A stretch of 64,000 nt of DNA, from contig ML014132.1 in assembly GCA_003615045.1 (NCBI GenBank), forward strand, positions 113,152 to 177,151, given 5' to 3'. The DNA comes from Caulochytrium protostelioides. Lineage: Eukaryota > Chytridiomycota > Caulochytriomycetes > Caulochytriales > Caulochytriaceae. Numbering within the stretch: the first letter of the stretch is position 1; each line of letters begins with the position of its first letter. Below are positions 1-64,000 of this stretch, in pieces. Position numbers and translations under genes: made by a program. The notes under the pieces were generated by a model. The model saw only the letters and a list, made by a program, of their open reading frames with translations. It had not been told where the DNA came from and ran no database searches.

Positions 1-1056
1 ATACGCTCTGACGATCCCTGTGTCCTGATACCTGATCCCATCCTCATAGGGCCCGATCATCCGCCATCTTCATTTTCCTTCCTGTGGCCATTCCCCTTTT
101 CTTCATTTTTGAAAATCAGCCATCGCCACGGGTTTCTCGACCCATGGTGATGGCTGATTGTCGAAAATGTCGGCTGAAGGACGTTAGGAACATGGTGCGA
201 TGACCGCTTTGAAGACGATACAGAGAATGAAAGACGGTCCTCTTCCCAGCGGACAGCCCGGCAGGGGCGGCGGATGCTCCAAGGACGAGTAAAGCTTCGA
301 AACGGACATGGATGCGCTTCGTCATCGGATACATAGGTCATGGCGTGACAACGCTCAAGACTGTGCGGCATTCGTCGCGGGTCGCCACAAAAGCACACTT
401 TCCTGCGTTGCTTTTGGTTTCCTTGACGTTCTTAAATTTCACATCGTGGGTTCGCATAGGGGCGATTTCCTTGACGTCTGGGGGATATGTGACTGCCATT
501 TTTCCTTATCCGCTTGGAAAGTTTCTCGTGATGCACTCGCCTCCTAGTGGATACCGTTTGGGGATGCCTCGTGACGACACCATGGAAAATATATGAAATG
601 CCGCCGAAACGCCACCGAGCCCCATAATCCAATACGACTTTCAACGGCCTGAACACTCACATCATTGTATTCTGTTTGATTCTTTTTCAACTATGCGTAG
701 TCAATTCGCCTTTTTGGACTTTCCACACCTCTCGCTCCTAACATTTGTCGACTTCCTACAGACGCGTGGTCCGTTAATCATTTTTTCGACGGACTTCGCC
801 CGTGACGCATCGACGCATGGCCGCGCACTCTCGTATGACCTGTGTGGCGCGTCGAGATCAGCGCTCCAACACTTCATGAATATTGTGCCCCGCTCTCGCT
901 CTTTTCGACGCTTCCACATCCTAACGCAGGGGTCTTCCCCCATGGCGGCTCCACGTCCATATCCATAATCCACTGCTCTCCTGCCGCGTCTCTCCAGCGA
1001 CACGACCGCTTGTGGTGATCGGCGGGACCGGAGCCCCAACCGGCCTCCTGACGGGA
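1..1056. other. intergenic stretch upstream of the zinc-finger gene
   Basis: No gene is supported here. Short open stretches exist on both strands, but none gives a recognisable protein and the base composition is more AT-rich than in the genes. The last few hundred bases presumably carry the promoter and 5' leader of the zinc-finger gene that starts at 1057. I see no clear TATA box. Confidence 0.5.
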
Positions 1057-3924
1057 ATGAATATGGAAAACCTGGCGCCACTCCTCGGAACCTCTGCGCC
1101 GCACGTGACTACGACCATGGAGCAGACTACGCTCCACCGGGACCCCGCGCATGCCCACGCGTTGGGCGGCGTCCACAGCCAGTCGTTCCACGGCCTGCGC
1201 TACCCGGACCCGCAGCACCAGCTCTGGCAGCAGGACCAGCTCCTGCTTCAGTACCTCACCGGCGCCCATCCGACCGCGGGCGGCCAGCACAGCCCGCTGC
1301 CGCTCCACGACGGGGCGACGCCCGCGCTGACGGCCGCGCTGACGCCGGCGACGACGGCTGGCGCGCTGACGCCACTGGCTTCGCTCTTCGGGCACAGCGC
1401 TGACGGAACGCCTCCGGACGGGCAGGTCCATCAGCCGCACCACCTGCGTGAGCGCATCGCGTCGCTCGAGGCCCGAGTGCCCCAGCCGGCCGTCGTCTAT
1501 ACCGTCCAGCAGCATCAGGATTATGATATCAAATTTCATCCACCAATAGACGGCGATGCGCTCCTCGGCCCCGTGGCCGCGAGCGCCTCGCCGTCGCTGG
1601 CCGCCCCTGCGGCCACTGCCACGACCCTCCAGGCGCCGCCGGCGCCGTCCCAGCCGCCGGCCTCGCAGGGGCAGGTCGCCCAAGCCGTCGGCGCCGACCC
1701 GGCCACCACGCTCGGCCAGCTGTTCAGTCATCTCGACATGACGCCGCCGATCGCGATGCTCGAGGGCACGCCACTCCCGCATCAGCACCACCACCACCAC
1801 CATCACCACCATCACCACGGCGCGACGGTCGCCGCTCAGGCTCAGGTGCAGGCGCGCGCTCAGGCGCAGGTTCAGGCCGACACAGCCACGAGCGCGCTGA
1901 ACCAGGCGCTGTTGATGCCGGTGTCCACGGTCGGCAGCGGGCCCGTCGCGCTCCCGTGCGGCGGCGCGAGTGCCAGCCAGACGACGGATGGCCCTCTCCG
2001 TCGCTCGGTCTCGCTCGGTTCTGACGTTGCCCACCGCCACCGGCACGCGCACGCGCCTCACCCGCAGCAGACGTTGAATGCGGCTCTCAAGAATGTGACG
2101 CAGCAAGCGATGGCGGCCGCCACCACGGCCCCCTCGCTGCTGTCCCGCTCCATTGTCGAGGCCGGTCTGGCGCTGGCGGGCGCAAGTCTCTCGAGCGCGT
2201 TGTCGCTGCCGTCGGCGACGCTGCCGACGTTGACACCCGTGTCCACGGCTCCCGTCTCGTTCGGTGGCGCGTCGGCCGGCTCGGCGCTCTTTACCGGCTC
2301 GTCCGTCAGCCCCGCGGCCGGCCAAAGCACCAGCAGCCATGGCGGTCCCATGGTCCCCATCAAGGCCTCGATGCACAGCAGCCCGCCGCTGACGCCGCTC
2401 AGTATGCGTATGACCCAGACGCCGGTCACCATCGCCCACAGCCAGGGCTACAGCCATGGCCACGCGGCCCAGCACGCAGCGCACGGCATGTTTTTGGTTC
2501 CGCCGGATATGATGTACGGCACGGCGCCGTCGCCGACGCCGACGCCGACCCAAGCGACGTCGCCCGCGCTTTCGGCCATTTCGGGCTTCTCGCACTCGCC
2601 GACCTCTGCCTACCCGCCGGCGACCTGCGAGGGGGCGACCCGCTGCGGCGGCCACTTGCAGACGGCCTCGGCTCTGCTCGCGAGCACGATGCCGAGCCAC
2701 ATGCCGAGCCTATCGTTGATGCCGACGATCTCCACGAACGCCGACGCGCTAGACCTGTCCATGTTCCAGTTCCCGAATGCCGTCTCGCCGTCTCAGCAGA
2801 ACGTCACGTTCACCGTGACACCGGCCGCCGGCGAAGCGCCGGTGCTGGCGCCGTCCACGGGCCCGCCGCCCTCGGCCGCGGCTGCGGCGGTCGCGCGCAA
2901 CAAGAATGCGACGATTGCGACGTCGCTGCTGCTTCTGCCGCCGGGCGCCATCGACTTTATGACGCCTGAGCAGGCTGAGGCGACCGTCGAAGCGCTGAAC
3001 CTCGCGACGCCGCGGGTCGCCTCGGCCGTGGCGCGCAAGTCCAAGCGCGACCGCCGTCGCGCCGCGACCTCGCCGACGGGCGGCCATGTCGCCGGCGGCC
3101 GCGGGTCTGGTCACGCCTCGGTGGCGGCGGCGACGACGACGGGGGCGACGACGACGGGGGCGACCGCCGTGGCGTGTCATGCGGCCATCAAGAGCGAGGC
3201 CAGCCAGGATCAGACCTCTGCTGCGGACGCGTCGCTGGTGCCGTCGGCCGCGTCGGCGGCCGAGGAGACGCCGCGCGTGCGCCGCGGCCGCCCGGCCACG
3301 AAGGATCCCGACCAGTGCTACCCGTGCCCCGAGTGCGGCCACGAGTTCTCGCGTCGCTACAACCTGCGCCAGCACATGCAGATCCATACCGAGACGCGCG
3401 CGCGTGAGCACAACTGCACACACTGCCCTCGCACCTACTTCCGTCTCGCGGATCTGCAGCGGCACCTGCGCACGCACACGACGGGTCCGCGGTTCGTGTG
3501 CCCCGGATGTGCGCGCGGGTTCCGCCGCGGGGACGCGCTACGCCGCCATGTCGTGCGGTGCCGCGGCGCGGGGCTGCTGTCGTCGGTCGCGGCGCCGCAT
3601 GCCGGCATGCCGCCGCTCGTCCGCTCGGCATCGATGGGCTTCGCGCACCACGAGCACGCCCATCCCCACGCCCACCATGCCGCGGTGCTTGCCGGCGCCG
3701 GCGCCGGCGGTCTCGACCACCCGGCCTTCCATGACCTTGCTTACGCGATGGCGCGGCCGGCCTCCGCGATGGCGTTCTCCTCGACATCGCGGGCGTCCGT
3801 CTCGTCCGGATCGAGCGAGACAGGCGACGACGACGAGCTCGGCGACGGCAGCGGCAGTGGCAGTGGCAGCGGTTTCGGCATTCTCAGCCACAGCCTGAGC
3901 ACGAGCAGCCGCAGGACCACCTGA
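1057..3924 (+). CDS. C2H2 zinc-finger transcription factor (three fingers)
   Basis: A single-exon protein of 955 aa, probably a nuclear sequence-specific DNA-binding regulator. The first 750 residues are low-complexity Ala/Pro/Thr/Ser with a run of about 12 His near 1784-1818. A basic, AT-hook-like motif (RVRRGRPATK) precedes three adjacent fingers. Finger 1 has C757/C760 with H773/H777, finger 2 has C787/C790 with H803/H807, and finger 3 has C815/C818 with H831 and a final Cys (C835), so it is C2HC. The tail is His/Ala/Gly-rich and ends in Ser/Gly repeats. The open frame continues upstream to a GTG at 1012, but the first ATG is at 1057. An MNM start with further in-frame Met residues makes the exact start slightly uncertain. 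The fingers are clear, but target genes and orthology cannot be read from the sequence. Confidence 0.85.
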   Translation: MNMENLAPLLGTSAPHVTTTMEQTTLHRDPAHAHALGGVHSQSFHGLRYPDPQHQLWQQDQLLLQYLTGAHPTAGGQHSPLPLHDGATPALTAALTPATTAGALTPLASLFGHSADGTPPDGQVHQPHHLRERIASLEARVPQPAVVYTVQQHQDYDIKFHPPIDGDALLGPVAASASPSLAAPAATATTLQAPPAPSQPPASQGQVAQAVGADPATTLGQLFSHLDMTPPIAMLEGTPLPHQHHHHHHHHHHHGATVAAQAQVQARAQAQVQADTATSALNQALLMPVSTVGSGPVALPCGGASASQTTDGPLRRSVSLGSDVAHRHRHAHAPHPQQTLNAALKNVTQQAMAAATTAPSLLSRSIVEAGLALAGASLSSALSLPSATLPTLTPVSTAPVSFGGASAGSALFTGSSVSPAAGQSTSSHGGPMVPIKASMHSSPPLTPLSMRMTQTPVTIAHSQGYSHGHAAQHAAHGMFLVPPDMMYGTAPSPTPTPTQATSPALSAISGFSHSPTSAYPPATCEGATRCGGHLQTASALLASTMPSHMPSLSLMPTISTNADALDLSMFQFPNAVSPSQQNVTFTVTPAAGEAPVLAPSTGPPPSAAAAAVARNKNATIATSLLLLPPGAIDFMTPEQAEATVEALNLATPRVASAVARKSKRDRRRAATSPTGGHVAGGRGSGHASVAAATTTGATTTGATAVACHAAIKSEASQDQTSAADASLVPSAASAAEETPRVRRGRPATKDPDQCYPCPECGHEFSRRYNLRQHMQIHTETRAREHNCTHCPRTYFRLADLQRHLRTHTTGPRFVCPGCARGFRRGDALRRHVVRCRGAGLLSSVAAPHAGMPPLVRSASMGFAHHEHAHPHAHHAAVLAGAGAGGLDHPAFHDLAYAMARPASAMAFSSTSRASVSSGSSETGDDDELGDGSGSGSGSGFGILSHSLSTSSRRTT

Positions 3925-4430
3925 TAACGGCGCGCGGCCTCCGCTCATCCGCGATAAAAGTATCACGGCTCGGGGTTCTGCCTATGGCAGCCTGGGCGCG
4001 TCTCACTTCCCACTCCCAGTTCCCTTTCATTTTCCTACATTTAGCCGGACACTCCTTCCTGCTACTTGATCGTATTTGACCCATATGGGCATGGCAACTA
4101 AACTACAAAAGGGTCCTAACTTGACTTGATCAACACGATGATACATAAACGACGACCGCGACGATGACCATCGAGGCGACCCACCCCTATGACGCTTCCT
4201 TAGCCGTTTAACGACTTTTTCGCCATGCCATCACCTACCCCCTTTTCCCCCACTATTTTTTTAACGAGATCGTCTATGCAGGCCCTTCCTTACCTCACGG
4301 GCATACCGTGCCCTCTGGTGTTGTGCGGATGTGAAGTTTGTTAATTAAGTAGCCGAAAGGCTGCACAGGCGCCTCCCAGGGCTGTCAGTCAACCTGACGA
4401 CGGTGCCGCTCAACTGACGGCCCGGCGCCC
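3925..4430. other. intergenic, 3' flank of the zinc-finger gene
   Basis: No gene is seen. The stretch is AT-rich compared with its neighbours and contains T-rich runs around 4205-4265, plausibly the 3' untranslated and termination region of the zinc-finger gene. It ends at the TATA-like motif ahead of the Fanzor relic. Confidence 0.45.
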
Positions 4431-4438
4431 TATATAAA
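4431..4438 (+). promoter_or_regulatory. TATA-like element upstream of the Fanzor relic
   Basis: TATATAAA lies in otherwise GC-rich DNA, about 170 bases before the first ATG of the decayed nuclease gene. Position and match fit a core promoter for that gene or its element. This is inferred from the motif only. Confidence 0.35.
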
Positions 4439-4557
4439 CCGCGTGTGAGAGGATGATGATGAGCGGATGGATTGTTGGGATTGGCCCATCTTCCGGGCTC
4501 GTATCACAGACCTCATGGCCCCCTTAATTCCGCAGCCCTCGTTAACGCTCATCCCCC

Positions 4558-4583
4558 GTCCCTCCAAATCTCTTTGGAGGGAC
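4558..4583 (+). repeat. perfect 11-bp hairpin before the Fanzor relic
   Basis: GTCCCTCCAAA (4558-4568) and its exact reverse complement (4573-4583) are separated by four bases (TCTC). The hairpin ends 22 bases before the ATG at 4606. In RNA it would form a strong stem-loop in the leader of the decayed nuclease gene. It could be a structural RNA remnant, a translational control element or part of the element's boundary; the sequence does not decide which. Confidence 0.7.
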
Positions 4584-4605
4584 CTCCTGCGCGGTTCTGA
4601 CTAAA

Positions 4606-6416
4606 ATGGCTGACGCCGAGGGCGTCAGCGTCGGCAGCGCCGACACGAGTAGCGACACGAGTAGCGACGTCGATCCGACCGTGCCGAGAAGCTGAAGCGG
4701 CGCGAGGACGAAACGGAGACGGTGGTCAAGGCTGCGCTGCTCAAGTACCTGCAAGGCAAGGACAGACGGCGGGTCCGAGACGCGGGTCCGAGACCTCCGC
4801 GCGCGCGTGGAGGTTTTCTCTCAGCGCTACCACATCGCCAGCATCGCGCTGTCCGGCCTGCTCAAGCGATGCTTCGACGGCGTTGAAGATGTCAGGGATG
4901 CGAAGCTGCCTGACCTGACAAATTTGAACTATCTATCAGTAGCGTATGCTGGGCATCGCGGGCACTAGTAAGCTAGATCCCGACGTGCGCGATTAGTATC
5001 GGGACTTCCCGTTGCTGGCTGCCAGATTGCCCACACAGCGCCACCGCAGAGCACCGGGGGGGCCACCCTGGCGTTCCGCAAGCTGGAAGGCAAGAACTAC
5101 ACGTTCACTGACACCATCGACAGTGACGGGACCAGCGTGTGCGTCCACTTCGAGCGAAAGATGGCCGACGTCGTGCTGATTGTCACGGCGGCCCCCGGAA
5201 TCAAGAACCCGGTGCTCAGCAGCCCCGATCAGACTGAGCAGCCGTCAGCAGGCAGCCCCCCCTCAGATCCCTGGCGGAAAACCTGGATCAGACCGAGCAA
5301 CCCCCGGGAGACGGCGCCCATCAGACCGAACAGCCTCCGGGAGACAGCCCCGATCAGACCAAAAAAACTCTTGGCAAAGAGCCTGGATCAGTACTGCATC
5401 ATCGGCAACGACCCGGGCCGCACCAACATCTTCTATATGGCCATGGTGGGGCCCAAAGGCCATGTCGTCAGCTGGAAGTTGAGTCGAAAGCATTACTATG
5501 TGGAAGCCGGCATGACATCCGCCCAAAAGCAGTCAGAGGCCTGGCAGCGCCACTTGAAATAGCCGCTGCTGCGGCTGTCCGGAGTGTGCTTCAAGGACAC
5601 AGCGCTCGACGTGCACCACCGCCTCCTGGAGGTGTGGCTCGCTACGTACGATCCGCTGTGGGCCGAGTTCCTGAAGCCGCGCTGGGTCTGTACGGTGGCA
5701 AGCAACGCGTGTTTGACAAGTTCATGAACCGCGTCGCCATGGGGGCGACCACGGAGATGAAGCCCGTGGTCGCTGAAGTGGTGATCGCTTATGGCGCCTC
5801 CTAGTTTGCCTCCGGAGGCAAGATTGAGATCTCGGTTCCAACCGCTCGCGCGTACAAGGCGTGCGCCCAGCGCTTCCGCACGGTCCTAGTCGACGAGTTC
5901 CGGACGACCCAGGTGCATGCCGAGACGAACGAGATCCTGACCAAGGTGAAATCCCGGGACCCGACGCAGGTGCCGATCGCTCGCGCGTCCCGGGCGAGCG
6001 TTGCCCAAACCGCGCCTGCGGCCGTGAATCCGGTCCGCATGCGTGGGGCGAGCGCTCGCTCGACGGCGCCGACGCGGGTCAACCCGCCCCGCCGTGCTCG
6101 CGCGGGTGCTTCCGCGGCCGAGCCGACGCCGGCCTCCCCGGCCCGCAAGACCCTGGTTTATGCCCAGATGAATGTGGTCCTGAAACCCGGCGAACGCCGG
6201 CGCCAGGGAACCACGGTTCGTGGCTTGCTATGGTATGAAGCCACCCACGGCAAGTTGGTGAACCGCGACCTCAATGCCGCGATGAACATCCGACGCCGTC
6301 TGGCCTTACCCGCCAGACCGATAGCGCTGTGCAACTCGGGGCAAACCAGGTTGCAGCCCGTGGTCGGCAAAGTCACGCCGAACCGAATGCGGGTCTGCTT
6401 CGGTAGGGACCCCTAG
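4606..6416 (+). pseudogene. decayed Fanzor1-type (TnpB-like) RuvC nuclease gene
   Basis: Fanzors are eukaryotic RNA-guided DNA nucleases related to bacterial TnpB, carried by transposable elements. Conserved pieces appear in order: a Lys/Glu-rich start (about 4683-4765); an N-terminal block ending LPDLTNL (4786-4930); MLGIAGTSK followed by FPLLAARLPT (4943-5040); a segment beginning FRKLEGKNYTF (5074 on); RuvC-I (NDPGRTN, Asp codon 5410); LWAEFLKPR (about 5660); RuvC-II (VDEFRTTQ, Glu codon 5895); and RuvC-III (NRDLNAAMNI, Asp codon 6267). All three catalytic acids survive. The frame is broken by TGA at 4693, a 12-bp direct repeat (4770-4781, 4783-4794) that shifts frame, another shift near 4935, TAG at 4994, a probable large deletion near 5050-5070, TAG at 5560, a shift near 5680 and TAG at 5802. 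The last frame stays open from 5805 to 6416, so part of it may still be translated. No splice-site set restores it. An Ala/Arg-rich insert lies between RuvC-II and RuvC-III, and I see no zinc-binding Cys pairs there. Identification rests on motif recognition. Confidence 0.8.
5227..5362 (+). repeat. 33-bp tandem repeat inside the Fanzor relic
   Basis: Units starting at 5286, 5319 and 5352 are spaced exactly 33 bases apart, with a diverged copy at 5227. Each encodes an 11-residue unit of the type IRPSNPRETAP, so the repeat keeps the frame. It lies just before RuvC-I and makes a proline-rich linker. Confidence 0.7.
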
Positions 6417-6529
6417 GGGGCACCACCGAAGATTGGTGTGCGCATAGGGTCAGAATATGGACGACCGCGTTAAACTCAATATACAGAAAGGATAAAGAAT
6501 GGAAGAAGGGTAAAGGATAAAATGGTAAA

Positions 6530-7008
6530 AGAATCTTTTCATCTTTCAACCCCTGGGAGAGATGAGGACGACCATCCAAAGACACGAAGACTTTTCAGAT
6601 CCATGGATTTGTGGTTCCACGCCCCCTGTGGAGATCGGCCATCGAGATTTTCCCGAGTTGTGGGAGCCATCAGGAATGCGAGGACACCCTTGACCCAGAG
6701 GCCATAGTGACCGTTGTCATTCTCCAGCCTCATCAGCGAGATGATCAGCTTCTGATCAACTCCAGGCACCAGCATAACATCGTTGATGACTAGTTTTTCA
6801 CCCTCGATTCCCCCACGTCTCGTAGGGTGACGGTTCCCACATGGGTTCCGCCTAGTCGTTGACCTCCAGCAGCAAAGACATGGACTAGTTCAGGAAAGGA
6901 GCGCATGTCATCTAGGAGACTGGCGTCGCTGGTCATGTGTCTGGTTGCACCAGTGTCAGTGAGATCACGAGTACATGTGCAACGAGATATCGATAAAAGT
7001 AAATACAT
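6530..7008 (-). mobile_element. Ty1/copia retrotransposon fragment (protease region)
   Basis: Read on the minus strand, 7008-6790 encodes a copia-type aspartic protease core: the active-site motif DTGATRHMTSD, then AAGGQRLGG and a GTVTL strand. After a one-step frameshift near 6790 the homology continues as VINDVMLVPGVDQKLI and LMRLENDNGHYGLWVKG, which match the stretch joining protease to the integrase zinc region in copia Pol proteins. Matches fade before 6600, where SLRVFG resembles a motif near the end of copia integrase and may mark an internal deletion. No LTR, reverse transcriptase or RNase H is visible. It is a dead fragment whose edge lies about 30 bases beyond the stop of the CSC1-like gene. 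Confidence 0.75.
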
Positions 7009-7039
7009 GCACCGGGCAGTGCATCGATTTAGGCGTTGA

Positions 7040-10000
7040 TTAGGTGTTTAACGAGTCGGCCTGCCACTCCGAAAGAGCCTGGCTTTCGATCTGAACGCTG
7101 CGGCCGTCTGGCGGGATCCAGGCGCCGCCGACCTGCACATCGAGCGCTGTCCCAACTTCTCGAATCACGTCCTTCACCGCTCCATACGCGTCTAGCGGTA
7201 GCCACAAACTGAGCACGCCCTGGCGCAGGCACGGATGACCAAAAAGCTCGCGCCACTCGCGCGTCTCGTTGCCGCCCTCACCTGCGCGGTAGTGGCGCGC
7301 GAGCGTGCTGTCGGCCAGCGCGTACCGCGAGGCGGTGATGAACTCACGGCCGACACCGTTTAAGCTCGCTTCGGAGGCGGCACCCGCGAGGGGGCCGGCG
7401 CTGCCGTCCGTGCGGCCACTCGCGGGCGCGCTGTCGGGCCCGTGGCGCAGCAGCCCGATGTCGGTGCCGCCGCCGGCGCTCGCGAGCGGATCGGCCGTGG
7501 GCGCGGCGCTGAGGGCGCTAATGGGCGCTGTGGCCAGCGGCCGCACTAGCACCGGCGATGCGGAGACAGGGGGCCGGCGGGCGATGTCGGAGGCGACCCA
7601 CAAGCGACTCGTGGGGGTCATGACGCCCGGCGTCACGGGGAGGTCGGCGTCGGCGTCGGCATCGACGTGGTTCGCGTCCGCGGATGGAGCGCTCGGGTAG
7701 CCCCGCCGGACAAAGGAAGTCGTCGCGTGCGCGTGGCCCGGGAGCTCGAGATACGGCAGGACGGAGGGCGAGACGGCGACGGCAATGCATGCGTCCGGGG
7801 CGTCGGCGCTGGCCTCGGCGCGGTGCGCCGCGGCGTAGCCGCTGTAGCGGCCCGACGGGGAGGGCACGGGCGCCGTGCCCGGCATCATGATGTCGTTCTG
7901 GCGCTGCGTCGAGGACGCGCGCGGGCGCCGCTGGACCATCCCGACGGTGCCGCAGGCGTTGGTGGTGTGTGAGCGCGAGCGCGACGGAGAGCCCCCGGGC
8001 GTTACGGACCGCAGTAGCGACGTCTCGATGAGGAGCTCCCGCGGGCCGTCAATGGAGACGGTATTGCGGATCGCTTCGCGCGGGTCTTCGTAGGCCGAGG
8101 CGACCTCGATACCGCTGGACGAAGCGGCCAGCTCGGTGGTCGACTTGGGCGGCATGAGCGAGACGGAGAGCGGCGCGGGCGCGATGCCATGCGAAGCGAT
8201 GGCGGAGCTGGCGCCCGCCGCGGGCCCCGGCGATGGGACGGCCATGACGTTGGCGGTCACGGCGTGTGCGGGGACGATGGCGTCCATGGGGGCGTCCGTG
8301 ATGGCGGTCTGGGCAGTCTGGGCGAGCTGCATCGCGACGTGTTCGGCGTCACGGATGCGTTTGTGGGCCTGGTCAATGACCGCTTGGGCGGGCACGCCCA
8401 TCATCAAGGCAGCGGAGTGACCCGAGTAGATCTGAACCATGGCGGTGATAAAGATCAAAAAGAGCAGAAACCCTGCGGGCGCGTACGACTTCTTGAGCAG
8501 AAAATAGCCGCTGAGCACGATCTGGTGGAGATAAAGGCCCGTGAACATCTGTCGGGAGGCGGTAAAGAGAAAGTTGCCGCCGCTCTGTGTCGGGAAGCTG
8601 TAGACGTACATAAAGTTGTAGCGGTAGATCACGACCCAGACGCTAAAGTAGACGGCAACGAAGAGCAGAATCAGGGGCGCGATGTCGGCGTACACAAGGC
8701 CGATTGTGGCAATGAGGCTGTGCTTGGCCAGCGCTTGGCCGGCCGCGAAGCGGGGTGGGCGCATCCCGTCGCGGGTGACGCGCGGGGAGGGGTTGCGCCA
8801 GAAGAAGGACCCGAGGTGTGTGAGGATATCAAACGGCCGGATGAGCTCGAGGCCGCCCATGATGCAGGTCTGGAACAGGACGTAGTTGATAAAGAATGTC
8901 GAGACAGGAGGCGCCGACTTGGCGAGGGTGTCGAGGATATTGGCCGGGTTGAGCCCCCAGGACTCGAGGTTCGAGAGTGTGGATCCGGCAATGACACCGA
9001 CGAGCAACACGTTGATGATGAGGAAGGCGTAGTAAATTTGAATTAGGCTGCGCTCGACACTGAGCCACGTGGGGTGGCCGGCGAGCACGAGCAGGTAGCG
9101 GAGGCAGATGGGCAGGATGGCCGTCAGGATCGACATGGCGAGCGACGGGATCAGGCCCTGGATGAGGCCCGTGATGCTGTCGTCCATGGAGGTGAGTGGC
9201 TTCAGCGCCGACGAAATCTGGTCGAGGTTCTGGATCTGGGCGACGGAGTTGATCGCTGTGGAGAGTACGCTCCAGAAGACGATGACGACGCCCGAGGCGA
9301 GCAGGAACAGGACCCACCGCATGCGGCGCTCCATCACGTTCAGGCGCAGGTTCTGCCAGTAAATATCGCGTGGATCGACGCCAATGTAGCGCTCCTGCAT
9401 GATGCCCGGCGTGTGGTGCAGATTGGCCATGACGGCGATGTGCGGGCTGACAAGGTTGTTGAAGACGACAAAGACCGAGTTGAACGACCGCTTGCGCCAG
9501 CGCAAGTACCATGACCGCTTCGGTCGCGACCGCAGCGCCCGCGCCTCGCTGAGCCGCTCTTCCTGGACGCGGCCGATCTCGTCGTTGAGCAGCGCAATCG
9601 CGCTGATCAGCTGCCGGATCTGGCTCAGCTGCTTGGGCGACCACATGCCCGAGGCCGTCATGGGACGCCCTGGCGGATCGCTCTCGGACGGTCGCGCCAC
9701 CACCGCCGCCGCCGCCGCCGACGCCGAGGGCTGCCGCGAGATCCGCTGCGAGAGACTGCGAACGACGGACGGCGAGGGCGGCCGCGACGCGGGGCGATCG
9801 GGGCGGTGGGGGAGCATGGGCGACGATGCGTCGATGCCCGTCATGTCGCCGGCATGCACGCCCGCGGTGTCGGCCACGGCGTTGCCCTCGCCATCCAACT
9901 CGCCGTTGTAGCCCCGTTGTTGTTCCGCGGCCGCCTGCGGCGCGCTTTCGGCAGCCGCGAGGGCCCGGGGCGGCGGGTCCAGGGTCAGCTGCAGGAGATG

Positions 10001-11203
10001 CACGTGGCTAATACTCGATGGCACCGCGGGTGCGGCGCGAGCGAGCGTGTGCGGGATATAGTGCCGCGAACGGCCGGACCGCCGCGACGGCAGGGTCTCA
10101 TGGCCTTTCCAGTCCTGCCGGCCGGCCAGACCGCCACCCTCGGCATCCCCACGGGCAGCGGCGGCGGTGTCCGCGGCGCGGGCATCGGCTTCCGGATAGG
10201 CTGCGGCCGCGTGGCCCCCGCGGACGACGAAGGCCGGGAGGTGGAGCTGGGCGCCGAGCCGGGCCCACCCCGTCAACGCGGCGTTCTGCTCGCGACACAG
10301 CTCGGCCCAGCGGGCGCGGCTGATTGACTGGAGGATCTCGGTGGCGACGCGCTCGAGCCGGTTGCGCGTGGCGCAGCGGCGGTCCCAGAGCTCGGGTAGG
10401 TTGCGGAGATAGTCGGAGATCACGATGCCATGAATCGAGTCGGGCTGGACGACTTCAAATAGGTCGCGGAGATGCTCGGGCGTGCGTATGGATTTGGGGA
10501 CATCGCGCACGAGGAGCGAGTATCCGGAAAGACGATCGCGCTGCTCCTGGCTCAGTAGAAAGGTATGCCGAAGGCAGAGTGCGCGCTGGAACAGGCGGTG
10601 CAGACAGGCGAGGAACGCCAGCGTGCCAACGTAGCTAAAGACGACAATGATCCAGTAGCGATGGGTATTGCTGACATTCGTGATGGTCAGGGCATCCAGG
10701 CCAAAGAGCGCCTGCCCACCGGTGATGTTGGTCGGCACCAGCGCGGTGAGGGCGGCGAGGAACGTGAAACAAAAATAGTAGGACATCCAGCGCATGATAT
10801 AGATGACGGAGAAAGCGTCCGGGCCGATGCGTTGAAGCACAACCTCATCGCTGACGCGCATCACGGTGACAATCCAGACAAAGGGGTTCCACGATGCGCG
10901 GATGACGGGCGACCGCTGGCGCTCGGGCAGCAGGAACGTGCGCGGTTGGTAGGCCGTGCGCAACCACTGGGACTTGCCGCGCGCCAGCAGGCTGAACACG
11001 AGCAGCAGCACGCAGAACCCGCAGACGTTGAAGACGAGCGACCATTCGAACGAGCGCAGAATCACGTGGGCGTCCGTATCAGGGTCGACCACCGACGATG
11101 CCGATGGCGACGCTGACGCTGACGATGCGGTGCGCGATGCCGTCAACGTGGCGGCCACACCCGCGACCCCGGCGGCTGTCGCCGTCGCCGTCGCCGAGTC
11201 CAT
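7040..11203 (-). CDS. CSC1/OSCA-like (DUF221, TMEM63 family) membrane channel
   Basis: A protein of 1,387 aa in a single exon, starting at the ATG at 11203. The family forms calcium-permeable, osmo- and mechanosensitive channels. Visible parts are a short Ser/Ala N-terminus; TM0 (about 55-73); two helices (about 137-157 and 184-204), the late-exocytosis region; and a cytoplasmic domain containing GYSLLVRDVPKSIRTPEHLR. The cytoplasmic domain is split by a low-complexity insert (about 330-560). Then comes the main multi-helix channel domain, including the stretch VFNNLVSPHIAVMANLHHTP and a helix run ending YSGHSAALMMG. A long disordered tail follows, ending in a conserved block (REWRELFGHPCLRQGVLSLW) like the C-terminal domain of fungal PHM7/RSN1 proteins. 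It is longer than the usual 800-1,000 aa because of the insert and tail. Location is probably plasma membrane or endomembrane. Confidence 0.9.
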   Translation of the reverse strand: MDSATATATAAGVAGVAATLTASRTASSASASPSASSVVDPDTDAHVILRSFEWSLVFNVCGFCVLLLVFSLLARGKSQWLRTAYQPRTFLLPERQRSPVIRASWNPFVWIVTVMRVSDEVVLQRIGPDAFSVIYIMRWMSYYFCFTFLAALTALVPTNITGGQALFGLDALTITNVSNTHRYWIIVVFSYVGTLAFLACLHRLFQRALCLRHTFLLSQEQRDRLSGYSLLVRDVPKSIRTPEHLRDLFEVVQPDSIHGIVISDYLRNLPELWDRRCATRNRLERVATEILQSISRARWAELCREQNAALTGWARLGAQLHLPAFVVRGGHAAAAYPEADARAADTAAAARGDAEGGGLAGRQDWKGHETLPSRRSGRSRHYIPHTLARAAPAVPSSISHVHLLQLTLDPPPRALAAAESAPQAAAEQQRGYNGELDGEGNAVADTAGVHAGDMTGIDASSPMLPHRPDRPASRPPSPSVVRSLSQRISRQPSASAAAAAVVARPSESDPPGRPMTASGMWSPKQLSQIRQLISAIALLNDEIGRVQEERLSEARALRSRPKRSWYLRWRKRSFNSVFVVFNNLVSPHIAVMANLHHTPGIMQERYIGVDPRDIYWQNLRLNVMERRMRWVLFLLASGVVIVFWSVLSTAINSVAQIQNLDQISSALKPLTSMDDSITGLIQGLIPSLAMSILTAILPICLRYLLVLAGHPTWLSVERSLIQIYYAFLIINVLLVGVIAGSTLSNLESWGLNPANILDTLAKSAPPVSTFFINYVLFQTCIMGGLELIRPFDILTHLGSFFWRNPSPRVTRDGMRPPRFAAGQALAKHSLIATIGLVYADIAPLILLFVAVYFSVWVVIYRYNFMYVYSFPTQSGGNFLFTASRQMFTGLYLHQIVLSGYFLLKKSYAPAGFLLFLIFITAMVQIYSGHSAALMMGVPAQAVIDQAHKRIRDAEHVAMQLAQTAQTAITDAPMDAIVPAHAVTANVMAVPSPGPAAGASSAIASHGIAPAPLSVSLMPPKSTTELAASSSGIEVASAYEDPREAIRNTVSIDGPRELLIETSLLRSVTPGGSPSRSRSHTTNACGTVGMVQRRPRASSTQRQNDIMMPGTAPVPSPSGRYSGYAAAHRAEASADAPDACIAVAVSPSVLPYLELPGHAHATTSFVRRGYPSAPSADANHVDADADADLPVTPGVMTPTSRLWVASDIARRPPVSASPVLVRPLATAPISALSAAPTADPLASAGGGTDIGLLRHGPDSAPASGRTDGSAGPLAGAASEASLNGVGREFITASRYALADSTLARHYRAGEGGNETREWRELFGHPCLRQGVLSLWLPLDAYGAVKDVIREVGTALDVQVGGAWIPPDGRSVQIESQALSEWQADSLNT

Positions 11204-13744
11204 GGTGTCCCGTCAGTTACGCGTGGCGCTGGTGACGACGCGCGGATTAGGAGCGTGAAACCAGGTCGGCACGCGGGGCCGCCAAAGGCATGATCTGGGT
11301 CCAGCACTACGGGCAAGCGTCGCGTCAGTCGCACGTGACTCCTGGAGCAGAAATCAGCCAGCCAGCCGTCGTCGCCCAAGTCAAGGCGGCGCGGGGTGGC
11401 CCAAGACGGATGGCGAATGGCGGATGGCGGATGGCGAGCCCGAACACGAGACCTGCCGACTCGGCGAGGTATGACGAGGTATGGCGAAACGCGATGCGGC
11501 ACTCATCCGTCGCGCTCATCGAAAGAGCTTCGCCAGCTCGACTTCGTTGTACGCTTCATCGCCATCTGTTCTATCATCGCACGGACACCGCGTTGCAGTC
11601 CGGCAGGGCGGTCGACCCCCCGATCAACCGTCGCCACGCAGCGGCTACGTGCACGGCCGCATCGTCTCTGATGGATCGGCCGCCCACGGCCAGCGTCTGC
11701 TACGGCCAGGGCGGTGCCATCCCGGCGGCAACCGGTTTGGATTTGAACGGCCGCCGCGGCGTCTCCCTGATGGATGGCGGCGGTCCCGTTTGCCGCGGCG
11801 GAGAGAAATTTCCAGTGGCCATCAACACTTGAAACCTTGTGGGGCCGGCTGTGCCAGGAACGGTCATTCTTTCTGGCGTCGGGGGCGCAGCCGGGAGCAT
11901 GGCGGCGGCGGCGCTGCGCCATGCGGTGGCCTTTCTTTGCCCCATTGATGCCGATCCCTCTCCGACATCCAAAGCGATGATGTGGTGCGCGGCAGGATCG
12001 GATGATATGGACGCGTTTGATGAGTGGGATGTCATGAAAAAGCCGTGCAGGTGGCGACTTGAGATATAGGTGGCGACTTGATGTTCAAGGGGCGACTGGA
12101 TATGCTGCCTGGATGTTCAGGTCGCCGTTCGTTGATTCAGGTGGTGCTGGCGTGGCCTACATCCAGCTGCACAGTCATCCGCCTCTCGTGATGATGGCCA
12201 GCTACCGACGGCTCGCGACCAAACGACGATGCAATGCCGAGATGCCGAGAGGCCGAGAGGCCGAAATGCATCGTCATCTATGTCCTCACCTCGGTGATAG
12301 GCAGTCATCGTATGAAACGGGTGAAGCGTGATCAGCCCAATGAAACATGTTCCGTTTCATCTGACGTGATTGGCACGGCGCACTAGCATGACGTGACGTG
12401 AGGGTCGAGCAGCATTGTCCATCTCGGTGCCGCTCATCGTAGCCAGAACGCGCTCGTGGTATCAGACAATCATGGTATCAAGCCCATGTTCAAGACCGCG
12501 TCACGGTTGATTGCCGGCCGGGTGATAATAGCCATGTTCCACAACACGTCGGCTCGCATCGGCCCTGTCCCTTGCTCGCTCAGTGCCACTCGCCCCGCGT
12601 CCGGGCCAGCGAGCTGGAAGGCCCCTTTCCGCGACCGACCCGCGATGCTCACGGCCGCCCCTTCGCCGTCCGCGCATGCTGCGCCTCGGGGAGGGCCGTC
12701 GGGCCGGGAGGCAATTCCCGAAGATGGCAATGAATGCGATTCGTGCAACATCAATCAAGCCCCCTTGGTGGCCAATGGGCCAACGGTGTCACGCGTCGTT
12801 GCAACAGAGGTGGACGCGTGTTCTCGGCTGATCAGGAAACAGACCACATGCCGATCATGATGCGTGCTCGTGACTGGCCGATGGAGCCGATGCAGGCCTG
12901 CGATGTTGTTCGATTTTCCTATTTTTTTTCTGATTGATGATTGGTGATTTTGACACGGGTCCCTAAGGCTGACATATACCGTCCTGTCGAGCTATCGGCC
13001 CTTCTGACGCGTCTCTGACCTGAATCATACCCTTGGCTGCCTCTCGGCCGTACTCGTCGGTTGCTTCTGTCTCACGACCCGTTCGTGGCCTCCCGGGGCT
13101 GCCACGCACCGCTCGATCGTGGGCTTGACTTCAAAAGGCTGCCAAGGACAACGGAGGCTCCCATATTTTGTTTTACTCCGCTCGATACAGCCAGACCACC
13201 CTGAAAAAGGCAGATCCTCGTCAGAATTCGCCCGTACGCTGCGCTCTCGCTCGATCGACGCTCACGCCACCGAAATTCATTGGACGACGGTGTTCGGTCG
13301 ATCCCCGGGGCGTCTGCTCAACCCCGCTGCCGACCCCACCACACCCCTGCCGCTGCCGACGCCGACGCCGGACCCAGCATCGTTCTGCATCAGGCGCCAT
13401 CCCTCGAAAGCAACGTGCATCGATCTCGCGCATACCGCTCCTGCTGGCGGCCCCCCGACCGACGGAGCGATCACTGAGTCGTGCGAACGACGTCGCATTC
13501 CCGGTGGTCGCTTACTTCCCCTCCGTACGGTCTCTGCAGTTCTCACGCAAGTTGGGGTCGTTTCGTCGCCGAAAAAAGGAAAAGCGAAAAAGCACTTGGA
13601 TTGACCCGGAGCCCTTCCACGGGTATATCGACGCGCCTCGCCGCCCGTCGCGCGACGCCATCTTCTTCCGCCCGCGGATCACGGACGATCGCGGACAACC
13701 ACGGACGATCACGGATCACGGTAGACGGACCACAGGACGCCGCG
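11204..13744. other. intergenic region between divergent CSC1-like and Whi2-like genes
   Basis: The two flanking genes diverge, so this 2.5 kb should hold both promoters and leaders. No protein-coding gene is recognisable. There are small tandem repeats: a 9-bp GGCGGATGG-type run at 11408-11437, and GGTGGCGACTTGA-like copies at 12051-12100. Open stretches at 11290-11832 and 12456-12860 give proteins with no recognisable family or bias and are probably chance. Confidence 0.5.
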
Positions 13745-16700
13745 ATGGCGTTCGGGTTCCTGCACAATCTGCCGTTCGCGTCCAACGCGTCCGTCAACCC
13801 CAACGATGTCGTCTACTTGAGCCTCCAGGGGACGCGCTTCCGCATCCCCAATGCGCTGCTGGGGCTTCTGCCGGACTCGCTGCTCATGCCCATGTTCCCG
13901 TCGGGCCTCGTGCCCGTGTATACCAGTGACACCCAGGAGTCGCTGACGAGCACGATCCAAGGCGTCCGGCTGGCCGCAACCGCCTCCGCACGCAAGCTGC
14001 GCGAGCGCCCGCAGCGCCGCCGCGGGTCCACGCCGCTCCCGGCCGCGACGGGCAGCAGCGCCCGCAACAAGCTCATCCCCCGCACACGCGGCCAGCGCCG
14101 ATTGTCCCTCGCCGCGCCGTCTGAGTCGCCGTTGATTGCGAGCCGCGGTCTCGAGACCGAGGCGACGCCGCCGTCGGCGACACCAGTCACGGCGATGGCC
14201 CCGACTGACGGCGCGAGCACCGAGGGGAGTCCGACTAACGGGCTTGATGAACTCCCCAACTCGCTGGTAGGCGGCGTTCCGACGGGCGATGCGATGGATC
14301 CGGAAGCGTCCAGCAGCGACAGCCCGATCCCTGAAGAGTATGCGGACGTGCTGGCGTTTGCAATGAACTCGCCGGAAACGAACGTCGCCGAAACGCATTT
14401 TGTGCACCTCAACCTCGACCCGCACGTGCTCCAGTTCGTGCTCGCGAGTCTCCAGAAGCTCCTGCTGCGGAACCTCGGCATGGTTCAGCTCGTCCCGCAG
14501 CCGCCGCCCGGGGGTCCCGCGTGGCCCGCGCCCTCCCGCCCCACGGGGTCCACGGGGTCGCGCCGCTCCTCCACGGCCCTCCAGAACACCATCCACGAGG
14601 CCGACGACGAGCAGCGCAGCCATCACGAAGCCGTCGGCGCGGGTGGCGACGAGGCAGACGAGGGCGGCGCGAGTGTTTGTGCCAGTGGCGCCGCCTCGCC
14701 GAGCGACGCGGATGCGGAACGCCCGCCACGCGTCGACGTCGGCGGGTCGCCGCGTCCCTCGCAGCCATCGACGCCGACGGCGCCTGCCGCCGCTGTCGCC
14801 GGCAGTGCCGCGAGCAGCGTGGCGGCGACGCCGACGGCCACGAGCGCCGGCACCAACGGGCGCCGGCGCAACGGCAAGCGCCCGACGAGCCGGCGTCTCT
14901 CGACCCTGAAACTCTCCTTCCTTTCCTTCTTCCAGAACAACAACACTGGCGCCGCCGACCGCGTCCAGGACATGCCGCGCGACGGCGCGCCGGGCAGCGC
15001 GGGTGCTTCCGGCGGCCGCATGGACATCACGGGATTGGGGCCGACATTGACGCCGATCGTACCCATGATCCCGCGGATGTTTTCGACCGCCGAGCCCGTC
15101 CAGTGCGTGTTGATTCTGCGCGAAGAAATCGATTTCCACCCCATCGTGTGGACCCGCATCAGCCGACACAGCGGCCCGACGGATGCCGCGGCGCGCTCGC
15201 AGCCGGCAACGCCCGTGGCAGCCGTCGCGGGCGCGGCGGCGTCGACAACGGCCGACGCGCCAGCCGACCTGCGCAAACGTGGCTCGCGATTGTCGAAATC
15301 CTCGCTGACACACTCGTTCCGACACTGGGCCTCCGCCTCGAAGCTCAAGCAGTTCAGCAGTGCCGGCGCCAACCACAGCGACGCTCCCGTTTCGCCCTCG
15401 CCGGCCGCGGCGGCCGACGCCGCCGCGGCGCCCGGGCCGGCAGCGCCGGCTGACGCGGCCGCGCCGCCGACCGCCTTCCCATACCCGGGCGCCCGGGCCC
15501 TTGGCGCACCCGACCCTTTGCTCGTCCAGCCGGGCACCGAGGCGCAGCAGCGTTTGCTGGCACAGCAGTGCGCCAACTTCCTGCTGGACATCAATCAGAT
15601 CGGTCACGCTTACGCGACGTCGGCGCGCGAGATCAACCAGAAGTACTGGCGGACGACGGGGCCGGCGGCTGCGGTAGCCACGCCGCCGATGGGCCCGGCG
15701 GGCGCCTCGACGCGGCAACCAACGCCGGGCGCCGACCCGGACGCCGCGCCGCCGCCCGTCCGGTCGGCAGGACCCGCCTTGGCGACGGCGTCCGCGGCCG
15801 CGGCGTCCGGCTCAGTTGAGGCGCCCGCCGCGCCGCAGCCGACCGTGCCGCCTTTGCGTGGTCCTGAAGCGCTGATGGAGCCGCCACCCGAACCGCCGTC
15901 GCGCCCCTCCTCGCAGCAGCAGCAACCGCAGCAAGGTCTGTGCGAAGTCCCCGAGTTCACGGACCCACTGGCCGTGACGCAGCTGCTGGACGCCCTGCGG
16001 GTTCATACACATTTCGACCAATCGAACAACTCGTGGAACTACCGCAAAGCCGAGCGGCTCGCGCGGCGAGTGGTGTCTGTCGGCGTGCTCCATGTGCGTC
16101 CGCCGATGGAGATCGAAGCGATCCTGCTCAAGGAGGCCACGCCGGACGCCGCCAAATCGGACGGCAGTCTCACGGCCTCTGCGAGCCATGTGCCTCTTGA
16201 GTCCGACAGCGAGACCGGTTCCTTCCTCGGCATGCCGCCGCCGCCCCAGCCGGTCGACATCAGCCATCTCAATATGCACCTCATGGCTCGTCAGCCCGTG
16301 CGCAAGTGCTGGTGGGAAGTCATGACCTGCCAGCTGCCGGCGCGCTCGATCCTCCCGCCGGGCCCGGCGGTCGCCACGGGCGCCGACGCCGCGCCGACAA
16401 CGCCGGATCCCGCGACGGCGCCGCCTTCTCCTTCGCCGGCGCCCGCGGCCAACGGCATGCCCGCGTCGCAGGCCGCGTCGCCCACGTCGCCGGGATCGCC
16501 GCTCGACGCGCCGGACGCCACACAGCGCCGGTCGCGCCACTGGTTCGACTCCACGTCCCACCGCATCATCTGCGAGCCGCTGGACCCTGACGCGCCGTCC
16601 GAATCGGCGGCGGCATCGCGTCCGACGCCCGCCGGCTCGCCAGGTTTTGAAGCGCAGTCGGAGCCGAACCTGGCGAACGCGTCACGGGCGCAGAGCGAGG

Positions 16701-16975
16701 CGGCCGAGAGCGGCCGCGCGCTGCGCCAGACGCAGAGTAATGACCTGCTTGCCGCGTCGCTGTCACCGCCGCTGCCGTTGGCCTCGCCGGCGCCGGGCAG
16801 CGGCAACGGCAGCGGCAGCGGGAACACGCGCCTCGGCCCTGACGCCGTAGGGACGCCGTTGGCTTCGGTCTTGGCCATGGCGCCGGCGCCCTCGGCAGCC
16901 TCGGCATCGGAGCCCCAGTTGCTGGTACGGCTCTGGCTGCGCCGCACGTGGACGATGGAGTTTGTCCATCTCTAG
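13745..16975 (+). CDS. Whi2-like stress-response protein with N-terminal BTB-like fold
   Basis: A protein of 1,076 aa, starting at the first ATG of a frame open from 13481. Yeast Whi2 acts with a phosphatase in the general stress response and restrains TORC1 on low amino acids. Landmarks match Whi2 in order: a BTB-like start (VVYLSLQGTRFRIP, then LLPDSLLMPMFPSG, about 22-52); the end of that fold around 196-245; VLILREEIDFHPI (about 452), matching the Whi2 IVLREDLDYY block; QQCANFLLDI (about 607); the LLDALRVHTHF block followed by WNYRKAERLARRVVSVG (about 745-780); RKCWWE (about 851); and the last line VRLWLRRTWTMEFVHL, which matches the Whi2 C-terminus. Long Ala/Pro/Ser inserts double the usual length of about 490 aa. 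It diverges from the CSC1-like gene. Family assignment is firm, but the function in this organism is inferred. Confidence 0.82.
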   Translation: MAFGFLHNLPFASNASVNPNDVVYLSLQGTRFRIPNALLGLLPDSLLMPMFPSGLVPVYTSDTQESLTSTIQGVRLAATASARKLRERPQRRRGSTPLPAATGSSARNKLIPRTRGQRRLSLAAPSESPLIASRGLETEATPPSATPVTAMAPTDGASTEGSPTNGLDELPNSLVGGVPTGDAMDPEASSSDSPIPEEYADVLAFAMNSPETNVAETHFVHLNLDPHVLQFVLASLQKLLLRNLGMVQLVPQPPPGGPAWPAPSRPTGSTGSRRSSTALQNTIHEADDEQRSHHEAVGAGGDEADEGGASVCASGAASPSDADAERPPRVDVGGSPRPSQPSTPTAPAAAVAGSAASSVAATPTATSAGTNGRRRNGKRPTSRRLSTLKLSFLSFFQNNNTGAADRVQDMPRDGAPGSAGASGGRMDITGLGPTLTPIVPMIPRMFSTAEPVQCVLILREEIDFHPIVWTRISRHSGPTDAAARSQPATPVAAVAGAAASTTADAPADLRKRGSRLSKSSLTHSFRHWASASKLKQFSSAGANHSDAPVSPSPAAAADAAAAPGPAAPADAAAPPTAFPYPGARALGAPDPLLVQPGTEAQQRLLAQQCANFLLDINQIGHAYATSAREINQKYWRTTGPAAAVATPPMGPAGASTRQPTPGADPDAAPPPVRSAGPALATASAAAASGSVEAPAAPQPTVPPLRGPEALMEPPPEPPSRPSSQQQQPQQGLCEVPEFTDPLAVTQLLDALRVHTHFDQSNNSWNYRKAERLARRVVSVGVLHVRPPMEIEAILLKEATPDAAKSDGSLTASASHVPLESDSETGSFLGMPPPPQPVDISHLNMHLMARQPVRKCWWEVMTCQLPARSILPPGPAVATGADAAPTTPDPATAPPSPSPAPAANGMPASQAASPTSPGSPLDAPDATQRRSRHWFDSTSHRIICEPLDPDAPSESAAASRPTPAGSPGFEAQSEPNLANASRAQSEAAESGRALRQTQSNDLLAASLSPPLPLASPAPGSGNGSGSGNTRLGPDAVGTPLASVLAMAPAPSAASASEPQLLVRLWLRRTWTMEFVHL

Positions 16976-17796
16976 GTTTATCTATTTCTATATTTTCAAT
17001 GAACACACGTGACCACCTTGTACCCTTTTATATAGGCCCACCCGTACCTAACACGCAACCCATCCCCTCCCTGGTGACCCCCAGGGGGTCCCCGCAGGAG
17101 GCAGTAGCGCTTTCGGCTGACTGTCGGATGAGCTTGCCGACCTTGGGCTGCCGCGGCGCTTGCCCGGGGTTGCGGCACAGCGCCTCCGGTCCGACGGATT
17201 AGACCAGACAGCGTCGGATGTTCAAGACGGCATTGCGATCGCGATTTACCCACTTGTCGTTGGTGGCTTTACTCCACAGCGAACCTCGAACCGGTCGACG
17301 ATGCAATGCGCTGCTGTCTTCGCAGAGGATTCCCGGGGGGAACCGTGGAAGGTGTTCGTGTTAGGTCGGTAGGCCTCCATGTTCGTAACATACGATCGAA
17401 TCTAACGCAAAAGAACGGAGTGATGTTGGGTTAGAGCCAGTGGGAGATTGGGAGATCTCTGGGTTGGGCGACGCGTGGCGCAGGCTCGGTCCGGACGTGT
17501 GGCGTGGGCACGAACCCGCGAAGCCGGGATCGCCCCCCTGCATGCCGCAACCCCGAGAGCGCCAAGACCCTGTCCATCTGTCTCTGCCCGATTGCGCCTT
17601 CCAAGGACCCCCGACCGTAGGACAATGTCGCACAATTTCTCATTGGTTCAACGCCCATCAGAAATTGTCCGCCATCATAGATGTAGGCAATGGATCCTTT
17701 GAAGCAAGGTTTCTCTTTGCGTTGGCTCAGTTTCGCAGGTCTCGGGGTCTTCGCGATAGACGCGCTCCTCTTGATTCAGCGTTCCGAGACTGCGCC
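16976..17796. other. intergenic between Whi2-like and HemK genes
   Basis: No gene is supported. The HemK frame is open from 17440 but without homology before 17797, so this is most likely the 3' end of the Whi2-like gene plus the promoter and leader of HemK. A TTTATATAGG motif at about 17026 is TATA-like but lies far from the HemK start. Confidence 0.45.
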
Positions 17797-18849
17797 ATGC
17801 GGCGTTGGCCCTTCTGGCAGTCGGCGCTGCCGCGGCTCCTGCCGCTGCTCGACCCTGACCCGACGCACGCGCGGCGTATGGTCCGATGGCTCCTCGAAGC
17901 CATCTGCTCCCGCGACGTCCTCCCGCGGTATCCGCGGGCGCCGCCGCGGGCGCCCGGCATTCCCGCCGTCGCCCTCGCGCCGGCCGGGTTTGACGACGCC
18001 GCCGACGCCGCCGCCGTCGCGGCCGCCATCGGCCGCGCCGCGACACCGCACCAGCAGCAGCGGCTCCTCCGCGGCCTCGAGGCTATGGCGTTCCATGCGA
18101 AGCCGTTGCCGTACGTGACGCGCGAGGAAACGTTCTGCGGGCTCGCGCTGCGGTGCCGCCCGCCGATCCTGATCCCGCGCTGGGAGACCGCGTGGGCCGT
18201 CGCGACGCTCGCCGACGCCTGGGCGAGCTACCTGGCCGCGGCGGCGGCGCCGCCCGAGCCGGTCGCCCTCCTCGATCTGTGCAGCGGGTCCGGGTGCATG
18301 GCGCTCGGGATGGCGCAGTCGCTGCAGTCGCACGGTGTCGCGGTTGCCGGCGCCGTGGGCATCGACCGCGACCCGGCGGCCGTCCGCCTGGCGCGAGTGA
18401 ATGCGCGCCGCGCCGGCCTCTCGCAGCGGGTCCAGTTCGAACTCGGGGACATCCGAGCGGCGGCGGCGATGGCGGCCACGCTGCGCGCCGCGCGGCCGAC
18501 GATCGTGGTCGCGAATCCGCCGTACATCAGCCGGACGGCGTGGGCGTCGCTGGCGCCGTCGGTGCGCGACTGGGAGGCCGAGCATGCGCTGGTGGGCGCC
18601 GACGACGTGTGGGGCGACCAGCTACCGCAAGCCGTGGTCGATGCCGTCCTGGCGCATGTCGCGGCGCGCCGTGCGAGCGACGCGATGCACTGCCCGCCGC
18701 GCTTCCTAATGGAGATCAGCGACCGCACCCAGGCCGAGCGCTTGGTCGCTTACATGAACGCCCAGCTCGCGCAGCAAGCCTATACGGGCCGGATTCGGCC
18801 GTGCATCTGGACCGATCCTGCTGGCGAAGGCCGTTGCGTTGTCTTTTGA
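17797..18849 (+). CDS. MTQ1: HemK/PrmC-family N5-glutamine methyltransferase
   Basis: A protein of 350 aa, probably mitochondrial, that uses S-adenosylmethionine to methylate the glutamine of the GGQ motif in the mitochondrial release factor (as yeast MTQ1). Visible motifs are the N-terminal helical part; the hinge block PLPYVTREETFCGLAL followed by ILIPRWETAW, matching the family's PRxET; the SAM-binding loop LLDLCSGSGCMALGMA; an acidic GIDRD strand; and the catalytic NPPY at residues 240-243. After it come VRDWEAEHALVG, the usual E..AL.G block, and ILMEISDR-type sequence near the end (here FLMEISDR). I chose the ATG at 17797 because homology begins shortly after it; earlier in-frame sequence is non-conserved. 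Mitochondrial rather than cytosolic (MTQ2) assignment follows from the PrmC-like domain order. It is convergent with the PKA gene, 154 bases away. Confidence 0.88.
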   Translation: MRRWPFWQSALPRLLPLLDPDPTHARRMVRWLLEAICSRDVLPRYPRAPPRAPGIPAVALAPAGFDDAADAAAVAAAIGRAATPHQQQRLLRGLEAMAFHAKPLPYVTREETFCGLALRCRPPILIPRWETAWAVATLADAWASYLAAAAAPPEPVALLDLCSGSGCMALGMAQSLQSHGVAVAGAVGIDRDPAAVRLARVNARRAGLSQRVQFELGDIRAAAAMAATLRAARPTIVVANPPYISRTAWASLAPSVRDWEAEHALVGADDVWGDQLPQAVVDAVLAHVAARRASDAMHCPPRFLMEISDRTQAERLVAYMNAQLAQQAYTGRIRPCIWTDPAGEGRCVVF

Positions 18850-19003
18850 TATTGCCGGAGCAGGAGATGACCCCCCCACAGTAAAAAAGAGATTAAAAAA
18901 AAGTAAAAAGCACAAGAAAACCTCAATGAATGCTGTGAAAAAGTATGCTTGTCGATGGTCAAAAAGGAAAACAAAAGACTTTCGCCCAAACAATTCGCCG
19001 AGA

Positions 19004-20977
19004 CTAAAACCCAACGAACTTGTCGGCGTACGGGTCGGGACCGGTGGCGCCGTAAGGTGCGTGGTCTTCCGGGTACTTGTCGAAGTGACTCGTGTCGCCG
19101 GCAGATGCGACGTTCGGGATGTGCGGTGCCGGAATCTGGCCGTTCTGCGCCTTGATCCAGTCGACGCCCGCAAACCATTTGTGGCGCTTGATATCGCTCG
19201 AACCGCCCTTCAGGTTGCCGTAGCGCTTGCTGAGGTTGGGCTGGAGCAACCGCTTGACGAGGTCCTTGGCGTCCAGATCAAAGTGGGCCGCGAACCGGAC
19301 TTTGCATGCGAGAATGCGCTCGTAGAGTTTGAAGTGGTCGTCATCGCAGAAGGGTGGGTGGCCCGCGAGCATCTCATAGATGAGCACGCCTAGCGCCCAC
19401 CAATCGACGGCCTGGCCGTATGCCTTCGACTGAATAATCTCGGGCGCCAGGTAGTCCGGCGTGCCACACAGCGTCCACGTGACATCGGGCACGTGTTTGG
19501 CAAATCCAAAGTCGGTAATCTTAATGTTGCCCTGTGCATCAATCAGGAGATTCTCGGGTTTCAGGTCGCGGTAGATGATATCCTTGGCATGCAAGTACTC
19601 AAATGCAAGGGTGACCTGAGTCGCATAGAACTGGGCCACGTGGTTCGGGAATCTCCCGCAGCGCCGCAAGTACGAGAAGAGCTCGCCGCCCTGCACATAC
19701 TCCATCACGAGATAGAGGTTCGCGCTGTCCTGGAAGGTGCCATGCAATTTCACCAGGAACGGGTGGTCCAGCACCTCCAAAATGCTCTTTTCGTTGACCG
19801 TGTGCTCGACCTGCTTCATCCGGATCACCTCAGCCTTGCGCAACACTTTCATGGCGCAGTACTGGCCCGACTGGCGGTTGCGCACGAGATGCACGCGACC
19901 GAATGAGCCCGTGCCGAGCGTGCGGTCGATATGAAACTGCTCGAGCGTGAACTTGGCCGCATTCGCTGGCGCCGTCGCTTCGGGTGCCATGGTGGAGGTG
20001 GCGGGAATCGCGACACCCACGAGTTTCGGGTCACTCTCCAACGCTCCCGGCGGCGAGGCTGCCGCCTGGCTGCCAGCCGGCGAGGGCAGGCCAGCGGCCG
20101 TGAGCACCGTTTCGCCGCCCCCCGTCAGCAGCGGCGGCGGGGTCTTGGTTCCGCTTCCGGAAGTGGCCGCGGCCGGTGGCGAGACTGACGCCGGGGGCAA
20201 TGAGGACGGCGATGAAGACGGCGCGGCCGAGGACGGCGCGGGGGAAGCCTCGCGGAAGGCCGGTGGCACCGTCGACACCGGAGCCGCGGACACGACCGAC
20301 GCGAGCGCCGTCGAGGCCTGGGAGGCGGCCGTCTCGGAGGCGGCCGCGGTCGGTGGCGACGCCGCCGCCGTCGTCGCTAGCGAAGACGCCGGCGTCGACC
20401 CCACCGCGTCGATCGCGGGTGCGAATGGCGGCGGCTCGGATGCCGCTACGGGTGCCGATGCCGCCGATGCCGAGACGTGGCTATCCGTGCGGCTAAAGAA
20501 ACTGGTGATTCCGCGCGGCGTCGTCGTACGCCCCGAGGCCGGCGGCGGGCCGGCGGCGTTGCTGGCCATGGCGGCGGGCACAGGCTCGGCGCCGGCGTTC
20601 GCTGCGGAGGACGGCGCGGCCGGCGCGGCCGACGGGAGGAAGGTTTTGCCGGCGTCGCCAGCGAGTGTGCCCGGCATCGGGAAGGCGGTCGGTGCGGCCG
20701 GGATCACATCGTCTCGAGGCCCGCGGAGGGCGCTCCCGCTGGCGGCTTCGTTGCCGACGGGCGCGGTCGGCTGCGTGGCGACGGCGTGGCCCCCGGCATC
20801 GAGGTGGAGGGTGCTCCCGGTTTGGCTAGGCGCGACACTCTGGACCACGCTCGGAATGATGCTCGGGTTCTCGCTGGGCACGGCGCTGTGGTGGGAGAAA
20901 GCGTGGCCGTGGGCAAAGTGGTTGGCGGACCGAAAGGTGTTTTTCGTGGTTTCCTTGAATTTTTTGAGCAGCGTCAT
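19004..20977 (-). CDS. cAMP-dependent protein kinase (PKA) catalytic subunit
   Basis: A Ser/Thr kinase of 657 aa in the AGC group, the effector of cAMP signalling. The first 345 residues are a low-complexity Ala/Pro/Ser/Thr extension. The kinase domain (about 347-602) shows [10 protein letters not shown] (Gly loop), CAMKVL (ATP-binding Lys), [10 protein letters not shown] (catalytic loop), [10 protein letters not shown] (metal-binding DFG) and [14 protein letters not shown] (activation loop with the phosphorylated Thr). The AGC tail ends in DKFVGF, the typical FxxF at the PKA C-terminus. The open frame extends upstream to 21190, but only through a non-ATG codon; the first ATG that makes sense is at 20977 ([10 protein letters not shown]). 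Long N-terminal extensions are common in fungal PKA subunits. HemK converges on it; upstream lies a long gene-free region. Confidence 0.93.
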
Positions 20978-23900
20978 GATGCCCGCGCGGCCGTCGCTGC
21001 GGCGTCGTCGTCGGGGATGCGCGGAGGACAGGCCTTCAGCGAACAAGGGCACTGGATCCGGTGATGAGCAGCGGAATAGCAGCTCGAGGGCGACGTCTCG
21101 TCGGCCTCGAGTCGCCTGGTGAATGACAGCGGCGATTGATCCGTCGTGAAAGAAGATAGCGGAGTTGATCGACGACGGGTAGGTCAGCAACCGAGCGAGA
21201 CGGGGAGGACCGGCGATGAGGTCCAGCGAAGGCCAAGCGTTAAAAAGTCGGCAATAATAATTGAAGAATCACAGTAGACGGAGTGATGACGCAGTCGATC
21301 GTTCGGCTCCACGTGGGCAGAAGAGACGACGCGCACTGAACACGACGGCCCCGTGGTGGCGTCGACAGGTCGCGGGTGTGCGATCCCACGTGGTCGGCAG
21401 CGATCGGCGCCACCCGCCTTTTTTCCTTTCTCTTCCCTTTCCTTTTGCGATTGGCAGCAAGTTAGTCAGCGGACGCGGTATGGCCAGCCGAGGGTGTTTG
21501 TGGCCAATCGCCGACATCGCCGATGCACTACGATGATACGAAAATACGTCGTCCACATGACCCACGCGGCGGGCCAATGGCTACCGTCGACGATCACGCC
21601 GGGCTCGGAGCCCGCGCGCAGTGGCCACGGGGTCGGCGGGTTGGGCACCCAGAAAGGTGCGCCTCCACTCCACTCACCTATGTGCATCGCGCAGCACGAA
21701 AGACGCTGACCACTGCCTCGAGTCCGAACGCGTAGAAAAGAACTGCGGATGGCATGGATGCGACGTCGTTCGGGCTGGGCACCCGCTTGGCCGCACCCGC
21801 AGCGGACGGTCGTGTCGGAGTTTCCCTGGCGTTCTTCCCCGCTCATTCTGCGGAAGAGACCGGGGCACCACCCTTGCTGCCCCGCGCCGAGGTGAAAACT
21901 CAGTGTGCTCGCTTTCATAACAGCGGGCTGGCACTGCTGAACTGCATGCGACTGCGTTTCAACCCACGGCGCGCTGATAGGCGCCGGCCGCCAGGGATGG
22001 CCTGCCGCCGATCCACACGGGCAGTGCATGGCGCCTACGTGTGACACGAAGGACCCCGGGCCGCGTCGTCCACCGCAGTATCCGGCGGATGTGTGTGCCA
22101 GGAGCATCATGTTCGTGGGGTCGACAACCCGATCATCAGGATAACTTGATCTCTGGATCTTGATGAACGACCGGTCACCCAAGCGCATCACTCGTCCACA
22201 GATCAAAGTTCTTTTTTCTGTGTTTCGGTCGCTCTCGTCCCGCATCAAGACAGGTCGGCAGGCACTCGGTCATGGGTGAAGTAGAATGCTGCGGAGGGAC
22301 GCCGCATGAGATCGCCTGGCGTGGATGTGCCTACGATAAGCAAGGGCTTGTCCGCCCCACACGGGCGTGTCGACATCCCCCAACCTCGGGCTTTCATGAC
22401 ATCGAAAATAATAGCGATACCCTGCGTGATTCCCAAGGGCCATGAAATATGGCGGTGTCATGGCAGCTCCAAGTTGGTGATCGTCACTTCTCTTTGGCGT
22501 TTGGCCCTGCCCGCAACCAGAGTGAGAAAGGGCGACAACTGTCTCAGTATGACAGGGTCATTGATTAGCGCCAGCGCCAGCAGGCGATTGCGGTGGCCAC
22601 ATCACACCGTCACAGTATGCGGATCCCAAATAGTGGAACACGTGATGTCCCATCATAAGGCGAGCTTTCTCGGCTTCAGGTGACAACAGTTGGTTGACAG
22701 CATGGCTTCATGATGCTTCCGTGCGGACGCATGGATCAGAGAGGTCGGACCGAACCATGTATCGTGTATCGTGATGCACTACCATTAGGATCGCCATCAT
22801 CGTCTCAGACATGAATGACGACGGTAGTATCCTTGTGCCATCTGGTATCCCAGCATCAGAATCACGCTGACTCGAGCTGACTTGCATTTTGGTAACGGAA
22901 TCGCCTAACACATGGTTCTGGGGACCGGGCTAAGGCCGCCTCATGGGCGTCTATGCTGGTTCTCGCGCGCCGAGAAAGGGGCGGCCTCGCAAGCCCAGTG
23001 AAGGGAGCGAAGACGACGACGCTAATGCCGATGAGGCTCGGCTGAGCGTCGGTGGCGCGGAAGCAGCGCGAGCGAACGCCGCGGCGGCGGCGACGGCGGC
23101 AGGCCGGCCGTCTTGCCCGCCTTGCCCGCCCGCCGCGGTCGCGGCCGCGGCCGTCGGCCATACCCGGCCGCGGTGCTTCTCCGTTCCATTCGGTTATCGC
23201 GTGGCTCGGGGCCATGATGAAAAACTGGACCAGCGGCTCTGGCTCGACAACATACGAGAAAGCGGCGACAGGTCAGGCGTGGCGCGCGTCATACTGATGA
23301 CAGCGGCCCATGACAGGCGTTTATCGTCCTTGCTGCCCGGTTCTCCAGTGATACCCCGCGCCGCCTTCCGTGTCCTTGTTGTTCCTTTCCCTGTTTTCAC
23401 GAGGTACCGTCCCCGCGTCCCCGCGTCACGCGCGCTGTGCTCGATGCACGTGGTGGCGTCTCTGCTGCCATTGCGGACTCGTCTGCCGTGGTGACGATAC
23501 CACGACGATGCAGTCTGCTGCCCACGGTTTCAACGATGTCGTCGGTCCTCGCACGACCTTGCACGATGCCTGCCTGCCCATAGCAGCCGTCCTAGCTGCC
23601 GCATGGTGCCCTGGCTGATATGGCCATGATGAGCCGTCTGCTGTACCAGTCATGCCGCCATTACCTGGCGACGGAACGATTCTATCGCTTGCGCCGTGGG
23701 CGTTTTGACCAATGGCCATGGCGGATGGTCTTGACTGATGGTCATGGGACGCGAGACCGTTTCCGTACGGACAGAGCCTAGTCGTTGATTTATGCGGCTT
23801 GGGCTATATCGTGCCTGATTAGGCCGATGCCTGACGCGTCGATGCGGTGCCACCATCATTGACGACGACATCGGCCGTCAAGCAGTCGTGGTGCTACCAC

Positions 23901-24185
23901 GTTGTCCGTTGCATTCATGCCCGGCATGGCGAGGCGACCCGTTGTGGTGACGACTCGTGGTGGTGAGGGTGGCAGATGCCAATCCGTCCATGGGCGGATC
24001 GCTCGATCTCTCGTGCTGCGATGCTTGCGGCTTATCGTTGCGCGATGGCGATGCATCAGGTGATGCTGATAGATGATGCGGTATGACTGACTTTTTTTTG
24101 GATGTCTTTGATTAACGGAATTCGATGACGATGGCGACGACGACGTATGGTTCGCGGCGCATAGCTTCGGCACCCATCGAGCACC
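20978..24185. other. 3.2-kb region without a supported gene
   Basis: It lies between the divergent PKA and ATP synthase subunit j genes. Several open stretches exist (for example minus 22248-21466 and plus 22943-23494), but their translations show no known domain and have irregular composition. The stretch around 22970-23010 encodes KGRPRK, which resembles an AT-hook but stands alone. No tRNA, rRNA or transposon signature is found. An unrecognised non-coding RNA or multi-exon gene cannot be excluded. Confidence 0.4.
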
Positions 24186-24467
24186 ATGGCCCCGACACCG
24201 CTCTTCCGCACCGTCTTCGGTTCGAAGGTGTACCAGTCGTCGTTCCTCAAGATGTACTGGCCCTTCATGATGACCGGTACCTTCATGTTCTACTCGATCA
24301 CTGCGGCGCACACCGCCCTCATGAACGACCCCTACGACAAGTGGAACAACATCATGGCCTCGACCAAGAAGTCCGGCGAGGAGACCGCCGAGCTCAACAA
24401 GGCCAGCGACTGGTACCAGGAGCAGCTCGCCCTCCGCGCTGCGGGCAAGCCTAACCACCTCGCCTAA
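24186..24467 (+). CDS. ATP18: mitochondrial ATP synthase subunit j (Atp18-like)
   Basis: A small protein of 93 aa. Subunit i/j is an accessory subunit of the membrane part (F0) of F1F0-ATP synthase in the inner mitochondrial membrane and helps dimer stability. The block FLKMYWPFMMTGTFMFY (about 20-36) matches the PTPILKVYWPFF start of yeast Atp18, and one membrane helix spans about 22-41. Next is a short MNDPYDKW segment, then a charged tail (KKSGEETAELNKASDWYQ) longer than in yeast, whose protein is about 59 aa. The ATG sits in a good context (CACCATGG). It is single-exon and convergent with ORC5, 339 bases away. The family call rests on the short membrane block, so other small respiratory-complex subunits remain possible. 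Confidence 0.7.
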   Translation: MAPTPLFRTVFGSKVYQSSFLKMYWPFMMTGTFMFYSITAAHTALMNDPYDKWNNIMASTKKSGEETAELNKASDWYQEQLALRAAGKPNHLA

Positions 24468-24806
24468 GCGTGCATGTGTTAATGCGTGACAATCACGGGC
24501 AGCCGACCACGTGCCTCTCGGTGTTGATACTGTCCCCAAACCGGCCCATTGGTCGCCCATGGGTCTGTCTGGTGCGACGGGCGGCCGCCCTTGGCGCCTC
24601 AGCTTCACCGGCGATTCACCGGTCTCGATACGGAGCATGACACGAACGACCGTCGTCATCCTGCCCTTTCGCTTTCGCCCACCCGACCACCATGTATTAG
24701 ATTCAACTCAAACCATTTTTTCTTTTTATACACGACGCTTACGCCAGCCACCCAACCGAAGACAGACGCAGGGTTCGCGTCCATGACGGGTATCTATCGA
24801 CGCAGT
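24468..24806. other. gap between convergent ATP18-like and ORC5 genes
   Basis: It holds only the 3' flanks of two genes pointing at each other. A T-rich run around 24715-24727 could belong to a 3' end signal of either. No gene is seen. Confidence 0.5.
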
Positions 24807-26593
24807 CTACCCATCGACGAGGTAGATGTCCAAGTCAAAGGAGACGGAGGCACTGACTTCGCGGGCTAGCTCGTACGGCACATTGCATTTGAGCCGAACA
24901 TCGTCAAGCCGCAGCGCGGCGCCCCCGACCGCGGCGCCCGGACCCGTGCCGCCGCCGCCGCCGCCTGCCCGCAGCAGCAGCCGCAGCGCGATCAGCAGCG
25001 CGACCTGCGCATGCGTGCTGACCGCGCCGGCCGACGACCGCACCCCGCCCGCCACTCCGCGCTTGGTGCCGCGCGCCGGCACGATCGCATGGAAGATCGC
25101 CAGCAGCCGCTCGAGGGGGAACGCCCGTGGCCCGCGCGCATGGGGCGCCATCTGCGCGAGCGTCGACGCGGCGGCGGCGGCGGCGGCAGCGACGGCGGCA
25201 TGGTCGCCAGCGCCGCGGGCGGCGTCGGTGCCGCCGCGGCCTCGGCCGCCGCGACTGCCGCGGCCTCGACCGCGGCCGCGGCCCGTGAGCGCGCGCGGGC
25301 GGGCGCCGTCTTCGGGCCCCGACCGCGTGTAGAAGTGGGCGTCCAGCTTGGGCGGGTTCGCGGAGGCGAGGTATGCGGCGAGCAGCAGAAACTTGGTGTC
25401 GTAGGGCAGCGGCAGCAAGCGCCGGCCGGTCGAGACGGGCGCGGCCATCTCGGCGGCGCCCGTGGCGGCCGGCGCGAGCTGGGCCCATTCGGTGCGGGAG
25501 AGCTCGCGGGTCCAGAGGCGCTCGCCGGCGGCGTGCTGGCAGGCGCCGAGGTGGCGGAACAACTTGGGCCGATCGCTCGGTTCGCGGGTCGCGGCGCCCG
25601 AGGCGATGCAGGCCTGGAGCTGCGGAAAGAGCAGGCTCGCCAGGTATCGCAGCTCGTTGAGGTCGGTGCAGGGCACGCAGAAGACGTCGTGCAGGATGTG
25701 CAGGAACCACGTATAAAACTCGGGGTCTTCGCCGGGCGGGCAGTCGCGCGCCATGATGGCGAGCCGCTGCTCGGCCGTGTATGCCGTAAAGGGAACAATG
25801 AGCGGCGTCACGTCCGGTGAAAAGGCCATGAAGCGGGACCATGGGAGATGCGTGACAAACACAAGCGAGAGCGGCAGCGCTTCGCGGCCCGACGCGCGGA
25901 GCAGCGGCGTGAGCACGTCCGGAAAGTTGCGCAGCAGATGGGCGTTATCAACGACGATAAAACGCTGCGGTTCGGATGCACCGGATGCGCCCGGCATGAG
26001 CCGATTTTCCGCGTGCAAGCGGCCCAGCAGAAAGATCCAGTCGGCCATGGTTTCGCAGCGGTAGGCGGGCGCATACCCATTTTCAGCGGTCAAGGTGTGC
26101 CCGACAAGCGCATCCAGCGTCGACTCAAAGAGCAGGCGCGGCACGTGGAGGCGCGCCGCATCGACGTGCGGGTGCCGCGGTTCAGGGAACACGGCGCGGC
26201 AAACCGCCGTCTTGCCGGACGCGGGCGGTCCCGTCACAAAAATCGTCTTGGGCGCCGGCTACAGTGCGTTCATACGTTCATTTGATCATACCAGCCTGCG
26301 TGGGGTTTGACGGTCAGTACCAAGCAAGTAACAAGAAAAATCCAAATGGCGCGACATTCGAGCCCTTAAGCCATCGGCGATCATGATCTCTGTTTGTTGT
26401 TTCTTACCAGCTGGGCCAGTTGGGTCAAAGTGTTGATTTCGGCTTCACGGCCTGGAAACAGATCGCAAGGTGGTGGCGGCGTCGCGGGGCCCGCTGCGGT
26501 GGCGGCCGCCGACGGCAGCATGGCATCCGATGGCGCATCCATCCTGGAATCCTGCGTTTCCGCTGACGGTGATCTCAATGCCGTCGCCGCCAT
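24807..26593 (-). CDS. ORC5: origin recognition complex subunit 5 (two exons)
   Basis: ORC5 is an AAA+-type subunit of the six-protein complex that marks DNA replication origins. The gene reads as complement(24807..26258, 26408..26593), giving 545 aa. Exon 1 (62 aa) ends with the ORC5 signature FPGREAEINTLTQL; exon 2 opens with PAPKTIFVTGPPASGKT (Walker A). The splice is phase 0, GTAAGA to TGTAG, and without it exon 2 meets an in-frame TAG just upstream. Other landmarks are FIVVDNAHLLRNF (a degenerate Walker B, usual for ORC5), PYDTKFLLLAAYLAS and FPLERLLAIFHAIV in the C-terminal winged-helix region. Oddities are a GRGRGRGSRGGRGRGG tract and a poly-Ala run inserted before FPLERL. Yeast ORC5 is about 480 aa. 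The exon structure is inferred from sequence but is coherent. Confidence 0.9.
26259..26407 (-). other. intron of ORC5 (149 nt)
   Basis: The donor GTAAGA is directly after CAGCTG, and the acceptor is CACTGTAG. It is phase 0 and joins the FPGRE exon to the Walker A exon. It contains in-frame stops when read through. Confidence 0.85.
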
Positions 26594-29046
26594 GCTGCAG
26601 CGCTGGTATCCGGGAAAGCCTGCCTTCCGTCTGCCTTTTTTGCGGCTGCGTCGTCCACCGCGTTAAAGCGGAAGACGCAAGAGTTTTCGACAATGAGCAC
26701 CTCGGGCTGGTCAGGCGGAGGGATCGAATCAGCGTTGCAGCGTCGATATGATTGAGAGCGAGTCCAATCTCTGGGCAGGCGAGGCCTGCTGGTCAGAGAT
26801 TCGGCAGAGAGCGGAGTTACGCGGGCGAACGGCAGGATGATGCTGAATGGTGTGTGCGATAGACAGATGTTGTAGGGATTTATCTACGACGCCTTCGATC
26901 GGCTCTGGACCCCTCAACCCATGATCGACGTCGAGCCGTTTGGAGACATCAAGGGTCTTGTCCGAGCCGCTTCATCGCCGTCTGCCGGTGGCGGGTATGC
27001 TTTGCACGGTTCGCCGAGGAGGGCGGACATGAGGCGGAGGACATGAGGCGTAGCCAGCGGGTGATCCGACCTGGTCACCATCTTGCCTGCTTTCCTCCGT
27101 TGCGGTGGGCTCCAAGCCGGCCCACCCGCGCCACACCCTAGGGTAGGTGCCACGAGCTGATGATGATAGCTCGATGGCCGACGAAGGAGGATGGCCGACC
27201 TCCCGACTTTGTCTGCTGAGCATAAAGTCGGCACCCTGGGCCATCCGATGACGAGGATCACTCATACCCGTACGCTCGACGGACCAAATCCGTCGTTCTA
27301 TCCGCCTCGATAGGCCACGTTTGTCGCCCATGCCGTGCAGCCAGGCGACCCCTCGGTGCTGCGTTGCTTGGAGATAACAGCCTGACATAAGAAGGCGCTG
27401 CCGATTCTGATGAATGCGCGCATGGGATGGATCACACCCATCATAATCAGCTCCATCGCGTGGCTTTCCCCCGACACAGGGAGCAGCTGGCCGCTCGACC
27501 CAGGTCTGCCCACACTTTTTTCGTAGCAGCGAAGCCGCCCACAAGCGCGAGAGTCACGAGCGGCGGCGGTGGATGGCCATCCCTATATCACCGCCGGCAA
27601 GCCGCACAAGCATCGACGATCAACGACCGCTGCATGCGGAAACCCACTGCATGCCGACCACGTGCGCCGTCTCCGGCGAAGGCCGTGGCTGGAGGCTGGA
27701 GGCTGGAGGTTGGAGGCTGGAGGCCTTTGTTCGGGGCCGGGGTCGTCGGAGAGAACGAGCATCAGCCACGAGCCCTGACGCGGCCCTCGAGCATATCATC
27801 AAAGCGATGGCCCCTGTCCCGATCTCGTCGGGGAACGGCGAGCGTGAAGCCCCCTCGGCCGCACCTGCGGATGGCCCTTGCCCCTCGTGATCCGCTCGGG
27901 ACCGCAGGACACCACGCGAGCGTGGCCATGTCGCCATGGCGCACCAGTTCACGCGCGGTGGTCGCTGCCGGCGCTGCTCGTGCTGACGTGGAGTGTCGCC
28001 GCTCGCCCAATGCGCTATCATAACACCACTTCGATCAGTGAGGAGCCCCGTCGGCCCGGGGGATCAAAGCGGAGCAGCCCAGCCCAGCGCCCACCCACCA
28101 CGCTGCAAGCCACCGGGCCCGAGCCGAAGCCCTTCCGCCGCGCTAGCTGATGTCCGAGCCAGTATGCGGTGCGGTGCAGTGGCCGGCGGCCGCCATCTCT
28201 CCATCGTCGCGCCGGGCGAGACGGCGTCAGGCTCGAGCACGGCCGGATGGCGCCATGGCCTGAGATCCGACGGGTCGCCGTGGCGGCGGGCCCTCCTCGC
28301 CGACCGCTGGAGCCCCCGCCCGCCGACGGGCCGATGTCATTTGCCCGCGGGTTGCACCATCATGACACGGCCGCACTAGGACGCCGCGGCGAGTATGGGC
28401 GGCGCCTCGCCGAGGCCGCCGCCGCCGCCGCCGGCCGCCCGCGGGCCGCGCGCCAAGCAACTGGGTGAGCCCGTCCGTGCTCCCCCGTCAAGGGACAGCA
28501 CTCGCTCGACCGCTCGACCGCTCGACCGGCTGGCCGGCCGGCGGCGCCCGCGCGCGGCAAAGCATCGAGGGCGAGGCGTCGCATGAAGAAGCGGCCTAGG
28601 ATGCGCACGTGATCCACGAGCCCCGATGCGGGAGGCGCTCGTTCTGGCGAAAGGACCGCAGGTGCTGCGCCACTCGTCCGAAGGGGAGGGCCGCCGTAGG
28701 CGGGACCGCCGTAGGAGGGAGCCGGCGGCAGGCAGCGGCAGGCGCCGATCCCTCGGCCGAGCCTGTCAAGATCTCCCGTCGGTCACATCGGCGTCAGGCT
28801 CCTGCCAGCATGCAGAACGCTTGCCAAGAAATCATGGATGGCGATGCGCGCGCTCATGCGAGTCCGTCTCGTCTTTGTTGCTGCTGAACCGTGGACCAGC
28901 GGGACGGCGTATGGAGCGTCGGCCCTCGTGCACCCGTGCTGACTGGCCTTGCACCCCTCGCGCCCGCTTCTTTCTCCCGAAATTTGTCATTGCTCGATTG
29001 ATTCCCAGGCGGTGGAGCCGTCCTGCTCGCTGTAGACGATATCGTG
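26594..29046. other. intergenic region between divergent ORC5 and an unknown gene
   Basis: No gene is supported in this 2.5 kb. It contains short tandem repeats: GGAGGCT-type copies at 27687-27724 and CGCTCGACC copies at 28501-28530. Open stretches on both strands after 27400 are explained by rising GC and have no family match. Confidence 0.45.
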
Positions 29047-29931
29047 ATGTCAGACACCATGCCAGAACGGAGCCATGAAGCCCGGCGGCCAGATCCAGGG
29101 GGTGCCGCTCGAGACGCTGCCGCGGCATCGCCGTCGACACTGGCCGCTGCTCCCGCAGATCCATCGACAAGACCGGCTTCGCCCCCACCCTTGGCATCGC
29201 CAGTCTCGTCGGCATCGTCGGCATCGTCGGCATCTCAGTCTGTCGGTGCTTCTGCCGGGTCAGCCGCATCGGCGGCGTCTGCCACAACCGCCGAGTGGGC
29301 TCAGTCGACCAGGCTATCTGCCGGGTCGGTCGAGCCGCAGCCACGTGCAGCATCCGCGGACACGGCAGGACTCGCCGACCGGATGTCGATACCATCGGCC
29401 GCCACGTCGCCGGCGCCCACCACAGCGCCGATGCCGTCGCCGTGGAACAGGCCTCGGGCCGCCTCCGGCCACGGCCTGACGCCCCAGGACCCATCGCAGC
29501 CCATGGCGTCGCCGCTCCCGTCATCGGCGGCGCTGTCCACGTCCATGTCGGCGCCGATATCAGGGACGGGCGGCACGGCATGGCTCGCACAGCCGCTCTC
29601 GACAGCCGCATCATCGGCGGGCTTGAGGCACGCCGCGACGCCGTCGATACCATCGGCGCCATCGCCGCCGCCGCGCCACCGCGCGCACACCATGACGGCC
29701 GTCATGTCCGCAACGGCCTCGGCCGCCTCGGCGCTCGCCCGGCCGATCCCCGTCCGCCGCGCCGTCGGGTCGTTAACCGACATCTTCGACCAAAGCACGG
29801 CGCCGATTGCTGCGCCGCGCCGCCGTCAGGACGACCCGTCCGTGGCGACAGCGGAGTCTATAGCGTCGCGCAGCCTGCCGACATCTGCGAACGGCGAACG
29901 GCTGGCGGCGCCGCGCCATGGCGCTGGGACT

Positions 29932-29976
<45 letters not shown>

Positions 29977-32211
29977 ACCGCCACCGCCGCCGCGCAGCCG
30001 CGGTCGTTGTCACCAGGTGAAATGAGCGACAGCTGGGTCGAAGTCTGCGCCCTCGACAACGGCGCCATGGCCTGCTTCCCGCAGCGGGTCACGACGCCGC
30101 CCGAGCCCGCCGTGGCCGCTGCCGCAGCGGCCAGGCTGGCGGCAGGATCCACGGAACCCGAGGCACCAGCGTCGGGACCCGCCCCGGATACCGCGACACC
30201 GCCGTCACGGGGCGTCGACCCGTCGGAACCCACGGTCTCGATGCCGGTCGCCGTCCACCCGCCGCCGCCGGACGAGCCGCTGGTTAAGCGCCGGACCTCC
30301 GACGTGGCCCCGGCCTCGCCGGCCGCCGCTGTCGGCGCATCCCGTTCCCAGCGGTCGCTGCGCACCGTGCTGCGCGCCCATGCGCCCATGCCCGGCCTGC
30401 TGCACGAGCCGAGTTTCGAGCAGGAGTTTGCCACCTCGTCTGATGCGGCGGCCGGCGCTGTCGACGCGGAGGCCGCGTCCCGCCAACCGGTCTACGGCAC
30501 GCTGGCCTATGCGATGGACAGCGACGTCGAGTTCGACTCCGACCCCGTGCTTCACAGCGCCGCCGCCGCCGCACGGCCATCATGGCCGGCCGCCCATGCC
30601 GCGTGGCCCTCCCACGCGTCTCCCGAAGCGCCGCGACAGTCGCAGGGCCTCCACGTGGAGGATTACCACGCCGTCTCTGATGTGGACGACGCTCTGCTCT
30701 CGTGCCCGAGCACGCCGCTCTCGGCGACGTCGACACTGCTCTCGGAGCTGCTCGGCCTGGGCTTCGGCGTCGGCGTCGGCGTCGGTAGCACCGCCTCGGC
30801 TGCCGCTGGCCCCGCCCGCGGCACGACGCCTCTCGCATCCCTGGCCGTCACGCCGCCACCGGCCTCCACCGTCGCCGGTGCCTGGCTCGCCGGCGGCGTG
30901 TTTCCGGCGCTCACGGCCCATTCGCCGCTCAGCGCGACGCCTCATATCGGTATCGTCACGCCGTCGGGCGTGCCGCTCCACCCGGCGCCGCCCCGCCTGG
31001 GCCGCCCGCGGTCCGCCTGCGAGGTGCGGCCTGAGCGATCCGCCGCTCACGCTCACGCTCACGCCCACGCCCACGCCTACGCCCACGCTCACGCCCCGTT
31101 GCACGGCATGAGCATCGTCGCCCAGCGCCTGGCCGGCACCTCGGGCAGCGTGTGGCATCCCCCGGCCGGCCGCGGCGGCGCGCGATCCACCGTGTCGCTG
31201 TCGACGCTGTCCCTCTCGGCGGCGACGCACGCCCACACGGCGCACGCCCACGCCGCGACCCACCGCGGCCGCTCCGTCTCGTCCGTGAGCAGCACGTCGC
31301 CCGTCAGTCCGCGGTCGCGCGCGTCGCTCGCCGCTGTGCCGACGGTCTCGCCGCTGCCGTCGGCGTCGGCCGAGCGCGGTGGCCCGTCGGCGGGCGCGGT
31401 GCCGGCCCGGGTCCTTCAGACCACGTCGGGGGCCCGTGCGACCGGCGTGCCCTCGCCTCTTGCGTGGTCCCGTTCGGCCAGGTCCGCGGCGGCCGTCGCC
31501 GCGTCGTCGGCATCGTCTTCCGATGCTTCGCGTGACTCGGCGTCATCGGCGTCGTCGGCGTCGTCGACTTCGTCCTCCGCCTGGTGGCAACGTGCTGCGG
31601 ATCTCGGACAGCGATGGCTGGCGGCCCTGATCGCGCCGATCGTGCCGACACTGCACCACGTGCTGGCGCTCCCGGCCTCGCTGCCCGTCGTGGCCCACGA
31701 GGTCGAGCGTTTCCGTCCGCCGCCCGGCTCCGCGACCGGACCAGGTCGAGGCCCGCCGGCGCAGCCGCTTGTGCGGTGGCCCGGCCATGCGTGGCTGGCC
31801 GGAGCATGGCCGTCGGCGCTGTCGGCGCCGTGGCGCCGCTTCTCCGGTGACACGGTCGGCACCGCCGTGCTCACGGCGGCCGCCGTGCTGGTGGCCGCGT
31901 ACGCTGTGCTGCCAGTCCGCCGGCGAGCGGTGATGGCGCCGGTGGCACCGTCGTGGATGGACCGCTTGCTCAGCCTGTGGCGCGCGACGCCGTCGCCCGC
32001 GTCGGCGGTGTCGCCGTCGGCGTCACGGACCCTGTTCCGGGCGCGGCCGAGCATGACGGCCTCGCATGCGGCGTCGGCGGCAGCGGCCGTGACGCCCACG
32101 CTGGCGGTGTGGGCCGAAGGCATGATCCAGCAGTGCGTGAGCCTTGTGACGGCCAATGTCGAAGAGCTCGTGCACGATATTCTGGCCGGCGTCTCCTCCC
32201 TTGTCGCTTAA
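29047..32211 (+). CDS. large Ala/Ser/Pro-rich protein with a C-terminal membrane segment, unknown
   Basis: A single-exon protein of 1,054 aa from the ATG at 29047 (the frame opens with a GTG just before). I do not recognise the family. Most of it is low complexity: SSASSASSAS repeats near the start, a pure poly-Ala run from a GCC tract (about 29931-29990), and His/Ala repeats (AHAHAHAHAYAHAHA) near 31050-31095. More ordered islands are EMSDSWVEVCALDNGAMACF (about 327-346), YGTLAYAMDSDVEFDSDPVL (about 483) and the last 120 residues. Those carry one hydrophobic helix (about 936-957, AVLTAAAVLVAAYAVLPV) followed by RRR, then a final amphipathic stretch. That arrangement suggests a membrane protein with its large N-terminal part in the cytosol. 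Steady codon bias across 3.1 kb supports a real gene. It is convergent with RAD23. Confidence 0.65.
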
Positions 32212-32504
32212 AGCTGGCAAGCGGCGCGTGCCCAGGGTTTCGGGTCGTTTCGCTGCCGCCGGCCGGCCCCTTCGGTATTTCGTTTTCATGTTTTCTTTTT
32301 TGTTTGTAACTGTTTTCTTAGTGGCTCGTCCCTCGAAAAATAGAACGATGTTGTCCCGACATCGGAGCGATGCGATTGGCGAAACGACTAGCAAGACCGA
32401 TACAATGCCGGTAGCCGGTGGTCCCTAATCAAAATGGCCCCTAATCCTCTTCGTGTGGCGCATGCAGATTTCGTCATTATTTATTTTTTTGAAGTGTTTG
32501 TAGT

Positions 32505-32986
32505 TTACTCGGCGTCAAACAAGTAATTGGCCGCAAGCTCTTCGTTCTTGTCGCATGCGAAGTAGACCTCGATAGCGATCTGGCGATCGAACCCGAGCGC
32601 CACGAGGCGCTGGATCGCGACGTCCTCCTCGGGCGTCAGTGTGACGTGAGGCGCGCCCATGGCGACATCGCCGTCGTCGCCGTCGTCGTCGCCATCGTCG
32701 TCGTCGTCATCGCCACCCTGGCCGCCCTCGGCAAAGAGATCGCCGAACTGCGCCGACTCGCCGGCGCTTGGCTCCATCAGCATGCGCATAAACGCTTCCT
32801 GGTTGCTGTTGATGATCTGCATCAAGCCCGGGTTGCTTTCCCCGAGCTGCATGAGCAGCGGCTGCAGCAGCTCCGGCTGCTGGCGGACGAGTTCGGCCAC
32901 CTGGGCGAACTGCGGCGACTGGCGCAAGAAATCAAACATGGCCGGCGAGCTGCCGCCCGCGCCGCCCGCGCCGCCGCCGACGCCCC

Positions 32987-33036
<50 letters not shown>

Positions 33037-33881
33037 GCCGCAGCCTGGAAGAGGTTCGTATACGGGCTGTTCTGCGCGGGCGCCGCGGCGCCGCCGTTGC
33101 CCGAGGTGGACGCGCCGCCACTGCCGGACGCCGACGCGGCGCCCGACGCCGCGGCGGGCCCTTCCGGCGGCGCGAGGCCCTCCGGGATGCCGGTCATCAG
33201 GTACTCGGCGGCGCGGTCGGGGTTATTGAACGCCGCGCGCATCGCGCGCCGCACGGCGTCGTTCGGGAACCCGAGTTCGCACAGGTTGGCGATGGCGGTC
33301 TCAAGATGCGAGCCGGTGGCCAGCACGTCGGACCCGACGCCGGCCGTTGACGCCGGAGCGGTGTCCGTGGGCTGGGCGCTCGCGGCGCCCGCGGCGGCGT
33401 CAGGGGCCGACGGGTGGGGCAGCGCCGTTGGGCCGGCGCCCGCGGCCGCACCGCCCGCGTTGGCAGAGGCCGGCGCCGAGTCGGCCGTCGCAGTGGCCGG
33501 CGTGGGCGCCGGGACCGGCGGCGCCGTGTCGGCCGTCGCGGTCGCCGGCGTCGATGCGCCAGACAGCGGTTTCGCAGCGGCAGCATTCGCGCTTGTGGCG
33601 GCGGCGGCCGGGGCCGCGGGCGCCGGGGCGGGCGCCGACGCGGCGGGGGGCTTGGTCTTTGTCACAAAGACGACGACGAAGTCCTTTTCGGTGATGTTGT
33701 AGTCCTGGACAGTCTTGGCATCGTCAAGGATCTTGCCGGAGCAGATCAGCTTCTGGGCGGCCGCAGGGAAGTTTTGAGCGGCCTCGATCTGGGCCTTGAC
33801 GTCCGCGATGGTCGTGGTCTCGGGCGTCGGCACGTCCACCGAGAACGCCTTCTGCGTGGTCGTCCGCACCGTGAGCTTCAT
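32505..33881 (-). CDS. RAD23: RAD23-like ubiquitin receptor and DNA-repair protein
   Basis: A 458-aa shuttle protein that carries ubiquitinated proteins to the proteasome and stabilises the XPC/Rad4 damage sensor in nucleotide-excision repair. Domains are all present and in the standard order: ubiquitin-like domain (1-75, beginning MKLTVRTTTQKAFSV); Ala/Pro linker; UBA1 (about 187-230, with CELGFPNDAVRRAMRAAFNN); linker with a 16-Gln run encoded by a pure CTG/CAG tract; XPC/Rad4-binding domain (about 313-371, with QFAQVAELVRQQPELLQPLL and NPGLMQIINSNQEAFMRML); an acidic Asp/Gly run; and UBA2 (about 414-456, with RLVALGFDRQIAIEVYFAC). Start ATG at 33881. No missing elements; the acidic run before UBA2 and the poly-Gln are the only unusual parts. 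Confidence 0.96.
32988..33035. repeat. pure (CTG)16 triplet repeat in RAD23
   Basis: Sixteen uninterrupted CTG units on the plus strand encode a 16-residue glutamine run in the minus-strand RAD23 reading frame. Purity suggests it is unstable in length between isolates. Confidence 0.9.
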
Positions 33882-34767
33882 CGTGGGCAGCAGTATGAAG
33901 CGAAGGGCGGGAGGATGAAAGCCGAAGAAAAAAAAAGAGAGGCGACGGCAGCGTCGGCGTCGGCGTCAGGGTGCTGCGGTACGGGGCGCGGCTTCAGAAC
34001 AGGCTAGCTGAGAAAAGGGTCAGAGTGCAAGAAACGTGGCACTACGGAAGGCAGAGAATCTTGAAAGCTTATTTGATGAGAAGCTTTGCCTTCGCCAGGG
34101 CGGTGGCGATGGCGACGCGTCGTCTGCGCCGTGTGGAGGGTGGCGGCCAGTTTTTCACGATGCTATTGCGGGCGGGCGGGGCATGGCGGGCTACGGCGGG
34201 CCACGGCGCCCCTAGCCAGGGCACACCCTGTGCCCTCCCTTCATCCCTTGTCCCTTCGTCCCTTTGCCCTGGGTGTGGTGGCGGCGGAGGCATCGCCTCT
34301 CTGAAAGGGGTCGTGCAATCCAACGGTTTGAACCGGTCGCGCTGACAAAATCGGTACCCGTGACCAGTGATAACTATTCCCGCTAGCCTTGTCTGAGTTT
34401 ATTTCGCCTCTTCGTTGTCATTGCGATCGCCCCGTCATCACCGCGATCGTGTATGGTATTCGCATTACGTGGTGGCTCGCATCACAGAACCAGGCGCGCT
34501 TGTCGCAAAACGAAGGAAGGGAGGATCAGGACGACGGATACAAAAATAAAGATAGGGAAGGTAGTGAAAAAGGCAGCACGTATAAAAGAGAAAAAGAAAG
34601 AAGCGATCCTCATCCGGGGGTCTCCCCTGAGCCGATCTCATCCCATCCAGATTGGATTGATCATTCCATCACCGCCACAGATCCGAAGCGGCGCTGTATA
34701 AGGGGCATCCACGATGGGGGCGGCGGCGGGCACGGGAATGGGCATGCAGGCTCAGCGAGTCGAGTGC
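33882..34767. other. intergenic between RAD23 and the G-beta gene
   Basis: No gene is seen. The part next to 33881 should be the RAD23 promoter and leader (it reads into a GA-rich stretch near 33910-33950), and the part next to 34768 the 3' flank of the G-beta gene, with an A/G-rich stretch around 34500-34610. Confidence 0.5.
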
Positions 34768-35802
34768 TTAAGCCCAGACCTTAAGCAGACTGTCCCAGGA
34801 CCCAGTGCAGAGCGCCATGCCGTCGGCGGAGACGCCGAGGCAGGAGACACGGTTCTCATGGGCCGCGAGGACGCCGACGCGCTCGCCCTTCAGCGTGTCC
34901 CAGACATTGCAGTTAAAGTCGTCGTAGCCGGCGAACAGCAGGCGACCCGATGCGGAGAAGGCGACGCTCGTGATGCCGCAGAGAATGTTGTCGTGCGTAT
35001 ACTGGTTCAGTTCGCGGTCGGCGCGGCGGTCAAAGAGGCGGCAGGACGCGTCGTCGGAGCCGGTGCCGAACGCGTCACCGTTGGGGAAGAACTGGACAGC
35101 GTTGATGTCGCTCTCGTGACCCATGAACGTCTGCACGCACTGGCCCGTGCGGATGTCCCAGACCTTGGCCGTGGCGTCGCAAGCACCCGAGACAAAGATG
35201 TTCTTGTCCGGCGACAGCGAGAGCGACATGACGTCACCCGTGTGGTCAGAGAAGTCGAGCGTCTTCATGCCGGCATCGATGTCCCAGAGCATGCAGGACA
35301 TGTCGCCGGACGAGGTCAGGATCTGGCGGTCGCTGATGAAGCGGCAGCACGACAGGTATCCGGTGTGCGCCGACAGCTCGCGCGCGACCTTGACGGAGCC
35401 CTCCTTGGTCTTGAGGTTGTAGATCGAGCAGATGTTGTCCAGCCCGCCGCAGGCGACATAATTGCCGGAGGGTGCGTACGCACAGGTCATGACCCACGAC
35501 GAGCGCAGCGGGATGGCGTGGACCTTGTTGGTGGTGTAGGCGTCCCACACGATGAGCTTGCCGTCCTGCGAGGCCGAGACCAAGTGTCGCTTGTCGGTGC
35601 CCCAGTGCATGGCATAGATCTTGGCCAGATGGCCCTTCAGTGTCCGCCGGACCTTCATCACGACGCGCGGCAGCGGTTCGAGCTCGTTCGCGACATTTTT
35701 GAGCGTCGTGTCAGCCAGAACGTCCTTCTTTTGCTTGATACGTTCCTTCAGCGTCTCCGCATCTTTCCGCGCCGCGGCGATGCGCTCGGCAAGATCAGTC
35801 AT
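34768..35802 (-). CDS. heterotrimeric G-protein beta subunit
   Basis: A 344-aa seven-bladed WD40 propeller that pairs with G-gamma and relays receptor signals at the plasma membrane. After an N-terminal coiled coil ([20 protein letters not shown]) come seven repeats with classic sequences: [108 protein letters not shown] and, last, [11 protein letters not shown]. Length and the terminal WDSLLKVWA match canonical G-beta proteins. I chose the ATG at 35802 ([10 protein letters not shown]); the frame is open farther upstream with non-conserved sequence. No introns are needed, unlike many G-beta genes. Confidence 0.95.
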
Positions 35803-38800
35803 AGTGGCGACGGCGGCGGTGGTGGTGGTGATCGGGAAACCCAAGGTATACGGGAAAAAAAGGGACGGATCAACTAATCGCTCAACCCGGAAAATGGATC
35901 GGGCAAACAGCACGATGGCCAAAGGAACGGCAAGCGCCGGTGGGTATGGGGTATGCGGGTATGGGCGGCCTCTGCAAACGATCAGATGTGGAGGGGGCGA
36001 CGGCAAGGCCAGGCGGCTCTAGCGCGTAGGATCTGGGAGCCGAAGGCGGATCAAGAAAGAAGCGATCCAGGACAGATCACCGGAGACAAGTCCTGATCAC
36101 GCAGCAAACCCGACGATCGCAGTCGTGTCGGATGCTTCGAAATCCTCGTGGCGCACGTCGTGTGAATCGGAGTGATCCTCCCAGTGCTTAGCTGGTTTGA
36201 TTTTTATGTTTTCGGTCGAGGGGTGGCCCTTGGTTCAGTGGCCTGCCGTCGATGACACAGAACGCTTGAGCTCCCCGGGGCAAGAGCAACAAAACGACGT
36301 GGAAAAAAAGGGAAAGCAGCACTCAGGCGGCACAAACAACCGGGGCGGCGGCGGCGGCAATGGCAATGGCCGCAGCGGCAGCGGCAGCGGACGCTCAGGC
36401 CTGGCACGGTGACCCAGCGGAAGTTAGAGCAGCGCCAGCGATCGTTGCGTTGTGTTGCGTAGCGGTGCGTTGTCACGAGGAAAGGCCACGCGCGGTGGAT
36501 CCACAGGTTCGAGCATCGGTCGTCAAAGCGCAGTGGGAGAGCAGATCGCATGTCGCCATCCATCGGCCGACGCGACGCGTATAGCAATCATTGCCAAAAC
36601 GATACAGCGAGCAATCGAATCATAAAGAAGAAAAAAGGTGAGTTGATGAAGATCGGCATGACTCGCCATGCCCAATTCCCCGAGACACCCGCGTGTGCGC
36701 CCATCGTGGTATACCCGTCGGGAAAAAAAGAAACACTGATTTAGCGTGGGTCCGGCCAGGGCATCGTCTTAGCCTTCCGTCTCTTTTTTTTTTTTCTTTT
36801 GGGTTTTGAAATCTTGGGGCGCGGCGTCGGTGGCGGGCTGCGACAAAACGCATGGATCTGCCTCCCCCCGCATCAGGACCGCCATTCACGCCCCTGATCG
36901 GCAACATGGGGACGACCGGCAGGACGGTATAAAGCGGCTCTGCGGCCAAACGAGACCAATCCGAAGCGCAGCACGGGTCCAGCCATCGGGTGATAAGCGC
37001 CGCCGTCGACACGCACTTACGGTATCAAGTAGTTTTCAAGGTGACAGGAGGGGGCGATCAGGCGCCAGTAATGGTCACAGCGAGTCGTTGCTCAGCGATT
37101 ATAGTCGGCCCCGGGGTGGATTTGCGGGTGTTGGCAGCGTCCACGGCGCAAAGAGGGGTGGCGAGTGCATTGAAAAACCAGCGAGAGCGAGCTTCCTGCC
37201 ATGTATATCACGCTATGCCACTCCCAGCGCGTTCCGCATTCCGGCATCCCCAGGAAAAAAGGAAACACACCATAAAATCAAACGACGTGGTGCGCATGCG
37301 ACCGTGCACGCCCCGACGCGGCGTCGCTTGCATGGGGGCTCACGACGTGGCCACGTTCGCCACGGACGTTCATGACAATGGGCATGAATGCCGTCGCCGC
37401 CGCTCCCGCCGCCGCTCGGCTGATGTCGGCGGCCCACCGCGCCTTGGGCCACGGCAGCGGGCCCTGATGTGCGACGGACCGCCGCTGTCGCGCATATCGC
37501 CGCCGCCGCGGGGGTCACCCCGAGCCGCCTCCGACGCGCGATCGGCGGCTGGCATTCACCTAGCGAAACGGCCGAAGCCCGCGACGCCGACGACAGGCCG
37601 TCCGCCATGCGAGGCCTCGGGCGGACCCGAGCACCACGGCGGCAAGTGGCCGGCGGCGTGGGGGGCGGCCATGGGCGCATGGCTTTGCGAACGCCCGCGG
37701 CATGGCGGCACGGTAGCGCTAGCGCCTTCAGGTGCCCCGCCGCTACTTCACTCGCGCGCGCTCGCACGTCAGCCCTCCATCGTCTGGGCGTCCCCCGTAT
37801 GCCGGACGACGCGCGGCGCGAAACGGCTCCCAAACAGTGCCATCGCTACGGTCCGAGTGAGCCGCAGCGGATCGGAGCGCGACCAGCAAGGCGACCAGAG
37901 CGCTGATGCCGGCGGAGGCATCGGGAAGCCACTTTACGGCACCAGCGCCCACCCTTCGCATCATCGCCACGGTCGAAGCGAAGCCGTCGGTCGGTCCCCG
38001 TTGTCGCTCCGAGAGCATCACCACCGCACGCGGTTGCGGTGGGGCCGGAGCTATTTTTTTGCATCGCCACCGCGGGTCCTCCTGAGTAGGATGATATGTC
38101 CGCGTGCTGAACAAGGACGAGCCGCGCACTAGGCACGCCGTAAAGGGCGGAAGGCGAAGTCGGGGGGACACGGGCTGTGATGGCCTTCCTCCGACTCGGT
38201 CGAAAAGGGGGTTGCAGGCAGAGCCGAGGGATCAGCAGCGATGCTTCCTTTTTCCACCAACAGGCTCGGATACTTGGCTCGTCTCGAAAGAAAACTAGAT
38301 GTATGCAGCGCGGTTTCGAAGCCGCGGTTGGGACGAGGGTTTACAACGGCGGGAAGTCGATGTGATGCGTCCGGCGTGACGCGGTGGCCTTTGTTCGCGT
38401 GACTCTGACACATGGTCACGAGAATAGGAAGGAAGGCAGGCGCTTTACAGCTGTGTCGTTTCACCCGCTGCCAGATAATCCGATTTTGTTGTCATGGATC
38501 GCCTGAATAGGCGGTAGCGCTGCGGATCTCTGGTGCTGCCGAGTAATAATAGATAGTTATGGCGCGTTCGCATAGTTCATGATTACCGTTCCTTCCTGCA
38601 GTGGGTCTCGGCATACATTTTTAAGGAGAAACAGGAGTGAGAGGGAGTGCGTTTGAAACAAAAGGAACACAGACCCCCGTCGTTGCAGAGCTCATGATGC
38701 CACGAAGGCCGGATCCGGAATCTTTGAGCAGAGCGCCCATCGAATCGAATCGAAGAACATCGTTTCATTATGGCATGCGACTTCCGCTGCTTACATGTTA

Positions 38801-39338
38801 GCTGAAACACGTTTGCACACACGTGGATCCGTGTAACCGCGAGGGTCGTCGTACCACATCGTCCGTCGACCTTTCGCATACGCACCGCATCTTCATTGTC
38901 ATGACCATGCTTACCAGGACCAAGCGGGCGCGATCGGCAGGATGATCGGCGTGGTGAGCCGCCACAGCGCCGTGGCCCGCCGTGGCGGCCCCACCGGCAC
39001 ACCGGTTCGCAGAAATATTTTGCGCGCCAGCAAAAGAAGCTCGTGTTGGCGTCACGACCGGCGTCCCCGCACGAAGCGGAAGACGTCGCGAAGACGGATC
39101 TCGCCAGACTAACAGGAAGCGACTCATGAGGATGATGGACGACCACCAACACGCTTGACCGTGCCATCTGCTCCTGAGCCTCATACCTTTGATACCTTGC
39201 TTCTGCCCGTGCTCCTTCGCGACGGTCCCAACCGCTGGTCCGCCTGTATCCTGCCTGTCAACGCGAGCTCCGCCACTGACATCGGCATTGATCAAACCGA
39301 TTGAACCGATTGAACCGATCGAATCAATCGCCGCCGTG
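35803..39338. other. 3.5-kb region without a supported gene
   Basis: It lies between the divergent G-beta and UBAP1-like genes. Open stretches of 100-380 codons occur on both strands around 36800-38460, but none shows a domain, steady composition or splice-consistent structure. It contains an A-rich patch near 36620-36640, a T run at 36784-36800 and, at the right end, GATTGAACC tandem copies (about 39298-39320) in the likely leader of the next gene. No RNA gene is recognised. Confidence 0.4.
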
Positions 39339-40869
39339 ATGTCGGGTCCCAGGGTTGTCGCCGCGTCGAGTCGCATCGCGCATTCGCCGTATGCGGTGCT
39401 GGGCAGCGTCGTGCTCCAATACAAGGACACGGTCGCGCTGCAGCCGCCGTACGATCTGCCTACCGACTATACCCATATCCGCGACAATGCCTCGTCCGCT
39501 GTAAGTGATGCGTGAGCGCGTTCACGCTTGCGTTCACAGCGGTTCGTTTGTGTCCTGGTGCGACACGGTTACGCCATCGACTCCGACGACTCATCGCCGC
39601 TTTTTCGCTTTTGCTGCTTACCATGATCATCACGACGCTCAGTATCGCGCAGATGTTTCTCTCGAGCGCACGATGCTGAAGCGCCACGAGGAACAGGAAG
39701 CTGCCCGGCGCAAAGAGGCGGAAGACCGTGCAGCGCGAGAACGTCGACTGGCGCCCGGCTTCTCGAAAGCCGGCCTGAAGCCGACGCCAATCAGCCCGTC
39801 CGATCCGGTCGCCACGGACGCGGCCCCTCGCCCGTCCGAGGGCGGGTCCGATCCTACGGCTCTGGTGGCGACTACCGCGCTGCCACCGGCCTCTCCGTTC
39901 GCAGCCGTCTCGGCGACCCTGACGGCGCCTGCGCCGGCGCCAGAGGGCGGCTCCCCGACGCTGCCGCCACGCACGCTGAACTCGTCGTCGCCTAGCCGCG
40001 ACCCGTCGAGTCCCGCGCTGCTGACGCCGTTAGACGCCACCGAGCCGCCGGCCCCCGCACTACCGGCGCGTACCGCCGGGGCGCCCGCGTCGTCCGCGGC
40101 CATCGATCCCACGCCTGAACCAGTCCCGCTCGCGCGTCTCGCCGACTCGGAACTGGCGCGGCTCAAAGCGAGTATGAACGCCGTCAACGAGTCGTCGTCG
40201 AGCTATGCGAAGGCGCCGCCGGTCCCGCCGTCGCCGCTGGGCCCCAGCGCGGCCGGCGTGATGGGCACGCAGCCATCAGTCACGAGCTGGACGCCGCATG
40301 GCGCCGCACCCGCCGTGCCGCCGCCGCCGCCACCGCTTCCTGCCGCGGCGGCTGGCCCGAGCTCGGCGGTCGCGGGGCCGCGGCCGATCCTGGGCATGTA
40401 CCCACTCGGCGGCAGCAGCGCGTCCCACCTGACGCCCAGCCTCGAGGGATTGATGTCGAGTATGATGCATCTCGGTCCCGTCACCACGCTGCAGAGCCCC
40501 GCCACAAACGCGCCGCATCCGGGGGGTGCGCCGGCCTTGCCGCCCAAGCCGCTGGTAGCGCTGGCCGCCCACGTGGCGGCTACGCCGTCGTCTGCGGGGA
40601 GCATCGACCCGACGACCGCACTGCAGCAGCAGCAGTACGTGCAGCTGCAGTCGCGGTTCCGTGATCCTGCGCGCGCTGCCGACTGCGCGTTTGCGGTCCA
40701 CCACATTCCGAACGACCTCGCGCGGCAGTCGGCGTTCGTCGAAGCGGTCGCTAAAGTGATGGATGTCGGTTTTACTGATGTGACGCTGGTTCGACGAACG
40801 TTGCTCCGGTTCGATCTTGATGTCGAGCGTACCGTCGACGATTTGCTGACCAACTCTGTATCAAATTGA
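39339..40869 (+). CDS. UBAP1-like ESCRT-I component candidate (two exons, C-terminal UBA)
   Basis: Exons 39339..39500 and 39643..40869 give 462 aa. The N-terminus resembles animal UBAP1, an ESCRT-I subunit that sorts ubiquitinated cargo into endosomal vesicles. A short strand and PYDLP motif (YKDTVALQPPYDLPTDYTHI) is followed across the splice by YRADVSLERTMLKRHEEQEA and a charged helix (RRKEAEDRAARERR), like the UBAP1 DFSLEKK helix. The middle is Pro/Ala/Ser-rich with PPPPPPLP runs. The last 45 residues form a UBA domain (VAKVMDVGFTDVTLVRRTLL, then DVERTVDDLLTN) that would bind ubiquitin. The splice is phase 0 (GTAAGT, then CTCAG); reading through gives a TGA. Start at 39339 is the first ATG before conserved sequence, though an upstream in-frame ATG at 39189 exists. 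The UBA is clear and the UBAP1 assignment is moderate. It is convergent with the gene at 41054. Confidence 0.6.
39501..39642 (+). other. intron of the UBAP1-like gene (142 nt)
   Basis: Donor GTAAGTG follows GCCTCGTCCGCT; a pyrimidine-rich tract (39595-39620) precedes the acceptor CGCTCAG. It is phase 0 and keeps the frame between the two conserved N-terminal blocks. Confidence 0.85.
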
Positions 40870-41053
40870 TGATACTCCTCCAGCCCATTTTTTGATATAT
40901 ATCTGTCCCAGTAGTAAGGAACTAAAATGAGTGTGTATAACACAATTTGTACAAAGTAGACTCAATCTGACGAAACGGTGGTCGTTGCTGAATTAACAGC
41001 CGGCACCGATGGGAGAAGGCGGCATCTGTGATAGGGGGGAAAGAAGTGGTCAA

Positions 41054-42130
41054 TCAATCGTACTCATCACCGAGTACGACGTAGTAGTAGTCCAGCAGCT
41101 CCTGCTCTTGCTCGACGCTTTGCAGCTCCTGGACGACGCCGTCGTCAAAGATCTTCATGTAGATGTTGTGCAGCACGACGGCGTCTTCGATGGAGTACGA
41201 CGAGCCGGCCAGGTAAGCGCTCAGCTCGTTCTCGAAGTCGCGGCGCGGCACGGCCCGAAGCTCGCCCCACATGCCCGTTTTCTCCATAAACGCCTGGAAC
41301 GACGTCGTCGCCGCTTGCGCCGCGGGCGCCTCCTCAGCCTTGGCTGCCACAGGCGCGTCGGCCTTGACCTCTGCGGGTGTCGCTGCGGCTTTCATGTCGA
41401 GGGGCGCCGCTGCGGGCGCTTCTGCGGGCGCGTCGCCGGTCAGCAGCGGGTTGTGCTGACGCAGGTAGGCCAGGTGGTCGTCCACGGGGTCCTCGGCGGG
41501 CGTCGCCGGCATGCCCGCCGGCGCGGTGCCGCGGAGCCAGTCGACGCCGCGGGCGCGCGCGGCGGCGAGCACCGCCACGACACCGCCGATCACGCCGTGC
41601 GTCTCGAACGCAGCGCTCACAGCGCGATGCTCGGCCGCGGGCTCGGGCGCAAAGACGAGAACAAGGACGACGGCAGCGGCGGCCGCGACGATGAGGGTGC
41701 TGTTCGGGATCGACAGGCGGAACTCGCCGGCGGCATCGACGCTGAGGCGCGGCGCGGCAGCGGCGAGGCGGCCGCGGTGGCCGGACGACGGCACGGCGGC
41801 GGGGTCGGCTTTCGTGGCCGGGCTGGACGTGGCAGCGATGGGCGACGCCGAGCCGACGGCGGCGGTCGTCGTCAATGGCGGGGCTAGCGAAGAGGCCGGA
41901 GCGACCGGCGCCGGCAGCGTGTCCTCGGGCAGGCTCGCGCTGAGGAACGCCGAGGAGTTGCCCGCGGACTTGCTCATGTTTGGCGAGAAGGGGTTGTCAA
42001 ACGGCGAGAAGGCTTTGTTCTTGTTGCGCGATGCTGAGAAGGCCGTGGAGAGCGCGAGGTTGCCGGTCGGTCCGCTACGACGGTTGCGGACCCCGCGCGG
42101 CGGGACCGGGAGCACAGACGAGGCGGCCAT
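41054..42130 (-). CDS. single-pass membrane protein, unknown
   Basis: A 358-aa protein from the ATG at 42130 (upstream in-frame sequence starts only at a TTG). I do not recognise the family. The first 60 residues are basic and polar, with VPPRGVRNRRSGPTGNLALS and an FSPFDNPFSPNMSKS motif. An Ala/Pro/Ser stretch follows, then one clear hydrophobic helix (about 145-161, TLIVAAAAAVVLVLVF). A second, weaker hydrophobic stretch is near 180-195. The C-terminal 75 residues look folded: MEKTGMWGELRAVPRRDFEN, then an acidic, Tyr-rich end (LLDYYYVVLGDEYD). With basic residues before the helix, the N-terminus is probably cytosolic or nucleoplasmic. Convergent with the UBAP1-like gene, 184 bases apart. 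Confidence 0.7.
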   Translation of the reverse strand: MAASSVLPVPPRGVRNRRSGPTGNLALSTAFSASRNKNKAFSPFDNPFSPNMSKSAGNSSAFLSASLPEDTLPAPVAPASSLAPPLTTTAAVGSASPIAATSSPATKADPAAVPSSGHRGRLAAAAPRLSVDAAGEFRLSIPNSTLIVAAAAAVVLVLVFAPEPAAEHRAVSAAFETHGVIGGVVAVLAAARARGVDWLRGTAPAGMPATPAEDPVDDHLAYLRQHNPLLTGDAPAEAPAAAPLDMKAAATPAEVKADAPVAAKAEEAPAAQAATTSFQAFMEKTGMWGELRAVPRRDFENELSAYLAGSSYSIEDAVVLHNIYMKIFDDGVVQELQSVEQEQELLDYYYVVLGDEYD

Positions 42131-43661
42131 CGTCGCAGTGATCGCTGTGTTGACGAAACAGAGGTAATGGAGGAGCAATCAACCAAGCGGTGATGGTGGA
42201 GCGGGCCGATTAGACGTGTTGATAGAGGGGATCTGATCGCTAGATGTGCAAACCTGCCTCGTCAGGTTCTAAGGTGTTGGACTACAGGCAAGGTTAGCAC
42301 GAGCGTGTTGTAGGAGGAAACGAAAAGGCCCAAAGAAAACCAGCTCGGGACTCAGATGTTGCAGGGTGTTGGATTAGAGTCTCCCCGTATAGTCGGGACA
42401 GCGCTCGTCATACGACGTCCCCACCATGTTGCCTGGAACATACACACTGCGACTGATGATTGCCGGCACCATCTTCATTTTCATTTCATTTTACGACGAT
42501 TTTGCCGCTGTATCAGGATCGTCGGATTTCGGCGACTGGCCGTTGGTCAGGCGGATCAATCGGCATCGCTGTGTTCTCAAGAACAGGATTTTAGCAATTG
42601 TGCCATTTCAGGGAAATCTGGCGCGGTGCGCCTCCGTCTCCATTCTGGTACCGTTTTTCCGGAATGCCCTGTCCGGTCGAGCCATACGAGTGGCCCATGC
42701 GAGCGGGCCAGGGGGCTTATCGGCGCCGGCCGACGATATATCCGGACCGGACAAAAAAAAAATGAAAAAACGCCTTGGCCGGCGCCTCCCGCCGCCAATC
42801 ATCTCTGGTGACTAGCCGTTTCCTGACCACCACTATTCCCGTCCACCGAATACGGCCCTCAAGGTGCTAATGGATCGTGTCGGCGGGACTTTGAGATCGG
42901 CAGCGATCGGCGCCGCAAGCTCCGCCCACGCCAGGCGCAGCCAGGGATGCCGCGGCCGATCTTTCGTCGGACCATGCCACCTTCCCCCCCCCTTAACACT
43001 CCGACGTCCGTGGCGGGCATTGGTGGCGAGCCTAGTCCCGAAAAGGGTGGCGTCGCCGCTGAGCGGGACGCGCAGGAGCGTCGGGTGGCCCGTGGTTGAT
43101 GCGGCTGGCAGCGGCAGCGCCAGGACGGCGGGATGCTGCTGCACGTGCCCTTCGTGCCACTGCGCAGTACCGCGTCCATGGTGCACTTAGTTTGGCATGC
43201 TCGCATGCTGCCGCTGCCGCTGCCAGGGGGCTCGCCATTGCGCGCGCCATTCAAGATTACGGCACGCTTTGAGTCAGACAGCTGAGGGAGTACCCCCTTG
43301 GGGGTGGCGTGGAGTGAGTTGTGAAACGGGCCTGGCGCTTTTCAACGGAGCGATGAGTCAGATAAGATGGGTGGTACTGTCAAGGCATACATCGCAGCTG
43401 GTACGTTTCGTCCCACCTGGATGAAACTTGGCGGTTATCCCTCTCTAGGCCATCCAGCTCGGCAGACGTCGAAAAAAAAGCAGCAATCTCCGGCATAAAG
43501 GCAGCGGTGACATCTCATGTTGGTCCTTGATTTTACATATGGTCATTTTAAGGGCTTGACAGTGATCTAGTATTACATTATAATGAGTCCCACGTGAACC
43601 AGTCCCGCTATAAAAAAAAGAAAGATGATCTCAAGTGAGAATCATGGGTGCAGCCCCTGAC
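42131..43661. other. intergenic region between two minus-strand genes
   Basis: No gene is supported. A perfect 15-bp inverted repeat (43105-43119 with 43212-43226, based on GCAGCGGCAG) could form a long-range stem. Small open stretches at 42356-42815 and 43254-42833 show no family match. The part near 43500-43620 is AT-rich and is probably the 3' flank of the profilin gene. Confidence 0.4.
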
Positions 43662-44212
43662 CTAAGAACCGGATTTAGCTGCCTTCGTTCGAAGGTAGTC
43701 GGAGAGCTTTTCTACGGCTTCAACGGCGATACTGGCATGCATACTCGTTGTGTACGTCGCCGCCACGTAGAACTGTGGTGTTTTGGTCACAACCACGCCC
43801 GCCTTGCCCTGCGTTGAATATGTGCCAGTCATCGAAAACAGTGTCATCAGAAAAAGGATGGTCATGATGAACATGGATGTTATAAATCAAACGCATGCAA
43901 AGCGCGTCTCAGGCAAGACAGCAACGATCGGAAGCAATGCCAGACGAATCCTACATTTTTAGCATAGATCGACTCATCATCACAGCGGACAAGAGTATAC
44001 TTAGAATCGTTAAAACGGAACCCCGGCTCGCCACACGTGGGCGGCGTTGTTTTGTCCGCGAGGGCAAACGTCTCCTCAATCATCTTGAAGTCTTTGCTGG
44101 CGAAAGGGTTGCCTGGCGACATGACTTTGACCGCGCCGTCCTTGCGCCGCACGATCGCCGCATGGCGGATGTTTTTGGTGGCGAGCAACCCTTCATTCAG
44201 CAGATCGTTCAT
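43662..44212 (-). CDS. PFN4: profilin-4-like protein (two exons)
   Basis: Exons on the minus strand, 44212..43955 and 43808..43662, give 134 aa, close to animal profilin-4 (about 129 aa). The joined product follows profilin-4 throughout: GTK-like LLATKNIRHAAIV at the start, KVMSPGNPF, the FRFNDSKYTLVRCDDESIYA block across the join, then GVVVTKTPQFYVAATYTTSM and ending EKLSDYLRTKA. Classical profilins bind actin and poly-proline; profilin-4 is a divergent class linked in animals to sperm and reported to bind phospholipids rather than actin. The splice is phase 0 (donor GTAGGA, acceptor ACGCAG); read-through runs into a stop. A very short upstream exon is possible, because relatives have about six more N-terminal residues. 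Confidence 0.85.
43809..43954 (-). other. intron of the profilin-4 gene (146 nt)
   Basis: Donor GTAGGATTC after TACGCTAAAAAT-type coding sequence (AKN codons), acceptor TTCAACGCAG before GGCAAGGCG. It is phase 0 and restores profilin-4 homology across the join. The donor is a weaker match than the GTAAG donors in the other three introns. Confidence 0.8.
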
Positions 44213-44801
44213 GCTGTTTATGGGCCGCTGCGATCTAACGAGGGGCGTACCAGCAAGTCACGAATACAATCAGTAGACAGGACGGCAGCGTGCTGGGGCG
44301 AAAGACACAATCAAGGGGAGGAGGCCTTATACGCGGTAGCGTTGTTTTACGAATGGCACTTGTTCCGAAACGTACCGGGCTATCCGGCAACTCGTAGAAA
44401 AGATCAAGTGATCGTGCCGTTCTGAATACCATTTCGCTTGGGGCTCAACAACAATACAGGGTCCTCCGTGTACTACGCTTCGACATGTGCAACGGTATTT
44501 CGGATCGGCCGGCTTCTCGCGCTGTTAGGAGGGCGCAACGTCTCGCTCGGTGGGCTGGCGACGATCTCCGCTGTTCCTGATCCGATCCGGTGGGCGGGGT
44601 TGCGAGCACAAAAAAAGGGGGCGGACGCGAATGCCACACCAGCACCACACCGACGGCCTCACGGCCTCATGACCAGGAACACGCTACGATCATGCCACAT
44701 GAGACAGGATAGCATCGCATACGCCACACGCTTTAGCAGTTACCAACATTATGGATTTATCTTCTTATCGTCATGGACAGGATGCCGAAAAAAAAAAATA
44801 G
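44213..44801. other. intergenic between profilin-4 and Dsf2-like genes
   Basis: No gene is seen. It should hold the profilin-4 promoter and the 3' flank of the Dsf2-like gene. A run of A bases at 44788-44798 sits right beside the Dsf2-like stop. Confidence 0.5.
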
Positions 44802-47477
44802 TTAAGCCGACGGCGCAGCCCATGACCGGCGGAAGAGGCGGGAGAGGAAGCGGCGGCTTGTATGAGGTTTGGGGGCGCGGCCGAGCGATGCGTGCGAGGC
44901 GTCTTGCGGCACGCCGCTCTTGCTATTGCGCGCCGATTTCGGGGCGTGCGGCACATCGGACGACGGGTGCTCGTGGAGGACCACGGGCACCAGCGCCTTT
45001 GCGGTCGACGACGTTGCCGCGTCGCCGAGGTGCGGCAGCGCCATGGGCGTGGAGGTCGATGACGGCGACGGCGCCGCAGCGGCCGCCGGCGACCACTGGA
45101 CGGGGGAGACAGCGGCGGGCAACGCCGTTGTCGGGCCCGCGGCGGGGTCGGCGGTGGGCAGCTCGGTGTCGCCCTCGGTCACCGTATGAGGCACGTGCAG
45201 TGGCTTGGCCAGGCTTTTGGTAAATCCGCGCGACGGACGGGCTTTGCGGGCGTCGTAGACGGCAGCGCCGGCAGCGGAAGAGGCGGCGACGGGGGCGGCA
45301 GGCTGAGACGGCGCCGCGGCCGCCACCGGGGCGGGCGCGCCCGCCACGGGTTTCGGGTTGTACTTCTCCTTCCAGACCCAGGCCTCGCCCATCCCGTCGC
45401 CGCCGGCGCGGCGGATCCATCGCGCAGCGCGCATCTTGCTCTTGCGGACGCCGCGGCCCGCCAGGTAGGCTTCGCCGAGCGTGCGGGCGGCGTCGCGGTC
45501 GCCGAGCTGCGCCGCCATCTGGACATAGAAGAGTCCCGCGGAGATGGAGCGCGGGACGCCCCAGCCCTGCATGAGGCACACGCCGAGCTCGTAGATGGGC
45601 AGCGGCAGGAAAGCACGGACGAGCGCGAGGTCGGCGGCGGACACGGAGGTGAGTTGCGAGCGCGCCACATGCGTCAGGGACTGCGAGCTGACCGAGGTGT
45701 ACAGGGGCGTTGCGTTGGGTGGGGCAGCGTGGGCGACCGACACGGTGACAGGCACCGTGGTCGCCGCGTGCGCTGTCGGCGTGCCACATGGCGTGGTGGA
45801 CCCCGCCGCGGCCGTCTCGGCAGCGTCCACCGGTCTGCCCTCAGGCACGGCCGACGGGATGCTCGTCGGGTCCGAGGGCCGCAAGCAAGGGCTCGGCAAG
45901 GGGCTTGCCGAGATCTGGGGCACGAAACCGTCATCGACGGTGGCCATGGCCGCGGCGACTGGGATGGCGGGCATGGGCGCGGCGGCCATGATGGGCGTCT
46001 CGACCGTCGTGCTCGTGCTGGAACCGCGTCGCCAGGGCAGATGGTTGACCAGCGACGCGTTGATGCTGATGCCGCTGCCCAGGATGAGCGAGCGGCGCTT
46101 GCGCAGGACGCCGTCGCCGCCGCCACCCACGGAGGCCAGTCGTTCGCCACTGCCGAGCGGCGTGGTGCGTCCGTCGCCGCCGGCGCTGAGGTGGCCGAGC
46201 TCAGGCGTCGTCCCGTCCTCCGGCGAGGCCGAGGTCTGCTTGGCCAGCCCCCAGGCCGTGATGGCGCGCTGGAACTGCAAACTCTGGGAGAAAAGGCTGG
46301 GCTCGCCGCCGTCGGCGTCAGCACCGTCGAGCTCGCTCGTGTCGTCGCGGTTGGTGGCCATGATCTTGTGGAGGAAAGCAGTGACGTTGCCAATCGCTGG
46401 ATCGTTGTCCATCTCCGGGTCGATGCGCAGCGACAAGGTATCTTGAGACGCCGCGGCCATGGCGGCTTCCGAGGCCGAAAACGACAGCAGGCCGCGGCCG
46501 GCGCCCAGCCCGGGCAGCACGAACGGCGGTTCCTGCGAGAAATCGAGCGACTGACCGAGATTCTGGAACCCTTGCGAGAGGATCTTATCGAAGGGGGTGC
46601 CCGGCGTGCCGTCGGAAGACGGTGTGGCCGGTAGCGACCGCGGCGTCGAGGGGCCCGGCTCCAGCATGCCGTTCGGGCCCCGGTTGATGGACGACGTGGG
46701 ATGCGGTGGGCCTACATTCGAGACGGTGCCGGCGCCGACGGAAAAGGAAACGGGGTTTAGCGTGGTCGTCGAGGCATGGGCCTCGCCTTGCGCGTGCGCT
46801 TCATTCGACACGGCGGGCGGGCCAGCGGCTGGGTTCAGCATGTTCTGCCCACCCGCATGGATGGGTTTGAGCAGCTGAAGCACCGTGCCTGCAGCGCGCT
46901 GCAAAATGAGCGCGGCCTCCGTCTGGTTCTGGACGACGCCCCACCCGTGGCGCAGCGCCATCGCAAACAGATAGCTGCCCACGGGGTGGTTGTCGTCGCG
47001 GTCCGAGGCTGCCAGGTAGTATGCCGAGAGCACCAGCTCGCCTTCGACGTGGTAGTGGATTCCGAGCAGCAAATTGTCATTGGCATCGATGTCGGCTGGT
47101 GGTTCCGGGATCGGGTGCGGCAGCGCCAGGATCGCGGGATGCGGCACCGGCAGCGGACGGTACCGCCGGGGCCGCCGGCGCGGCGAAGCGACGGGCGTCG
47201 TGGCCGTCGGTGTCGGCGCGGCCCACGGCGTTGTGGCGTCCGGCAGGCCGATGGCGAGCGTCGTGCCCGAGGCTGCGCTGAGCGGCGCCCGCAGCGAGCT
47301 CGGCTCGACGGGCGACGGGGGACTCAAAATGCGCGCGAGCTGGGTCGCCGTCGTGGTGTGCGGGTGGGTGGGCACGATGGGCGGCAGGCCGGATGTGGGC
47401 GAGTTCGTGGTCGGTGCCTGGGCCCACGGCACGGCCTCCGGCAGCGGGATCCGCGGCGGGAGACCGGAGGCGGCCAT
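44802..47477 (-). CDS. Dsf2-like Sel1-repeat protein
   Basis: A protein of 891 aa with Sel1-like helical repeats, which act as scaffolds for partner proteins. The N-terminal conserved block (about 132-180) has NLLLGIHYHVEGELVLSAYY followed by SYLFAMALRHGWGV, close to the GLSLRHGWGC signature of fungal Dsf2/HCP-like proteins. A long disordered middle follows. A C-terminal pair of Sel1 units (about 627-692) has YELGVCLMQGWGVPRSISAG, then AAQLGDRDAARTLGEAYLAG and AARWIRRAGGDGMGEAWVWK ending KEKY, as in Dsf2. A basic Ser/Arg tail ends the protein. The frame is open back to 47876, but only through a GTG; the first ATG in a good context is at 47477 (MAASGLPPRIPL). Yeast Dsf2 is a suppressor of mpt5 with poorly known function, so the role here is unknown. 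Confidence 0.75.
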   Translation of the reverse strand: MAASGLPPRIPLPEAVPWAQAPTTNSPTSGLPPIVPTHPHTTTATQLARILSPPSPVEPSSLRAPLSAASGTTLAIGLPDATTPWAAPTPTATTPVASPRRRPRRYRPLPVPHPAILALPHPIPEPPADIDANDNLLLGIHYHVEGELVLSAYYLAASDRDDNHPVGSYLFAMALRHGWGVVQNQTEAALILQRAAGTVLQLLKPIHAGGQNMLNPAAGPPAVSNEAHAQGEAHASTTTLNPVSFSVGAGTVSNVGPPHPTSSINRGPNGMLEPGPSTPRSLPATPSSDGTPGTPFDKILSQGFQNLGQSLDFSQEPPFVLPGLGAGRGLLSFSASEAAMAAASQDTLSLRIDPEMDNDPAIGNVTAFLHKIMATNRDDTSELDGADADGGEPSLFSQSLQFQRAITAWGLAKQTSASPEDGTTPELGHLSAGGDGRTTPLGSGERLASVGGGGDGVLRKRRSLILGSGISINASLVNHLPWRRGSSTSTTVETPIMAAAPMPAIPVAAAMATVDDGFVPQISASPLPSPCLRPSDPTSIPSAVPEGRPVDAAETAAAGSTTPCGTPTAHAATTVPVTVSVAHAAPPNATPLYTSVSSQSLTHVARSQLTSVSAADLALVRAFLPLPIYELGVCLMQGWGVPRSISAGLFYVQMAAQLGDRDAARTLGEAYLAGRGVRKSKMRAARWIRRAGGDGMGEAWVWKEKYNPKPVAGAPAPVAAAAPSQPAAPVAASSAAGAAVYDARKARPSRGFTKSLAKPLHVPHTVTEGDTELPTADPAAGPTTALPAAVSPVQWSPAAAAAPSPSSTSTPMALPHLGDAATSSTAKALVPVVLHEHPSSDVPHAPKSARNSKSGVPQDASHASLGRAPKPHTSRRFLSRLFRRSWAAPSA

Positions 47478-48386
47478 GGTGGCGGCGGCAGCGACGGCAG
47501 CAGCAGCAGCAGCAGAAGCAGCAGCAGCAACGACGGGCTGCAATGGACGGCGCGTGCCGGATGGAAGCGAGAGAGCTGGAGTCAGTGCCGTCGGTGGTGG
47601 CGTCACTGAATCGTGGGAAAGCTCGTATCGGAAGCGGAAGAGTAAGAATGTTCCTGGCCCGGATGACGTGTACAGGTATGTGATATCGACAGGAAGGTAA
47701 TATAAACAGGCTGAGTGGGCGGGTTGCCCTCGGATCGGCTTGATAGGCAGATCACCAGGGTGATCCAAGCACGGCCCTCCGATTCGCCGTGAGTGAAGCG
47801 AACGTCGGCGTCGGTTCACACGGCACAGCCTCGTAAGTAGTGACGAGCCCCGCTCGTTTTCTCTATAAAAAAACACCGACTATGCAGTAATGAGGTCTGG
47901 GAAGGTATGAATTGTCGTGGCCGTACACGATGGCGGGTGTTCGGGAAACTGAAAGAGCCGGGTGACACCTGTGCGGGGGCCGAAAAGGGTAGTGACAGCC
48001 ACGGCCAAGGCATTGAAATGCCGACGCCGGCATGCTTCCAGCCCGCCAACATCAACAATGCAGCCGCGTCCGCCACATCACCCCCGCCGGCTGGCCCGTG
48101 CACGGTATCAGTATGAGCGGCGCATGGCTGCGGACCGCGTGATGCTGATACACCATGACGGCAGGACGCCGCGAGCGCCTCCGCGGCACACCTCCGGCTC
48201 CTGCTGCCCCACCCCGTTCGACGGGCCGCGAGGCCGCGGCTCGGGCGCTCCTGGCCGTGGGGGCAATTTCAAGGGGGGAGCCGTGGCGGCCGAGCCGAGT
48301 CTGAGCGCGTGTGGTGAGAACATCTCTGGCGCCGGCGCTCGCACAACGCCTCAAGCCATCCTCCATTGTGCATGGCATCCCGCTCT

Positions 48387-48387
<1 letters not shown>

Positions 48388-48425
<38 letters not shown>

Positions 48426-48426
48426 C

Positions 48427-48465
<39 letters not shown>
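48388..48465. repeat. (GGC)n tract
   Basis: About 26 GGC units with two interruptions (GAC, GTG). It lies outside any supported gene and could form G-rich secondary structure. Confidence 0.85.
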
Positions 48466-48540
48466 CGCGGGCGCCGGGCGGGCGACTGGGGCGTGGGACC
48501 GCCGGGGGCGCTCGGGAGGTCGGGAGGCACGGACGACCCG

Positions 48541-48570
48541 CTCGGCTCGGCTCGGCTCGGCTCGGCTCGG
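48541..48570. repeat. (CTCGG)6 pentanucleotide repeat
   Basis: Six perfect copies of CTCGG, about 75 bases beyond the GGC tract and outside any supported gene. Confidence 0.9.
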
Positions 48571-49008
48571 CTCAGCCTCCGGCGATCCGTCGGACGAGGC
48601 CGCCGACGGCCGGCGCAGGGGTTCCCACGCCGCCGTCCGCCGCGTGAGGCGATCCCCAAAAAAGCCGCAAAATGGCGCAGCGACGGCCCGAGAGCTGGGC
48701 GTGGTGATGCGCCCTGGTGGTCGAGCGCCTCCGGGCAGCCAACGCCGGTACCCTGGCGCGGCGGGGGCGAGGCGCGAGCGTGCCGGCCGGCATGGCTTTC
48801 CGTGAACGGTCAGCCCAGAAGGGAAGCCGGGGCATGCCATGCCATGCAGCCGCCTGTACGAGGACGACGAGAGCACCACGACGACGCAGTCCGAGACAAG
48901 GAGACGATCGGAGCCGCCGCACGCCACAAGCAACCATCGACGCTGGACGGGATCCGACCAGCAACGGTGAAAAACAAAAGAACATCAACATTGGCATATC
49001 AAAATCAG

Positions 49009-52000
49009 TTACACGACTTTCGAGGGGAAGAGCCAGTCGTCGTCAGCCGGCGGCACGACGCTCGTCGCTGTGATCGTCGTCGCGGAGGCGGTCGGCAGCC
49101 GATTCGCTGTGGCCGAAGCAACCGCGGGGACGGTCGTCGCGGCAACGGCCACCACGGGGCCGGCGGTACAGGCCGACAGACTTGAACGAGACGACATGCT
49201 GCTGGCGCTGCCGTCCATGACAAGACTCGGCGTCGACGTCGCGGCCGCCGTCATCGACGCTGGCAAAGTCGGCGTCGTCATTGCGGACCGCAGGACCGCC
49301 GTGGTAGCGAGCGGCGCGGTTGAAGGAATGGCCGGGGCCGGGGCCGGGGCCGGGGCCGTACTCACAAGGGTCGAGGGCGATAAGATCAGAGAAGATTCCG
49401 AGGACACGGAGGATGCGGACGGCGAGGATGCCGAGGCCGAGGAGGTCGGCACGGAAGCGGAAGTGGACGCCGAGGTCGACGACGTGATGGCGGGCGGCAG
49501 CGTGACAGCGGCGACGGCGGCGACGAGCTGGGGCTTGAGCAACGCGTCGTCCAGCGACCGGGCGGCGCCGACCCAGCCGCCGCCCGACGGGCTCGTGATG
49601 GTCTCGAGCAAGGCGGCGTCGTCCGGGTCCATGGCCACGAGGCCGGCGTCAAAATAGCCCGTCGCGTTGAGACCCAGCAGCGGGTCCTCCATCAGCTGCG
49701 CCCCGAGCCCCTGCGAGAGACCTGGCGTGCCCAGGTAAGGCGACTTGAAGTCGTCGACATCGCCGAGCCCCGTGTCGTCGCCCATGCCGTGACCGTTGCG
49801 CGCGCTCGTCGTCGGGCTCCAGCAGACGCGGGCGCCCGTGGTGCCGTCCCCGAACAAACGGCGCGAGCTCGGGTACTGCGTGTGGTCGGACGCCGGGCCC
49901 GATGCCAGCCACCCGTCCTCGCCGCCGCGGCCAGAGCCAGAGCCAGAGCCAGAACCTACCAGTGACCCCGGGCGCGGACAGCCAGGGTCAGAGAAGAGAT
50001 CGTCTGCCGAGTGATGGGGGCGCGGCGCCCCTGACAGGGCGCCCCTACCACTGCCAATGCCCGAGAACTGGTGCAGGTCGGCCGGGACTGAGTTGGCATG
50101 GTGTGGGCGGCCAGTCGCATCACGGGACCCCTTGCCGTGGACCACGCCGTGACCGCCCAGCGGCCTCAGCGCCGACGACGTCGCCAGGGCGCCGCCGTCG
50201 ACGGAAGAGGCCAGCGGCGGCCGTCGAATGGCGGCGGCGAGCTCTGATGTCTCGGGCAGCATGAGGCCGTCCGGGAAGGACGGCGATACGGCGGGCATGT
50301 GGTGGGGCGGCGAGCGGGATGGACCCTGGGCTGACCACGGGTGCGTGGGCGGCAGCGAGGTCGGCAGCGGCTGGGCGGCCGCGGAGGTCCCCTGGAGCAC
50401 CGCCATCAGCGGCCCGAGCGACATGCCGAGATCCGCGATAAACTGGAGGATCGCCAGAACGGTGGTGACATCGAGGTTCTCCATATCGATTTCAATCTCG
50501 TCGTCAATCATCATGCCCCGGGACGGGCTGTCCGGAATGATCCCCGCGCCCAGGCCCATGCCACGATCCATCAACGCGGCGCCTGACGCGGCACTGGACC
50601 CCAGGTCCGGCATCCCGCGACGCATAATGGCCACCAGACGCGGGAGATGGTGCGGGGGCATCGACGTGATCAAGCGCGACAGATGCTGCTTTTGAGCGTG
50701 CGACAGGAAGTGGTGCGGACCGCGGGAGCCGCCCTGGCTCCGTGTTGCCGCGAGGCCGCCGGGGAGGCCCGTACTGGTCCGTGTGCCGACGGGGAGGGAC
50801 GCGCCATGGCCCTGAGACTGGGTGAGCCCGTCCTCCTCGTCGTCGTCTTCGTCCTCGTCGTCGTCCAGATCCAAATTCAGAGCAAGCTCTAGGTCCATCG
50901 GGTCCTCCATCATCATATACCCGTGCCCTAGATGATGCGGATACGGCGGCGGTGGACCATAGGCGGCGGTGGTGGCCGCGGCGGCAGCCGCAGCTGCGGC
51001 AGCCGCAGAGGGGAGCATTCCTCCACGGCTCAACATGCCATAAGGCATCGATGTCGGCGGCAGAGACGTGTCGCCGGGATGCGGCATCGCTGCAGTCGGG
51101 GACGCCGTATAACGCGCGACCACGTGGGCCGCCACGTGTTGGTGCTGCAGACGGCGCGCATCCAATCCGGGACCTTTGACTTGCGGCAGGGGCATCGACA
51201 AGCCACCGTGTGCCGAGTTCGAACCCGGGACGGTCGAGATCCCGTCCAGAGCATGTTGCGCTGCGAGGCCGATCGGGTCCGTGTAGTGCTGCTGGAGTCC
51301 AACATGCGATCGCATGTTGTCTTCGGCTTCAGAGTCAATCAGACCGCTATCGTCATCGTCATCGTCGTCGTGATCGCCCTCATCCAGGTCGTCGTGATCG
51401 GCCTCGTCATGCAAGGCGGCGCGGTGCTTGGCGGCTTGGCGTGAGGCCGACTGGCTCGCCAGCGCCGCTGCTTTGGCCGCGCGGGCCGCGGCGGCAGCGC
51501 CCTTGTGCGCCGCATACTTGGTCGTGCCGGCGGCGCGGGAGACGCCCTTGTGAGCGACCCCACGGCCGCTAGCCGTCTTGGTTGCCGCCCGAGCCATCAC
51601 ACGCATCGGACCGCTTTTGAGGGTCCCGCGATCGTTCTTGTTCCAACGCGATGACGAAGACGCGGCCATCGATGTCGACGTCGCGACCGAGGGCGATGAT
51701 GAGGTCGTGGATGAGGCCGGCGATACGACATAGGCCGCGGTCGCAGCGCCACGGGTCGTTGGATGAGGCGCGTCGCCGCTGCTGCCGCCCCGAGCACCGA
51801 ACGTACGCGCGGTGGCGCCATGGGCGCCGGAAGCAGAGGCATCTAACCCGCCGCGACCGTCGGCGACGAGACCTGAAGTCGACGACAAGAGGGAGGAGCG
51901 CCCACTGCTTTCAGCGAGCGGCGGCAACCCGCTCTGGGAGGAGGATGCGGCGGACAGTGGCGTCGGAGACAGCGATGCTGACGGCGGCGGCGAGGGCAGC

Positions 52001-54496
52001 GCGTCGTCGCGCTGATCGGTAGGCGTGGACGCGGAGGCAGACGTGCCCAGATGATCGTTCGTGTCGCGCTTGCCGCGCAGGGAGGACAACGCACGAGTCT
52101 CCGAGAAAGTGGAGCCGTCGTCACGACGCGACGTGGCGTCTGCCGCCGACACGGTCGAGCCCGCTGAAGCAGCCGTAGCCGCGGGCGCCGTCGCGGCCAT
52201 CATGACGGCCGTGGCCTCGGCCATGATGCGTCCGCTGCGCCATTTGACCCCGCACTTGTTGCACAGACTGGATTTACCGAGGGGGCCACGGCGCCACATC
52301 GGCGTGCTGCTGGCGCCGCAGTAACCGCAGACCTTCTCGCCGGCGGCGTTGCGCGCCGTGCCGTCAACACGGGCCACAATGATGCCAATCGCCTCGGGCG
52401 ACATGAATGGCACCGGCAGATCAGCCGGTGCGACGTTCGCATACGCGGCCGCAAGGGCGTCCGCCTTCTGCGCCGGCGTCAGCGCCGCGGTCGACGTGCT
52501 GCCGCTGCCCTCCGCCGCCGCGTCATCGGCTCGGCGGCCTCGCTTCGTGTCGGCAGCCAGCGCCGCCCCGGGACGCTCGGGCAGCTCGAGGCCGAGCTTG
52601 CGCTTGCGCGTGCGGCCGCGCCCCACACGGCCCATCTCGCCGCTGGCGTGGTGCGCGTCGTGGGACAGCCGCTCCGATTCACGGGTCGGGCTGGAAGGCA
52701 CCGAGCCGCCGCTCGGGCGCGGGGAAGAGCCGTCGTCGCGGTCATGCGCAGGGCCGTGGCCGCGACGCGCGCTGCTCCGCAGCGACGTGGCGCGGGAGGG
52801 CGTGGCAGCCGCGGTCGTGGGGAGGGGCGAGGGGGACTCCACTTTGAGCGAGGCCGGGTAGGGCGCCTGCGCCGCAGAAAGGGCCGGTGAGGGGCTCGGG
52901 GAGTGGGAATGTTGCTGCTGCTGGCGCAGCGAGGATCGAGTGGCGGCCGGCGTCGCGATGGCGTGGCCCTCGGGTTCTGGGATGTTCTTGGGGGCTTGGC
53001 CAAACTGTTCGCGCCACAGACGCACAAAGTACTGGAGAAGAATGATGCCCTGGCGGTAGATGGGATGCGAAGGCGGGTTGAAGAGAAAGCAGTTGCGGAA
53101 GACGAGCAGAATCGCGTCGGCGCACGCATCCGGCGTGGCATAGGTGTCCCGTGCGGCCAGCCGCGCCGCCACCGTGCCCAAGTCCATCGGCGTGTCGATC
53201 ACAGCAACATACTCGGGAACCAGCTGTACGTCAACCGGCTCGAGGAAGGGCCAAGCCGAGGGGTGCTTCTGCAGCCGCTTGACCATCGCTTCCAGCTTAC
53301 TGGTCTGCGCGGCACTGAGAGTGGGCAGCCCGGTCGGCGTCGTGGATCGGGTTGCCGCAGCCGAGACCGGCACGGACGTTGACGCCAAGACGGATGCTGA
53401 CGGCGCGGAGGACGGTGATGGCGATGCGTCGCGCGACGAAGGCGGCGAGATCGAAGATGACGCCGTCGTCGTCGCCGCCTCTTGGGGCATCGACGCCGGC
53501 GACGCCGGCGCGGGAGACATCGGTGCGAGAGATGCTGATGCGGGCGATGTTGATGACGGCGACGCCGATGACGGCGACAACGTCGCGTGGGGCGCCCCGG
53601 TGGATGGCGCTTCTAATCCGTTGTTTGGCTTGGTCGGAAGAACACCCACCGACTCCGTCGCGGGGGCCACCGGGTCCGAACCGCCGTGGGGCGGCGTCAG
53701 CACGTGACGGTCCTCTCCCATCGACCGGACCGACCCCAGCGTGGGCGCGCCGACCGACGACGCATCATCCAGGTCCAGGTCGGCGGGATCGTCCAGTGAA
53801 GCGCGTGCTGCATGGGAGTGTGAGGCAGAGGTCGACGTCGACGTCAAGGTAGACGGAGCAGTGGGCGACGAGGCAGACAGCGGCGTTGTCGAGGGTGTCA
53901 CCAGGTGGGGATGCCCATGGGCGGCGACCGTTGGCGGGCCGGTCGCGAGGGCGCCGCGACGACGCATCGTGCGCGTCACCACCAAGGATGGCGGCGGCGG
54001 CGGCGGCGTAGACAAGTCATCCGTGCCCGCTTGCTCATCGTCGTGCTCGCTGTCGACCGCATCGTCGTTCGCATCATCCATGAGATCATGGTGTACCTGC
54101 TCGTGCGTGTCATCCTCAACGTCGTCTGCTTCCGCAGCCGGCGCCACGGCGGGCTTCGCCCCAGGGTCACGCGAGGCCATGAGCGTCGCGGTGGGAACCA
54201 GCGCGTCGCATGGTGGAGAGAGCGGCAGTGCCTCATCGGGGTCGGCCTTGTGCGCCATGTGTCGAGCTAGCGGGGTCGCCGAAGTCGCTACACTGCTCGG
54301 GTCTGCACCCCGTGTGGTCCGCGAAGCACCTAGACGTCGCTTGGCCAAACGTGCGGACGCCCCGGTGGCTGAACGCTTCGGCGAGCGGGAAGAAGCACCA
54401 GCGTCACTGTCATGGTCGCTGTCGCTCGCATGACCCTCACTCAGGTCGTCGCCGTCCGGGTCTGAATCGTCTGAATCGGCTTCACTATGGCTGTTG

Positions 54497-54547
<51 letters not shown>

Positions 54548-54933
54548 GAGCGAGATGATGACGACGACGACGACGACGATGACGACCCATGTCTCGAGGC
54601 GGTGGTTGAGTCATGCGATTCACCATCGTGAGACGGTGATGGAGATGGCGAGCCGCGGCGCCGAAGGGCGGGCCGGGGCATACCGCGGGTGGCCGTGGCA
54701 CGCGGGTGGCTGGTCGCGATCGCGCCGACCGCAGGGCGACGTGCCGGTCCATGAGTGAACCCGCCACCGCGCCGTCGGCCACGCGTCGCTGTGGCCGCGA
54801 GAGCGCGGCGCGTGGGTGACGGCGCGGCGGGGGACGGCGCGGTGGCAGGCGACGCGGTGCCCGCCGCGCCCGCTGGCTCCAGGAAGGCTGGGTCGGCGGC
54901 GTTTGCCCGGAGGTGTTTGATCGAGAGCGGCAT
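49009..54933 (-). CDS. large chromatin/transcription protein with bromodomain and GATA zinc finger
   Basis: A protein of 1,974 aa, single exon, from the ATG at 54933 ([20 protein letters not shown]); an earlier in-frame ATG at 55053 is possible. In order: basic N-terminus; long Ser run (about 112-148, partly from a CTG tract); acidic regions; a bromodomain (about 540-650) with [31 protein letters not shown] and [15 protein letters not shown], which keeps the Asn that binds acetyl-lysine; then a GATA-type zinc finger with C869-x2-C872-x18-C891-x2-C894 ([19 protein letters not shown], then LCNKCGVKW). The rest is low complexity with acidic patches ([15 protein letters not shown]). A protein that reads acetylated histones and binds GATA sites would act in chromatin-linked transcription control. 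I know of no standard family with this pair, so it is left unnamed. Start position is the main uncertainty. Confidence 0.85.
54489..54546. repeat. CTG/CAG triplet tract encoding poly-Ser
   Basis: Fourteen pure CTG units (54503-54544) with imperfect units before them. Read from the minus strand in the gene's frame they are AGC codons, giving part of the serine run of the bromodomain-GATA protein. Confidence 0.85.
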
Positions 54934-55761
54934 GGCGAGGCCACGCGGGGCCTGGCCCGACCCGACCCGACCAGACTCGGCCAAAGCGCGCTGGGTCGAG
55001 CGCGACGGATGCGGACGAAGGGTGCCGGCGACCGGGGGTCCGAGTGCGACCATGCGACAAGGCCCGGACCGTCGGTGGATCCCAGCCCGACGACGGCGGG
55101 CCTGGTCCGGTGCACTCACGGAGGCCTGACGCAGCGCCAGCGCGCAGACGGGTGATCGTGCGACCCCAGGACGCTCGCACGCACGCGCGCGCTGGTGTGT
55201 CCCGGCGGCAACCGCGTCCGTGCTCGGCGGCCCACCGTGAGACGGACTCGGTCGGCGTGGCAATAGGGGGTACCGGAGAATGAGGCCACCCGAAGCGTTC
55301 GCTTGGCCGAGATATCAGGGATCGACGGTCACGGCCCCTGCAGGGCGAGGGGGAGGTGGCGCCAGGCGCGCGGTCGAATCGGACGGGACGGGAGACTCGG
55401 GACCACAAATGGCACGAGATGTGTGAGAGAGACGGCACGAGTCAGACGGTGGTCCCGACGCATCCGGCGTCGCCTCGAATCGTTGGGAAGGGTCTGAAGA
55501 GCGTGAATCGCTGGAGGACTCCTGAGCCAGCCCGGGCGTCCGCCAAGTCGCTGCGTGGCTGGGCCGTGCGACCGTTTTCCCCCCACACGCCCCTCGCTCG
55601 AGGGGCCGCGGACCGGGTGCACCCTGGCCCTGGACCCGCCGGTCGACGCGACGGCGTCCACGTGCGGGTCCCTGCGCCGAGGCGTCCAGTATGAATGGAC
55701 GCCGCGCGCTGTGGTGGCGTCGGCGGCGTCGGCGTGCGACGGCGACGGCGGCGGCGGCGGC

Positions 55762-55792
<31 letters not shown>

Positions 55793-56555
55793 CTCAGGAC
55801 CCGTCCGTGGCCACGTTGAGTGAACGGCGGGCGCCGGCCCAGGACACCCCTCGCGGCGAGCGCACGGAGCGCGAGACAGGGGACGTGACCGCGCCACGGG
55901 CGGCGCCTCACGTCACCGGACGCGCCAGCGGCCGCCCACGGGTCAGCAGCGACCACACGGGATCCGACCGGAAGGCGCCGGCCGCTCCCATCCATAGAAA
56001 AAGGAACGGACCCACGGCCGCGCGGCCCTGTCGCGTGTGGCGCGTGAGGGGCTCCCCGCCGGCCCCGTGGGCATCCAGCCACAGGGGGCCACAGGGGGCT
56101 GCGCCACCGCGGTGGACCCCCTCCCGCAGGCGTGACGGGGCTGCGTGACTGCGCCACCGTTGGATCGAGCGGTCGAACGGTCGATCCGTGGCAGGACGCG
56201 ACCGCCAGACGGCAAGGCGCCGGGGCCCGGGCCCCCGACCGGACGCCGGGTCGCCCGTGGCGAAGCGACGACGGAACAGGCGGAACCGGTCGGTGAGGAG
56301 GCGTCGGCGACAGGACGATCGATCGTGCTCCTCAAATTCGCGCCAGCGGCGCGACGATCCATCACGACGCGTCAGTCCCCATGGGCGGATCGACCCCGCG
56401 TCGTGGCTGGGCGCCGGATGCGCGTCTGCCGATCCGGAGAGAGAGGGTCGGGAGCAGTCGGCACCCCGCGATCCACGCGACTGTTCCTGGTACCTCCGTG
56501 GTGTCGCTACCATCACCTTTTTTTTTCCCGGTTTGACCCACGTCTCTGTGGCGTC
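54934..56555. other. intergenic between divergent bromodomain-GATA and CCDC47 genes
   Basis: It should hold both promoters. A GGCGAC-type hexamer repeat lies at 55735-55795. Long open stretches on both strands (minus 56157-55315, plus 55555-56148) come from high GC and the hexamer repeat; none has a recognisable domain. Confidence 0.5.
55735..55795. repeat. GGCGAC/GGCGGC hexamer repeat
   Basis: About ten GGC and GAC triplets alternate in imperfect hexamers. It is outside any supported gene. Confidence 0.7.
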
Positions 56556-58288
56556 ATGGCCTCCCGTGCACCGGCGACCGCCGGGCGACCCAGTCCACGA
56601 TGGGTCCTGGTTGCCTCTATGTCCCTGCTGCTGCTCAGCATGGCGCCAGCCGTCGTAACGGCCTCGTCGGGTAAGTCTGAGGCATCTGAGCACCATCGAT
56701 CGATGGATGGATAAAGAGATGGATGATGAGTGTTTACGGGAGCCATGACTGACGCTCTGGAGGACGCTCTCGCATGGTTTGACTGGGTCACGTAGCCAAG
56801 GTGGACGAGGCCATGACCCACCACCCGAACGCGATGGACCCGCTGGGACCCGTGGCGATGGCGCTGCTGCGCGACCGTCAGTGGCGCATCCGTATGCTTC
56901 GCGCCCACAATTTCCGACCGGACCTCCTCATCGTCGGTCTGTTCTGCGCGTACCTCGGCTACTGGTACCTCGCCAAGACGCGTCAGCGCCGGCGCATGGA
57001 GGCGTTCGCGGAAGCCGTCGTGCCCGTGCTGCGCGCTCGCTTTGCGGAGGTCGGCATCGTGCCCACCTCCCAGCGCCAGGTGGCTCGCGCCCAGCGCCAG
57101 GCCGCCCGCCGCGAGGTCGATGCGCGCCGTCGCGCCACGGCCGCCGTTTCGACCGCGGCGGCACCGGCTTCCGCAGCGTCGACGATCAGGCGCCGGGGCC
57201 AGCACGCGTCCCAGAGCGATTCGGGGGATCCTGAAACCCGCAACACTACCCGCAGCTCCAGCAGCAGCAGCAGCAGCAGCAGCACGAGCAGTGAGAGCGA
57301 AGAGGACGAGGTCGCGGAACCGCTGCTGGACGGGACGGCGCTGGCGCCGACGGAAGCGCTGCGCATCGATGGACCGACGGACGGCTGGCTGTATGCGACG
57401 GGCCACGCGACGATCGAGCGGTGCCACATCCAGTTGAGTCTCATGCCGCGCCAGGACCTCGTGTCCCGCGCCATCGGCGCGCTCGTGCCCAACTTCGACC
57501 CGCAGGACCGTGTTCACATCCGCTGCACGCTCAACGACCGGCACGCCGACGGCGTCGTGCTGGGCGTGCTCCGCGGCGATCGCGCGGCCGAGATGCGCAA
57601 GCAGCGCTATGACCTCGAGCTGTTCACGCGCGCGCTGGTGCCAAGCGCCGTCCCGGACGATCTGCCGGCAGGCCTGGTGGCGCCGCCGTCGCCGCGACTC
57701 GTGCTCGTGTCCGAGCACGTGGTCTGTTTTAAGGCCGTTTGGGAGGCCTCGCGCCGCGGTCTGAAGCGTCTGCTGCAGCGCGAAGACGCCCTGCTGACCG
57801 AGGCCCGGTCCGGCGATGTGACCGCATCGCGGTTCACGCTGCGCAGCCTCATTGTCACGGACCAGAGCAAGTATACGCCCGCGGACTGGGCCGACTTCAA
57901 CCGCAATGCATACGCCGTCGAAGCCGAGTTGACCCTGCCCATCGCGCTGCTCGACGTAATTGCCCGCACCCGCGGCCAAGCCACGCCCGCTCGCACAGCC
58001 GCCATTCTCGAGTGCGCCGACGTCGTGGTCGCCGTGCTCAATGTGGCGGAGGATGTCGCGGAAGTCGCGCACTGGGTCGATCCCGTCAAGAGCGTGCTGA
58101 CCCGCACGCGCATGGAGGCCGAACACAAGCTCTCGGCCGTACTGAGTCTGACGCAACCTAAGCCGGTTCCGGGCGCGGCGACGAAGGCGCCGACGCCCAG
58201 CGCGAAGCAGCGCGAGCTGCAGCAAGCGAAGCGCGAGCGCCGTGCGAAGCACAAGGCGGCCAAGTCGGGCAAGGTCCGTCTGGGCTGA
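56556..58288 (+). CDS. CCDC47-like ER membrane protein (PAT complex / translocon) with split signal peptide
   Basis: Exons 56556..56670 and 56796..58288 give 535 aa. CCDC47 (calumin, DUF1682) sits in the ER membrane and helps multi-pass membrane proteins fold at the ribosome-bound translocon. Exon 1 encodes a signal peptide: Arg-rich start, hydrophobic core (WVLVASMSLLLLSMAP), small residues AVVTASS. Exon 2 gives a short luminal part, one membrane helix (PDLLIVGLFCAYLGYWYLAK, about 80-98) and a cytosolic domain with an acidic Ser run (about 180-205). It ends with a basic tail (QQAKRERRAKHKAAKSGK) like that of CCDC47. The splice is phase 1 (GTAAGTCT to CACGTAG). Exon 2 alone opens only at a GTG or an internal ATG at 56813 and would lack the signal peptide. 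The luminal segment is much shorter than in animals. Confidence 0.82.
56671..56795 (+). other. intron of the CCDC47-like gene (125 nt)
   Basis: Strong donor GTAAGTCTGA after the signal-peptide codons; acceptor CACGTAG. It is phase 1, the only acceptor nearby that joins the signal-peptide exon in frame to the main exon (the next AG at 56800 gives the wrong phase). Confidence 0.8.
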
Positions 58289-59342
58289 TGCATCCAAAAA
58301 TAATGATACCCTGTTCTCATCGTAGTTACTGAGTATCCTCCGAATGGAGACATCCGATGCCATCGCTCTTTAACCATGCCTCCGGCTTGAACAGCACTCG
58401 GTCAACGTGATCTGTTGAGTGATGCACGGTTGATCGTAAAATTCGTGGTAGGGACTCGTCGATGCGCCGTTTCCGGGAAAGTCGTTCGTTTCCGCGTGAT
58501 CGTTTCCGCATCGACGACGTCGGTCGGCCGTGACTGGCAGCCTGATGGGTGTCCCTCGACGAGCCGACGCTTGTGGCGGTGACGGTCGTGCCGCTGCCCC
58601 CGCACGCCCATGCCACGCGATGGCGTCGCTGCGGCCCCCCATCGTCCCGAGGCCTCTCTTCGCCGCCGCGGCCGCCGTCGCCGTCGCGGCATGATACGTC
58701 GTCAGGGTGGTTGCCTGCGTGCTTGGCCACGATCACGCGTCATTCGTGATCCGCCGTCGCCGTCGCCGTCGCCGTCACCGCCGTAGCGCGCCGACCTGCT
58801 TCCCAGCGGCCGATCCCATGGTCCTGGAAGGAGCACCGGATCGGCCGCTTGATGCGGGGTGCGGCTGGGTAGGTGCCCGGCGGGGGGGCCGGCCCGGGTG
58901 CCATGCGACGCGTTCCCCGCTCGATCCCCAGGGGCGGCCTTTCGATGGGCGGAACCCCTCCAGGGAGGCCTTCGGCGGCCGATCGGCGGCGACCCAATCC
59001 GCCGCTAGGCCGGTTCACCCCGTCGTTGCGATCGCGTCACACGCGTCACACGCGAGGCCTGCGAGGCGGGGTCGCTGCGTGGACGTGCGGAGGCTGCCAC
59101 GCGCTGCCCATCATCGGTGGTTCCAGGCCTCGTGCACGGCCAGTGGGCATCCGCCATCCACGAGCGCGCGGTGGCAAAAGACCCACAGCGCGGACCCACC
59201 CAACCCCAGAACCAGCGGCCGTGGGAGACCGTCGATGTGTCATCCGATGACCCCCGCGGGCTGCGAAGGCAATCGTTCGGGTGAGTCGGTCCAGCTTCTC
59301 TTCGGAATGTGTAGCGCCGAGATTTGCCGCTCCGACCACCGA

Positions 59343-59510
59343 AGATTTGCCGCTCCGACGATTCCGACGATTCCGACGACTCTGGCGACTCCGGCGACTC
59401 CAGCGACTCCGGCGACTCCGGCGACTCCGGCGACTCCGGCGACTCCGACAACTCCGGCGACTCCGACAACTCCGGCGACTCCGACGGTTCCGACGATCAC
59501 GGCGGCGTTG
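59343..59510. repeat. 9-bp tandem array (GACTCCGGC type)
   Basis: About 18 copies of a 9-base unit varying between GATTCCGAC, GACTCCGGC and GACTCCGAC. It is preceded by a direct repeat of GATTTGCCGCTCCGAC. All three plus frames stay open through it (Ser/Asp, Thr/Pro/Ala or Arg/Leu proteins). Confidence 0.85.
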
Positions 59511-60381
59511 CCGCCCGAGGTGCGTTCAAGCAGGACGCCCGGCGAATGAGGTAACGCGACGTAGGGCAAGGGTGCGCGTCGCCTTCGCGGGTCGCCTTCG
59601 TCACTGGATCCACTCACCTCGGCGAGCAACGGGCGGCACCCCTCGAGACGGGAGACGGGAGACGGGAGGGAGCGTCATGTCGATGCCGGAGGGATCGCGC
59701 GTCGACCGAAAACACGGTATTCGCCGCTGCCTCAAGCGGGAGGTGAATCGATGCGGACCCAGCGGGTCGGCACACCACCACCTGGCAAGACGGTCGGCAT
59801 GTCGCGTCGCACCGTTGTTGTGGGGAGCGGCGGGGATTGTAGCCTTCCGCCGCGTGGCTATGTTGGCTGGCGTCGCGTGGCAGCGCTTCCTTGTCCCTCC
59901 ACAAACCCTGGACTGGCCATGGGTTGCGAGGCGTGGAATTCGGCGAGACATCGTGCCTGTGACCCAAGAAGGGCACTTGAATGATGGTCGCCGTGGCCCT
60001 TCCCGTGCCTTCGCCATCCCCAATCGCTTCACCCCGGCATTGCGTTCAGCGTCTCGTTCGAGGCGTTTTTCGGTGGGTCGTCCTGGCTCATGTCCAGGCA
60101 TTGATTTCCTGTGTTATTTTTCATCCTCGGCGGTGCAGGCCCTGCAGGACCGTCGATGGCCCGCCTTTTTCAGGATGCGTATTTTTGGATGTTGTGGTCC
60201 GACGGCGGCTTGGCGCGGGCGGCTGAGCCGCCAGGCACCGTGTGCCGAGACATCCCGCACCCGAGCGCGCTCGGGCCTGGCGACACCCGCGGATAGAAAA
60301 AAACATAGAAAACGCGATCGCCGCTCGGGAGGTGATGAAACGAAGCCCACGTCGGCCCGTCATGGCCGCCACAGATGACCG

Positions 60382-60440
60382 TGGCCTGGCCTAGCCTGGC
60401 CTGGCCTGGCCTGGCCTGGCCTGGCCTGGCCTGGCCTGGC
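60382..60440. repeat. (GGCCT)n pentanucleotide array
   Basis: About eleven copies of GGCCT with one variant (AGCCT). It is outside any supported gene and produces open frames on both strands. Confidence 0.9.
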
Positions 60441-62448
60441 CGGACCCGGCCGGCAGGGTGCGGCGTCGGGACCAGCGGGGGGCGATGGCACCGGCCAGCG
60501 AGGCTTCGACCTCGCGGGACGCTGGTCGGCGCCGCAGCGGGGGCGCCGCGCAGCCGTCCAGCCACGCGCATAACGCGCGACACCGGCGACCGTATGAATG
60601 GCGGCCGACGGCTGCGCGTTGCCAGAGGCGTTTCTTCGTGTCGAGGCTGCCAGGCGCCGCGGGACGCCGGAGCGCCGCGCCCGGCAGAGGAAGCTCGGCG
60701 AGGCGGCGCGCACGGGAACGCCGCCTCGGCCGCGCGCGACCCTGTGCCCGAGCGCGGCGCCGGCCGATGGGACGCCGACGGGGTGTGATGACGTGGACGC
60801 CCTCCACGTGTGCCGGCGAGAGGCGCGGCTGCCGGCACCCTGCCGACACGGGCGTGCATGAGGAAGCTGCCGGCGAGGACGGAGCCGCGCGGGGCCCCAG
60901 GCGCCATCCCACAGGCCGATCCGGCATAAGCGTGGCCATCGCGTGGCATGCGCTGCTCCGCTCGTGGCGGCGGATCGTACCGTGCCGTGTTAAACCGCCG
61001 TCGGCATCGGTAGGATCTGCCGAAGCATCTGCCGCTCGTGGTCGGTTCCTGCTGAGTAGACTTTCATCCCTGCATCGCGCCGGTCCGGCTGGTGCAGTGA
61101 CGGTCACGCCCGGCATCGTGACGATTTGGATCCGTTGCACCCCCGCTTCTGCATCCGTCCTAGAGCAGATCACCGCCGAGGATCCCGAGACAGCGCAGCG
61201 ATCTGGGGACCAACGGACGGCGACGGCGACCACAGACTTGTGGGGGCTCACAGCACCACCACCCCGCCGTTCACGATTCCGCCCCGCCATCCGTATAACA
61301 CGGGATCGCCGACCGCTTGCCGCGCGTCTCGTAGCTCCGTTGACGGAGGACTTGAGCTTCCGCCCGTTCCGACGCCGCCGCCGCTGCTGGCTCGCGACAT
61401 CCCGCTCCATCGCCGCGTGGACTTGTCTCTTTCCTCTGCCTGGCCCACTCAGTGCCGTCTGCCTCCCGACTCCAACCCCTACCCAGCCCCCATCGCCGCC
61501 CCCTCGCCGTCTCTCCTTCCTTGCTTCTTGCCGCCGCCGCCGCGCGTCTGCTGCTTGCTGCTGCTTGCTGCTGCTGTCGGTACCGTCTCGGTCGTTGCCG
61601 CCGCCGTCGCCATCGCCGTCGCCATCGCCATCGCCACATTGCCGCCGCCGTCGCGGCCGCCGCCGCCGCCGCCGCCGTCGGTGGTGGTGCTGCTGCTTGT
61701 CTCTTGCCGCCCCCTCTTGCCCGCCTTTCTGCTGGTCGATCGGGGCGGCCGCCGGTCTTTCCGCCGGGCATTGTCTCGCGTCGCCTCGCACGCGAAGGCG
61801 AGGCAGCGGCCGCGTGAGCCCGCGGCGGCCGCCGCGACCGCCCGAAGGCTTCGCCGACGTGGCCAGCGCGCGGCGGCAAAGGCCGAAGGGACTGTCGCCG
61901 TGCAGACAACGTGGTCCGGGGGACAGCACCTGCATACCGAGGCCCCCGGGTCTCCTGGCCCTGGCACAACAGCCCACGGCGCGTGTTGTCGATCATTTGA
62001 CTTCTCGGGCGGCGGCTGTGACGTCGTCGGTGGCCGCGTCGACGTGACGGCGGCGTCGGCCATCGCGGGGGGGTCGGTAGATCCTAGCGACACCGCCCGG
62101 CGTGCGCGTCCTGTTACACACTCGGGGGAAGGGGAGCACAAGAGCGACGGCCGAGCGGGTCGCCGCGATTCCCGGTTCCACCGCGTGGCAAACACGTGGT
62201 AGGCCCCGTGGACCGTGCTCGTCCGCGGCGGCTGCCGCCGCCGTCGCCGCCGCCCACGCGCCGTCGGGATCGTCGGATCGAACGAAGCAGGGGGTGTCGA
62301 GGTCGCACCGGAACGCCAAAGCCAAGGCCCATGGGACACGAGCCCGCGTGGATCGGTTCGGCTGAACGTGGAGACGCTTCCTCGGCTAAAAAACGAGCTC
62401 GGCCAACGCCGCGACGACGGCGCCGCCTCCGTGATCTTGGGAGGGAGC

Positions 62449-62510
62449 GCTGCCAGTGCCGCTGCCAGTGCCGCTGCCAGTGCCGCTGCCCGTGCCGCTG
62501 CCAGTGCCGC
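62449..62510. repeat. 12-bp tandem array (GCCGCTGCCAGT type)
   Basis: Five copies of a 12-base unit with one CAGT-to-CCGT variant, just upstream of the homeodomain reading frame. Confidence 0.85.
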
Positions 62511-62536
62511 GCCATCGCCGCGCAACGGAAAGGGTC

Positions 62537-64000
62537 ATGTCGCCGGGCCGAGAACTGCCATCTGCAGGCTCTTCAGCGACGGCGGATCTCGCGCTATTCT
62601 CTCCTTTTCTCTTCCTCGGCCGCACCCTCCCATCCGACGCGGTGTCCCAGCGATCGCCCGTGGTCGCCTCTGCATCTGGCTGGGTGTCCGACGCCGCGGG
62701 CTCCGTCATGCTCGCCAGGCCCGCCATACATACCACCATGATCCCTGTCGCCGCCGCATCGATGCCGTCGATGCTGCCCTCGCGGGCGTCCTTCACCCAC
62801 GGCGGCCCCGCCACGGCGACGCCGGACTTCGGCGACGCCTCCCTCCACATGCTGCGCGGCGCGCCCGCCACGGCGCCCTTGCACGCCGCCCACTTCGCGT
62901 CCTCGCACGGCTTCGCGCCGGGATCGGCGCCGGCCACGAGCTACTCACCGAATCCGGACTTTTTCTCCGCATCCTCATCCGCCTCCACGGCATCCATGAT
63001 GGCGTCCTCCTTGGCCGCCGCCGCCGCCGCCGCCGCCGGTGGGGTCCCGCCGCTCTCCCGCAGACCCTCGGTCACGCCGCGGTCGTCGCTCGCAGGAAGT
63101 AGTCGCGCCGCCGGCGCGCCGTCGATGCCGCCGCCGCCGCCGCCGCCGCCGCCACATCCGCAATCGAGCCCGGCCAGCGGGTATGCGGCGGCGCCGTGGT
63201 ATGAGGACGATGACGACGCGACGTCGCCACGGCTCAGCGGCGGGAGCGGCGCCGCGCGCACGAGCCGGCGGCGGCCCCGCGCCACACCCGCTCAGCTGGC
63301 GCTGCTCGAGGACACCTTCCGCCTCAACGTCTCGCCACGGGGACAGCTCCGCACGCAGCTGGCGCAGCGGCTGGGCATGACCGAACGCAGCGTGCAGGTC
63401 TGGTTCCAGAACCGCCGCGCCAAAGCGAAGGTCTCGGAGCGGCGCGTCGTCATGCCGGGCGGCCCGGCCTCGCCCCACGCTGACGGCCAGCACCCGCCGC
63501 CATCACGCATGGCCGACTCGTTGACGCACGCGCACCACGCGCTGAACAGCTCGCCGAGCGGGTCGCCCTATGCGGCGCATGCGGGGCTGCACACGCGCCA
63601 CCCGACGCCCACGCACCCCTTCCTCGCGAAAACGGCGTCGCTGCCGACGCCCGTCCAGACGTTCATGCTGGGCCTCCCGCAGCCGGCGATGGCGCATGCG
63701 CGGTCCCCGGGCACGGACATCACGTCCGCCACCCTCACCTCCGCCAGCGTCGGGCTCTCCTCGGCTAGCGTCGGGCTCTCCTCGCATCTGTCGGGACCCG
63801 CGCAGGCTTCGCCGCACTACTGGCCGCGGTCGGCCCTATCGGCGTCGGGGCTGCACACCTCGCTGCCCATCGCGCCCCCGCACGCCAACGCGCTCGCCCA
63901 CTCGCTCAGCGCCTTTTCGCTCCTGCCGTCGCCCGTCCACCCGACGGCCCCGCCCGCCTCCGCCGGCGCCGTCCACGCCGCGCATCCCGGTCCTGCTCCG
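62537..64000 (+). CDS. homeodomain transcription factor, 3' end beyond the window
   Basis: A reading frame open from an ATG at 62537 to the window end (488 codons so far), incomplete at the C-terminus. It encodes a homeodomain (about 243-301) beginning SRRRPRATPAQLALLEDTF and ending SVQVWFQNRRAKAKV, the hallmark third helix (WFQNRRAK), with no three-residue loop insertion, so it is a typical rather than TALE type. The 240 residues before it are Ala/Ser/Pro-rich, with runs of Ala (63014-63040) and Pro (63120-63150). After it the sequence is Ser/His/Pro-rich with a short duplicated SVGLSSA unit. It binds DNA in the nucleus. Start is uncertain: in-frame ATGs at 62708 and 62738 are alternatives, and an upstream exon is possible. 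Orthology to a named fungal homeobox gene cannot be set from this part. Confidence 0.85.
   Translation, partial: MSPGRELPSAGSSATADLALFSPFLFLGRTLPSDAVSQRSPVVASASGWVSDAAGSVMLARPAIHTTMIPVAAASMPSMLPSRASFTHGGPATATPDFGDASLHMLRGAPATAPLHAAHFASSHGFAPGSAPATSYSPNPDFFSASSSASTASMMASSLAAAAAAAAGGVPPLSRRPSVTPRSSLAGSSRAAGAPSMPPPPPPPPPHPQSSPASGYAAAPWYEDDDDATSPRLSGGSGAARTSRRRPRATPAQLALLEDTFRLNVSPRGQLRTQLAQRLGMTERSVQVWFQNRRAKAKVSERRVVMPGGPASPHADGQHPPPSRMADSLTHAHHALNSSPSGSPYAAHAGLHTRHPTPTHPFLAKTASLPTPVQTFMLGLPQPAMAHARSPGTDITSATLTSASVGLSSASVGLSSHLSGPAQASPHYWPRSALSASGLHTSLPIAPPHANALAHSLSAFSLLPSPVHPTAPPASAGAVHAAHPGPAP

Follow-up and report, generated by a model that had tools for sequence, protein, structure and literature searches.

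The window analyzed in this study is a stretch of 64,000 nucleotides from Caulochytrium protostelioides, in which the region 4606-6416 (plus strand) had been predicted to be the relic of a Fanzor1 RNA-guided nuclease, inactivated recently and possibly accompanied by intact copies elsewhere in the genome. The locus raises the question of what gene stood here, how long it has been dead, and to which branch of the Fanzor1 nucleases it belonged.

Gene pieces in the window and their relatives

We found that 4606-6416 contains pieces of one Fanzor1-type gene spread over several frames. With P0001, an environmental protein of 625 aa, as the reference for the window, single pairwise comparisons gave E-values of 9e-21 (4783-4965), 5e-13 (5035-5292), 8e-22 (5347-5559) and 7e-19 (5805-6413), and a frameshift-tolerant alignment covered P0001 residues 16-621 with 58% identity over 424 codons. 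The proposal that the scattered pieces form one decayed gene was thus borne out far above chance against P0001, and the predicted blocks LPDLTNL, DPGRTN (Asp 5410), DEFRTT (Glu 5895) and NRDLNAAMNI (Asp 6267), together with the ATG at 4606, were all located as expected. The sequence comparisons support the identification as the relic of a Fanzor1-type gene that carries stops, frameshifts and a deletion and still has its D-E-D codons.

The element copy occupies 4381-6482 on the plus strand, as do all features described below. Its left edge is fuzzy and marks the start of similarity to copy L064 (contig C315), whereas the right edge is sharp and corresponds to the end sequence ...GTTAAACTCAATAT, which is common to other copies. 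A promoter-like TATATAAA at 4431-4438, which may have served as a promoter, was also seen by eye in L064 and in L044 (contig C197), and the context of the original start codon (4606-4608), ATGGC(T/A)GACGCCGAG, is the same in both copies. Judging from the frames, a further frame change probably lies between this ATG and about 4665. The N-terminal block with LPDLTNL (4783-4965; P0001 residues ~51-102) is followed by an in-frame TAG (4994-4996) and by the deletion junction (5046-5057), at which about 500 bp are gone and most of P0001 residues 140-310 are lost, 166 residues within this interval having no counterpart in the window. Next come a pre-RuvC-I block with the motif DSDGTS (5059-5210; P0001 residues ~311-356; E = 5e-13) and the RuvC-I block with DPGRTN (5389-5559; catalytic Asp codon 5410-5412), which ends at a second TAG (5560-5562). 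The pre-RuvC-II block YGGKQRVF...VVAEVVIAYGAS (5685-5801), with a frameshift near 5687, ends at a third TAG (5802-5804). The frame from 5805 to the stop codon at 6414-6416 is open and contains the RuvC-II block VDEFRTTQVHAETNEIL (5805-5957; catalytic Glu codon 5895-5897), in which the zinc-ligand positions C1 and C2 are H and T, and the RuvC-III block RGLLWYEATHGKLVNRDLNAAMNI (6213-6371; catalytic Asp codon 6267-6269), which has no CxxC. The Caulochytrium family carries two insertions, one of ~53 codons before RuvC-I (~5220-5380), with repeated DQTEQP-like units, and one of ~81 codons between RuvC-II and RuvC-III (5958-6197, edges approximate). Both were missing from the environmental relatives aligned, six of which were aligned for the longer insertion.

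Four frameshifts appeared in the alignment to P0001, in agreement with the several that had been claimed, and three stops interrupt the aligned frame, at 4994, 5560 and 5802. All three had been named in the original prediction; its fourth stop, TGA 4693, shares a frame with ATG 4606 but not with the homologous sequence at that point, and does not count as in-frame. The deletion suspected near 5050-5070 was confirmed, since six copies that span both sides carry ~310-520 bp between the positions matching window 5046 and 5057; the window copy is therefore internally deleted. Five of these six were translated, and all encode the stretch absent from the window, one in shortened form. The three catalytic codons (D-E-D, in order at 5410, 5895 and 6267) have indeed been kept.

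Direct domain searches gave little. One window piece matched the Pfam TNB domain at E = 8e-4, below the gathering cut-off, and the other five pieces had no match in the Pfam scan; Pfam and NCBIfam together, run on window pieces and relatives, returned only sub-threshold TNB/TnpB matches and chance ones. PDB searches with single window pieces yielded no match, and that with a piece from contig C37 yielded one, which was judged to be chance. Thus, profiles of relatives were needed for PDB matches. Three homology searches (two of them capped at 8000 scored candidates each) returned 105 proteins, a count of what the searches found and not of all Fanzor1 proteins. Uninterrupted relatives came from environmental sequences and algae, with Chlamydomonas euryale (P0075) and Chlamydomonas sp. 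UWO 241 (P0088) among the sources named by the databases, and many, including P0004, P0007 and P0009, bear the precomputed Pfam accession PF26935. A profile of the relatives matched all three solved Fanzor1 proteins (PpFz1, 1.9e-18; SpuFz1, 1.4e-12; GtFz1, 6.6e-5). The fold predicted for relative P0001, not for the window copy, had the same three structures as its best matches, whereas Cas12 effectors such as Cas12j (CasPhi), and TnpB, matched it much more weakly. By sequence profile and by fold (P0001 modelled), the relatives are therefore closest to the solved Fanzor1 proteins.

The Fanzor fingerprint of 2023, as given in PMC10711439, comprises DPG at RuvC-I, a Glu located six residues upstream of the zinc-finger site, and the D-E-D triad. 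In the window we found DPGRTN at 5410 and E-FRTTQV-H, with H at the first-cysteine position. Among the 96 relatives scored (the 105 minus P0003 and eight shorter than 500 aa), 94 had D-E-D and the other two end before the third site. Pattern scans produced 33 stretches in IMG/VR and 585 in prokaryote genomes, none of which was confirmed. The relatives appear to be of Fanzor1 type by fingerprint, profile and predicted fold, and we filed the clade as a variant because it agrees in these three respects but would not be a member under the 2013 motif, which served for the first definition of Fanzor and includes C4.

Copies in the genome and the age of the family

We searched the C. protostelioides genome (20.9 Mb, 337 contigs) with the frame 5805-6416, a check that had been proposed for finding intact copies, and, with 150 of 964 candidates scored, obtained 204 matches (E up to 10), none of them full-length open. 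The 134 tabulated matches are spread over 105 contigs; about 15 listed rows were left out of this table, and a few entries may represent one locus at two contig ends, L002 and L003, for instance, showing no difference over 515 bases. The N-terminal piece of another copy gave 117 matches at E up to 1. The copy number is thus roughly a hundred or more. At the DNA level, the identity of copies to the window mostly falls in the range 75-87%.

The right end at 6482 is common to copies, several of those in the 3' alignment having other or decayed ends (L055 and copies whose match ended before the element end had been dropped beforehand). Left ends, placed approximately by similarity, vary among the 11 copies examined. 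The best direct repeats flanking these 11 copies were 3-6 nt long and unconvincing as target duplications, and a search for an inverted copy of the 3' end in 64 loci recovered only the 3' ends themselves. A Helitron domain search of the genome had no match, nor did it have any in its 14 control genomes, and a search with the TNB family found nothing in the genome and matches in 6 of 14 control genomes. The dispersed copies with a common right end place the gene in a transposable element of a eukaryotic host.

Several observations concern individual loci. At C37, an open frame of 526 aa that seemed intact was rejected, since it opens with non-Fanzor sequence and the element part begins only near RuvC-I. 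On contig C6, the annotated gene CXG81DRAFT_23488 (protein P0003, 554 aa) opens with a Fanzor fragment, while its remainder has no alignment to the relatives; it is probably either a chimeric gene or a gene-model artefact. In the window, the relic is flanked by two long open frames, 1012-3924 (plus strand) and 7040-11203 (minus strand), which we take to resemble a C2H2 zinc-finger protein and a CSC1/TMEM63-type membrane protein, respectively. Directly past the 3' end of the element, at ~6560-6990 on the minus strand, lies another relic, DTGATRHMTSDASLLDDMRSFPELV... followed by VINDVMLVPGVDQKLIISLM, presumably the protease region of a copia-type retrotransposon.

A lesion survey covered 42 copies and the window, 43 aligned rows in all. 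Each of the 24 rows with at least 300 aligned codons, the window included, has 2-11 stops or frameshifts, although part of these counts may stem from flanking sequence, e.g. in L061. The sole lesion-free row covers only 85 codons; L002, outside the survey, is lesion-free over 116 aligned codons. With badly aligned positions masked, catalytic codons were kept in 91 of 102 cases in the 43 rows, and 20 other residues, chosen as invariant among 36 relatives, in 482 of 558. D-E-D was complete in 14 of the 21 rows having all three sites. The triad has thus been kept no better than other invariant residues and does not point to a recent death. Nearest neighbours differ by ~5-19% in 41 of the 43 rows, and the remaining two are identical to each other. 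The copy nearest to the window, at C22:17-18 kb on the same contig, is 95.2% identical to it over 980 bases and shares two of its lesions, the 5802 stop and the frameshift at about 5687, which are thus older than the split of the two copies or were copied by conversion. Codon-position differences in the RuvC-II block were lower at second positions (0.116 versus 0.210 and 0.191) and the pattern was weaker elsewhere; we do not take it as proof of selection.

A separate feature of the C22 pair is its uneven similarity. Window 5805-6212 and C22:17230-17637 (L007, L032) share ~99% protein identity over 136 aa, and identity over a longer DNA stretch is 87%, the two copies lying ~100 kb apart. The difference suggests that sequence was converted between these dead copies or that they form a mosaic.

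Could the gene nevertheless be alive, here or elsewhere? If the stops and frame changes were introns or assembly errors, the window would hold a working, spliced Fanzor1 gene; a GT...AG-like stretch across the stop at 4994, seen by eye, and the introns of Chlamydomonas Fanzor1 genes described in PMC3627910 would be in line with this. However, the ~166 residues of the relatives that are missing at 5046-5057 have no sequence left there, the stops at 5560 and 5802 stand directly between coding blocks, and other copies have different stops and shifts, 2 to 11 in all 24 long rows, which makes a spliced gene highly improbable. Recent death with intact, active copies persisting, as the original prediction had it, agrees with the kept D-E-D codons and the open frame 5805-6416, but not with the ordinary retention of the triad or with the two lesions common to the nearest copy. 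Furthermore, three queries against the 337 contigs (part of the candidates being scored in two) detected no full-length open frame. The search with P0001, in which an intact full-length frame would be expected to rank first, gave 93 matches without one (70 of 1209 candidates scored), the best match in the same set being 365 residues with one stop. Thus, neither the recent inactivation nor the intact copies held up, the latter among the matches scored and outside any gaps of the assembly, and we regard this scenario as very unlikely. Nothing sets the window copy apart from the many other relics of its family, and it is dead beyond doubt; the Fanzor family apparently expanded in this genome and then went extinct.

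Zinc-ribbon positions in the family and its relatives

According to PMC3627910, the 2013 motif counts a C4 zinc finger among the strictly conserved features of Fanzor and TnpB. In PMC10711439, many Fanzors are said to contain it, and the search expression published there for Fanzor-related TnpBs requires CxxC...CxxC. The 2013 C4 motif is absent from the window family and from 93 of the 96 relatives. The family sequence at the two places is VDEFRTTQVHAETNEIL and RGLLWYEAT...KLVNRDLNAA. In 35 of 44 distinct loci (window included), the first half is readable and has no cysteine at C1 or C2, one locus having a gap; the second half, readable in 37 of the 44, has no cysteine pair, and L063 has one cysteine. 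Profile alignments placed cysteine pairs at both C4 places in SpuFz1, PpFz1 and GtFz1. Among the relatives, 93 of 96 have at most two of the four cysteines, whereas all four are present in P0057 and in P0091, which is named from Marseillevirus LCMAC101, and P0105 has three as aligned. The split of the 93 from the other three was well supported (FastTree 0.999, ultrafast bootstrap 93), and the order among P0057, P0091 and P0105 was poorly supported (next split 0.529). These trees were built on the relatives alone. A single loss would require the root to fall among the C4-bearing proteins, a placement that is likely in view of the solved structures.

Two other readings of the missing cysteines were considered. 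All genome copies aligned over at least 300 codons are broken, and the zinc ligands might have been lost only in Caulochytrium, through decay; but the same pairs of cysteines are missing from environmental relatives with uninterrupted frames of 593-648 aa and from 93 of the 96 relatives overall, including proteins named from Chlamydomonas, and this reading has next to no probability. Alternatively, the clade may keep a metal site with other ligands, e.g. H, D, C and N, and H-D-C-N was in fact the commonest pattern at the four positions (10 of 59). On the other hand, these positions vary widely within the clade (H, D, Y, F, S, N or C at the first; C, N, Y or S at the third), which is not expected of metal ligands, and we consider a substitute site unlikely. 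As far as our searches show, there appears to be a zinc-free Fanzor1-type clade that carries the RuvC D-E-D triad and includes the Caulochytrium family. In the open-licence literature, we found no report of a zinc-free Fanzor1 clade and no paper linking Fanzor with Caulochytrium.

On balance, we lean toward the view that this large, widespread clade lost the TNB zinc ribbon once, after its split from C4 relatives including the marseillevirus protein, and still consists of active RNA-guided DNA nucleases that work without zinc, the Caulochytrium family being a chytrid branch that was amplified and then died out, leaving more than 100 relics. A clade of 93 long proteins without C4 suggests that the ribbon is dispensable for this lineage, that searches keyed on it would miss members, and that the TNB surface described in PMC11423790 as contacting stem loop 1 of the guide RNA could form without zinc. 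In addition, the relic family lends itself to studying whether elements of this kind can persist without the nuclease.

The 3' hairpin, the proposed history and known systems

The 3' end of the element contains a conserved hairpin (6387-6445) that includes the stop codon and overlaps the end of the reading frame (-28 kcal/mol, z -2.1), a candidate guide-RNA scaffold. In the first folding test, one of six sequences had z +0.21. Across 31 copies the mean z was -1.58, 11 being below -2 and 20 not reaching -2, with two at or above 0. RNAalifold on an automatic alignment of the 31 sequences retained only two pairs, and the structure we counted was drawn by hand after the sequences had been inspected. 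In this structure, 93% of cells were paired in the inner helix, where one pair is U-A in 12, C-G in 10 and U-G in 5 copies, and only 67% in the outer helix. The number of shuffles reaching the observed value was 14, 7, 3, 203 and 6 of 500 for five measures, the 203 belonging to the measure of further pair types. A version slid by +2 tied with the drawn structure on cells with both-sided changes (13) and exceeded it in pairs with both-sided changes (5 versus 4) and in pair types (12 versus 10), but had only 55% of cells paired versus 81%. Rfam gave two matches, both below gathering. Taken together, these data give moderate support to a structured RNA at the 3' end of the element.

We are confident in the overall explanation that a high-copy element with a Fanzor1-type gene and a putative 3' RNA scaffold, belonging to the zinc-free clade, left at this locus a copy that is dead and has an internal deletion. 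The ancestral element would have encoded a RuvC nuclease of ~625 aa, or ~750 aa with the two insertions of the family, and its 3' terminus would have been a structured RNA, likely an omegaRNA scaffold with a putative guide function. PMC10432273 describes the guide RNA of SpuFz1 as coming from the 3' end, with a variable flank of 14-15 nt, and in PMC11423790 stem loop 1 of the guide RNA binds the RuvC/TNB surface. In Caulochytrium, host DNA just past the element end would act as the guide. If the enzyme worked like SpuFz1 and TnpB, it would have cut matching sites beside a short motif, which may have aided persistence or spread. The element was presumably once active and mobilized by some one-ended mechanism.

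Compared with known systems, the family differs from SpuFz1 of Spizellomyces punctatus (PDB 8gkh) in several respects: SpuFz1 has the C4 zinc finger, the Spu-1 element has terminal inverted repeats and 19 full-length SpuFz1 genes have been reported, whereas in Caulochytrium we found no C4, no such repeats and no intact gene. PpFz1 of Parasitella parasitica (9cf0) and GtFz1 of Guillardia theta (9cer) also have C4 cysteine pairs, unlike the Caulochytrium family. Parallels in copy structure are found in PMC3627910. Cyanidioschyzon CMe-1A, with ~150 copies that are ~80% identical to their consensus and lack terminal inverted repeats, is alike in these features, but its host is a red alga. Chlamydomonas CRe-1, 2 and 3, described there as non-autonomous Helitrons, are reported to have Helitron ends and duplications of 7-19 bp; for the Caulochytrium element, no direct repeat longer than 6 nt was seen in 11 copies. 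The CRe elements likewise occur in many copies with 5' truncation, internal deletions and 3' ends kept, and it is this 3'-anchored pattern that the Caulochytrium copies resemble.
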